Part shown: positions 1 through 64,000 of the stretch, one piece after another
How positions within the stretch are numbered: position 1 is the first letter of the stretch
Layout of the letters: each line of letters begins with the position of its first letter
NCBI RefSeq assembly: GCF_025698545.1
Contig: NC_068569.1
Coordinates: forward strand, 16,306,001 to 16,370,000
Direction: 5' to 3'
Length of the DNA stretch: 64,000 nucleotides
Source: Gossypium raimondii
Lineage: Eukaryota; Streptophyta; Magnoliopsida; Malvales; Malvaceae
The notes under the pieces: model-generated
Database searches by the model: none
Seen by the model: the letters and a program-made list of their open reading frames with translations, nothing else
Told to the model about the DNA's origin: nothing
Made by a program: the position numbers and the translations under genes

Positions 1-697
1 ATTTTAGTCATTGAGCCATTAATTGTCGTTAACGGTATAACGGTAAGCTAATGTGGCGCATTAAATCATCATTTCAAAAAAAAAAATTAGGTTAAATTAT
101 ACAATTGGTCCCTATATTTTTTTCATTTTGAGCAATTTAATTTTTTCTTTTATGTTCTTTTAACTTTCTTTTTTTTTTTCATTATTTTCCATTCTCTTTT
201 GCTTCTCCCTCTATTTTTCTACCTTCTCCATTTTTTTCAACATATCAGGAAGTCGAATTGGCAGTGAAGAAAAAAGCATGGTATGGGTTTATGGGTTTTG
301 GTTGTAGGCAATGATAGTTTTCGACTTCCTACTTATTTCTTCACTGTCAATTCGACTTTTTGATATGTTAAAAGAAATGGAGAAGGTAAGAAAATAGAGG
401 GAGAAACATAAGATAATGGAAAACAAAGAAAAAAAATTAAAGAACATAAAAAAAATTAAATTGCTCAAAATGAAAAAATATGGGGATCGATTGTATAATT
501 AACCCTAAAATTTTTGTTTGAAATGATGATTTAACGTGCCACGTCAACTTACCGTTATATTGTTAGTGACAATTAATAGCTCAGTGACTAAAATGTTACA
601 ACACGATAACATAAGTGACAAAAACGTAACATTTCAAACATAAGTGACTAAAATGTAACCTAAGGTAAACAAAAGTGACCATGGTTGTAGTTTACCC
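1..697. mobile_element. Large foldback (long terminal inverted repeat) transposon, left end cut by window
   Basis: Bases 1 to about 274 are the near-perfect reverse complement of about 333-599. Matching pieces include 'gtcattgagccattaattgtc' against the complement of 'gacaattaatagctcagtgac', and 'agtcgaattggcagtgaag' against 'cttcactgtcaattcgact'. Only about 55 bases separate the arms. The right arm continues to about 697 ('agtgaccatggttgtagttt'), so the matching left terminus lies outside the window. There is no coding sequence inside. Long arms with almost no interior suggest a non-autonomous foldback or Mutator-like element. It lies just upstream of a terminal exon, so it probably sits in an intron. 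The superfamily is inferred; target-site duplications cannot be checked because the left end is missing. Confidence 0.8.
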
Positions 698-820
698 TAT
701 ACATATTTACACTGATGTGGAATGAGTTTGATCCTGCTGCACCATACATTCCACTCTAGACACTGCATGATTAGTTTTCCTCCTTGATGATTTTTGCTTT
801 CTTTCTTTTATTGTCCTCAG

Positions 821-1049
821 TGAAACCAGACGATTAGGCTATCCCAAAACCAATAACTGTGCCGCAGCTTCGCACCATCCCCTCGATCCTGCTCTTGAGG
901 TCTCGACTTACACTTCTGGAACAAGAGTGATTCATGGTTCACATAGTTTCAGCCCGTCACATGTTTCAAGCAATATGCCACTCGGTGCGGTGAACAACCA
1001 CCCATTTGCTGTGGGGCGGATGCAAGGCAAGGAAGTCCCGCACATCTGA
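821..1049 (+). CDS. Last exon of an unrecognised protein-coding gene (75 residues plus stop)
   Basis: A pyrimidine-rich tract ending in 'ttgtcctcag' gives a good acceptor just before 821. The reading frame then stays open for 75 codons to TGA at 1047-1049. The first base completes a split codon from an upstream exon outside the window or beyond the foldback element. The translated tail is rich in Ser, His and Pro and ends in GRMQGKEVPHI. GC content is clearly higher than in the flanks, as expected for plant coding DNA. I recognise no domain; it looks like a low-complexity C-terminal tail of a regulatory-type protein, but that is only an impression. A small - strand open frame over 1112-1399 lies in the presumed 3' UTR and is not considered a gene. 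Confidence 0.55.
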
Positions 1050-2939
1050 AACTTGGGTTCGGATTCAGATCGATGAAATGTAGGAAATTGTTTTAGTGGA
1101 TGTTTGGGGGGTCAGGGTTTGATGACTGGCGTGATGTTCAATTTCACCATTTTCACGGCTCTGATAAACATAATGTAAATACAGGGTTTCTTAGTTGTTA
1201 ATTCTGTTACTTGATTCTTTACATGTGTTTCAAAAACATATCTAAACAAATGAGACTCTTGAAATTTGGCCGAGCAAGTAAAGCAATCAGAATCTGGGTT
1301 CCTTAACTTGCAATACATCTCCAAATGATTCCATGGGGATAGTGTTTCAAGATAAGTCTTATATACCATGCTTTTGAAAATTTCAAAAACATCATCCACA
1401 ACATTTTACGTCTGCCTGCTTTGGATTTAGCCCATCAACAGCAATGGCCTCAATTTCAACAAATTGTGTCTTATGTAACCTAAGAACCAAACCATTCCCT
1501 TTTTTTTTTCTTTCTTTGTTATTTGTTGAAGGTGCTTTATATTTTCTTTGAAATTTCTATTCAATAACCATTATTAATCATCACGGAAAGCAAAAAGAAC
1601 TCATATTTATAAAAAATTTGAAATAAAATGCATATTATAAGTCATCATGTTTTAAATTTAAATTTACGTATTTTTTAAATTTTATATAAAAGATTAAAAG
1701 AAATCTCTAGTCCTTTTCACAAAAATAGAGCAAATAACGATCTTGATTTAATAAATTTAACCTGTAATGTTTTTGTATTATGTTAATATTTACACAGAAT
1801 ATATGAATATTGAGGGTCAAATTTGTTATTATACCGATTAAAATTATGTACAACTGACCGAAAATATTAATGTCGTGGTTTATTTGTCTTCGGTTGCTTA
1901 CTTTTGAAATAAACAGGATTAAATTGGTTCAAAATTTTTTGAGAGAGATCAATTTGCTCAACATTGTATCCCCAAAAGATGATGTAAGTTCGAATATTGG
2001 ACACGACATTATTAAGAGAGGCAACCACGAGCCTTGAATATCAACCTGTAGAAAAATACCAAAAAAAAAAGTAATTAAGGAAGGTGCGGCAGAGTTAGAA
2101 AGAGCATATGTGTTCCTACATAAAGAAAAAAAAAAGGGTTTTGAAAGGCTTCATATAATTTTGTTGAATTTCGGGAACTTTTAATGTAATTTTGTTCAAC
2201 CTTTGACATTATTTTGATAACTTTTCAGTAACCTTTAAAGTAATATTTAATAAACTTGGATATAATTTTAGTAATTCTTGGTATAAGTTCACTAAAAGCA
2301 AAAAAAGTAGCAACATATAAACAAAATAAACACTATTGAGTATTGACATATTATATCATTCACCTTTAAAACATAATTAGTGCTTTTCAACTTTTGTTTG
2401 ACAGCAATAGGTAGGGGGACCTTTCGGCTTTCCTATGAGCCTAAACTGGTACCCCAAGTGACAGGGGCATAGCAACCCAAAATCAATGGGACACACATCT
2501 TCAGCAACAAAACTTTGACCCTATAAATGTACTTGAAACCTTGTTTTGGACCTTCTAGTGGAGTGTCTCCCTAGACACTAGGAACTGGTTCGTCATCACA
2601 AACACACCCAGGTTCAGATGCTAACTATCAAGTTTAATTACCTGATAGCTTTTCAGACTTGTAATGAAAGTGTTAAGAATACCAAGGGTTTGACAACCTA
2701 CCTGTAACTTGGGTTGTAAGAAATTTTCTTGTCCTCCTCCTATAGAAATTCAACTACCATGTAATATAGAAGAGCTTGATTGCCTTTGAAATTAAGGCTA
2801 CCCTGTTCACACATCTTTAAAAATAGATTTATTGAATGTATAACTGGATTGCAGTAATATAATTGGACCGCTGAAAGGTTGAAAACGAACAGCATTGAAA
2901 GCTACGTCACTTGAAAACTCAGTTGTTGTTGTTTTTTTT
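1050..2939. other. Presumed 3' UTR of the preceding gene, then AT-rich intergenic DNA
   Basis: The first several hundred bases are the presumed 3' UTR of the gene ending at 1049. The remainder is AT-rich with poly-A and poly-T runs. A somewhat more balanced stretch at 2400-2800 has no open frame or family resemblance that I can support. Confidence 0.5.
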
Positions 2940-4235
2940 TTAGCCAAAGGCACATTTAAAATATGCAACTCTTAAATTTAAAAAAAAAAAAAAGTACTAA
3001 AACCCAAAGTTGCTGCTGCAAAGTGGGACAGAGCTTTGATTGAATCAACTTCCAGGCAAAATAGAACCCTCACTACAATCCGTTCTTTTTTTTTTTCTAT
3101 CACCAGGATAGGTCCACATTCATTGAACTTATGTGGGTAAAGACACTGCTGATTTTAGCATGCAGATAAGATGAAAAATGTGTGGTTAGCATGTTTTGGC
3201 ACTTTTTCTTTTTAGTTGCCTCCAAAGTTAAAATTTTGATTTGAGCTCGATATATATGGCTCCAATGAGTGATGCAAAGGAGTTCGCTGAACCTGAAATC
3301 CAATGCTTATCCAAATATGAATCATGTGGAGATGAGTGGAGACTGCTGTTTTTGTACAATTGATTTATTGTTCATTTTGCATGTCTTTCAGGAAAAAAGT
3401 AAAGCTTTTGAGTGGTAAAAAAGAAAGAAAGAAAACAGTTTTGTTTTGGCCTACAGCTATTTCCAATTTGATGTAGCATTAATGAGCTTTTGTTGAGGTG
3501 CAAAACAACCAGCAGCAAGCTTGCTATTTTCAAATGTTGCTCAATTTGTACTTTTTTGTCACAAAATACAAGTTGGAGAGATTTTGTACTTTTAAACAAA
3601 AAAGGTCAGTACTAATAGTTTTGTCTTCCCAAGTGTTCACAAGCAAAACTACAAATCCCGTAAATATTATTATCCTAAGACTTAAACAAAGCGTAGCATT
3701 TATTTATTTAGTTAATGGATACCACCTCGTGTCTTAGTTATTGCTCTGTCAAAACTGGGAATCCAAAGTTTTAGAGAATATTTCCTTCCCAAGAAGATGA
3801 AAGATGACTTTATTTGAATTCAGTTTTCTCTAAACCAATATAAAATGATTCTGAGGAATGAATGTCGTCATGAGATCTGGTTGCATGGTCTGGCTCCACT
3901 ATCCCTCATCGTTCTCCTAGAATAGCCAAAATTCTCAACAGAATATACATCGATTTCCCCCAAATTTTCAAATGTAGGGAGTAAAATATGAAGGCGGTGG
4001 GTAAATTAATTAGTAGTAAATGTCAATCTTAGTTTAATGCCTGGAGCACAGGCCATATTCATTCATGAAATCTGACATTTGTTCAAAGTTCTTTTGCCCT
4101 TTAAAGAACCAAGGAAAAGAAACAAAGATCACCCATATTAACACCAAGACAAATGGAAAACCTCCCCCCAAACTAGACCATAAAAAACATAAAACACATT
4201 GGCTTAATCTTAATTAGCCTTTTTCTCTTTTGGTC

Positions 4236-4967
4236 TTAATGAAACGCTGATGTCTCAGCTGATAACGTGGAGCTCATATATTCTCTAACCTCTCTTGCTA
4301 TCACATCTCTCATCACATCCCAAAACTCCGCCGGCACCCTTTCTCTCTCCTCCTCTCCGCCACAACCACCGCACTTCTACTACTAACACCACTACCAGGC
4401 GGCGCTAGAGTCAACGCCGTCAACGCTTCCTCTTCTATCATCACTTCCGTAGATCCCAATGCACAATGATCGCCACCATCCATTGGCTGATGAGTAACCC
4501 GTAAGATCTGTTGCTGATGTTCTTGTTGCTGTTGCTGTTGATGATGATGTTGCCCTTCCCTTGCCCTCCTCTTCAACGTCGAGTTCAATGGTTTTCACAG
4601 CATTATCAGTCCTTCCCGGCAGCAATCTAGCAATGGTGGCCCACCTGTTACCATACCGAGCATGAGCGGCCAAGATGGTATCATCCTCAGCTTGGGAAAA
4701 CGGACGGTGCTCAACATTGGGGCTAAGCTGGTTACACCATCTAAGCCTGCAAGATTTCCCTGATCGACCCTTTATATATCGGCTAATCAAAGACCAGTTT
4801 CTAGGCCCATATCTCTCAACAAGTCGAGTCAAAATCCTATCTTCCTCAGCACTCCAAGGACCTTTGATCTTCTCAGCTCTGTTTGAACCCCTTGCAGATA
4901 AATACGAATCCGAAGAAGATGCATCAGATGATGATGTAGAAGATGAGCATCCATTCACTGCTTCCAT
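4236..4967 (-). pseudogene. R2R3-MYB gene, copy 1, frameshifted
   Basis: This is the same gene as 6710-7444 but with at least three single-base losses. Two lie close together (a C near 4585 and a T near 4591-4594); the third is a C near 4341-4343. The first pair shifts the frame exactly where the second MYB repeat should finish, so the last conserved Trp of R3 (in the NHWNSTLK stretch) is lost and translation ends soon after in an unrelated tail. The R2 repeat and most of R3 (residues up to about 127) remain readable. As written the sequence cannot encode a full protein. Because every difference from the intact copy is in a base run, a sequencing or assembly error is at least as likely as true gene death. 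Confidence 0.75.
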
Positions 4968-5120
4968 CTTTAATCACTTACTCGACAGTAAAAAAGAAGA
5001 AAACCTTCTCTTCTCTTTTCTTTTCCTTTTCTCTCTCTCTTTTGGGGTTTATATTTGTTTGTTACTTTAGGGGTGTGGCGAAGAATGAGGATGAGGCGAA
5101 AGGGTGAAGGAGTGGGGTTG

Positions 5121-5130
5121 TTTATATATG
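5121..5130 (-). promoter_or_regulatory. Putative TATA box of MYB copy 1
   Basis: On the - strand this reads CATATATAAA, about 155 bases upstream of the ATG at 4967. It is identical to the element in copy 2 because it lies inside the duplicated unit. Confidence 0.45.
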
Positions 5131-6709
5131 GAGAAGGAAAGGTGGATGAACACAGTAGGCGCCTAGCATTTGGAGAAATGGGGTACTTCCAGGAAACTGG
5201 CTTTTGTAAAGTTGGTGGGGGTCCAACTATAGACCATAGAGAGCAAGGTTTCGGTAGATGCGCACCCTAGGTTTATTACTTATTGCATTGGGTTTATTAT
5301 ATCATTTTCGGTTCCTTGTTAGAGCATAATATCTTGTCATTCTGTTTTGTCTTCACTTGCCAATTTACCATTTTGGATCCACCTTTACTTCTCTTCTTGT
5401 GTGATGATTTTCATTTAGCCAAAGGCACATTTAAAATATGCAACTCTTAAATTTAAAAAAAAAAAGTACTAAAACCCAAAGTTGCTGCTGCAAAGTGGGA
5501 CAGAGCTTTGATTGAATCAACTTCCAGGCAAAATAGAACCCTCACTACAATCCGTTCTTTTTTTTCTATCACCAGGATAGGTCCACATTCATTGAACTTA
5601 TGTGGGTAAAGACACTGCTGATTTTAGCATGCAGATAAGATGAAAAATGTGTGGTTAGCATGTTTTGGCACTTTTTCTTTTTAGTTGCCTCCAAAGTTAA
5701 AATTTTGATTTGAGCTCGATATATATGGCTCCAATGAGTGATGCAAAGGAGTTCGCTGAACCTGAAATCCAATGCTTATCCAAATATGAATCATGTGGAG
5801 ATGAGTGGAGACTGCTGTTTTTGTACAATTGATTTATTGTTCATTTTGCATGTCTTTCAGGAAAAAAGTAAAGCTTTTGAGTGGTAAAAAAGAAAGAAAG
5901 AAAACAGTTTTGTTTTGGCCTACAGCTATTTCCAATTTGATGTAGCATTAATGAGCTTTTGTTGAGGTGCAAAACAACCAGCAGCAAGCTTGCTATTTTC
6001 AAATGTTGCTCCAATTTGTACTTTTTTTTGTCACAAAATACAAGTTGGAGAGATTTTGTACTTTTAAACAAAAAAAAGGTCAGTACTAATAGTTTTGTCT
6101 TCCCAAGTGTTCACAAGCAAAACTACAAATCCCGTAAATATTATTATCCTAAGACTTAAACAAAGCGTAGCATTTATTTATTTAGTTAATGGATACCACC
6201 TCGTGTCTTAGTTATTGCTCTGTCAAAACTGGGAATCCAAAGTTTTAGAGAATATTTCCTTCCCAAGAAGATGAAAGATGACTTTATTTGAATTCAGTTT
6301 TCTCTAAACCAATATAAAATGATTCTGAGGAATGAATGTCGTCATGAGATCTGGTTGCATGGTCTGGCTCCACTATCCCTCATCGTTCTCCTAGAATAGC
6401 CAAAATTCTCAACAGAATATACATCGATTTCCCCCAAATTTTCAAATGTAGGGAGTAAAATATGAAGGCGGTGGGTAAATTAATTAGTAGTAAATGTCAA
6501 TCTTAGTTTAATGCCTGGAGCACAGGCCATATTCATTCATGAAATCTGACATTTGTTCAAAGTTCTTTTGCCCTTTAAAGAACCAAGGAAAAGAAACAAA
6601 GATCACCCATATTAACACCAAGACAAATGGAAAACCTCCCCCCAAACTAGACCATAAAAAACATAAAACACATTGGCTTAATCTTAATTAGCCTTTTTCT
6701 CTTTTGGTC

Positions 6710-7444
6710 TTAATGAAACGCTGATGTCTCAGCTGATAACGTGGAGCTCATATATTCTCTAACCTCTCTTGCTATCACATCTCTCATCACATCCCAAAAC
6801 TCCGCCGGCACCCTTTCCTCTCTCCTCCTCTCCGCCACAACCACCGCACTTCTACTACTAACACCACTACCAGGCGGCGCTAGAGTCAACGCCGTCAACG
6901 CTTCCTCTTCTATCATCACTTCCGTAGATCCCAATGCACAATGATCGCCACCATCCATTGGCTGATGAGTAACCCGTAAGATCTGTTGCTGATGTTCTTG
7001 TTGCTGTTGCTGTTGATGATGATGTTGCCCTTCCCTTGCCCTCCTCTTCAACGTCGAGTTCCAATGGTTTTTCACAGCATTATCAGTCCTTCCCGGCAGC
7101 AATCTAGCAATGGTGGCCCACCTGTTACCATACCGAGCATGAGCGGCCAAGATGGTATCATCCTCAGCTTGGGAAAACGGACGGTGCTCAACATTGGGGC
7201 TAAGCTGGTTACACCATCTAAGCCTGCAAGATTTCCCTGATCGACCCTTTATATATCGGCTAATCAAAGACCAGTTTCTAGGCCCATATCTCTCAACAAG
7301 TCGAGTCAAAATCCTATCTTCCTCAGCACTCCAAGGACCTTTGATCTTCTCAGCTCTGTTTGAACCCCTTGCAGATAAATACGAATCCGAAGAAGATGCA
7401 TCAGATGATGATGTAGAAGATGAGCATCCATTCACTGCTTCCAT
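6710..7444 (-). CDS. R2R3-MYB transcription factor, subgroup 22-like (MYB44/70/73/77 type)
   Basis: Intronless frame of 244 residues. R2 spans about residues 34-84 ([20 protein letters not shown] ... [19 protein letters not shown]) and R3 about 86-135 ([20 protein letters not shown] ... [18 protein letters not shown]), with the regularly spaced Trp residues present. The [25 protein letters not shown] block, absence of introns and the C-terminal [17 protein letters not shown] helix are typical of the MYB44/73/77 clade. Members of that clade are nuclear DNA-binding regulators of stress and auxin or abscisic-acid responses. A His/Gln-rich stretch follows R3, and a short [10 protein letters not shown] segment resembles the clade's LxLxL repression-type motif. 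The ATG at 7444 is preceded by a plausible UTR and TATA box. The exact orthologue is not assigned. Confidence 0.9.
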
Positions 7445-7600
7445 CTTTAATCACTTACTCGACAGTAAAAAAGAAGAAAACCTTCTCTTCTCTTTTCTTT
7501 TCCCTTTTCTCTCTCTCTCTTTTGGGGTTTATATTTGTTTGTTACTTTAGGGGTGTGGCGAAGAATGAGGATGAGGCGAAAGGGTGAAGGAGTGGGGTTG

Positions 7601-7610
7601 TTTATATATG
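7601..7610 (-). promoter_or_regulatory. Putative TATA box of the intact MYB gene
   Basis: The - strand reads CATATATAAA about 157 bases before the ATG at 7444. A CT-rich tract (about 7480-7520) lies between it and the start codon, as is common in plant 5' UTRs. Confidence 0.5.
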
Positions 7611-7898
7611 GAGAAGGAAAGGTGGATGAACACAGTAGGCGCCTAGCATTTGGAGAAATGGGGTACTTCCAGGAAACTGGCTTTTGTAAAGTTGGTGGGG
7701 GGTCCAACTATAGACCATAGAGAGCAAGGTTTCGGTAGATGCGCACCCCTAGGTTTATTACTTATTGCATTGGGTTTATTATATCATTTTTCGGTTCCTT
7801 GTTAGAGCATAATATCTTGTCATTCTGTTTTTGTCTTCACTTGCCAATTTACCATTTTGGATCCACCTTTACTTCTCTTCTTGTGTGATGATTTTCAT

Positions 7899-9374
7899 AT
7901 ATCACCCTAATCCCAATTATGAGTTTTCTTTTAATGGAGCATTATGTGTTTAACTACGAATTACATCAGTGCTGTGTATAGAGAAGAAAAGGATTTAGAG
8001 ATTTAATATAATTTTAATTGTAGTTAACGAAAATGGTTATAGAAAATAAGTAAAATAGAGTTATTCACCAATTTTACTTATATACTATTCTTTTACAACA
8101 ATAACTCGTGGTTATTTGGTTTTTGGATTGATATAGACTGAAGCTGTGCGATTTCCTTTTGAGGGAATAGTCATGTATAAATCACCATTACCCAAAATGT
8201 TATTTTTAGGTCAGTTGGAAGCCAAATAATACAATCACTTCATCATTTGTACCATTATTTTACAAGAAAGCAGGAGACTTTATGCTCTAGGAACAATTAT
8301 AATGTTGTACGAATCACATGGATAAGGTGTTTCAAAAGAATATGTTTAATTCGCACCACCTTATCTATATATTTTTAATGTACATCAATCTCGAAGGTAC
8401 CAAATTTAACAAAATTTACATTAGTATAGTTTCCATGCATGGACACATTAGTCACAAAAGAATTCAATAAAAAAATTAAAATTCATTTAATTTGCCTAAA
8501 ACATTATTCTTTTTTTTTAATTTATTAATTATATAACATTTAAGTTTCAGGGACTAAATTTAATTATAAATAAACTAGTTTTGATAAGTCTAATACATTC
8601 TATCATACACAAAGAAAGTGGGGTTAGAAATGGAATTAAAGGGGAACCAATGGATCTCGAGAAAGAAAAGAAAATTAATAAAATCATTCTCGTACTGGCA
8701 CAAGCCCAATGCTTATCGGGAGCGTTTAAAACATGACAGGAAAGGCAGAGCTGTTTAACACGTAACAAATGTTTTAAAACGGAAAGTGGGACCCTTTCTA
8801 CCTTTTTTGACTACTTTTGCTTGCACCAGATTTACAGCTGTAACTCCCCCATCCATAGCCCTTCATTTCATTTGAATCAACGGCTTCAATCATCCCTCCC
8901 AGCAAAATTTAAACAAAAAAAAAAAACACAAAACAAGTACACTGTTAACCAAAAAAAACAAAGAAGAGAGAACCCCCTTAAAATAACCAGTTTCAAAATG
9001 ATTTCAACGCCCTCCACGTAATATGGGCCCACACCCAGCCTGTAAGACTCTCACGTGATTCCAGTTGAATTTTGACTTTATGGTTTTTATCCAACCAAAT
9101 TAAACTCCCTCTCTTTCTCCACTCCTCCCTAGGGAGCGTGTCACTCAATTTCCCAATTATTACCATTGTTTTTAAGGAGCGGATGATTTTAATCATTCTG
9201 TTTTTCATGCAATTCATTCAATTATCCGTTTTTTGGTAGCGGCTAATAAATCTTTGGGGAGAGTACTGTGAGATCAAAATGGGGTTGGATTCTTGGATAT
9301 AATTATTATTTTGGGGAGTATTCTATTTTTTGCTATCAGACATTTTAGATGGTCTAACTTTCTTACAGAGATAA
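7899..9374. other. AT-rich intergenic DNA
   Basis: I see no gene here. Short open frames at 8547-8768, 8821-9021 and 8993-9217 lack family resemblance and have low-complexity composition. A single CACGTG core occurs near 9053, without a nearby gene to attach it to. Confidence 0.5.
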
Positions 9375-9640
9375 GGGTATGACAGAGTGTTGATTCAAAT
9401 TGATAGCTTAGAGGTGGTTAAGCTATCCAAGACAGGCATTCAGTTGGCTTGAATACAATCTTGATTAAAAGGATCAAACAAATATCATAATATGAAGGAT
9501 AATTGCTTTTAAGGTATGTTTATATGGAGGGTAATTAAGTTGCTGATCACCTAGCTAAAATGTCTTCTGACAGGAAAGAGGATGTATAAGTGTTCGTTGA
9601 GACGCTCAAGGAGTTCCTAGCAGTTTTATATTTTAATAGA
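9375..9640 (+). pseudogene. Decayed RNase H-like domain fragment from a non-LTR-type retroelement
   Basis: Reading from 9375, the frame gives GYDRVLIQIDSLEVVK. A one-base loss near 9420 then shifts the frame, which continues as AIQDRH...LNTILIKRI and, across several stops, EGN-VADHLAKM near 9529-9561. This order (DSLEVV, then LI.RI, then EGN.VADHLAKM) matches the plant 'RNase H type-1 / RVT_3' domain at the end of LINE-like polyproteins. At least four in-frame stops plus the frameshift show it is long dead. No reverse transcriptase is recognisable upstream, so only the tail of the element survives or the fragment was captured. Confidence 0.7.
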
Positions 9641-12600
9641 GCAAGTGCCCCTTTATTCATAATAATTTGATGTAATTAATTTAACTATACCAAAATTGAC
9701 GATAATTAAAGTTAACAATGCCGTTTCTAATTTTGAGTTGATATTTGAACCATCACCGCCCCTTGGTTTTTTATTTAAAAAATATGAAATAGTAGTGTAC
9801 TTAAGTTTAACTAAATAAAATTAATGTTAAGAGAGAACCATTTGCATAAATGATTTGATTTAAGGGTAACTTGGCATTGGATGCCAATCAAGGATATTTT
9901 AAAAAAAATAGAAATAAGTTAACCTAGCTTGATATCATTTCATAGTTTTAATTACAAAACAATGTTTGAAATGAAACTTGTTGTTGAAAGACTAAACTAT
10001 TCAACTAATGGATAACTACTTAAATTGGACCGAGCTAGTTTGGTCTCGATGGCCATCATCATGCGTAAAGGATGATAATAGAGTAATCAAGGGTAAGCTT
10101 ATTTAGGGAAAGTGATGCACGCGCTAGCGAAATGACAAGTGAACCGGAGTCACATGATTGCATCATGGCCGCCCGCGTGGCAGCATTCCTATATATTTTT
10201 GGAACTTAATGGTGGGCCCCTGATTGTAATTTCAGCAAGAGGCAGTTGGACAGTTGATATTCCAGCTGGCTCCAAAACCCCTAGCCTCACCGACTGAGTC
10301 ACACCATTTGAAGCTATTTTGGGGTCGACTAAAAAGGAAAATTGCATTTCATTTCAATATCCGTACGATGTTTCATTCTTAACAAGTTGGTTAATCATTG
10401 AGGTAACTCGTATGCAAAATACGCAAATTTATTGATTATTCTTATGAATTCAGTGGGAATTTAAATAGAGAAGAAAAGGAACCACTTTGATTGCTAAATA
10501 AAAATGGGTGAAATAGAAATAGGAAGAGCACTAATAATTGTGTAGTGACGGTTGTATTTGTGGGACCTAAATTGGAGCTTGTCGTTAAATTGGAAGTATA
10601 TAAGATATGTTGTTTAATTAAGTGATGAAACAGAGTCTGAGCCACTTGATTCCATAGCACAGCGGGTCCATGCATGTTTCCTTCCAACCCATTTGCCGGT
10701 CGGTTTAGGAGTCCGGCTGGTTTAGCTCAATTCCGCGTGGTTTGTCCTTTTAGTACTACTGGTCAACCCATTGGTTACATCTTACGTGGTTGTTGATCTT
10801 CTTTTCCCCTTTTTATATTATTTGTATTGTTTCTGAGTAGATTTATTATTTTATGGCCACTCTATTTACATGTGATGCAAACCAGAAGCTCTACCTTTAT
10901 AATTATTATCATGTTTTGCACTTTCCCCATGTGCGTAAGTAAAGACGAAGGTCGAATGATTTTACTTTCTGCCTTGAGGTTATTTCTTTTTTTATAGCCA
11001 AAACAGAAAAACACTGTACAATCTCTAGTTTTAATTTATTATAATAGACATTGTGTGATGTTGAGTTAAAAATATTTGGAATGCTAAATTAGTTGGTGGT
11101 TTCTCCTTTCATTAGTCCAATAAGGATTCAGTTCTTTTATTGGAATGGGCTTAAAATTCCCCTCTGCGATCCATGTATGGGCCTGGTTATATTATACAGA
11201 CATCTAATCTTTCATTTTAACTGTTCCCACTTCAAAGTTCAAACCAACCAAAGAGTCTTCTCAGTTCCCCTTTTTCGTCCTCTTCATTTCGTCTTGAAAC
11301 ATCCTTGAATCAGTTCAATTGAGGAAAAAGCAATATCCAATGGATGGGCCACATGCATATCCTGTATAGCTATTTTTATAATAATTTTAAACACCATACA
11401 AATATATTTCAATAGAATGAAAACACTACCCTTAACCATTTCCCTCCAGCTTTGTTTCAACTTAATTTCAAAGCATTGTAAATTGTAATAGAAACTAGCG
11501 ATGAGAAGTAAAAGGAAATTCCCAATAATCATGCAGAAGCAGGGATTTTGTTGTCTAGTTTTTTGTTTTATCAGGTTTCTTCTTTCGTTTCCTGTCTTTA
11601 TATTTCCAGTTGTTTCTTTCTACTTTCCTGACCCACCTTTCGCAGCTGTCAGCTGCTTATAATTTTTTTAAAAGGAAAGGTTAAATTCAATGGACTGAAT
11701 ATTTTCTTATTGGAATTTGTTCTACCCTATATAATCAACTGGCATTTAATTATAATCTCATCTTTCAAATGTCCCCATTTAATAGATAAATGATTTTTCT
11801 ATGAAACATTCATTTATATTATTAATGTAACATGAAATTAGATTTGCATATTTTATGGAACTTTTTATCTTATCATCATACATATGAAGTACTTGATATA
11901 TATATTTTCGAAATAAAGTACCTGGTATTATACAAATATAATCCGAAACGGATAATATGCACCTCATCTTCACTATAGGTGCATGTGCAGAGACTTTACT
12001 GTAAACTTCAATTTAGCAAACGTGTTTCTTTTTTCTTTTTTTCTTTTTCTGTCACCAACTCAAGGGATGTTTATCTGATTCTATTGTTTAGGGGACGTGA
12101 GACTATCTAGCTAGCTAGTTCCCTTTGGGTTGCTTCTGTATTTGCAAACTGAGCTCAATTCAGCCAGTTTACTTTTCCTCGATTGAGAGAGCATATCGTC
12201 AGCAAAACACGTCAACTTACATGTATGGCCAATGGAAGGCTAGCTGGGACTTATTGGTGGCAAGTACTTATGCCTATGAAAGTGAATGCTCAGAATCTCA
12301 GCCACCACAAAAAAATCTGTTTCGGTGTCTATGTCAAATACTTGTTCCTTAATACATTGATATTTGAGTACACTTAAATGCTAACCATTAGTATTTTCCA
12401 CAACATTCATCAAGAAACTTACCCTCATAACTTTTTCATTTCTTTGGTTATGTTTCAGTGGATGATAATCTTTAAACTCACTCTTAATACGTGTATTTAA
12501 TGCATAAAGACAAGAACCATTTCTGTTTCTTGCAAAGTTATCTGCAGGATTTACTGCTATTGAATTAGACCAGGGGAAAGAAAGAGATGAAAAAAAGAAA

Positions 12601-12896
12601 ATTAGCGTCGTTAATGAATTATATTATATGTTCATTGTCCCGTTTGAGACAAAGGGAACTTGGTGTGTCGGTATTCAATCTTATTCTCAAGGCAGAAACA
12701 GGAGATTATATTGGCATTCAATTACATGAAAGTGACAGAGTAGCTAACTTAGGTTTTGGCATCTATCGCAAAAACTATGAGCTAGCTTGAACCACCATAA
12801 GGACATTAAACATAGTCTAGCCATGGTGATCTGTTTGTTTCCATCATTGAAATGATTTTTTTTTTATGGTGCTCATGTGTAAAAATAACACAAATT
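9641..12896. other. Intergenic DNA without a supportable gene
   Basis: Mixed AT-rich sequence. Short open frames (for example 10442-10687, 11284-11532, 12125-12352 and 12587-12790) have no recognisable domain, splice context or coding-like composition. The last part, about 12400-12896, contains the presumed 3' flank of the MIZ1-like gene. Confidence 0.45.
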
Positions 12897-13591
12897 CTAA
12901 CGAGCTCTTACAAAGAAAATACTCAGTTCTGGGCCAGCTGCACCATCTGGATTAATCATGTATAATGCTTCCGAGTCCTTTGATCCGACCACCTTCTCAA
13001 ATCTTGCTCTCATGTACGTCAGTTCCCCATCAGACGTCACTGTTTCTTTGTCGTTTGGGCTTGGAAGGACCCCCGCACCCATTGACACACCTCGCAAGAG
13101 CTGCATAACATGGAGTTCATCGTCAGACAACTGTTTCCTCCTGATAGAGTAACCCACTTTTCTTCCATTGCAATAGACCGCCCACACAAACTCTTCCAGT
13201 AGTTTCTTCTTGTGAGTCTTGGTTTCGCTTTCGAGAGCTATTCTGACTATATCAGATGCCATTTCCTTTTGAAGCAAGCTGGTGAGCATCGGTAGCTCGA
13301 TGACGAACATCGGCACGCAATGGGGATCATCTTGTATGGCTAAGCAAACCCGGCCTTTACGATACCCAAAATGGTACCTGTGGTAGCACTATCCTTGAGC
13401 AAAGGCTTTTTAGGCCTACCCAATAGTGCAACCATCTTGCAGCCGGAGGTTAGCATGGGGAAAAGCTTGAACATACGCAAGAGACCACCACTACTGGACT
13501 TGCGGTGCTTCTCTCCAGGAGTAGGCCGGAGCAAAGACATTATTGCCGGATTGTCCATTTGCAAATATGGACTAGAGTGAACCGTTGGCAT
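12897..13591 (-). CDS. MIZU-KUSSEI1 (MIZ1, DUF617) family protein, with a one-base frameshift
   Basis: The two halves belong to one intronless gene. 13591 to about 13369 encodes an N-terminus ending GRPKKPLLKDSATTGTI. From there to 12897 the next frame continues FGYRKGRVCLAIQDDPH, then PMFVIELPMLTSLLQKEMAS, WAVYCNGRKVGYSIRRK, VSMGAGVLP, a YMRARFEKVVGSKDSEALYM stretch and a C-terminal LSIFFVRAR. The G[TI][IL]FG.R.GRV...QDDP, LL.KEM, YCNGR..GY and GAGV.P motifs are the signature of the plant MIZ1 domain, known in Arabidopsis MIZ1 for root hydrotropism. The join needs one extra T in the run at 13368-13371 (read as A4 on the + strand). Restored length would be about 231 residues, normal for a short family member. 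A base-calling error and a real null allele are both possible. Confidence 0.85.
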
Positions 13592-16500
13592 TATTGGACT
13601 CAGTTTGAAGTACCCAAATCAAGAGGCTAGATAGAAGCTATTCTAAGTTGAATTACAAGGATTAAACTACATAGAGGGAGAAAAGAGGGGTGTGGTATAG
13701 GAAATAAAAGGAGTGAGTTAGGAAGGTGGTTAGTCACTTGGATTTGATTGTCCTTGGAATCTTTGAGGTGGGGAAGGGAACAGAACAGAAGAGAAGAGAG
13801 CCTACAAGTTGGTTAAGATAAAAAGGGGAAAAAATGAGATTAAGGCTTGATGTGACCAAGTTTAGTGATGAAAAAGAGATGGAGTTGAACTTGAAGGCGA
13901 TAAGAAAAGGAGGTCGGACCACAAGTTGGGGGGGGGGGGAGAGAAATGGGGTATTGAAGGGGGAAAAAAGGAGTGTGGTATTGTTGGGTTTAGCATGTGC
14001 CTCTCTGATCATTACATAGGGCATCAACATCACTTGATTTATGCTTTTTCCAAACCCCATCACAAACTCTCACTAATTATTGAGGCGCATTAGGAATTAG
14101 CTCCTTTTTCTTTTTTCCTACTGTGTATCCATGGAAATGGAAATAACTTTTCTTTTGCTTTTGCTTGTGACAGAAACCATAGTCTCATTCGATAGAGGCA
14201 TTTCAGGCAGCAGCACAACCGAAACATTGATCATGTCCTTTTGAAATTGCTTTCTTTATGTGATAATGCTCATGTACACCCCGTTTTGGCTTACAGCTAA
14301 AGCATTTTCTCATCGTTTGAATTTTAAGCAAATCAATCTGGTAGTTAGAGAGTAAATTTCCACCTTAAGTACCACATCAAGATTTCTATTCCGTGTAACA
14401 TGCGCTCTTAATGGTTTCCTTACAAAGTAAAACCACTTATGTTTAGCAGCCATGTGAAGACAAGACAGGTCGTTGTCTGAGAGGGGTTCTGCTAGATATG
14501 TATCATCTTGTCTTAGCTATCTTCTGCTGTAACGTTACACAGTAATCTGTTTTTTCAAATACACAAGAAGAACTATGTCCCCTTAGGACAAATAAACTCC
14601 TATTGCAATTTAATTACCATCTTACAATATATTATAACTTCCCATTGACAAATTTTGACCAAAATTAATGAAGTTGTTTATTGCATATCTTTTAAGATTT
14701 TTAGCAATTTATTATTGAAGACAAAACTTCTAATATGATTAGAAGTTGTCTTATTAAAGATATATTCAAAACTTACTTTTAAGAATTAGCGATTCACAAT
14801 GATTGTACTTCAGACATTATTTAACAAATGGCTTGTTTTAGTTTTACACGTGAGTATTTATTTTATTCATTCAAAACTTATACTTGGCGCATATTTATAA
14901 GTGAACTGTTCTTTTTATTTAGTTTATAACTAAACTTTTAGGGGAATTTCAATGGGATAGTGATTTAGATTATAAAGATAGGATTGCAACTTGATAAAGG
15001 GATTAATAATTTATTTTTAAAAAATTTAATAAATTTATCTACACTTTTTTTAATTATAATTAAATGGAAATTTAAAAAAAAACAAATTTAAGGAATTAAC
15101 CAACACTTATCTCAATAATTGTGTGAGAGATAAAATCTGGTTCCGGTGACTGACCTCCTCTCCCCTCCCAATTGATGAGACTTGGTCCAATGGCTTACAA
15201 CACTAGCATGAGACTGTGTTTGAAGATCAAATCATTAAAAAAGATAAGCAGAAATGATAGATATGGAAATGTATACGGCCTTGGAAAATCTTGACGGATG
15301 ATTTGAAAAAGATGAATGTTAGTTGTTACTTTTATAATCTTACCTGTTTTCTTCTTCATTTTATAGATTGAGTCAATGGGATTTTGCTATGATTATATCC
15401 AAATCAGGGGAGTTTCATTTCAAATGATACTAATCAAAATGCTTTGTCCCTGGGCCTGCCTTCTAATTATTGCGCCAATCATGGGACCCTCTTCCCATCT
15501 CTCTTTGCTTCAGCTTCTACCAAACTTGTGGCTGCTCTTCCTTGATTTACAATTACTTACTTTCTTGTTAAGAAATGAAATCTGTCACTGAAGTTGATCC
15601 AACACTTTCCAAAACCACAACAGTAAAACTTAATAGTTCATCCCTTTCAAAAAAAAAAAAAAAAAACTTGGCCACTTTGCATGATTATTATGGATGATTG
15701 TTAAATCATATATATTCAGGTCCAGGGAAAGGGCCTAATTATCAATCTAAAGCCTAAAATGTTGGCACCAGACAAAAGTTTGTGAAAATGGGCAGCTCCA
15801 TCACTTGTTTGATACGAAAGTCATGATAGTTGAAACCAGCATGGGCAAATCACGTTGAGAGTTTTTAATTATAAAGGCCAAAACTAAAAGGGAAGTGTAT
15901 ATACGTTGCAAACCATTAATGGATATATTCTTTGAAAAGTTGTCCTTTTTTCAGGCTTTAGGGCATTTACTGTTGAAGGACAAGGTTTGGTTCCCTGCTC
16001 TATCAAACTATATCCACTGGCCCTTGTCCAAATTAATTAGTTAAATGCATAACATAATCATTAGAAATGTCCTCTTTTTATATAAGAAGGGATTATAATA
16101 CCGAAATCATATAGATTTTCTTAGCTCAAATCCAAAATAAATTAAAACAATTTTAGTAACTTTTAATATCGTTTTGATATGATAGGTTGGAATTGAATCG
16201 AAGCTCATATGCCTTGTAACTTATACTTTGTTTAAATCAAGAGGTTGTTTCTTTATTTGTAAAGATTTCATACATTTTGATATATCATTGGTATCCAAGT
16301 TTAATATTTTTTGACGTGATACTTAAGCTATTTTTTGTTCAATGTGGTACATGTATTTGATAAAAGATATGTATTTTGGTACTTAAAGATAATGGTGTTA
16401 ACTTTTTAGTGGTTAATACAGGTTTTAAGATTGATTTGATGAAAATTAATTGTTAATATTATTATATTTGATTTTTTATGAATTTGCTAATAGAATAAAT

Positions 16501-16727
16501 TTAGTGTTAATTCGAATTTGTTCAATTTTGTGTTTAATTTGTAAAATGTAGTTTGGTGGATGTAATTTAATTGAGTTTTAAGGTTAATTTGATGAAAATT
16601 AATTGTTACTATGATTAACTAATTATAAATTTCATCAAACTAACTCTAAAACCTGAATTAAATACTAAGAAAAAACACTCTTAGCTTTAGAATTTAGATA
16701 TCAAGATGTAACTTTTGTTAAATATAA
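13592..16727. other. Upstream region of the MIZ1-like gene and intergenic DNA
   Basis: The first few hundred bases are the promoter and 5' UTR side of the MIZ1-like gene, including a G homopolymer at about 13928-13939. The rest is AT-rich with a long A run near 15650-15666. Around 16420-16670 a motif resembling 'ttttaagattgatttgatga' appears twice directly and once inverted, so a decayed small transposon is possible. No open frame here is supportable as a gene. Confidence 0.45.
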
Positions 16728-17515
16728 TGATAAATTACGATGGCTATTCTAAAACAGGGTTTGTATTATTTTGATTACTTAAATTTTTTTCTCAATTTAA
16801 TAAATTAACGAATTGCTGACTGTGCAATTCACCTCACCTCTTTTTTTTTCCACATATTTCCCTTTTGTTCTCCATTTCCATTTCCTTTTTCTTTCTCTTT
16901 CTTCTCCCTCTTTTTCCGGTGAACATCACAACCGTTGTTTCCTTGTTTAGACGAAGATAAATTATGCAAGACCACATGTCATCTCTAATCACCGGTGGTG
17001 AATTATCATTAAAAGCAGGTGAGTTATCTTTGTAAGAAAGAAAGCCGCCAATGCAGCGATTCCCAAGCTCGGGACTATGAAATTGAAAATGATTTTGTGG
17101 CGGGTAATCCCGATCTCTGTCCTCCTCTTCCTCACTAACACCTGAAGAAGATGCCGCCACCATCGCGCCCGAATCCTCCCTATAAGACGAAGACGAAGCG
17201 ACGGTGGTGGAGGGACTCCAATTTGGCTCATCCATTCTAGATTGAAGAAATTTGAAAAAAGAAATGATAGTTGAAATTTAAGAAATGTTCACCAGTGAAG
17301 AAAAAGGGAGAAAGGAAAAGGAAATAGAGAAAATAAAAGAAAATATGTGTAAAAAAAATGAGGTGGATTGCATAGTCAGCAATCCAGAAGAAAACGAAAA
17401 ATTTATCAGTAGTGATTAAATTGTAATTTTTTTTATTTAGAGTAACTAAATTTAAAAAAAAAATCAGAATTACTAAAATATAATAAATCTTATTTTGAAA
17501 CGACCATAATTATAA
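16728..17515. mobile_element. Terminal-inverted-repeat element with internal coding-like segment (Pack-MULE-like)
   Basis: About 16728-16935 is the imperfect reverse complement of about 17280-17515. Aligned landmarks include 'attgctgactgtgcaattcacctca' against the complement of 'tgaggtggattgcatagtcagcaat', a shared 'cacatatttt' block, and the arm ends 'ccggtgaacatc' against 'atgttcaccagtg'. The right arm carries about 60 extra bases. Between the arms lies about 345 bases of markedly more GC-rich DNA with an open frame. Long TIRs around a gene-like cargo are the hallmark of Mutator-like elements that captured host sequence. No transposase is present. I could not fix the exact ends or target-site duplication by eye. 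Confidence 0.65.
16834..17235 (-). CDS. Open frame carried inside the inverted-repeat element, unrecognised
   Basis: 133-residue frame starting MDEPNWSPSTTVASS, with acidic and Ser-rich segments in the first 60 residues. The last third (a Lys/Arg/Glu-rich run) is translated from the terminal inverted repeat itself, so it is unlikely to be a native protein end. The central part, about residues 50-90, is the best candidate for captured host coding sequence. I recognise no domain. It could be a captured exon, a chimeric transcript or chance. Confidence 0.25.
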   Translation of the reverse strand: MDEPNWSPSTTVASSSSYREDSGAMVAASSSGVSEEEEDRDRDYPPQNHFQFHSPELGNRCIGGFLSYKDNSPAFNDNSPPVIRDDMWSCIIYLRLNKETTVVMFTGKRGRRKRKKKEMEMENKREICGKKKR

Positions 17516-18771
17516 TTTACACTAAATATAAATACAAAAAGAAATAGAAATATCATATTACAAAAATTGTCGGCTAATAACAACTAAAGTTTGCTTATGT
17601 GCCTAGATCTACAAACATTTTCTCTCATAACCTTACAATAGAATGTCTAAGAACAAGGAAAGAAAGTTACTTGGACTTAGGAACGGTGAAAGACATCGGA
17701 GCGGGATCTTTGCTCCTCAGACCAAGAGAACCAGATTGACAATAAAAAAGGGAACGTTTGGATAGAAGAAAAGGCAAATAAATGCAAAAGATTAGTTCTT
17801 TGGGAACATTTATTTTTAGGAATCTGGCACCGACATAAGTTTCTAGGGTTTACTTTTGGAGAGTGAGTGCTAGCTAAGTCTAGGCTAACTTTGAATTTGT
17901 TTTCTTTTTCAGTCTCGTTTTGTTTATTATTTTAGTTATTGTTTTTAAGTAAGCCCATCTTCAGTTGGTTAATATGTACTTGAATTTGTTTTGTTATAAA
18001 GTTCAGCCCGGTTTATTTAAAAAAAAGTGTCGGCTAACAAAATATATATTATATTTTTTAACAAATTTTTAATTTTGTTTGGTAAGAGGGAAAAAAAGCA
18101 ACGTTTATGTAATCATTAGATTAGAGTTGAAGAAAGAAAGAAGGAATATAGAAAAATAAAACAAGTAGGGGAAGCATTGGGCACAACCCAAATTAATTTA
18201 CAAAGCACTTTTGGGCCTCAAATGCCATCAATCTAGTGTCAGAGAATGGATCAAAATCCCATTTCCTTTTATGGCCACTTCCTTTAAATAAAAAAATTGG
18301 AACTAAAGAGGAGGAGGCAGGTAACACAAACCGTTTCTTTAAATAATGAGCTCTAAAATAACGGATAAATCTAAAATTATAGATGAATTTTAGTTTAATG
18401 TATAATTTTAATTTTGTTCAACTTTATATAATTTTTTTATTTGATTTAATTCGGATATAACATCATTTTATATTTATATATCAATTTTAAAATAAATTAG
18501 TATATTTATTTCTTTCAAATATGTATGATCAAATCAAAATTAAAGTAGAATGAATGTTTTATGTATATATTTGTACCAAATTAAAATTCATACATATTTG
18601 TAATAAAGAAGTGAAAATGGAAATGGCGGTGGAGAAGTTGAAGCCACACAAAATTGAAATCACTCATATGAATAAATAATGCACTTGATAGTAACAATCA
18701 GATTGATTGCTGATCTTTACAACAAACAAATGAAATGACTTTGGTATATGAACAAAAAGAAATCGCTTTAA
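17516..18771. other. Intergenic, 3' flank of the DUF1645 gene
   Basis: AT-rich DNA with no supportable gene. The last 100-200 bases before 18772 are the presumed 3' UTR of the - strand gene. Confidence 0.45.
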
Positions 18772-19851
18772 TTAACGGGGATTGAACGCCAGCCTTCCCA
18801 AAATACCTTGTTTATATGGCAAGAATGTTCTTTTCTTCATGTTCTCGGATACTGCTTTGTTCGTCGTGTAGTGTATCTCGTGAGCCGATGCTTTTCTTCT
18901 AGACCCACCTGAACCGGAGCTGTCGCCGGATTTCAAACTTGAATTCTTGCTATCTTCAGGTTTCTTGAAGAAGCTCGACGAGTACTTCCTCAATGAGTAT
19001 TTATCTGTCGCATGTCCCTCGGATGCGCTTCTAAACAAGAGGAAATCTCTTAATCTCCATTTTCTGGAAGAACCCTTGTTTGATGAAAGCGAAGGTTTTG
19101 AATCCAATGATGGTGGCTTGTCATTGGTGCTTCCATTTCGCTGTTGTTTGTTTTCCTGTTCTTGTTCTTGTTCTTCCCATGGGTACTCGGAGACTCTGTA
19201 AGGAGAAAGCGATCTTGTTGCTCTGCGGCTTGAATTCTTGGATAAGTGGTCTTGAACTCTTTCTCTTCCTCTTCTGTGGTCATCAGTTTGATTCCGACTG
19301 GTTTCAATGGCGGTTGCGAAAGGGTCTCTGTCCTTCTTCTTCCTCGGTGAAAAAGCTTCCCGGAAAAACTTTCTGCCTTGGGATAACGGTGATGTTGGCG
19401 AGCGAGGGGACGATAAGAGCGGGCTTTTCTGGTTATACTCATCGACCTGTAACCGAGGTGGAGGCTTCAAGGGCTTGATTTTCCCTCCATCAAAGAGTTC
19501 TTCAGCTGACAGAGATGTTTTCTCCAACGCCTCACTAAAATCAAAAGCAAAATCATCATCATCATCATCGTCATTTCTTGCGGCTCTTGGTGACTTGGGT
19601 GTACCTGGCTTTTCTTCCCAATCAAAAGGAATCGCCAAACAAGTGCTTCTTTTGCTTTTCTGCCTATCATCCATCATCGAGAACCTATCGAATTCGCGAT
19701 AAAACTCCGACATTCTTGTAGGACTTGTGGGAGCACTGAAGAAACAGTCACCAAATCGTCTAGGCGTAGAAGGAGCACTTGTACGTGGAGATGATCTAGC
19801 GCTGTCGAAATCAAAATCCATCACTTGAGTACCCGGTATCACCACTTCCAT
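18772..19851 (-). CDS. DUF1645 family protein
   Basis: Intronless 359-residue frame. The start MEVVIPGTQVMDFDFDSA is followed by Ser/Pro-rich SP-type sites and a FDWEEKPGTPKSP segment at about residues 75-88. Next come an Asp run and the FAFDFSEALEKTSLSAEELF signature with the G-KIKPLKPPPRL motif (about residues 101-134). C-terminal KWRLRDFLLFRSASEG (about residues 264-279) and LPYKQGILGRLAFNP close the protein. These three blocks in this order define the plant DUF1645 family, whose rice members have been linked to grain size and stress tolerance; the biochemical role is unknown. High Ser, Lys and Asp content suggests a mostly disordered protein. The start is the first ATG of the frame and is backed by a TATA-like element about 90 bases upstream. 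Confidence 0.88.
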   Translation of the reverse strand: MEVVIPGTQVMDFDFDSARSSPRTSAPSTPRRFGDCFFSAPTSPTRMSEFYREFDRFSMMDDRQKSKRSTCLAIPFDWEEKPGTPKSPRAARNDDDDDDDFAFDFSEALEKTSLSAEELFDGGKIKPLKPPPRLQVDEYNQKSPLLSSPRSPTSPLSQGRKFFREAFSPRKKKDRDPFATAIETSRNQTDDHRRGRERVQDHLSKNSSRRATRSLSPYRVSEYPWEEQEQEQENKQQRNGSTNDKPPSLDSKPSLSSNKGSSRKWRLRDFLLFRSASEGHATDKYSLRKYSSSFFKKPEDSKNSSLKSGDSSGSGGSRRKASAHEIHYTTNKAVSENMKKRTFLPYKQGILGRLAFNPR

Positions 19852-22800
19852 TTTTTCCCCTTCTAAATCTTCCTGTGTGATTGAAAGTCAAATTATCCAA
19901 GTAGCAGACTGACAACCCAAAAGTGGTAAATGCTAAAATATATATAAAAAGGCAGATGGACGGGAAGGAAAGGGTTGAGAAAGAGCGGAAGGTAGAGTTT
20001 TTTGACCAAGGAGCCGCCTTTTAATACCAGGGAAATTCCGTCATCTGATTTTTCACTATTTGGTTTTATTTGTATTTTGATTTCTTAGATAAAGAGGATG
20101 GATATATAAAATTGGTCATGGTGATCCACAACCAGGACCCTGTTTTTTTTTTGTGTGTGTGAATTTTCCTTGAAGCAGAAGTTGACATGGACGTATTCTT
20201 TTTTTTTTTTGAACAAAGTTGACATGGACGTATATTTGTATGTTACATAGATAAGAGCAGGTCAAATTTTATCTTCTTGATTTTCATCATGACTGCCATC
20301 ATTTATGGCTTTACTTCCAAGTATCTGATATGATTTTTTAGCAGTAGCTTTTGACCCAATGGATGGATCACATACTTCCCCTGGAGATGGCGTTAGAGAG
20401 TACTGAATTGAGGGTACTTGTGCCAAAAATCCAAAACAAACCTCGTTTGGGAACTTCATATTTATCGTCCTCGAAAGATTCAATAGATCCAAGAGTAAAT
20501 GGAAAATAAAAGGTTAGGTGATGGGCAGTTTTCATATTGGTTGCTTGTTACCATAACATAGTTAGAGAAACCGACCTTACAAAGATAAGTAAAATTTTAT
20601 CACAAGCTCATTTGCTAATGTTTTGGGCATGACTTCCTTAAATGTTAGAAGAGACTTGTAATTTGAAATGTCCAAAGGCTATTGGCTCATCTTTCGTGGA
20701 AAGGCGGTATATTGATGATCAAGTAAACCTTAAAATTAAGAAACGAAACATGATTAGTTAATGTGAACAGTTAAATAGTTAATTTCTCATTATAGTGCTC
20801 AAGTCTTTTACGCTATTGCTAGTTTTACTTAGAAATGACTGTTTCTAATTTTCGTATTTGAATCTTAAAATTATACCCAATTATCAACTTTTTCCTTCCC
20901 CCACCAAATTGGCTCATTTGGATTAGAAATTTGTATTCTATTTTATTATACAAACGTGCGCTCGAAAACCACTACTTGACTGATTCATGAAGATCTAGAT
21001 GGTTAGACTTGTGACGGTGGAAAACTTCATTGGTGACAGAGGCTGTGTTTGGTGTGGTGCAGCTATTTCAGGCTTTTTTTTATCACTTCAGTTGAAATTT
21101 GTTTTCTAGTTAGAGCTATCGGAAGCTAATAGATGGGGAAAAAAAAAACCCATCAAACTTCAACTTGCGCCTTCTTCTTTGATTTTCACAAGAAAGGTTA
21201 TGTTTTTCTTTTTCATGAAATAGTGATTCCTCCTCCTTTCTTGTTTACAGTCAAGAATATACGTTACGGATTGTGATTTGTGTCGGTGTCGGGATTAAAG
21301 AAAGGAAATGTGGCAATAATGTCGGCTTTGTCTCAGGTTAGTGGGCTTGTTTTGAATGAATTTAAGCCCATTTTTAGCTTGTTGAATGGCCAGGAACTGA
21401 CTAGGGTAGCTTAGCCCAATTCTTTTGGACTAGTTAACAAGAGTTTAGCATTTAAGTGAACACTGAACCCAACAAGGGTCGATCAGGTAGGCAGACTTTT
21501 CAACTTTTTGAGCCCATCAAAAGCTTCGGCCCATAAACCTTTTGATCCCAAACTCTTTTAACTATTTATTCTGTGTCATTTTTTTCCTTAAATATTATAT
21601 TACTAATTTACTACCACTCTGTTGACATTTTTTTGACGAAATTCAACTTTCAAAGGCTTTCAATGGAAAAGAAAGGTGACGAGTCCATGTTCCTTAAAAA
21701 TTTGCTTGACCTGAAAATCACAGCAGGGCCAGGACCATGTTGGTGAACCTCACACTGTCTAGCCTACGGTTCACAGGTGAGAACTGAGAAGCCTTCACTT
21801 CCATCCAATATACACAAACGCCAATAACAACTTTCTCCAGTTCATCATCTAGCGTTTGTATGTGGTTCAGCAATCAGCACCAAAGGAGAAAAGATTTTAG
21901 TGTTTCACATTCGTACAACTTCAGAAGGACCGTATATTTTTTAGGGCCACTGCTGCCCTGGCAGGCATGGCTGGCGGCTTAAGTCGGTTCGTTTTCAATT
22001 TTTCATCACGGCACATGTGCTACAAGGGTAAATTAACAGTAATTGTACTAGTAACCACCAAAAAGAAACTAAAGGCTTTCTCGCTTCAGCTTTGGGGTGA
22101 GGCGTGCCAATCGGTTCCCATTAAAGCTCGAATGTTCTTTGATCCCGTGTAAAGCTGACGCATATAATTCACATGGTCGTACCATATGAGGGGACACAAA
22201 AGTCAGAAACCATCTTTGGCATTAAATTTGCTTAAGCTTAAGACAAACTTTTCATTCCAGGGTTTCACAACAGTTGGACAGCACTGGTTTTATTGAGCCA
22301 GGGTAATTAAATCCCTCAAGTAGTTTTATGGCTTTTTCAATAGAATTCGTACTTAAATATCTTTGGTACTTCAGCATAACCAACAAGTATGAATATATAC
22401 CAGCTGGATTATTCAATTCATACCTTGCATTCTTACGTACAATGACGTGTTTAATGTGAACTCTACGTGGAAACATTATGAAAATGAAGAATCAGAGTAG
22501 TTTGGACTGACTGCTGTGCAAATAAATGTTGATTTGTTGTCAAAGTTGGTATTACTCTTGACTGATTGTCTAAACAGGACATAATCAACGGTGCAGCATG
22601 AGTAGGGTTACAAATGGGCCCTTAGCGTGCCGAGCATTGATTAAATTACAAAGGCGAAGAGTTGGTCTGTATCTTATGGACCACAAGAGATAGCGGTTGG
22701 TATTAACAGGGATTTCCTTGCATCAGATATCAGTAGGTTTCCTTGAATGAAGGGCTTCATAAGTTTTAATTTGGGATTCCATGGGGGCATTAATGCATAC

Positions 22801-23267
22801 TACTAATCTAATAACATGTCAGACATAATATCGGGGTTGTCAATGCATACATCTAATGTTCTTGAATGAAACTTCAGACTCTTATTGAATTATCATTGTC
22901 AGCTAGTTGGCAACCCTTCCAGCAAAATTAAGGACATCATCCCTTGTAGTTCATGGTGATGATAAATGAAAACCTGGATATGCTGTCCATTATAATTGCT
23001 CAATTGGGGAATTATCATCCTGTAATATTGAGGCAAATATTGGAAAAGAATTCTATTCTTTTTCCACTAGTGAAAACGTACTTATTAATTACATGCAGAA
23101 ATCCCTGGTGAACATTCCCTCACAATACTTACAATCAAAGATAAGAGACTAGATTACACCTTTATTTTTATATATTATCTACTCTAAGATTGTGTATGAA
23201 AGCATTTCTCCCAGATTACACCCTTAGAACCGCGTAAGCAAAATTTGAAGTGGAGCAAATAAATTTA
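19852..23267. other. Promoter side of the DUF1645 gene and intergenic DNA
   Basis: No gene can be supported. A - strand open frame at 20262-20492 (76 codons, containing FPNEVCFGFLAQVPSIQYSL) looks more protein-like than its surroundings but has no recognisable domain or partner exon; it may be a gene fragment. A short direct repeat ('aagttgacatggacgtat') occurs at about 20179 and 20217. The final part up to 23267 includes the 3' UTR of the DUF547 gene. Confidence 0.4.
19937..19946 (-). promoter_or_regulatory. Putative TATA box of the DUF1645 gene
   Basis: The - strand reads TTTTTATATATATTTT around this position, about 90 bases before the ATG at 19851. Such AT-rich strings are common here, so the call rests on its spacing. 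Confidence 0.45.
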
Positions 23268-26200
23268 TTATGTGCATAAAAGGTACCTAAAGCTGAAGTC
23301 ATAAGGTATAATTTGAACAAACTGTAGAAGAGACTCGCTTTTAGCTCTTTCAAGATACTTAATTGTTTCTTTTCCAACTTCACTAGGTAGTTGAAGGCAA
23401 ATCCAATCGAGCAATGAATCCAAGTCCTTAGCAAAGTCGAGCAAGTACCAGTCCAACAGTTTAGGGATTGCAAACTTTGTTGACGAAATTCCAACTGTAG
23501 CCTGTAAGTACTCCTTCTTAGCAACTTCCAGTTCGGCCTCAACGTGAGAAGCAGTATATACTCGCACCTTAATTTCATTTGACGAATCAATAACCAGTAT
23601 TATTTGATGTTGATAAGAGGAAAGCTATAGTCAACTTTAAAGTGACATTCAACTCAGGAGTCAAACCATTGAAAACTTACAGCAGGAGAGGACCAGCTTC
23701 CACATGAGAGGGCAAATGTCACCAATGGTTCAGATAGTTCCAATCCAAACATGCTCCTGGCAGTCATTTCATCGCTCTTGGCACCCTTTGAAAAGGTCTG
23801 ATCAGAAATAAAGTATAAGAAACATGACAAAGAAGAATTGACTATCAAGCTGACTAATGTTTGCACTAAACTTAAATGTGGTGCCACTTACAAATTTGGA
23901 GTGGTAAGGCAATCTGAGAATGAAATGTTCAATAGTTATTGCATTTAGCAGGCGTCGCCCAACATTTATAGTTGCCTGTTTCATCAAAATTTCTTATAAA
24001 ACTACTGGTTACATCTAATAGATTGAATTGCTGTTAAACCAACATGGCTGAATATGAAACAGAACACTATCCTAACTAAGAATGCATGAATTTCAACAAT
24101 ATTCTGAGGAAATCATGTGTTCTGGTACCTTTCTCATCAATTCCACAACCATCTCCGGACTCTCAGGTACTCCATGTTCTAAGAATGCCTGAAACAACAT
24201 CATGTAATAAATGATGCCATCTACTAGAATAAACCAGTCATGGAAACAGAAATCAAATGCATTAAATGCTAAAGTACCCATGTGAAGGAAATTAGTATGA
24301 AATACTTAGTTTGGATTTTGATACATTTTAAACCAACAGTTAATATGTGATAAAAGCCTAAATATTTTCTGTTTATATTGACAGAATCCTTCTCAATACA
24401 TACATTCATCATGCAGGAATTGTAGATATTTATCCAAAAGGCAAGCTTCTCCTGATGATTTAGGTTCTGCAAGTTGGAGGCGGCAAGTCTTTCAAGGAGT
24501 AGTCTGAGAATTCAACATACAAAATGATCATAAGTCCTTAGAATTTTGACACACATTATTATATTCTATATTAAAATAAGAAGAAAAAATATAACGACTT
24601 ACTTGAGCCTTCGCAGCAGAAATAAAGAATTTGAAGTTCGATTCAGATTGATTGAGCCAGCATCAATTGGAAACAAATGCTTATAAGGACCAATATCTCT
24701 CCTTCCAAAATTCGAACAAATACCATACGGGTCCTGAAATTTTGTTACATCACTACTTTCTTGGGAGCCTAACATTGATAATGAAGGAAAACTGTCAGCA
24801 GCAGAGTTTCTCTTTTTTGAGCTCATTCTTAAGAATATGGTGGACAGACATTTGACAAGTTCCTCGGAAACTTTATTAGGGCCATCGTTTGCCAGCGGTC
24901 TCTCTTCTGAAGTGCTAAGATTCCGCGCTTTTGCACTATCTAAGTCTCTCACTCTGCATTCTAACTGAACATGTAAAACAAGTCAATACTAATTTAACAG
25001 GTAATAAGTCTACTGTAACTTGATGGAAATGATATTGTTGTTTCATGCCTGCAATTTTTGAGGGTCTAAACGTTTCTCTACAGGCTTTGAATCAATCAAA
25101 GGTCTCTTCACAGGAGTTTTCACTGTTGGGCTTTTATCTACCAAGGATCCCTTATTGCTCTTTGTGGAATTAGTACAAGATTGGTTCTCTTTTCCCCTCC
25201 CTTCATCTGAAAAATAAAAAAATAATGAGTAAAGTTTTGGAGCCTAGTTTATGGCATGACGAGAGGATTTGAAAAAAAAAAAAAAAAAACCTTACCCGAT
25301 AAAGTTTGCAAATGACTTGCCATGGATGTATTTCTAGTTGAAGTTCTGGGTTGAGGACTTTTAGGACTATTGTCCAGGCAAGGCTCACTCGAATCAGCTG
25401 AACTCTCCATGTTCCTTTTTGATGTAGATGTATACACAGCTTCTTGATACAAATCCTGTCTGAAGTGCACCACCTGTTCTTCCAGCCGAACAATCTCCTC
25501 TTCCAGTACTGCCACTTCTGCTAAAAGCTCCAACGTCTACAAAACCATAATCCAACATTAGAATTCCTGTTTGAAAATGTCAAAACGTGCAATTCGATCA
25601 CTTCAGGCGCCATTACCAATATGGGATCCATCAAACTAATGGACCGATTCTTTAATATCGATAATAGAGTGAAAAATAACAAGCAGAGAAAGAGTCAAAT
25701 GAGATGGTGGATTACTAACAGGAGGAGGGAGATAGGGAGGAAGACGAGGTAAAGCTCCCAAAGGTCGGTTAAAAGCTCTCTCCAGAGCCCTGTGAATGTT
25801 CTCTTCCTGCCTAAGCTTCTTCTTCAGTTTATCAACCTGACGAGAATTGGGGTTGCAATACAATCAAAATAACTAGAGCAAATTCATCGTAACAAATCCA
25901 AAAACTTATAGTAACTTTGGTTGGAAAAACAAGTGTATCCATACATCTTGTTGTAAAGCCTTTTTTCTCTCTTTGCTTGAGGCTCGTCGATTCTTCATTG
26001 TCTTTGTTGCAATTGTTGGCTTGATCCCCTGCATTTCAGCCTCCTCCTTCAATGAGAAAAAAGCGTCTCAAACAGTTAGATTTATCAGGTGTATACGAAT
26101 AAAAACTTGGAAGAATCAAGGAATAATTGATAATATTTGGAACCGCCACAGTTGCTAGAAATTTCACAATCCAAAGGAATAATAGAAAGGCCTTGTTTCA

Positions 26201-26511
26201 TTCGAGATTTAAATTGGAAAAAAACCCACATTGGATTCCAATCAAAGATGCTTACTTTACGAAAACTTTCCAGGGGCTGAGAGCGTCATCTTGAAATTGA
26301 AGATAATTAAGGAATAATTACAATTCCTATATATTACAGACTACAGTACAAACCGTTTTTCAAAACAAATAGTAATAAAATAATCAGTAATCCAGGGGAC
26401 CCTCAGTTTCGCCATTGATTAAAATTCTTAATAACTGTGATAAGTGATTACTTTTTCATGCTTCCCTGGAACTTTCTTAGACTGAAGAGAATTCCTGCCT
26501 CTGCTATTCAT
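23268..26511 (-). CDS. MIP1-type leucine-zipper plus DUF547 domain protein (11 exons)
   Basis: Exons, in gene order: 26511-26452, 26046-25945, 25836-25720, 25536-25296, 25206-25049, 24964-24603, 24503-24404, 24188-24129, 23975-23892, 23797-23681 and 23567-23268. All phases close, giving 566 residues. The N-terminus [20 protein letters not shown] leads into the MIP1 leucine-zipper region (about residues 55-140: [34 protein letters not shown], then [20 protein letters not shown]). A variable Ser-rich linker follows. The C-terminal DUF547 domain (about 315-520) has [51 protein letters not shown] and [11 protein letters not shown]. These are the standard motifs of plant 'ternary complex factor MIP1' proteins, first known as interactors of a MADS factor; the DUF547 function is unknown. 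Ten introns; nine use GT-AG and intron 5 uses GC-AG. Confidence 0.93.
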
Positions 26512-29500
26512 CTTTCCAACACTCCACTACCAAATCTGCAAAACCCCAATTCAAACAAACTTCACACTCACACACAACAAAACCAAATTTAAATCTTCAC
26601 CAAGAAATTATAAAAAAGAAGAAGAATGATCAGATTCAGACCCTTAACAGAAAAAAGAAAGAAAAAAAGAGTTCAACTTTCCATAACAAAACAGACAAAC
26701 TTCAATGCCTCCCTCCAAACGAGTAAAGACTAAATGACAAAGCTTTCTTATTTTAAAATGAAGCAAACACCCCAACACCAATTCTAACTAGAACAGGAGA
26801 GTAGGTTACTAGGTTTGCAGCAGTGTCGTCTTGGCTTGTTTGGAAGATTATTATTATATAATTTAAAGCAGAGAAGCAGTATAAATAGTGGCAGGTGAAG
26901 TGGAAAAAGTTGAGAAAGAGAGTGGATTGCAAAGCCAGAAAAGGTGCATCTAGGTAGATAGAGGTGTACATAAACTCGACGCACAAACACTCCCTTGCCA
27001 GAGTCATCATGAATCAACGTGCATCTTCCCTTTTTCTGCTTCACTAACTACGAATACATTCTTCACTTCTCTTTTTAACCTGTAAATCATGCAAGTAAAT
27101 AAATTTCAAAATAACAGACTGCATGATTTCATTTCTGTTCTTTTTTTGGTTATTATAAAAGACAATGGGTAATGATGGGTTTATTTGCCTTATTGGGGGT
27201 TGAGTCTATCCTTTTTTTCTTAAGGAAAAAAAGGGAAAACTAATAATAATTTAATGGGTGAAAAGGATTTTTCTTTCTTTAGGGGGTCGGGAAAAGAATT
27301 TAACAATAATGGGTGGAAATGAGGTATTTGGAAATAAATAAGTAGCTGTTTTGCAGGCAAAAGCTGCGCAGATCACATGTTTGCCAACTAAACATTTTTT
27401 GGTTTTCTGGAAAATTTGCTGGTATATATATATCTTCAACTCTACTTTCCCATTCTTGTTCATTTGTTCAAGTGCATCTCACTCGTAATTTGGAAGAATA
27501 ATATATATGTTTGGTTCACACAACCTAAAGCTAGGATTATTTGATTCACAGAATAAATTACTTCAAAACTCTTTTTAATAAATATAGATTTAGTTACTTA
27601 CAACGATATTGACCAAAGTTCATAAAAGCTGTACTCTTCTTATTTCTTGTTTTTCGTACACATTGGTATTATAAAATTTACCACACGCATTTAATGATTT
27701 ATTTTATACTATCACTCCTGTATTTTAGTGCAATCTTGTTATTACCGATGATGCTATTATCATTTCTCTTTTAATATAACTTATTATATTATACTAATTT
27801 CAAATATATTTACTTAATAGAATTATAAAAAGAAACGGTAAAAACGTGATAAAATCAAAATTTTTGCAATTTTGGGAATGTTAGATTTCTCGCTAATATC
27901 ATTACTTCTAAGAATATAAGATAATTTCTACTCGGTTAGGTCCATTCGAAAAATGAGACGGTTTGAATAAAATATATGTCTAGGAATAAAATAAAACTTG
28001 TTTAGAAAATGGGTTTGCTTTTTTGTTTTACTGTTATTTTCTCGTTGTTTTCTCACTATTTTGTTATTATTTCACCGTTATGTTGTTATTATTTGAGTAT
28101 TATACAACTCTTATTTTATTGTTAATTTTGTTACTATTTTTAAGGTATTTGCTTGTTAAGTTGCACATATCTTAGTGTTATTTAAGCATTTTTTTTAATT
28201 TATTTTCAATTTGTTTAGTTGGGAAACATTTATTTTAATATATTTAGTATTTTTGATATATTATATATATTTTTTAAAATTATATAAAAATAATATAACA
28301 AAATTTTAATATGGCCGGGTCGGGCCTAGAATTTAGTATTTTTATCCGAGTCAAGCGTAGACAAAATTTTAAGCCCGTTTTTTGAGCCAAACCTGGGCCT
28401 AACAAATGGGCCTAAGATTTTGGTTGGGTCCAACCCGACCTATTGACACCTTTAACTTGAACCAATGCCTCTTATTGTTTTTTAATTATTATTTTTATTT
28501 AAAAAAGAAGTATCTAAATTATGTAATTTTTTTCATTTAAATACCTATTTTTTTTCTATAACCAAAATAGGTACATAAAGTTTTATTTTATTACTACTTT
28601 AGATACCAACTGTTGATTCCCCTTAAAAAAAACCTCTTAACCAAGTGACACTATGTCATTTTTAATTAAAATTAAAAATAAAATATTTCTCAATCTCTCT
28701 CCATTCATCTTCTCTAAAACAAATTCTAACTCAAACTTCCCATTAAAACAAACCCTTATTTTCAATATTAAAATAAGCGAATATAAGTTTTGGTATTAAA
28801 ATAAATCCCATCTTCAATATTAAGAATTCAAAATAAGGAGAGAAAAAATATAATTAACAGTATTTTTCAAATTTTTATCTAAACATATAATCCCATAAGC
28901 AAGTATGACTATGAAGTGAAAGAAAAAAAAAATCCATTTTCTTTTGTTTTTTGGTAGCCTAAGCAAAATCGTGAAGGACAAAATCTACCGTTCTCACTTC
29001 TCATGCTGCATAGCGGTAGTCAACGACCACCGCTCCATAATAGATATAGAATATTTTATTTTATCAAGCCTTTCATTTTCTAATAATTTAAAGAAAGAAA
29101 AGAGGTCGCCGACTGCCAGGAACTGCTTCCGATCCGGTTCACTATCCTTCTTCCATTAATATTTTAATAAATTCATCAACATTTGTATACATAAACCTAC
29201 TAATCATATTAAAATAAAAAAATAAATACAAAAAATATTAGAGGAGAGTTAATATTTTAAATTTCATAAAGGGGTGATATCAGTTTCGTTCGGTTGGGTT
29301 TTTATAAATTTTTTAATCCGTTCATTGTAATTGATTCGATTCGATTCTTAGTTTTTTATATTAATTTTTGTTTAAATTTTTGATTTATTTTACAAAATAA
29401 ATTTTGTTTTAGGGTTTTGAATATTATTTGACAATGTTTCAAAGTCTTTTCATAAATATTTATAAAAGTTAATAATTGTTAAATAAATAAAATTAATCAA

Positions 29501-32500
29501 TAACTTTTATATGGTATTTTTTTATAGAACTTTTAAGTTATTTTCCCAAATTTAAATATAAATATTTATTTTATACCATAAAATAAAATTCAATTTTAAG
29601 TAATAATTTACATTCTATAAAATTTCCAAAATGGCTGGGTGCAATTTTCCAGAGTTATTTTCTTTGCCCTACTTCCAAATTTAATAGGTATAACCCATTA
29701 ATTTGAATGGCAGTGATAAATATATATATATTAAATTTTATGTTGGTATGGAGAAAGTATTTTATAAATTCTTTCCACCGCATTATTTATGGTTTTGTGT
29801 AATTAAAGAGGATGCAATAGAAAGGTCCATAAAATAATTTATGATTTGCAAGACTTTGTTTGTAACATGAGTAATGAAATTCAATTCAATTATCCAAATA
29901 ATAATAATTACTTAATCGAACTTGATTAAAATTAATAATCTAATAAATGATTAATTCAATTTTCATCATCGTCGAATTAAAAAATCAGTAATAGTATTAG
30001 TATATAATAAAAATACATTTGTTAAAAATATACAAAATATTTAACTATTGAAATTCCATCTTATAATAATCAAACTTAAAATTTTAAAATTGATTCAAGT
30101 CTGTCTCTAATTGGTAGTAATAAAAAAGGGCTGACCATTCTCCCTTGATTAGATAATGAGATGTCAATCTCAAGAAAGCTAATCTGATTTGTATAATATT
30201 TGATTCAACTGCAAACGAAATCAAACAATCATGATTTAAGTAATTAAAAACCAACTCACACTGCAATCATGTCAGCGTACACCCCGACTGAACATATGTT
30301 AGCTTTAATAAAGATTAAAAAGAGAGCATATGGGTTAATGAGCTCCTTCCTCAGAGATTGAGGGGGTGGATTTGGATCTCAACATGTAAAAAATATCCGT
30401 AGCTACCTCTGAAACTGAATAATCCATCCTAAATCCAACACGGAACTGGCATTGTTACTTTGGGTAGTCTAAGCAACTCTTTCAGAAGCAGATGCTGGCA
30501 TTGTTTAGCAGTGATTGGAGATGATTGATTTCCACCCCCAGAATGGGGGGCCATGCTCCAAACTTTAAATAGGCTTCTTCTTCAACACATCCTTCTTTTC
30601 CTTTTTCATTATAAAACAAAAACACTGGGACCTACTACCAAGTGCCAACTTCCTTTCCTCCATAACTAAGCCTCTTGGAAGAATGGGATTTGTGCCATTT
30701 CTAGTTGGGAAGTTTACCAATTCTTGGATGCTTATTTTTTTATTAACAATTCCATGTTGGAGCTAGACAATGATAAGTGGGATTCCCGGTCGTAGATTCT
30801 TAACTCAGAACAGTGTTAATTAAAAAAATTTGCTCACGAATAGTTGATGTGGTAAAAAAAATAGTATTTGTGTAAAAGCTAGAAGAACTAGGAGCAAAGT
30901 GAAAGTGTAGTAGGTAGGTCCCTGTGATGAGCCCCCAGAAGAGAAATATGTCAATTGCCGGACAACGGGAACCATTAATAGTTTTTATTCTTTTCTTTTA
31001 CACAATTATTTCATAATTCATATAAATATAAATGCAAATACCAAAACTAAAATCATATTTAACAATGCGTGCCATAAATCCAAAATCCATAAGGACCTTG
31101 CCCCACGAAAACACCTGCCTCTATGTATATTAAAACATGTCTTCCAAAAAAATTCACATTTTATATGGCTTTAAAACTTTTCAGGGAGGGCATTTCCTTT
31201 TTGTGATGATAAAATTGAAATGGCATCAACTCCCATGCCTCTAAAATCATTGTACCTGTCACTAAAGCTGTCATCTTCCTTTCTTTAATCAACATCTGTT
31301 TTTTTTCCCTCTTTATTTACCTTCATTCCAATATGTTCCTTTTTCTTTTCAGCTAAAGAGCATCACTAACTCCCATAAAAAAACAACAATCATTGCACTA
31401 ACAAGCCCTGGGGTTGAGAAAATTTTAATAATAGAATGAAAATACTTATAAATGATTGGAGATTGAAATTAAAAAACATATATTCAAGTAAATGCATATC
31501 TAAGGAATAGGAATCAGAGTCGGTGGTGAATGGCAATGCACCATGGGCTCCAAGCCATTGATCCTTATTAGTGGTTGGTGGTCCTACTATCTATTGTAGC
31601 TTTGAGATCAATTTATGTTTATCCATGGGTTCCTGGAGCTTTTAAAGTGGGAAAGCCAGGCCAAAAGAAAAAAAAAAAAAAAAAGAGACAATGGAATTTT
31701 TATTCAGTATCAAAAGGAAAAAAGGTAGGTAGATGCTAAAAGGCGTATCTTTAATAAGTGGCATGAATCAAAACCCACTTCGGCTTGGGGCTCCAAGTCA
31801 GCTTTACTACCATTGCTTTTGCCCCAGCTTTGGTTTTCGGTAATTTCATCATTTGGATACACAACCACAAATCACTGATCTCCATTACAGAATCATGGAG
31901 CTTAAATGCTTTCTTTGATGTCAAACGTGATTTCATTGTGCAATCAGAAGCATTGCTATTATTTTTTTGTTCGCTCTAATTAAAAAAAAAAAACAACCAT
32001 CACTTGTGTCCCATCAGGGGGGCCCTTCACATAAAAAGTGGAAAGTTAGCGAAAGCCAGCTGGCCTATCTGGTCATCACTATCTTTCCTTTGAGGGCTTG
32101 TCTTCTGATCAAAAGACAGCAAATCTATGGCTTTAAAAATCTATGCCTCCAATCCATGCGCATTATTTGTTTAATACAAAACATGGTTGAAAGGTTTTCA
32201 CATTTGGATCCACTGTTTTAGATCTCAAACAGAAGCCAAGCCTCATTCTTCATATTGGTGGTCCAAGGAAAAAGTTTAACCACAAGAAAAAAAAAACCTG
32301 AGATCAACCCAATATCATTGATACTGGATTAAATTTTGCATTTGCAATATTCTTTAAGAGATCTACCTTGGTAATTAATTTTGCCTGTTTTCCACCACCA
32401 GGGTGAATCTCAATAATAAAGCCAAGAAAAAAGACAAAAGGTCTAGATAAAGACTATTAGAAAGCTGGCTATACCGTACCTAAACAAGTCAACTCGTCAG

Positions 32501-34478
32501 CTAAGATATGGTTTTGGTGCCAACTCTTTGAGAAGAACCGGTCGGTCTTCCTATCTAGTTGACTTTTTAGCTTTTGTTCCTTAACCATTTCGTAACACCC
32601 AGAGATTCATTTTCCACTCTTAAGACAATACAATTCCCAAGAAACAAACCCTTTCTTGAATGTGTCTTGTTTTACCCCTATTATGTCCAATGACAGAAAC
32701 GTTAGATAGCTCTAATATTTCCATTGAATGCAAATGAGACAAGCACTTTTTCCGATAGTTGTTGCCGTTAGGAACACACAAACTAAAACGATGATCGACT
32801 TCTAATGGTAGCATCAATTAATGAATCCTTATTTAAGGCAAAGGTTGGGAGTTCGAAAGCTAAAAGTATCTTTCTTTTTGCTACAACTTTTTTTAATTTG
32901 GTTGCTTGTGACGTGTAGCCTCTCTATCAATGGCAGATGATGTTGAAATGCGTGTAGCTTTAGTCTGTAAGGATTATGACAAAGACATGAGAATGGGCAG
33001 GCACACCAACAGCTTTTCTACATCGTATACATATAGTCCCCAAATCCGAATGTACACTTTAGTTAGAATAATCATCAAAGGGGGTATTTATTTACAGGAG
33101 GCATTTAAACTTTAAAGCACAGAGGCCATGAATTTGAGAGCCAAAATTTTCTGTTTCTTCTCTGCGGCGCCGGTGTTCAATGTTATCATTCAAAGGCATA
33201 GCAAAATCCAGGACAGTTAATGATGGTTGAAACATGCCAACCAACAAACTATAAGGTCATTCTTGGGATCTGATAATGTCCCAAGAAAGCCGTAAATTTG
33301 AAGTAATGGATGTAGAGCTCATTAAAGCGGCATGGAGGAGCTTTATTTAACATTTGAAGGAATAATTGAACGCCCATTCATCAATTTATACAGGCCCAAG
33401 TGGGTACTAGCTTAAATGCCTTGACTAGTAAGGGTTTGCCACAGCTATACTTAGCTTCAATTTTGAGTAATACACGATTACAAGTCAAAGATGAAACTAA
33501 ATATCATAATAAAACAACTTACCGACTCGGTTAAACTTACGAACGAGAAACATGCAAGCGCATAGTTTTCACCATGGCAAGCAACTTGGATCGATCACTA
33601 CAGAACCCAACTGCTACGCTGAAATCCGAGTCATAGGCCGGTCAGGGTAATATGGATTTTGGCATTGTGAAAGAAGCAGAGGCTTACGGGCTTTTTTACG
33701 GCTGCCTTATGATTGGGCTTCTCAATTTTAAACATTTATATTCGGTGGGCAGGGCCTGGTTGTTCGAACTATGATGAAACTTGGCCCATTCAGAGTTTTG
33801 AAAAGATGGCCGACCTTTCTCTATGCTGTTTGTTTGATTAGGAAACGACCAGTGGGTTAATAATAAAATATACATCAAATGAGAAAGGGTTTCACCGTTA
33901 GTTTCCAATCCTATTTCAACCTTGGAGATACAGAGATACCCACTTACATGGATAAGAGTCAAGACTAAGTGCTTTCTGGTCAAGTTTAATGACATTATTG
34001 CAGTGGTGACAAACGAATGGTGCCTTGCCTGTACAATGCTGCGTGTATACCATAAACAAATACAGATAAGGGCGATGACAGTATCCCATGTGAAAAATAG
34101 AAAGGTCGAGAAAAAGTAAATTTGGGAAGTAATGACATTCAAATACCAATAGATCGCACTCATCAATTTTAGAAAGATTGGATATAAGAATTCTAGGGAC
34201 CAATTATGCAACTAGCATTTTCATGGGTCATGATTGGAGTTGAACAACGCACTCACCCGCAACTCAAATTGCAGCCATTCTATGAGCCTTAAGCGATAGA
34301 ATGCACAAGGTTAAAAAGGAAAAAGAATATTTCCAGATTCAAAAGTGCGTTAAAATTCATCCATAAGTGGCAATATCAAGTCGGCCCCAATAGATTCCTG
34401 GACAGTGCTGCAAACCGCCACTTGCCCACAAAATGGAAGAGAGCAACGTCAAATATAATATCATTGGCTTGCATATTT
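26512..34478. other. Long gene-poor intergenic region
   Basis: 26512 to about 27050 is the 5' UTR and promoter side of the DUF547 gene. Beyond that the DNA is AT-rich with poly-A runs (for example about 31670-31685 and 31981-31992) and no supportable open frame. The longest candidate, 33696-34211 on the - strand, is hydrophobic and composition-driven and is rejected. Separately listed here is a dispersed-repeat-like stretch near 27.95-28.45 kb. Confidence 0.45.
27950..28445. repeat. Probable dispersed retroelement-derived repeat
   Basis: The segment runs from T-rich 'ttgttattatttcaccgtta'-style sequence into the purine/pyrimidine-skewed phrase 'gccgggtcgggcctagaatt ... gcctaacaaatgggcc ... 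gggtccaacccgacc'. Such 'GGGCC.../...CCGACC' strings are common in non-coding parts of plant LTR-type repeats. No open frame, LTR pair or target duplication is visible. The call is based on style, not on an alignment. Confidence 0.3.
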
Positions 34479-34487
34479 ATATATAAA
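34479..34487 (+). promoter_or_regulatory. Putative TATA box of the serine carboxypeptidase gene
   Basis: The string 'tatatataaaaca' lies about 85-90 bases before the ATG at 34570, a normal TATA to start-codon distance for a short plant 5' UTR. Confidence 0.5.
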
Positions 34488-34569
34488 ACACTTGGGTACC
34501 ACTAGAAGTTGGCAAAAGCTCCTTTCGTTCAGACGCAACAAACTCTGCACTGAACTAGAATTAGCAGCA

Positions 34570-37767
<3,198 letters not shown>

Positions 37768-38774
37768 AAAACCATTAAGAACCCTCAAGGTACTTCAGCA
37801 TGGGAATCATCTTATTCTAAATCCCAGAAATTTATTTCCAAGCTGACATGCTCTCTTTATATAATTTCATGCAGAAGTTAAATGGAAGGAGGAGGAATAT
37901 CTATAGAATGGATGCTAAGGAAACTGAACCACTACTCTGAAGATGGAATTTCTTTAAAAGATACGGCAATGTATGGACAATGTATTATTCTGTTTCTATC
38001 TTTAATTTTGTAAGAAAGATAAAATCATTATAGTGCATAATCCATGCACAAATTAGGCAAAAAGCGCATAAAGCTTGCATAAAGAGCGTGAAAGCCCCTC
38101 AATTGCAACTTGAGATATTTCTCCCTTCGTGTGAAATTTCATAGATTTCCTCCCTCACACGCACAAACTCAGTATAAACCTTATCAGGTCATCAAATTTG
38201 TAATAACGCATGGTTTGACAGCAACACGTAACATATTTCAGCAAGGTTTTTAAGTTGAAGAGATTTTTATTATTATCATAAAAGAATGCACAAAAAATGC
38301 CATACAACTTAGAAGGCAGAGTAAATATGATTACAATTTCAATTGATAAACGCTCCTAACTGCTTATCAGATTTCATGGAGTGGAAATGCTCCCAATTCA
38401 ATTTCAACACAACTGACATTGAGTCAAATGAATGGGCAACGGTGAGAAAATGCATGTACAAGTTCTGATAACATGAATTGAATAGCCTCTCGACTGACCT
38501 CAAAATACAGTGCTGCAGCCTCCAAATGGATATGTACCTTCAAAATGTTAAATTTCTACAAATTCCAACCCTTTAACTTGGAAAAACTTTCTTCACTTAA
38601 TGGCCTGTGGTTCACAAAGAATTAGAAATGCTTGTGGTTCTGCTTCACTCCGTGCTTAAGTTTCCACAGGGACCTAATAGAACAACTCATTTATTCTATT
38701 GAGTAAAAAACAGATTACTCCCAGGAATAATTAGAGAAAAGAGGCAAAAATGGATACCTTGATATCTTTCAATC
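37768..38774. other. Shared 3' flank between two convergent genes
   Basis: The carboxypeptidase (+) and uroporphyrinogen-III synthase (-) end toward each other about 1 kb apart, so this interval holds both 3' UTRs. It contains no open frame worth naming. Confidence 0.55.
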
Positions 38775-41700
38775 CTAAAATTTGTCATGAGCCCTTAAGG
38801 CTTCAAGGATGCTACCAACCCATCTGGAAATCCACATAAAACTGAGGAGTCAGAATCTTTAATTTAGTCAAAACCCAAAAGAACTTCCACTTTGAAAAGT
38901 ACAAAGGTTTGAAGAGACAAAAGGCGAATGTAATTAAAGGAAGAACTTTTTTTGCTAAGTCAAGGAAGCTCAGCTCAAATAGAATTTTCCTAAACAATCG
39001 ATAAATATAGGTTCTCCTAGGAGAGACTTGGCTATTGAAGCAAAAAACGATTGCAGGACCTTGATTGCGGTGAAACTTTATGGTTGCTTCAACAGTCGGA
39101 CTAAATTCAAATGCAACTTACTGCTACCTAACGTAGCTCAAGCAGAAAGCTGGATTAAAGAAAGAGGATTACCCATCAAGTCCAGGCTGCATCGGGAAAT
39201 ACACATTTCTCAATCCTAATCTTTTTGCAGCGGAGGCAGTTGTCTCTCCAATACAGGCCACTGCATTGCTCCAAGAATCAGGCTCTGAAATGAGATTGAC
39301 CCAAGATCTGTGGCAATAGAAGTGGAGAAACTAAGTTTACCAAAAGAGAAAGAAAAACTGTCCCAACGAAAGACTTGGCAAATCAGGCATCCCAAGCAGA
39401 CCATGTTGAAGGGTGACGATTAAGGTCCAACTACCATGATAATTCAAATTATATGCAGCAACAAGTCTACAGGATGGACAATGTGCTTGCAGAATCATTA
39501 ACAGATGGAAAAACTTTTAAGACAGCCTACTGGTGCAGAGAAAAGAATCAACTATATACCGAACCGCAGAAGGTGAAGCAACAGTAACAACCGGCGCAGA
39601 TTGGGCCTTCTCCAAGACAATATGGTCAACATGATCAACAGGTACCTGAAAGGAATGACTAAACATCAAGGACTACTAGAGTATGCTGAGTTGGCAGTCA
39701 TAAACCATCATCGACTACAAGTTACTATCTTGAATTAGGAACAAATCTTGCTCCCCAAGAACCAAGAAGGACAACAAACTTTGTAGCAGACTCCAACAGC
39801 ATTCTGCAGCAGATGCTTATTCTAAATATCTCATACATCTGCCGAGTTGCCCAGACTTTACAAAATGAATTTTTGGATTATGCTCGTGTTGCTCTCAACA
39901 ACACAATAGATTGTTCTGCTGGCATTGCTAAAGTTTCTATTAAGCTAAACAAAAATCTAATTCAACTTCAAATGAGGTAGATAAGGTGAAAAAATGTAAC
40001 CATTAATGGAATGACATCTAAAGAAGAAACTGGAACTAAAAGTAACAATACAGAGATACTCACAGTTGTGTAAGTATTTAGCCTCAAAACCTGAAATCCA
40101 CGATGAGACAAGCCTTCTTCTGGAACATAGATTCAAAACCAAAGGTAAGGATACATTCTCACTGTTTCCTAGTATAATTATTAAACTTCAAGCATGATAC
40201 TGAATACAGTTAATATAAGAAAAAGCTTAGCCATGTTAAAGGGGAAAAACAAAAGTTTCAGGTAAGTAATAATCAAACAGTACGAAGAACAAAAGTATAA
40301 AACCAAAAATTGTGGTGTTAATAAATGCTTCATCATAAAGGATGCCACCACAACTTTAAGTGCATTTAACAAAGAGAATAGATTCCTTTGTTCGGTAGGT
40401 TGTGGCTTTAAACTGACTCAACCTATGCATTTTTCCACAACTCCTTTTCTTTTTTTCTTTCTCTTCCAGCATTGAGGTAATGTTTTCTTCTTCTCTTCTC
40501 TTTTTTAATTTTAAAATTTACAGTTTAAGGATTAAACGTGAGGCTTATGCTATGCCTTAATCCACAAGTGATTCCTACATCTCCATAAATATCAAATCAA
40601 ATGCACATATTAGTTTACTGATAAGGTCAAGTTTTTAGCTTGCAATTCCTCCGGTAAGATGTTAATGCATCAGAAGGAGAAAAGATATTCTCAAATAACA
40701 AGATTATAAAAATCAACAAGGGCCAAAATAACTCAAAAATAATATGAAATCAGAAAACCAAAACAATTATCATACCAATCTCATTGCTAGCCTTCACTGA
40801 AGCTGGATATAAGACAGTGCATCTCTTATTCCCATCCATTGGAAGCTCTGAAGCCAAAACTTTGCCTGTTGCTGGTGGAATTTAAACACATAATAGAATG
40901 CAATTAGCATCATGATTTTGATTGTAACCTTTAATACATGTCAGTCACACAAAAGGGGTCGATTATGTTATAGCAGCACCAACAAGCTAACGTAGGAAAA
41001 ATATCTCACAGAAGGAGGAGCACTTATGGACATCCAGATATGTTCTAAACTAAAAATACTACAAACTCGTAAATGGATTGAAACATATAGGACAAAAACA
41101 ATTATGCCATGTGCTTCCTTTATGGGTTGCAAGAATCTCGCGCAAAGAATATGTAACACTATTTTCCTCTAAATATTAAAAAAAATGAATACATCCATTA
41201 ACTTATACACATCTATATGCTAAAACAAACAAAGATGACACAAATGAAGTCGTGCGGATAATGATCAGTACCTTTTGATGGTGCAAATGCAACATGAAGT
41301 GATTGCTTTGATGGTTGCTTTAGATTCTCAAATATACTTGCAGTACCAGCTCCAACAACACCAATCCTAACATTTGGTGTTCCTGCTGCCCTAAAGAAAC
41401 AATTTAAACCCATGCGCCCAGTTATAAACAATGTAAATCAAAAGAAAAATTGCAAATAGGAGAGAAAAATAAAGATGTCCTTTAGACACACCCACATTTA
41501 AAATACACACACACAAGTAAATAACTTTTAGGCATTGCTAATAAAAGTATGAATATTGCATGGCCAAGATAAATAGTCCATGTCAGCAAGAAAAGAATGA
41601 TACAGATGAAACTTGAGAGACATTTGAAGCAAACACATGAATCTTCATTTGAGCACTAAAGATTCCTAAAGCCAGACAAGAAATGCTAATAAAGATTTTA

Positions 41701-43179
41701 ACGCAAAAAGTAGACGGTTTCTTGCTTGCAAGTTCTAATCCTTACTTCCAAGCCTCAAGAAAGACCGAACCAGCTTCAGGTGAAGTTATGACAATCCAGT
41801 CAAACGCCGTTTCTGCTGCCACAATAAAGATATATTATAACACAATAAAATAAAATATAACCACTGACTACAAGAACCCTATAAACATATAACCACTCCC
41901 AAGAAATTCCACCAGTTGACACGGTGAAGGAGCAGTACAATCAAGCTCAAACCCCAAATATCATGGTTTTGGTTCGTAGGTCAAAACTGAACATGGCTTG
42001 ACAAGCAACAGCTTGGCAAACAATGAATTTAAAAATGTTTATTATATCTAGCACGCATAAAAGAAGAACAGCATCTTAAAACTAACAAGACTTATATTTC
42101 CAAAGAGAGACTGCCTATGATCCATGTAAATTCAGTGATAATCCATCCACTGTACTAACAATGCACAACCATCAATTGAGATTAAGTTCTCAAACTTACC
42201 ACTTAAAACAGAAGCAAGCCTATCCGAGTCAGGCCCTTGTAAATGCTGAATAAGGGGAAGTTCCAAGCAATTGATCCCATGTTCGGCCTGCAGTTTAGTT
42301 AAATCTTAATTTAAATATATACTTGCATTAAAAAAATGTTCAGCTGATACAGCAGCAAGCCCAATTGATTTTCATTCCAAAAACTGCGAATAGAAATTAT
42401 TTCCATAAAGTTTTTCAGAATTTATTTATTCCAAACAAACATTGAACCTATATATCCGTCAGCATTTATTCTAAAGTTAGCTGGTTTTTTTTTTGTTTGT
42501 TTTTCTTTTTTGCTTTTACAGCTAGATCCTTCGAAATACTAACGGCATGTGCTCTAGATTCTTTAATCCTTTCTTAGTTTCTAGTTTTTTTTTTCTTTGG
42601 TACGAACCAGGCTCGAAGTTCAAGAAGTTCATACCATTGTATTTACCTTTAACAAAAGTAAAATAAAAAATAAAATATGAGGGGAAAAAACATTAAAAAT
42701 GACTTAGGCACAGCTTAAATCAATTAAGAATGACTTAGATGTTGCTTTAGTTTCAGCATTTAATCAAACAGATGATAAACCGATCCTAAATTCAGAATGC
42801 AGGGGATGATTGTTCACATATTGTAAAATATTAATCTTTTCCTTTCAAGTTCCAATAAAAAATGAGAAAAAGCTTAACTCTAAAGAGCTCAACAAAATCA
42901 TCAAAAAGATATAAAAGACAGAAAAAAAATCAAAGAAGGTGCGAAAGAGAGAGTAACAACCAGAGCGTCAATAAGCTTGGTGTTTTTGCCTCGTTCCCTG
43001 GTGACGACGACTTTCGGATTTGAAGAAGCATGCTGAATCACTTGCGAAGTCGACGGAGACGAAGTCGAAGACGCTCCGATTCTGGCACGAGAGAAAGAGA
43101 TTCGCGTTTGAAGTTGCAGAGGAAAAGACGGACATGGCGGAGCGAGAGGACTGAGAGAGGAGAGAGAAAGTAACGCCAT
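38775..43179 (-). CDS. UROS: Uroporphyrinogen-III synthase, plastid (9 exons)
   Basis: Exons, in gene order: 43179-42961, 42287-42200, 41815-41746, 41390-41272, 40871-40776, 40119-40064, 39645-39560, 39307-39173 and 38823-38775. Phases close to give 305 residues. The first 50 or so residues are Ser/Pro/Arg-rich with few acidic residues, a typical chloroplast transit peptide. The mature enzyme starts near [20 protein letters not shown]. Family motifs follow: [87 protein letters not shown] and [16 protein letters not shown]. The enzyme cyclises hydroxymethylbilane to uroporphyrinogen III with inversion of ring D, a common step of haem, chlorophyll and sirohaem synthesis in the plastid stroma. 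All introns are GT-AG. This is the most securely identified gene here. Confidence 0.95.
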
Positions 43180-46100
43180 TGAAACGTGTTGGGCAGACGA
43201 TGGAGGATTGGGCCAAAAGGGGCCAGCTGTTGCCGAATTAAGTAACTACTAAACCATGATAAATTAATTATTTTTTTTTCGCAAACCAAAAATATCTAAT
43301 AGCCCCTAATTGTTTTCCCGCCTTTAAATAATGCCTACGTTTCCGGTCGGTAACCTGTAGAACATACTGGATGACACGTGTAACTTTTTTGTGGCGGGCA
43401 AGAGAGCCTAGTTCTAATTCCCGCCGACACAACAGCATCCCACATTTTTCACTTTATTCTAAGCCGGGTCCATCATAATCGACTGGGGTTTCAGATAATG
43501 AGACGGTGCAGACTTCCCTGAGGCTCCATCATTCTCCATGGATGATACTGAAAAGACCGTTGATATTCCTGGCTCTTGTTTCAGTCTCCATATCTGTTGG
43601 CCATTATAATTGTATGGTTCAGGGCCACGTGGAGGTTGTCGGGTTTTAGCTCTTCGCTTCATCATAGGGCTCCAAGAGACGCAATGTCACCGAACCCCCC
43701 ATCATCATTGTAGTAATGTTGGGTGTGATTATTTACGCGCATCTAATGGACATGGTCGTCATTATCATTTTTTTGCACCTTATAAAATATCACCTAAATT
43801 ATAATAATATAATCGGAATGTAGCTTTCTTTCATATGCTCATGATTATGTGCTTAGTGTTCTTTTTAATGAAAACTTATCATATGAAAAGTTTTACAAGC
43901 AACAATATTCAAGCTAGATATAAGAGATTAAGAGTAACAGCTCTGAATAAAACAAAACTTTCTGTAATATGAAACAAAGCTCTAAAAGCCTATAAACCTA
44001 ATAACGCTTGAGTGAAGCAGCCCAACATGATCTTACACTTAATATAGGTCTCCATCACTGAACACAAATAGGAGCTAATGAGGATTTAAAGCTTTAGCAA
44101 TGACAAACTACCATCGAATAATCACCCTGATGTGGTGAATCCATTTCGAATGGTGTGACTCCTATAATAATGGAGTTATGGCTTCGAAACCTAAATAAAC
44201 AAATATATGGAATCTCAGAAAAGACCAAAAAATTCAAGAGGCAAAATTGACTAATGAAATTTTAACTTTTTTTTATAGTGTTTTTATAATTTTTAAAAGA
44301 TTAAATTAAATTTTTATAATTTAAAAAATTAAAAATATAATTTTATTTTTATTAATTAAAAATTAAAAAATTTAAATAGTAATTTTTTATTTTAAGTTCC
44401 GACGAGGCACCCTTAGATTCGCCTCTGAACAGAACAAAAGCCATCAAAGACGGCACATCGAAGGAACTTGTCTTTGTGCTCGAGACTCGAGAGAAAGACA
44501 CAATCCTGAAAATAGACGAGCGAAGAGTCGGCGTCAAAAACAACAGCCTTTACAGAGGAAGGTAGAGGATTATTTTGAGCCCAAAACTTATTATTCTACA
44601 AGCAATTCTCATCACGTCGGAAAAACTGGTCAGTGACTGACTGATGCTATGACAAAATTGATTGCTTAGCAGCCAATGGTTGACCGCCACAATAGCCGTG
44701 GAGAACTCCAAACCTCCTTTTCAGAATCTATTGTTCGACATCTTTGATCGAAGAATTTGAACAGTCAGTGCTCTTTGGCTGAATAAGAGGAACAAGTGGC
44801 TCAATTCTCGAGGTAAATATTGATCGACATTGGGTCTACTTAGACACCTCCAAAACTTGAAACACAGAACAGGGAGAATGGTGATATTTTAAAAGGAAGG
44901 GATTTGAACCATAGGAGATGACATAAGGAAAGGAGCACTAGTAGTGCCCTTCAAGCGATGCCGGTGGTGGACGGCAACAATGGAATAAGATAACAGACGA
45001 CGAATAGGGTTGTTTCAGGGATAAGGCGCGACGCCCAATGTTTGGCGAATGAGGCTTGACTGCAGGGACACTGGGCAGGGAAGCAATGTTGGAGAAAAGC
45101 AAAGTAAATACTTCAAGACCGGCAAAGAAGGGTTTTTTTTTACACTAATTATGTTATTTGATGGTGGGGTTTTGACTAAAATAATTTATTTTTAAATTTT
45201 ATCTTTATAATTAGTTAATTCTTGCATTTAAACATTTTTTATACTAATTGAGTTTTAATTTAATTGATATAGACATTGTGTGGGTTTGAATATATGGGTG
45301 GAGAAAGATTGTGGATAATTTTAGATATTGTGTCAAAAATAATGAATCTGATCAAAATTTATAATGAAATTATTCAAAAATATTTTTTATTTTTATTTTC
45401 ATCCAAAATATTTTTATCTGGACTAGTTTAGGAAAAATCTCAAAACAACACGTGAATTTCGATCAAATGTACAATTTAAGATATGAATTTTGATTTGGTA
45501 TAGTTAAACATATAAAATTTAATTATGTTTCAAATGTATATGTAAAACTTTAATTTTAATTGAATTGTACACATTTAAAAAAAGTTACGTCGATTTATTT
45601 TTATATTAAATAAATATAATTATATATGTATGTTATATGTAAACTTAAAATGGTACTTTGTCAATAATTGTGTCAATGATTTATAAAATTTAAATCAAAC
45701 CAAATTTTTATTTATAAAATTATACAAAATCAAAATTTATGTATGATTTTAAATTTATCTTGAGAAACTTGAAGTTGATTTACATTTCATTTATCTAACT
45801 CAAGACCGTTTTAAAGTTATTTTCTTACCTTTTTCTTTAAAGGATTATTAAAGAAACTTACCAAATCTATGAAAATTGAATCAAATCAAAATTTAATGTA
45901 TAAAATTATACAAAAACCAATATTCATTTTTGAACATTAAACCAAAATATTAATAGTTATGAGATTTATCCCATTGCAAAATTATTTTCCTATCTTCCAC
46001 AGAAACCTGTTTTACCAATGCAATGCCCATTTTAAAAACAATACAAAAGGTCAAGGGCAACATGAGAAGAGGTGAGGATGTAACTTGAGTTGTCCACATT

Positions 46101-46625
46101 GATTAAGGCAACCAAATATTTATTTTCTAGTTCTAAATCTTTTAAACTATCCTGTAAAATGTATCGTTTGAGAAAAGGAAAGCTCATCTTCACCTAAGAG
46201 TCAAGATTGAATAGCAGCCACAAATTTTCAAATGAGGAAGATATAAATAATATTCTATACGAAGCTGAAACGTAATCCAAGTTAACAATAGTTTCTTCCA
46301 ACTAAATATGAATCATAATTATTAAATTTGGACTGACCCGACGAACGAACTGATCGACTAGTAGCCGTAGTTCATATTTATTCATGGAGCACACGACCTC
46401 AAACCTTAGCTATGTCATATATTCGAATCACCGAGTGTCCCTTTTCACTCACAAAAGATTAAACCAATAATGAATCCAAACCCTACAAAAAACTACTTGG
46501 GGGGGGGGGTCAAAATTCAGTTCCGCTCCACACCTGGAGGGATTTATATAAGAATTCTACCCAACCAAGAGAGCTACGCCTCTCCTCTAGTGTGAGTTGT
46601 CTACTTACTAGAGCTACTTCTCTCC
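43180..46625. other. Promoter side of UROS and repeat-rich intergenic DNA
   Basis: 43180 to about 43400 is the 5' flank of UROS. A - strand open frame at 43459-43665 is listed separately. Around 44240-44420 the AT-rich block ending 'cccttagattcgcctctgaa' resembles the tail of an abundant retroelement family. 44400-45130 is less AT-rich but has no open frame. 45400-45800 contains repeated phrases such as 'aatcaaaatttatg' that suggest a decayed miniature element. A G run sits at about 46500-46509. Confidence 0.4.
43459..43665 (-). CDS. Small hypothetical protein (68 residues), uncertain
   Basis: The frame starts MMKRRAKTRQPPRGPEPYNY and ends with a PQSIMMDPA tail. Its composition is more balanced than that of other short frames nearby, with Pro, Arg, Gln and Ser spread through it, and the DNA is locally GC-richer. 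I recognise no family. It lies about 280 bases upstream of the UROS start codon on the same strand, so it could also be part of an upstream exon or chance. A weak TATA-like string ('ttataaaata') lies near 43782. Confidence 0.25.
   Translation of the reverse strand: MMKRRAKTRQPPRGPEPYNYNGQQIWRLKQEPGISTVFSVSSMENDGASGKSAPSHYLKPQSIMMDPA

Positions 46626-46679
<54 letters not shown>
46626..46679. repeat. ATT trinucleotide microsatellite, about 18 units
   Basis: An uninterrupted run of 'att' repeats on the + strand (AAT on the - strand). On the gene strand it begins two bases after the TGA stop of the RBP45/47 gene, so it forms the start of that gene's 3' UTR. It is likely to be length-polymorphic. 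Confidence 0.95.
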
Positions 46680-46680
46680 C

Positions 46681-49600
46681 TCAGTTTACTTGTTGCTGGT
46701 AACTGCCATAGAATGGATAAACTCCATACGCAGCCGTATATATACCCGGGTTATGAGGTGGTGGAAAAGCATATCCATAGCCATCATACACCGCTCCTCC
46801 ATAGTAAGCTCCACCCCATTGGTTACCATAATCTGCTCTAAACTGCATTATCCCAAAATATTAGTGAGATAAAATAGAGGTAGTTTATATTTAAGTGATA
46901 GATATCATGACTTTTCAAAGGTTTGTTTCAGAAAATGTCATCACAAATTAGTAATCTTTATGAAAATAAAATTCCACTCTACTCTTCAGTACCTCTCATC
47001 CATTTCTGTCGAAGCATGTAGTGACAGCTATCTTAATGCTGCAATCAACAATGCAAGGGAGGGTAAAGTGGGGGAACTATCGATAAAAAATAGATACCTG
47101 CTTATTTGTAGGATTGCGTCCCCAAGAGAGTCTCACTGTTTGCTTGCCAATTATAGTCCCATTCAACTTTTGCAATGCCTCCTCAGCATTGTTCCTGTCA
47201 AGACTCAAGAATTCACATCAAGGTAGTAACTAAATGACACCTCTAATCTAGCACTGCAAATTAATGGCAAAACCAGAAAAATAACTACAAAATTTACCTC
47301 CCGGCGAATTGTACAAACCCGCATCCTTTTCCAACAGGTATTTTAACAGAGACTATTTCACCATATTGAGAGAAAGGTTGCCTAAGATCTTCTTCAGTCA
47401 CATTAGGGTCAAGCCCTCCAACAAATATCTAAAATAACTTTTGATCAGCCAAGAGGCACAAAAGATGATAATCCTAAGAGGTAAAGTTGGAAGAACTTAA
47501 ACTCACTGTTGTGTTTGACGAATCTCCATCAGATTGGGATGAAGCACTATTTGATGCATAACCACCTACCAAGAATAAAAGGAAGCAAATATCAAGCAAA
47601 ATCCTAAAAGCTTAAAACCATAAAAAGAGATAATAGATGGAAAAGAATGAATAGAAACCACAAATAGTATATTGGAAACAAGGACATAAATTCTCGATCA
47701 CATATAATATAAACTTGAGATAACCCAATTAACTTCTTGTATAAACCACAATCCTGTGGTGGTTTCAATTGACAAAATTCATGTAGATGAATACCGTTAA
47801 ATACTTAAATTTTCTCAAATCTGCACTTCATAGTACCAGTTTCTTCATTATACTAGTTGTAACAACAAGAAATAGTTGAACTATCCTTAGCACCTTCTAA
47901 CAATTCCTATCCTATGAAAACCACCCAAAGGAAGAAAATAATTTTCATGATTGTATGATAAAATGACAATGGTCATAAAAAACAAGCTTAAAAAGCCCCT
48001 ATTAAAAGAGGCTATACCTAGTTGCCCAATAGAAGGGTAAAGTGGGATTTGTAAACACTTTCTTCCTCAAACAGAAAAGTAGCACTTTATTTCCCAACAA
48101 ACCAACTATTCTACACCAACACATTCTATAATCAGAAAAGAGGCAGTCAAACAACAAGAAGAGAGAGCCAAGTTAGACAATTATAAATTGTCTGATACGG
48201 AATCATTGATTTCCTTGGTGCAAAATTAAGTCAAAGTGGGTGGGGCAAAAATAGTCAACTTTTTCATCAAAAATTGCAGAGGATCCTCAAAGAGCATATA
48301 TATATATACATGTGTGTATACACATGTACATTCAGACATAGAAGTACTGGTAACAACTCAGTAAAGAGGTAAATGTAGGAACTTTAGCAATAAAGTTTAA
48401 GAAATTAAAATACCAATGCTTGTAAACTTAAACAAAATGTGCATAAAGAAAAAGCAAGTTAATCAAATACCTTGTAAAGAATACTGTTGCTGATAGCTAG
48501 ATGATTTCCTGGGAGTTGCAGCACCAATACGCATAGGCCTGCTTGAACAATATACACCATTCATTTCCGTCATGGCAAGTGACCTCTCAGTATCATCCCC
48601 AAACCTCACAAAACCGTAACCCTTTGATCGACCAGTATTAGCATCAATTACGACTTTTACAGCTTTAACAGAAGGATATTTACTAGCAAAGGTTTCATGC
48701 AATAGGCTATCAGTAACATCTGCAGCTAAATCTCCTACAAAAATAGAAAGATCAGGACCATTTTCTGAGTGCTTATCTCCCATGCTAAAAGTTGCCCAGT
48801 TCAGACGGAAAGGTTGTTCCATATTAGGCATCAAAATGCCACTATAATTTTGGAGAACTTTCTCTGCTGTTGCATGCGAAAAAAATTCCACAAATCCATA
48901 TCCTTCTGACAGACCAGTCTGCTTATTGCGAATGACCTTAATTGATGAAATCTGCTCAAACAATTTCCAATTATCAATTTAGTTTGACATGAAACTAAAA
49001 CTCTTAAAAGCAAAGTCCAACATTTCTTTAACTTTCTTTTCATACAAGTTCCAATGCCTTCTCAATTCAATAATACTAAGTTTGAGCTTATGCAGTCTCA
49101 CTATCACTATGTGTTAACCTCACATGAAGCCAAATGCAACAAATTTCTTGCATACATGATACATTGATTCAAGGCAAACATTCAAAAAAGATGGTTTTAA
49201 TTTATCCTGAACTTAACGTTAAATTTAACCTCAACATTTATTCTCTAAACAACTTTTTGACATTCCAGACTATATCTTCATACGTCAAAATCAAATTCTT
49301 AACCTATTTTAGGCTTTACTTAATTAAGTTATTTTTGGTATTATTTCCTTTTAATCGCCTTAAATAGCCAATGAGGAATTCATCTCACCCTGTCAGCCAA
49401 TTACTTGTTCAGACTCATCTCATTCGTGGTATTTGATTAGCAATCAAGTATACAACTACATGCCAGCCAGCAAAAGGATCCAAATGCCTTAATCATAGTG
49501 CAAATCCTATCTTTTCCTAACTAAGACCTAAAGTATTCGTTAAGATTGCTAGTTAAAGAAATATTCTCCATCCAATAAAATTCGATAATGATTTTCTTAA

Positions 49601-50275
49601 TTGTCAATGGAGATGCATTTAATTGAAAATATTTCCATAAACAGTACTAAGCAAGTGTCCCAATAGCACTCCTATGTGTATATACATAGATTAAAGATTA
49701 AAGAGTACAAGAGAACATTAATCAATAATTCATACTGACTATATTAATATCAGATAGCTTTTGTTTTAGGATAATATTAGTGTTATGACTGCAGAAACCA
49801 CAACAATGACAATGTGCAGTACTCATCATTCAATATCATATAAAAAAGAGATTAACATGAAATAATAGCAAATTATAATAAATATATTCACGAGATATAG
49901 TTCAACCTCGCCGATGGAAGCGAAACAACTATGAAGGTAGTTCTCGTCCATCCAATGATGCAAATCACCAACCCAAATGGTTTTGTTCTCACCGCCATCG
50001 TTGGATCCTTGCTGTTGTTGTGCGTGTTGCGCGTTGCCATGGTGGTGCTGGTATTGGTGATGATGGTGGTGATAAGGCATGTAGTGCTGAGGTGGAGGTG
50101 GCGGCGCCACAAAGTGCTGCGGTTGCATCATCTGATGCTGCATTACCATAGCTGTTGTCGGATACTGCATCGCCACCCACTGCGGATGCGATTGTAGCGG
50201 TTGTTGTTGTCGCTGGTTCTGTTCCTGCGAAGGTTGTGTTGGTGATTGCGAATCCGAACCGTTGTTTTGCTGCAT
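46681..50275 (-). CDS. RBP45/RBP47-type RNA-binding protein with three RRMs (6 exons)
   Basis: Exons, in gene order: 50275-49907, 48951-48471, 47565-47507, 47428-47298, 47194-47098 and 46842-46681. Phases close to give 432 residues. The N-terminal 95 residues are Gln-, Pro- and His-rich with runs such as PPPPPQHYMPYHHHHHQYQH. RRM1 starts at IWVGDLHHWMDENYLHSCF (about 99) with RNP1 EGYGFVEF (about 139-146). RRM2 starts at SIFVGDLAADVTDSLL (about 192) with RNP1 KGYGFVRF. RRM3 starts at IFVGGLDPNVTEEDLRQPFS (304) with RNP1 GCGFVQF. The C-terminus is rich in Gly and Tyr. This layout is that of plant RBP45/RBP47 oligouridylate-specific hnRNP-like proteins, which bind poly(U) or U-rich RNA in the nucleus and join stress granules. 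The exon 1 donor (GAG|GTTGAA) is weak but fits family length. The 955-base first intron is the longest. Confidence 0.94.
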
Positions 50276-50503
50276 CCTTATCTTTTTATTACAATTATTG
50301 CTATCTCTATTTTCAGTTTAAGAGAATATAAATAAACAAACAAGACTCCAATGGTTATTTGAATTGAATTCTTTCTAATTATTTTCAGGGAAACGAAAAA
50401 TATAGAAGAGAGAGAGAAAGGTACGGCTAGGGTCTAAGCAGAGGCTTTAACGAAGGGTGATGGGATGAGACGGATGATTTACTTCGATGGTTTCATCACA
50501 ACC

Positions 50504-50513
50504 GTTTATATAT
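50504..50513 (-). promoter_or_regulatory. Putative TATA box of the RBP45/47 gene
   Basis: The - strand reads GATATATAAACGG about 230 bases before the ATG at 50275. A GA/CT-rich stretch (about 50407-50420) lies between, as in many plant leaders. A second, closer promoter cannot be excluded. Confidence 0.4.
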
Positions 50514-50769
50514 CAAATTGACAATATTAGGTAGACTTTGTATGTGACACTGTTTTCTGCTTACTCCTATCGTATTTCAAATAATATTTTGGTATTAGAA
50601 ATTTAGTAAGTGTCCCTACTTTATTAGGAATTTATTTAGGTTAATTTTGCATATACGACGAAAAAAAAATTATTTGGAAAATTATGTCGTTTTTTTAAAA
50701 GTTACTGATTTATGTTATTTTTGGGGTGTGTTTTCACTTTGCTAAAAAAAAATTTCTTTGTTTTTTTTC

Positions 50770-51670
50770 AGTTGGAAATTAGAAGTTTGTAAATTTATTT
50801 TTATTCGTGTTTGAGATAGGTATTGTTATAGGTTTAAGGAATTTTGAATTTACAGTGCTGTCGTGGAGCTAGGTGACCTACAAATTTTATCTATCATCTG
50901 AGTACAGAGCCATCACCGGGAAGCCAAATCGCTTTGCAACTCAAGGTCCCAGTTGACGGTGATTATACGATCTGGGGTTGCAGTGTAACTAAGTCTTCAA
51001 GTTTACAAAGGTTATGTTTTTAAAGGATTGAGTATAACTAGGGTCGTAGTTGACAGTGGTTATACAGGCACGACAACAAGTTTCTCTTATCAGATGAGGA
51101 TACTTTATAAAACTCATACACAAGTACGAGGAAGAAAAACGCAATGGCGTTTCAGTGTAATCAAGTAATTTGTTTTATCCATTTCCATCAAAGGCAGTGA
51201 CCCCGTTACTATAACCTATAACAGAATTGGGGTGTAACAGGGTCACAACCTTTGGTGGAGATGCATAAAACAAATTACTTAATTATACTGGAAGGCCTAT
51301 CTGATTTTCTTCCTTGTACTTGTGTATAGGTTTTATAAAGCATGCTCCTCTGACGAGGAAAAACTCGTTCTCTTGCCCGCATAACCACCGTCAACTACGA
51401 CTCCAGTTATGCTCTATCCTTTGATAAAATAACCTTTGTAAACTTGAAGTTCTAGTTACACTTCAACCCGAGACAGTATAATCACCACCAACTCGAGCCT
51501 CGAGTTGTAAAACAATCCCAGTTTTTCAAATGATGGCTCCATACTCATATGGTAGGTGAAATTTGTAGGTTATCGAGCTCCACAACATCACCATAAACCC
51601 AAACACAACTTAAAATTATAACTATGTCTCCCTCAAAGCTAAAGAGAAATAAATCTTTAAACCCGAAAAT
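50770..51670. repeat. Long-armed inverted repeat (about 450-bp arms, hairpin centre near 51222)
   Basis: The left arm, about 50770-51221, is the reverse complement, at roughly three-quarters identity by eye, of about 51222-51670. Shared blocks include 'cacaagtacgaggaagaaaa' against 'cacaagtacaaggaagaaaa', 'caagtttacaaaggttat' in both arms, 'gtcgtagttgacagtggtta' against 'gtcgtagttgacggtggtta', and 'ggagct.g.t.acctacaaa'. The centre 'gtgaccccgttac' / 'gtaacagggtcac' has almost no loop. There is no coding potential. A foldback transposon is the simplest reading; if transcribed it would form a long double-stranded RNA. Confidence 0.85.
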
Positions 51671-53196
51671 TTCAACACGCAAAAGAAAAGAAGAAGAAAA
51701 ACAGTTTCATACATTGACTAAGATATGTGTGAGTAGGGGATGAGAACGATCATTTATCTGGGGATGGGGTGGGGTAAAAGGGAAATTTTTTAATTTATCC
51801 CGATATTTCCGGTTGCAGAGGCTAAGAGGTAGAAAAGGCCAGAGAGAAAACACCCTCTGCAAAGTGCGTCTGTCAAGACTATAGTTGGAATAAAAGGGTC
51901 AATTGGGGACCCAAGTTAGAAAAGAACTAAGGGTGAGGATACAAGTGACATGTATGTCTGTTAAGACTATTCCTCTTAAAATAAGGAGAATCAACAAGGT
52001 AATGTCAACAAAAAGGGTAGTTAGGAGGAAATACGGTAAAAAAAAGAACTTAGGAAACCAAATGGACACTTAACAATAGAAATTGAGTATTATAGGCCAT
52101 AGTGGTCTGTAATAGAAGGTTGTGCTTTGCTTAAGGGTAATAACATGATTAATGTGGATTAAAAGGGCGTAATTCAATCACTATTTAAACTAAACAGAGT
52201 TTAGGACGCCTGAGAGTCGTAGGACCTTGATAGTCATATCTATGGAAGGAAGGTGAACAAGACATATGGGGTTAAGATAAGGATAAACTATGTCATAGAT
52301 TAAATAGACCGAGAATACTCACTAAAAACCTTTAAGAGAGTAAGTTGAAAGACCGCCTTAATAAGACATATTAGTGGGAAGAAGAAATCCACGAAGGGAA
52401 TAAAGTGAAAGAAAAAAATTAAGTAAAACGAAGGATAGACTGCAGAGATGGCTAGACAATCAGGAAAACTATCAAGGTAGATCGAAGGCTGGTAGAGTAG
52501 CCATAGGGAAAGAGCTCACTAATTTATCCGCCAGCGGGTAGAAGCGGGAATAGGATCAAGTCCACTACAACGATTTAAGAAATATTTTCCCAAACGAACA
52601 GGAAGTTCAATAGTATTTTATTATTTAATTAAACCCCAGCGAGGCGGGGTATGTTTTCGAGTAATATAGATACTCTTTATGTTCATTTAAACTTACACAA
52701 TTTTGACCTGTGATTGCAATATATGTGGAATGAAGAACTCGATGAGGGACTAAGCTAGATTATAATGAGTCAATAGGCATAAAAGAGAAATGTCATGCAC
52801 ATAAGATAGGGGTCACCTCTAGGAACTTCGCTAAGGGGCAATTATGATGTATTTATTTAGATTTCCCATAGCCTGTAATTTGGACAGTCAACTTTGTTTA
52901 AAACTTAAACATGGTTGTAAGTTTATTTAATAGGCAATATAATATGTTTTGCTATGGTGAAATCTTAGTATAAGCAATAGCTGATTCAGTTGTGACACTG
53001 TACCAAAATCTAATGACCGGTCGAGTGAGGGTGTTACACCTCCTATTTAGTTTGTTGATCTAAAGCTACCTGAATATCCTCGAGCTCAATCAGTATACCT
53101 TTGTGTCTCGCAAGGTTGTTATACATATTCAAATAATATGTTATTTCAAAAATATAAAAATAAAAATAAAAACAAAAATGATAATGATATTATCAA
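51671..53196. other. Probable LTR-retrotransposon remnant
   Basis: More purine-rich than the surroundings, with phrases such as 'accccagcgaggcggggt' and an end-like 'gaccggtcgagtgagggtgttaca' at about 53016-53038, which looks like the 3' end of a Ty3-type LTR. I could not find a matching second LTR, primer-binding site or target duplication, and there is no gag or pol frame. The assignment is therefore tentative. Confidence 0.3.
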
Positions 53197-54894
53197 ATGA
53201 ATTTTACCATACTACGTGTGGGAATTCGTAAGGGAGTTCCACTCGATGGCATAAAAATGGTAGTCGATACCATGGCCACGATTAAAGTAGGAGCATGCTG
53301 TTGGATTTGGTGTCCTAAGTGTAGCATATTTGTTTGTAAACTTGTAATTTTTCCGAACAGATTGATTAATAAAATTATTCATGAATTAAATTAATATACT
53401 TTGTATTATTTTCCTTACATGGTTTTTGCACGCAAAGTAAAATAGAAGCAAATGTTGCTCATTGGTTGTCTAAATGTTCGACTAATACTTAGAGGTATTA
53501 CGTGGTCGGATCATTGTACAAAAAGACAATTTATATCAGTAGACGAATATAAACATGTCATTAGTCTAATAAAAAAATGAGCAAACCAATTGAAAGACTA
53601 ATATGTTATCTATCAAGTCCAATTGAGGAGGTGTCTTGTCTTGAGCATTGGAGCGAATTACTCCCAGAAGATAGAGAGATAGATGTGACTGACTGGATAA
53701 CAGTACATCGGACAAGACTGGCAATACATCGGATAGGACCTAAGCAAAATAGATCTTGAATCTCTTTATAAATTTATTCACCTGTGACGTTCATAGTGCG
53801 ACATACTTAAATCCTGAGTGGATGCCGAACTATGTATGCGCGACTCATATATTTTAATGTAAGTAAAAGCCTAAGTTAAAATAGATAAAGAACTAAAAAC
53901 TGGTGTATTGGGTGTATGACTTCTGTAGTATATATCATCATTCACAACAGTGAAATTCATAGCCCAAAACATGGGTAAATGATATCCTCTTGTTGGCATT
54001 ACCATGAGATGAAATAGGATCATATTGAAAGAATGAATATTATCCCAAAAAGATCAATAATATCCTATGAGGGTAACACACTTATGACAAGGTTATTGGA
54101 CGAGCACCGATTAGTTGCTTTAGTAATTGTATGTCGCTGAAGAGAGCTCAATCATGATACTATAGTGGAATAACATTGAGACTAAATGAGTTTTTAATTA
54201 ATAGGTGAAAAGTCGGAACTTAATAATAAATTATTTGAGCCTTAACCACATATGTTCAATCGGTCACTCCGCTAGCTCGTTGAAATTGAAAATGAATTGC
54301 GTATTTGAATAGAAATGAAAGGAATAAACAGAAAAAGAGAAATGAGAAACATTTAGGAATGATTATAATTTTCTTCGAAATGGAGAAATAAAACCATTTT
54401 GAAATAAATGTAGGTTTCCCAAAATAGAAATGAAAACTTGCAATCCTATATAGGATTATTTAAAAAATGATGAAAGAATGAGTTTATATTTTTGACTGTT
54501 TTAAAGCCGAAAATAAAAATAAATTATTCGGTCATAGTGAACATGTTGAGTTGTGACATATTGAACAAATATTCTCGAAATTTTATCAAGGTAAAATTGT
54601 CAAAATTTTAGAGGTGAGAAAATTATTTAATATGTAGATATTAAAGTTTATTTTAGAAAATAGAAAAGCTAAATCAGGTTGAATCATATTACAATGTCAA
54701 AATGACCTAATAAGTACTTGTAATTGGACCTGATGTGAGAGAGGCCCAAAACCCCTCATGTAATGAGGTGGGACGACAAAACCCTAATATCATTAACTAG
54801 GGTTGTCGCCCCCTATATCCTGGATAAGCTAAGATATTGTTTTTCTAGTGGAAATAAACATTTAGAACTCTACAAGGGTTTTACTTTCTCTTCT

Positions 54895-54902
54895 TATAAA
54901 TA
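54895..54902 (+). promoter_or_regulatory. Promoter TATA box inside the solo LTR
   Basis: TATAAATA about 400 bases before the LTR end, preceded by a CT-rich stretch. It marks the U3/R boundary region and means the solo LTR could still drive transcription rightward. Confidence 0.6.
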
Positions 54903-54958
54903 GATGACATCGGTAGAGCTGTTTAGACAAGTTTTGAAAGATTGTTATTCTGCTGAAA

Positions 54959-54964
54959 AATAAA
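54959..54964 (+). promoter_or_regulatory. Polyadenylation signal in the solo LTR
   Basis: AATAAA lies 57 bases downstream of the LTR TATA box, consistent with the end of R. Confidence 0.5.
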
Positions 54965-56131
54965 GAGAATTTATTCTCAACTTATAAATATATTTTTCAA
55001 AAGAACAATTTTACCGGTTTTTATTACAGAAGAGAAAATTTTCATTTTCACCAAAAGATGAGAGAAAACTTTTTCTAGTTCTATGTTTCCATTTAATTGG
55101 TCCGAGCTCACATTTAAAGCAATTCATGGTACGAGAATAGTGGAGAAAATAGTTTGGTTGAAAGTTGAAAAACATCAAGGATCTGCTTATCCAAAAACTT
55201 AGATATGATTTCGATCTAATGTTTATTGCTATAAATATCACAAATCAGGTCGATTTTCAAAATTTTAATTTTTCGCTTTGCAAGAAAATTATTTTCAAGC
55301 GGAATTTATTTCCAACACATGCAACCATCGATTTTTGCTTTTTCTAGTTCCGTCATTCGACACAATTCCCAGTACAATGTTGCCAACACTGTTGATTCCC
55401 AACTAAGTCGTCTTGCTGCTTTCAAGTTGGCTATTAGTAATAGCCACCTTAAATATACCAAATTTCGAGATTTATCTGGCATAAGTAGACCCCTAATTAG
55501 TCTCAAGATGAATACACGCGCAAATTGTTATTTTTCAAAGTCACTCACGGAAGCTTCAATATTTTGGAAGTTGTCCTCCAACCATCCCATCTCAATCTGA
55601 CTACCCTTAAACTTGTTCGACATCTTCTCTAGTAGTTGCTCGCATGTTGCACTCCAATCGGCACTAATCACTGGCCCTGTAACGACTTCCCCATCAACCG
55701 GTAGACTGAGTTGTAAACTAATGTCTTCGAGTGTAATTGTACACTCACCACAGGGCAAATGGAATGTGTGTGTCTCCGGTCTCCATTTTTGTGACCAAAG
55801 CACTAATAAGTGGATGATCCAATTTAGTCCCCCGAGCATTCGAGCCACATAAAAATCTTGCATCTCGCAAGTGTCCATAAATAATTTTCAATGCACCTTT
55901 GCTTAAATTGTTTATGTACGTCTCCAAGATTCGATCTTCGAGCTGAGTATATAAACATAAAAATTAATAATCTAAACAACACAATAATTAACTATTTAAA
56001 ATTAAATAATTTAATAATATTTTCTTATCATTTGTAATTGAACGCCGGAGATATGCTTGTAATCTAAATGAATAAATTGATTTGCCATTTAAAAATTATA
56101 ACGAATTAAAAATAATAATTGAGGATTTAGG

Positions 56132-56182
56132 ATTGAGTATTGAATATTGAGTATTGAGTATTGAGTATTGAGTATTGAGTTG
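56132..56182. repeat. Heptanucleotide tandem repeat (TTGAGTA), about 7 units
   Basis: About seven head-to-tail copies of ttgagta, with one variant (ttgaata). The array lies between the TATA-like element and the start codon of the PMD pseudogene, that is, in its former 5' UTR. Confidence 0.9.
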
Positions 56183-56204
56183 AAAAGAATGAAGTTTGGA
56201 GGGG

Positions 56205-56212
56205 TTTATATA
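56205..56212 (-). promoter_or_regulatory. Putative TATA box of the PMD pseudogene
   Basis: The - strand reads CTATATAAACC about 117 bases before the ATG at 56088, supporting 56088 as the ancestral start. Confidence 0.45.
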
Positions 56213-59200
56213 GGAATAATTACCATTGAAAGGAAAATGTGTCCTGTAGGACGCTTTTTTATTCTCTCTCCTAAAAACTCTTTCCTATAAGGTGCTTTTT
56301 CATTTATGTGGTAGTAAAAACGCGTTCTGTAAGATGCATATTCATTTCTCTCTAAAAAAACAATATAAATTGGTAAATTTCAAAAATTTCAATACACTTT
56401 CCCAATTTTCTTTTTCAACATATACATATAAATCACCCATTTATTTACACTTAAAAAAAATTATGTTTACTACAAAATTTATTAAATGATAAAATTAAAG
56501 ATTATTTTTAAACTTGTGATATGCATGTAGAGGAGGCAAAATGGGCTCGAGCATGAGAATTGAACTCGAAAAACTCGAGTCCGAACTCTTTTTAAACTCA
56601 ATTTAATTAAAAAATTAAAAATTTAAACTTTAAAAATTCAAACTCTAAAAGGCCCGAACTTAAAAAAGCTAAACTCGAAAAAACTCGAACTTAAAAAAAT
56701 CGAACTTGAGACTAACCCAATCTCAAATTTAATAATAAAAGAAAATAATCTAACTATGATTAAATATTTTTATAAAAAATTTAATTATTAGTTTGATTCA
56801 AATATTTTATTAATAAAAATATTTTTTTTATTTTATGTATAATGAAATAGAAAATTTTGGAGAAAACGAGATTACCGCTATTACGCAAACACCAAAATCT
56901 ATATGATATTAGTACCTAATTTTAAACTTATTTTCTTCAATTATTTGTTTTTGTATTTAGCTTCTAATTTTTGGAATGTAAATTTATATTAGATAAATTA
57001 ATTCATAATTAGATGTTTTAGATCTAATAAACATTTATATATTATACAAGTAATATATTTTATTTCAACTATTGATAAAACAATTAGAGAAAATATAAAA
57101 ATCAAAGCTATTAGGGTTTAAACTTTTGTGTCATCAAATAATAAAAAAAGGGTGTTTTCTTTTAAGAATTAAGGACAAATACATTTTATACTTAAAATTT
57201 TTAATTTTATTTTTTTATACTTAAAACATATAATATATGTCATCAAATGCTAATACATGAAAGTATCATGTATTTTAGAATTTGAAGTAATATATTTTAA
57301 ATAATTATTATATTTTATTATTTAGTATTAAATATTCTCAAATTTTATATGAATGCAAATTATAATGTCTTTGATTAAAAAATAGAATGTCAAGTTTTTA
57401 TTTTAGTTTATTTTGTTGTACCAATAAAAATAAATTTTTTTAAGAGACTCGTTTCATTTGTTAAAAGTTTTGTATTTCATAGTGAATACTGAATACTAAA
57501 ATAAATTCTAATGTATTATCTCATAGTCAAGTTTTTCTAATCAGTTATTTAAAAATTCAATATAATTAACTTGTAATGTGTCATATTTTTATAATAAAGT
57601 TATTTAAGTTTTATGTAATAGATTATTTTATATAATTTTAATTAAAATATAATTAAAATTATTATATTACAATAAAAAATTATTTAAAATATAATAAATT
57701 ATAAATTTATATTGAGATATAAACATTTAAATTATGTAGATATATACATACTTACATTGAATGTAAATCAAACCCGAAACTGAACTAAACTCGAGACCGA
57801 ACTCAAAATAACTCAAATCCGAAAAGGCCCAAACTCGAATCTAAAAAAAGTCAAACACAAAAAGACTCGAACCTGAAAAAACCCAAACCATAAATAACTT
57901 AACCCGAATTCACCCAAACCTGCCTGGTTGCCAACTCTATATGCACAGGATATTCTCTTTAAACCATGTGTGAGTTATTAATCCATATTTATTCTAATTT
58001 ATATTCCACCATATGTAGGCTTTATATAGATTTATTCTAACATAGGTTTGAATGTATTTTGATCATCATCCGATCAGATTTTATAATGATTAATTTTATT
58101 ATTCAAATGTAATTTTGTAATTGATATTATGAGTATAGTTATAACTATCAAAGAAAAACTTACGTATATTAATTGAAAATTATGTTTATGTTTAAACATA
58201 TAATTATATTAGAATATATTATAATTTATAATTTAATTTAATAGTAATTAGATTTTTAACATTTTTATTTAAAATATTGAAGATAATAAAATAAACAGAA
58301 GAATGATTCAAGTTTTCCTTTTATTTAAATTTATTTTAGGTGGAATTTTTTTGAAAATAAAACTTTTAAAACTCATTCCTAAGGAAGAAATCTAAAACAT
58401 CATAAATCACAATTTTAACTTATTGGAATGGAATAGATTTATAACGGAATGTTATTATGAGGGTGTGGAACTAATTTTATAGAATAGAATAAATATTTTG
58501 ATTAGGTTGAAAAGCATCGTCATATAATACGTATTATATTGTTTTGATCGGTTAAATTGTTTTTAATAAATACATGATTGATATATAGGTATAAATTAAA
58601 AATTTTACCCTTAATTTTAATTAATGTATTTTATTTATATTACTTTTAAAATAGAATTTTAAAGAATCTAAATAAACTATATTTAATAATAAAATGTGCT
58701 AAAATAACAATTTATTTTAAATACATTTACTTAAATGATATTTATTTTTAATAAATCACCCTTTAATAAATATTTGAATGTAAATTAATTTTTTATATAC
58801 TTTTACTTTTTTCTACTCCTCTCAGCTACATTAATATTGTCTCTAATATCCATTATCATTGACCACTATTTTCTTATATGTTACTCCCTTTCTTCCTCCT
58901 TCTTCCTCTTTGAAATTGAAAACCCCATACTCTCTATAAAATTTCAAAACCTATTTTATTTTCTACGTGAAACCTTATTTTATCTTTTATTATTTTTGAA
59001 AATCTACTTAATTTCTAATTTTCTTTTATCTTCCATGCATAAATGTTTTTTTTTCTTGAATAAGAATGTCAGCAAACAAATTTACTCTATTTAATGAAAG
59101 TGAAATTAAGAAGGTGTTGAATGGCTTTTAAAATATGTTTTTTAAGTAATATTACATTTCGTGAACTAAACATCTAGATCTTACATTCTAGCAAAATGGA

Positions 59201-59434
59201 CTAAATAATGTAATGTGACATTAAACCTATAATTTTATATTCGATGATCCTATTATGAAATATAATCTTACATTATTTTCAACACATGTTTTAAGAAAGG
59301 ATTTTAATGAAATCTTCTTAGTTCTAATTATGTACATAGATCTCTATGTTCTTAAGACTTCTTAAATTTAATTTTAAGAATTTAATCTTTTATTTATCTG
59401 ATTTGAAATTTCAAATCAAATTGATAATACTGAG
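56213..59434. other. Very AT-rich intergenic DNA with two CTCGAA-rich arrays
   Basis: Two related stretches, about 56550-56715 and 57765-57915, consist of irregular repeats built on 'aactcgaa(aaa)' and 'ccgaactc'. They are in direct orientation about 1.2 kb apart, with AT-rich DNA between. They may be the degenerate ends of one element or two copies of a dispersed repeat. No open frame here is supportable; the 85-codon frame at 58837-59094 is phenylalanine- and leucine-rich noise. Confidence 0.45.
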
Positions 59435-59936
59435 TCTCCTTACATCAACCTAACTACAAGGAAATTTAAACTCTTTGATTATATATCCTTAGAATTCAAG
59501 ATACATAGTAACTATAATCTTCTTGCTGAGTTATGTAAACTAATTTACTTAAATAACCATTTTAATGTGTTATGCGTGCCTTTTTGTGCGCAGACCGTGA
59601 CACGTGGGACTAGTGCACAGGCAGGTGTTGTGGGCTTACCTGTGGCTAGTTGCTAGGCTACAAATTTGAGCCTCTAGACCCGTACGAAAAGAAAAAGTTT
59701 CCAATAATTCTGAGCCCAAAAAGCCCAATTCGAACATTTATTCAAACAAAATTAGACTACTATAAGTAGTTGGATCTTATGTAAATCAAATAAGAAACGA
59801 TGTTAATGCCATGTGGCAATGCAAAACCGTATGTACCCATCATTACTCACCATTTACTTTTCAATTCAATTTCTCTTTTCTCTTGTAGATAATATATTGT
59901 TCCAATCTCTTCCTCGTATTTTGGTTGAGTTTATTC

Positions 59937-60015
59937 ATGCTAAAAAGCAACCTTATTTTTGCACTTCCATTCTCTTTGCTTTCCTCATATTCACTCATGG
60001 AATCATTAGTTCATA
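59937..60015 (+). pseudogene. CEP precursor fragment: signal-peptide end only
   Basis: The counterpart of the first 24 or so codons of the gene at 60890. The ATG (59937) and a hydrophobic run are still visible (SNLIFAL, then ILFAFLIF in the next frame). A one-base loss near 59967 breaks the frame. Homology ends at 'ggaatca' near 60006, before any mature peptide. It also lacks the promoter TATA box seen in copy B. It cannot make a peptide hormone. Confidence 0.75.
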
Positions 60016-60018
60016 GTA

Positions 60019-60240
60019 CACATATGATTAAAATTGGGAGAAATATAATACAGACGTAGTACGATAAACCCAGTTATTATCATCAATGGCAAGTTCAATA
60101 GAGTGGCCCGCATCGGGATTGTGACTGCGAGGCATGGGATGGACATCATTAGTGCCATATACAGCATTGACATAGCCAGCCGAGGTGTCCTCTAAAATGT
60201 CATGGTTAAAGTTTCTCTTATGGCTGCTTATCATCACTTT
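60019..60240 (-). pseudogene. CEP precursor fragment: C-terminal half with degraded peptide motif
   Basis: Matches the C-terminal half and 3' flank of the intact gene at 62498-62800: SSHKRNFNHDILED against SGHKRSFNRDILED, and AVYGTND against AAYGTND. The 15-residue peptide domain reads DVHPMPRSHNPDAGH here against DVYPTPRGHSPGAGH there, so conserved Gly and Ser positions are changed. The normal stop after DDNN is lost and the frame runs on for about 13 codons. The signal peptide is missing. It lies tail to tail with the fragment at 59937. Confidence 0.78.
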
Positions 60241-60756
60241 TTGTCTTTGAGTCCCCTTACATCAACCTATGTTTATTACATGTTTTTAGAGTTCAAATTA
60301 ATCTGTTAACTATAATTCACTGAATCAATATAAGTTTCAAGTAGATGTACCTTCAAAAATGCTTCAAGAATTAGACCAGTCTTGATGAAGTAAGCCTAAT
60401 TTACTCAAATAATCATTTTAGGGTGTTATGCGTGCCTTGATCACTAATTTTTTATGTGCGGACCGTGACACAGGCAGGGTGTTGTGGGCTTACGGGTGGC
60501 TAGTTGCCAGGCTACAATTTTGAGCCTCTAAACCGGTGCGTAAGAAATGGTCTCCGACAGTTCCAAGCCCAAAAACCCCAATTCAACATTTATTGAAACA
60601 AAATTAGACTGCTCTAAGTACTCTTTGCACAATGTCGAGAAATAGAAATGGGGAGCAATAATTTCGTCTAAGAACGTGGACCTGCAATTGCATCCACTAA
60701 GTAGTTGAATCTTATTTAAATCAAAGAAGAAACAAAGTTAATGTCATGTGGCAGCC

Positions 60757-60764
60757 TATAAATA
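60757..60764 (+). promoter_or_regulatory. TATA box of the + strand CEP gene
   Basis: TATAAATA within 'gcctataaataccc', 133 bases before the ATG at 60890. The paralogue at 62800 has the same TATAAATACCC string at nearly the same distance, which supports both calls. Confidence 0.75.
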
Positions 60765-60889
60765 CCCAGCAACGCAAAGCCGTATGTACCTTGCATCTCA
60801 TCATTGCTCGATCGTCATTTACTTTTCAATTCAGTTTCTCTTTTCCCTTGTAGATAATATCCCTTCCCCGTATCTAGTTTAGTTTATTC

Positions 60890-61198
60890 ATGGCAAAAAA
60901 CAACCTCATTTTCACACTTGCCATTCTCTTTGCTTTGCTAATATTAGCTGATGGAATCAGATTTACCGAGGAAGTTAGACTTTCCAAGTTAGACAAAGAT
61001 GAGTACTACTCGGGAGAACTGGTAACAAAGACCCTGACTCGCAGCCGTAATAAGATCGAAGATAGCCGGGGCATACATGGAGCAGATGCTGCTGCTGTTA
61101 CCACCATTTCCGCATCCAATACCAAGGATTTGCACGCCACAACCCCTGGCCACAGTCCCGGGACAGGTCATTCAACTCCACCTAATGGCCATAAGTAG
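60890..61198 (+). CDS. CEP-family signalling peptide precursor (C-terminally encoded peptide)
   Basis: 102-residue intronless precursor. Residues 1-22 or so (MAKNNLIFTLAILFALLILADG) are a secretory signal peptide. A charged, variable pro-region follows (KLDKDEYYSGELVTKTLTRS). A single peptide domain near the C-terminus, residues 80-94, reads DLHATTPGHSPGTGH, followed by an 8-residue tail. CEP hormones are 15-residue secreted peptides, usually hydroxylated on Pro, perceived by CEPR receptor kinases and acting in nitrogen-demand signalling and lateral-root control. The TPGHSPGxGH core and its placement fit this family closely. It differs from classical members in lacking Pro at position 4 of the 15-mer. 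The start is set by the signal peptide and a TATA box 133 bases upstream. Confidence 0.85.
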   Translation: MAKNNLIFTLAILFALLILADGIRFTEEVRLSKLDKDEYYSGELVTKTLTRSRNKIEDSRGIHGADAAAVTTISASNTKDLHATTPGHSPGTGHSTPPNGHK

Positions 61199-62497
61199 AT
61201 ATTAGTTAGCAAGATCTACATCACATGTATGTAAGATAATTATCATTATCTACTGCAAGCTGGTATTGCGGGGTTCTCGTATGCTATAAGATGAGCTCTC
61301 TTATGAATATATATATACATATATGTATGTATGTCTTGTTAATATGATCTGCTGCTTCCAGAATGTTGATTACTTCCGTCGTGTGGGGTTTTAATAAGTA
61401 GGCTTTGATCTGTAATAAAATTCATCTTAATAGCATCTTTGGTTTCTCATGGTTTCCCTAGTTTCGACTTTCGAGATGTCTTTCATCGTGTGCAGACTCT
61501 AGCTGAAGCTATAAAGCTTTGTTTTTATTTTGCAAAATGGAGCACTAAACCAAATAAAGCATGCCACCGAGTTCAATCAAAATGATAACTAATATTGAAT
61601 CTTAATATATATAAACTAATTTCTTTCATCTTTAGATAGCAATCTTTTTTGCGTTAAAAAACGAAATAGAACATGTTATATATAACATGAAAAGAGCATT
61701 TTTCACATATCATCACTTACTGTTTTAGTATATTAAATTTGTAGGTGTTATATGTATACACACACTTGAGATTATAAATTTAACCTATATTTCAAAATAG
61801 TTTAATAAAGGTGTGAAAAATGAATGAAAAACTGAAAGTGTTAATCAGCAATTGTTAAGTGCAGAGAATGATAGTCAAGGATTCAATGGTCGCCACCGAT
61901 CACAAAACAAGAAGGAAAAAATAGAATAAAAATTAAAAACAACAATCATAGCTTATCTTCAAGTTGCAAAGAGATCCAAAAAAAAACCTTTAAAGATGCA
62001 CGAGGCATTTAAATTAATTAAAAAGACAACTCCAAACCTCTTATTATATTGGTGGGATTTTATTATTTATTATTTTTATTGGTTTTCAGGTTTTGCAAAA
62101 GAAAAGAACACCTAAACACAAACTAGATTATTAAATTTAATTATAAATTTACTTTCTAGAAACACAAAATTAGAAGTAAACAATACATTAAAGATTTAGG
62201 TTTTTGAGGAATATTTTGAAGTTGATGTAAAATAATTTTCTAAATTTAGGAATATCAATTTTATTATTTTATTGATTCATGTTGCCGTGGCTTATTTTAT
62301 CCTCCATGTTTAATACATTATCATACATCTAGATGCGTAAGCACAAATCATCAGAGCCCTTCAATTAAGGAAGTTATTACATAACCATAGGATCCACCTA
62401 TGAGATTGATTAGAAAAGCAACATAAATTATCATTATTTCACAGTATGGACATATATGATAATACTTGGGAGAAATATAGTACTACTTGCCGTAAAC
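61199..62497. other. Interval between two convergent CEP genes
   Basis: Holds both 3' UTRs. The + gene's tail includes a 'tatatatacatatatgtatg' stretch near 61309-61330 that could form a hairpin. The remainder is AT-rich with no open frame. Confidence 0.55.
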
Positions 62498-62800
62498 CTA
62501 GTTATTATCATCACCGGCATGTCCAGTAGAGTGACCCGCGCCGGGACTGTGACCGCGAGGCGTGGGATAGACATCATTAGTACCATATGCAGCGTTGACA
62601 TTGTCGGCCGGGGCGTCCTCTAAAATGTCACGATTGAAGCTTCTCTTATGGCCGCTTGTCATCACCTTTGTTACGTAGTTTCCGGACTCAGCCAAATTTT
62701 CTGCTTTTGAAATCTTAATCCCTTCACTAATTGCAAATCCATAAGAAAATAATAACCAAAGTACAAGGGCAGCAGCTAAAATAAGGTTGTTTTGGGCCAT
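62498..62800 (-). CDS. CEP-family signalling peptide precursor
   Basis: 100-residue intronless precursor. The signal peptide spans about residues 1-26 (MAQNNLILAAALVLWLLFSY). The pro-region contains SGHKRSFNRDILED. The peptide domain, residues 76-90, reads DVYPTPRGHSPGAGH, with a 10-residue acidic tail (STGHAGDDNN). It shares the MA-NNLI start, leader sequence and TATA context with the gene at 60890, so the two are diverged paralogues in convergent orientation. The 15-mer keeps Pro at positions 4, 6 and 11 and the terminal GH of CEP hormones, but Arg replaces Gly/Asn at position 7. Secreted-hormone function is inferred from family membership. Confidence 0.85.
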   Translation of the reverse strand: MAQNNLILAAALVLWLLFSYGFAISEGIKISKAENLAESGNYVTKVMTSGHKRSFNRDILEDAPADNVNAAYGTNDVYPTPRGHSPGAGHSTGHAGDDNN

Positions 62801-62927
62801 TGGGGTGAGTGAAAACTAAGAATGGATAAGAAAATTCTAAGAGGAAAAATCAAAGTGAATAAGGAATTGTTATACTAGAGCGATGACTAATGATGAGAGG
62901 TGCCCTTAAAGCTTTTGCCTCATTGGG

Positions 62928-62935
62928 TATTTATA
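62928..62935 (-). promoter_or_regulatory. TATA box of the - strand CEP gene
   Basis: The - strand reads TATAAATACCC, 128 bases upstream of the ATG at 62800. It matches the paralogue's promoter. Confidence 0.75.
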
Positions 62936-64000
62936 GACTAACAAATCCGGCGTATGCTGGTGTTGATTATCAACTAGTCAACGTTAAACGTTTACAATGG
63001 CTGCTACCGAATGGAGTCTTATGGGTTATTATGATCTCTGTCTCTGTCCCCCTTTGGCTAATTTCTTCGAAAGGACAGGCTCAGTGGTGTGCTAGCTGTA
63101 CCTATACTGCTATTTCTGCATGTCCCATGCAATTATATTTTGGAATTGGAACATAAATTACATGGAATATGGTGGAAGAAACTTGCACGCATTTACTATC
63201 TGAATGAGACTTTTCTGGTATAAAACCAACATATATACACACACTTGTCTTTCTTTTAATTTGCTCCTTCAATCTGCCTTCAATAAGTTCTTGGAATTAC
63301 TGTTCATGCATCACAAGTTGGAATAATGCATGCGTCTAATTTCATTGTTCATTCACTGAAAAAAAAAAGGAAATTCCTCATGAAAGCACTACTGCTACAG
63401 CCAAGCCGCCTTTTAATTTTCATTTCAACTAGAAGTTTTAAAACAAGTATACGTTCATGATTTTTAAGCTTTCTGCAAGTATCCTAATCTGCTGTATTAA
63501 TTAACTTCCAAGTTCAATTCTTTCTGCAGTTACTCAGGAATCAATGGCCATAACAAAAGCATACAAGAGACTAACATTTAAAAAAGAAATTAGTATCAAA
63601 ATCGATACCAAGTTTTGTTTTGTTTTCCAAAGAACATAAAGTGGTGAATCATTATCTAAGTGTCTTTCAAAGTTTCTCGTGTCCTTCAAACAATAGATGC
63701 CGGCCTTTAAAGTTTCAAACAATCACTTCATACCTTGTTTGACTTAAGTATTGGCAGCTCAACATTAGATGGTCGAAGTACCAAGTATTATTCTTTTTTT
63801 TTCTACTGCAATACACGAATATATAAATATATTTACTTTGCAGTCTCTACTATTTTAGAGTTAACCATGGTTGCGTGACAAGCTAGGGCAGGCAATTTCG
63901 TACAATTGGGTCGGTTATTATGATAAGAATCAAAGAAGGATTTTGTGGGGCACTGCCGACCGGAAAATCTTCTTCCATGTTAACTTCAAATTGTAATACT
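62936..64000. other. Upstream DNA of the - strand CEP gene, no gene seen
   Basis: Promoter side of the CEP gene followed by ordinary AT-rich sequence. Open frames at 62890-63156 and 63534-63722 have no family resemblance. Confidence 0.5.

Follow-up and report, generated by a model that had tools for sequence, protein, structure and literature searches.

Two CEP-type genes and a relic in one locus

The window, that is, the whole stretch of 64,000 nucleotides of Gossypium raimondii DNA analysed here (C5:16306001-16370000), contains two short genes, named A and B, which very probably are plant CEP (C-TERMINALLY ENCODED PEPTIDE) hormone genes, descended from group I and carrying non-canonical prolines. 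A relic, probably left by a tandem copy and a loss at microhomology, lies next to them (Table 1). Genes A and B are convergent, tail to tail, with 1.3 kb between their stops. The original prediction of two intact CEP-type secreted precursors with different 15-residue domains, placed convergently within 2 kb, was borne out: both reading frames were found in place and both CEP domains were confirmed.

The two precursors have the same layout: a hydrophobic N-terminus, a variable middle of low conservation, and a CEP domain at the C-terminal end that is followed by a short extension. The CEP family, defined here as in Ogilvie et al. 2014 (PMC4197245), is characterized by an N-terminal secretion signal, a single exon and a variable region preceding a 15-residue domain near the C-terminus. 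Residues 6-18 of A and B are hydrophobic and form a putative secretion signal, judged by hydropathy only, with maxima (12-residue window) of 3.10 at residue 7 of A and 3.00 at residue 6 of B. Each precursor is encoded by one open frame, consistent with a single exon, and the variable region and C-terminal domain are found in both. The stretch CTATAAATACCCA around the TATA box is kept across the five intact genes compared, with one base off in the gene at C5:23.24 Mb. The form CTATAAAT[AT]CCCA is present in all five, its TATA lying 91 to 135 bases upstream of the ATG, and it is absent from the relic.

Table 1. Positions of the features in window numbering, and of the nearest paralogues by chromosome
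Feature	Position	Strand	Description
CEP gene A	60890-61198	+	Single exon (one open frame), 102-aa precursor; one CEP domain, then extension STPPNGHK
TATA box of A	60757-60763	+	133 bases 5' of ATG; inside CTATAAATACCCA
CEP domain of A, DLHATTPGHSPGTGH	61127-61171	+	Ala4, Pro7, Ser10, Pro11, Gly14, His15
CEP gene B	62498-62800	-	Single exon (one open frame), 100-aa precursor; one CEP domain, then extension STGHAGDDNN
TATA box of B	62929-62935	-	135 bases 5' of ATG
CEP domain of B, DVYPTPRGHSPGAGH	62531-62575	-	Pro4, Pro6, Arg7, Ser10, Pro11, Gly14, His15
Relic A'	59521-60005	+	Second A, represented by its 5' flank and the start of its signal peptide; TATA lost; coding part stops at junction
Relic B'	about 60018-60241	-	Codons about 44-100 (3' part) of a second B; signal peptide absent, stop codon lost
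A'/B' junction	60002-60005		Shared ATCA, 4-bp microhomology; in A at 60956-60959, in the 3' flank of B at about 62430-62433
Segment probably once copied in tandem	60249-62669		Predicted extent; right break within the reading frame of B
Block upstream of B	63516-63971		Kept in the paralogous regions at C5:23.24 Mb and C6:1.34 Mb
Paralogue C3	C3:17564218		Domain DFQPTTPGHSPGAGH; full length; 54% identity to B; full proline set
Paralogue C5b	C5:23240358		Domain AFRSTTPGHSPGAGH; full length; Ser4, hence no Pro4
Paralogue C6a	C6:1340054		Domain DFRPTTPGHSPGAGH; full length; full proline set

The CEP domains of A and B

The motif SPGxGH was found at just two sites in the six frames of the 64 kb, at 61154-61171 on the forward strand and 62531-62548 on the reverse strand, whereas 60 block-shuffled windows contained 0.0 on average. 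The domains of A and B ranked first and second among 127,912 six-frame 15-mers on each of three CEP matrices, with scores of 32.6-35.6, and the next-best 15-mers were an unrelated one that holds a stop (7.4) and the domain of the relic (5.1-7.7). The published CEP matrix uses a threshold of P below 6e-11; the three matrices used here were our own and were built from plant CEP domains, either 11 distinct ones of the same genome outside the A/B group or 13 or 12 printed ones. The degenerate repeat domains of the multi-domain precursors on C2 (IAGHSPGVGH type), two pattern matches without a fetched locus, and the group II and AtCEP4-type peptides were left out. The scores of A and B were below the lowest of the 11 other CEP domains of the host genome (34.0-35.0 against 40.9, leave-one-out) but exceeded the minimum for the 13 printed domains (33.3-35.6 against 29.2, SlCEP11), and therefore both domains are CEP-like but divergent.

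The core from Gly8 to His15 is kept in A and B except at the variable site 13, which is Thr in A. Both domains contain Ser10 and Gly14, which are reportedly required for the activity of apple CEP1 (MdCEP1, PMC6387203), and the relic lacks Ser10. Canonical group I CEPs, whose commonest domain in rosids is DFRPTAPGHSPGVGH (PMC4197245), share with A and B the signal peptide, the variable region, the 15-residue C-terminal domain with SPGxGH, the short extension and the single exon. However, the full set of Pro4, Pro7 and Pro11 that marks them is found in neither gene: A is without Phe2 and Pro4 and has Thr13, and in B, Phe2 and Pro7 are missing, while positions 6 and 7 are Pro and Arg. Thr13 of A also falls outside the core motif SPG[V/A/I]G[H/N] given for the cotton CEP family, for which 35 genes in G. 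raimondii and gene clusters are reported and segmental duplication is proposed (PMC11050269). CEP gene clusters are likewise known in tomato, soybean and pea (PMC9562649, PMC11056954, PMC9739355).

Two printed peptides resemble B. The soybean peptide GmCEP-XSP3 (DFQPTDPGHSPGAGHSSPH; PMC9369194 Table 1), detected in xylem sap by mass spectrometry, has the ending SPGAGHS in common with B and indicates that a CEP ending in this way is produced and transported in sap. It differs in that it retains both Pro4 and Pro7, and in that A and B are known only as sequences. Tomato SlCEP11 (GFSPYGRGHSPGIGH; PMC9562649), which also belongs to a CEP gene cluster, has Arg7, Pro4 and the GHSPG core as in B, but it comes from another plant family and differs at Gly1, Tyr5, Gly6 and Ile13. 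A literature text search for five domain sub-strings and near variants gave no match, and Pfam returned 0 families for the proteins of A, B and the frame of the relic.

Relatives in the host genome and the duplicated block

The host genome searched comprises 750.8 Mb in 281 contigs. The strict CEP pattern G[HN]SPGxGH, applied to the DNA genome-wide with an AGY serine, gave 32 matches versus 1 for the reversed control, and with a TCN serine it gave 0 (reversed control, 1). When the fetched loci were scanned with a relaxed motif, L044-L047 each contained a single CEP domain, and L042 and L043 contained none. Besides the three full-length paralogues listed in Table 1, a broken copy at C6:1348578, closely similar to C6:1340054 and on the same strand, was found; a match on C7 at E 0.72 (28% identity) was left unused. 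A tree built from 13 selected precursors places A, B, C3, C5b and C6a in one group with a support of 91/91, within which B pairs with C3 at 87/86. The fine branching order is loose, since 0 of the 10 inner branches reach the strict support mark. The tree omits the multi-domain array genes on C2, a near-identical C2 gene and the broken copies, and one of its C2 rows was begun at a later Met. The domains of A and B score lowest among the intact genes of their group, the three paralogues being closer to canonical.

The neighbours of these genes are shared as well. A gene at about 46475-50369 of the window, which we take to be RBP45/47-like, has a counterpart adjoining the CEP genes at both C5:23.24 Mb and C6:1.34 Mb; the proteins are 89-92% identical in one piece of the frame and 51-60% in another. 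Both regions also contain the block upstream of B. No long open frame was seen in this block, and an Rfam search of 58500-64000 at E up to 1 found no match; the block thus corresponds to no described RNA. On the other side, a stretch past the right end of the window (75.4-79.6 kb in window numbering) recurs beside the C6 copy. Stretches upstream of B recur at the C3 copy as well, and within 18 kb around it (L044, L055), about 13 kb of which lie on the expected side, no RBP match was found; hence C3 shares the upstream side only. The shared neighbours establish that the block was duplicated, and cotton has undergone an ancient multiplication of its genome.

From the recurrence of the RBP-like neighbour, the upstream block and the right-hand stretch at the paralogues, B most likely occupies the ancestral CEP slot of this chromosome block. 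No counterpart of A was seen in the paralogous regions scanned, because the second gene on C6 closely copies the first and lies on the same strand, and A would be an extra, inverted neighbour of B. Elsewhere in the window, at 230-378, a match to the precursor of MIR8643 was observed; this microRNA family belongs to cotton.

Structure of the relic

A dead third locus had been predicted beside the pair. A dead neighbour does adjoin it, but it is not one gene: alignment revealed that the relic (about 59432-60241) consists of two fused half genes, the front part of another A (A') and the rear part of another B (B'). A' aligns with 60380-60959 at 87% identity over 453 aligned bases with 13 indels, and a search for a TATA box in A' gave no match. 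The longest ungapped stretch between B' and the 3' half of B (62450-62669) is 84% identical over 177 bases. The domain of B' has decayed to DVHPMPRSHNPDAGH, with Gly8, Ser10 and Gly12 lost.

These alignments fit a tandem copy of 60249-62669 that later lost about 1.47 kb at the 4-bp microhomology, in an order of events that we infer. The pair would have been copied in tandem with the copy breaking inside B, and the subsequent loss would have produced a fused relic lacking TATA box, signal peptide and Ser10. B' presumably never had a signal peptide, because the right break of the tandem copy falls inside the reading frame of B. The relic would thus illustrate how CEP clusters gain and lose members, by a tandem copy cut inside a gene and then a microhomology deletion.

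After the junction, B and B' differ at 27 bases, of which 19 were assigned to B', 7 to B and 1 left open, according to the base found in most of up to four paralogues. The changes comprise 14 amino-acid-changing and 5 silent ones in B' and 4 amino-acid-changing and 3 silent ones in B. The dS is 0.27 between B and B' (56 codons) and 0.53 between B and C3 (94 codons). Pro6 and Arg7 are common to B and B', suggesting that both residues predate the tandem copy.

Coding constraint on A and B

Selection was assessed by comparing the number of amino-acid changes with 300 neutral simulations, given the number of base differences. A was below neutral in all four comparisons, with 6, 1, 0 and 0 of the 300 simulations at or below the observed value (against B, C3, C5b and C6a, respectively). 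For the domain of A, P was 0.045, 0.051, 0.037 and 0.009, in comparisons that share branches. The sequences of A thus show coding constraint. For B, 101 (C3), 21 (C5b) and 36 (C6a) of the 300 simulations were at or below the observed value, and the domain-only P was 0.29 (C3), 0.87 (C5b) and 0.02 (C6a), again with shared branches, so that constraint on B does not emerge clearly. The comparison of B with B' is neutral-looking overall (204/300). Counts of in-frame gaps had been considered as proof of coding and were dropped, as they vary with the gap penalty (5/5 or 5/11 for B and C3). B is judged intact from its open frame, its TATA box and the core of its domain.

B could nevertheless be fading, its frame still open but free of selection and heading to the state of the relic. 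Its changes against C3 are close to neutral (43 amino-acid changes, neutral mean 44.8), its domain has lost Phe2 and Pro7, and its subfamily does lose copies, as C6:1348578 is broken and A' and B' are dead. On the other hand, 100 codons are open in B, and the hydrophobic N-terminus, the TATA box and Ser10, Pro11, Gly12, Gly14 and His15 are kept. Since the split from the relic, the domain has taken one amino-acid-changing and no silent change in B (at site 3) versus four and two in B', a contrast that speaks against fading, albeit in small numbers. The lack of a stop in B is a weak argument, because 414 of 2000 neutral simulations acquired none either. Furthermore, the comparison of C3 with C6a looks like those of B (80/300), and relaxed evolution outside the domain may thus be usual in this subfamily. 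On balance we consider fading of B rather unlikely.

Proposed working and ligand specificity

The preferred reading is that A and B are CEP genes. It draws on the first and second rank of their domains among the 127,912 15-mers, the full-length paralogues, the 91/91 group, the kept TATA stretch and Ser10/Gly14, the coding constraint on A, the recurring neighbours and the structure of the relic, and both the anatomy of the genes and their relatedness to the CEP paralogues are observed directly. The weak constraint on B, the incomplete proline sets and low scores of both domains, the loose tree and the empty Pfam result count against it. In the CEP family, a secreted precursor is processed to a peptide of about 15 residues with hydroxylated prolines, which is perceived by CEPR1/CEPR2-type receptors (PMC4197245, PMC12494267, PMC11649690, PMC9369194). 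By analogy, if A and B are expressed, the signal peptide of their precursors would be removed on secretion, the prolines would be hydroxylated, and proteases would free a peptide of about 15 residues, from Asp1 to His15. CEPR1/CEPR2-type receptor kinases would then perceive the peptides, and root and shoot growth would be adjusted to the nutrient or stress state. CEP hormones are linked to nitrogen status and immunity, and the locus would enlarge this family by two sequences of non-canonical type, along with a relic whose structure is resolved. A and B are ordinary members of a known, fast-changing family, accompanied by a well-resolved relic; if they are no more than that, the result amounts to good annotation.

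The residue changes had also been taken to suggest diverging ligand specificity. This suggestion was not supported in that form, as the same kinds of change are already in print: Arg7 occurs in SlCEP11, and Pro4 is lost in domain D2 of PsCEP1 (PMC9739355) and in domain 1 of GmXAP6b (PMC9369194 Table 1), a proposed domain that had not been detected itself. A more specific form of the idea is that receptor use has diverged, with Ala4 in A and Pro6/Arg7 in B shifting binding among CEPR1, CEPR2 and RLK7-type receptors. Divergence of this kind is possible, because the sequence-divergent AtCEP4 uses RLK7, which CEP1 does not bind according to PMC11649690. The low domain scores of A and B within their group are consistent with it, as is Arg7, which appears older than the tandem copy and hence has persisted. 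However, SlCEP11 with its Arg7 promotes tomato root growth as SlCEP9 does (PMC9562649), the loss of Pro4 has its printed precedents and a parallel in the Ser4 of C5b, the Gly8-His15 core is conserved in both peptides apart from site 13, and the changes in B may be drift, the constraint on B being unclear. Diverged receptor use is therefore possible but not favoured, and we regard it as unlikely. Less probable still is the fuller scenario in which, within one duplicated block, A and B each lost a different canonical proline and became separate ligands with shifted receptor preference, the Pro6-Arg7 of B predating the tandem copy. Whatever their receptors, a natural pair of which one member is without Pro4 and the other without Pro7 would be a handy test of the role of the prolines in receptor choice.

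Assignment to other peptide families is very improbable. The C-terminal GxGH is common to CEP, PIP and PIPL peptides (PMC4526919), and group II CEPs (AtCEP13-15) end in SPGxGH as A and B do. But PIP/PIPL peptides are defined by SGPS before GxGH and group II CEPs by Pro9 in a PSPG core, without Pro4 and Pro7 (PMC4526919, PMC12494267). SGPS is absent from both precursors, both domains have His9, and the closest paralogues bear domains of the group I type; PIP and group II membership was thus rejected on motif. Short open reading frames are common in plant DNA, but that A and B are chance frames with a chance motif is scarcely credible, given the excess of strict genome-wide matches over the reversed control, the full-length paralogues of the same layout and the conserved TATA stretch.

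Serine codons and genomic distribution of the CEP domain

Across the whole Gossypium raimondii genome, the strict CEP-domain pattern (a DNA pattern for G[HN]SPGxGH) gave 32 matches in which Ser10, the serine of the SPGxGH core, is encoded by AGY, and none in which it is encoded by TCN. This is as would be expected if the position had stayed serine without any passage through another residue. Nineteen of the 32 matches lie in one array of about 98 kb on C2 (C2:1623928-1721953, L005-L023), and multi-domain precursors are among its genes. Another tandem CEP pair, belonging to the subfamily of A and B, the tail-to-tail CEP genes of the window, is located on C6 with a spacing of 8.5 kb (C6:1340054, L046, and C6:1348578, L047). 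The latter copy is broken by frameshifts and lost bases right behind the start, but the close similarity nonetheless extends over the whole gene.

Flanking sequences and other features of the window

Upstream of B, a block at 63516-63971 is conserved in two paralogous regions (C5:23.24 Mb and C6:1.34 Mb). No long open frame was seen in the block and it had no Rfam match; it may be regulatory. In the 5' flank of A (about 60333-60460), some 80 to 125 bases were found again at C1, C8, C11 and C2 with 73-75% identity; the sequence is a dispersed repeat.

Near the left end, a unit of about 1.6 kb is doubled in tandem (3800-5400 and about 6275-7885), the copies being 99.3% identical. The gene it bears is presumably a MYB.

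Additional features in the window
Feature	Position	Strand	Basis
MIR8643 microRNA precursor	230-378	-	146.1 bits vs gathering score 135
Left-copy MYB frame, diverging past ...TDNAVK	4395-4973	-	sequence
Right-copy MYB open frame, 246 aa	6713-7450	-	sequence
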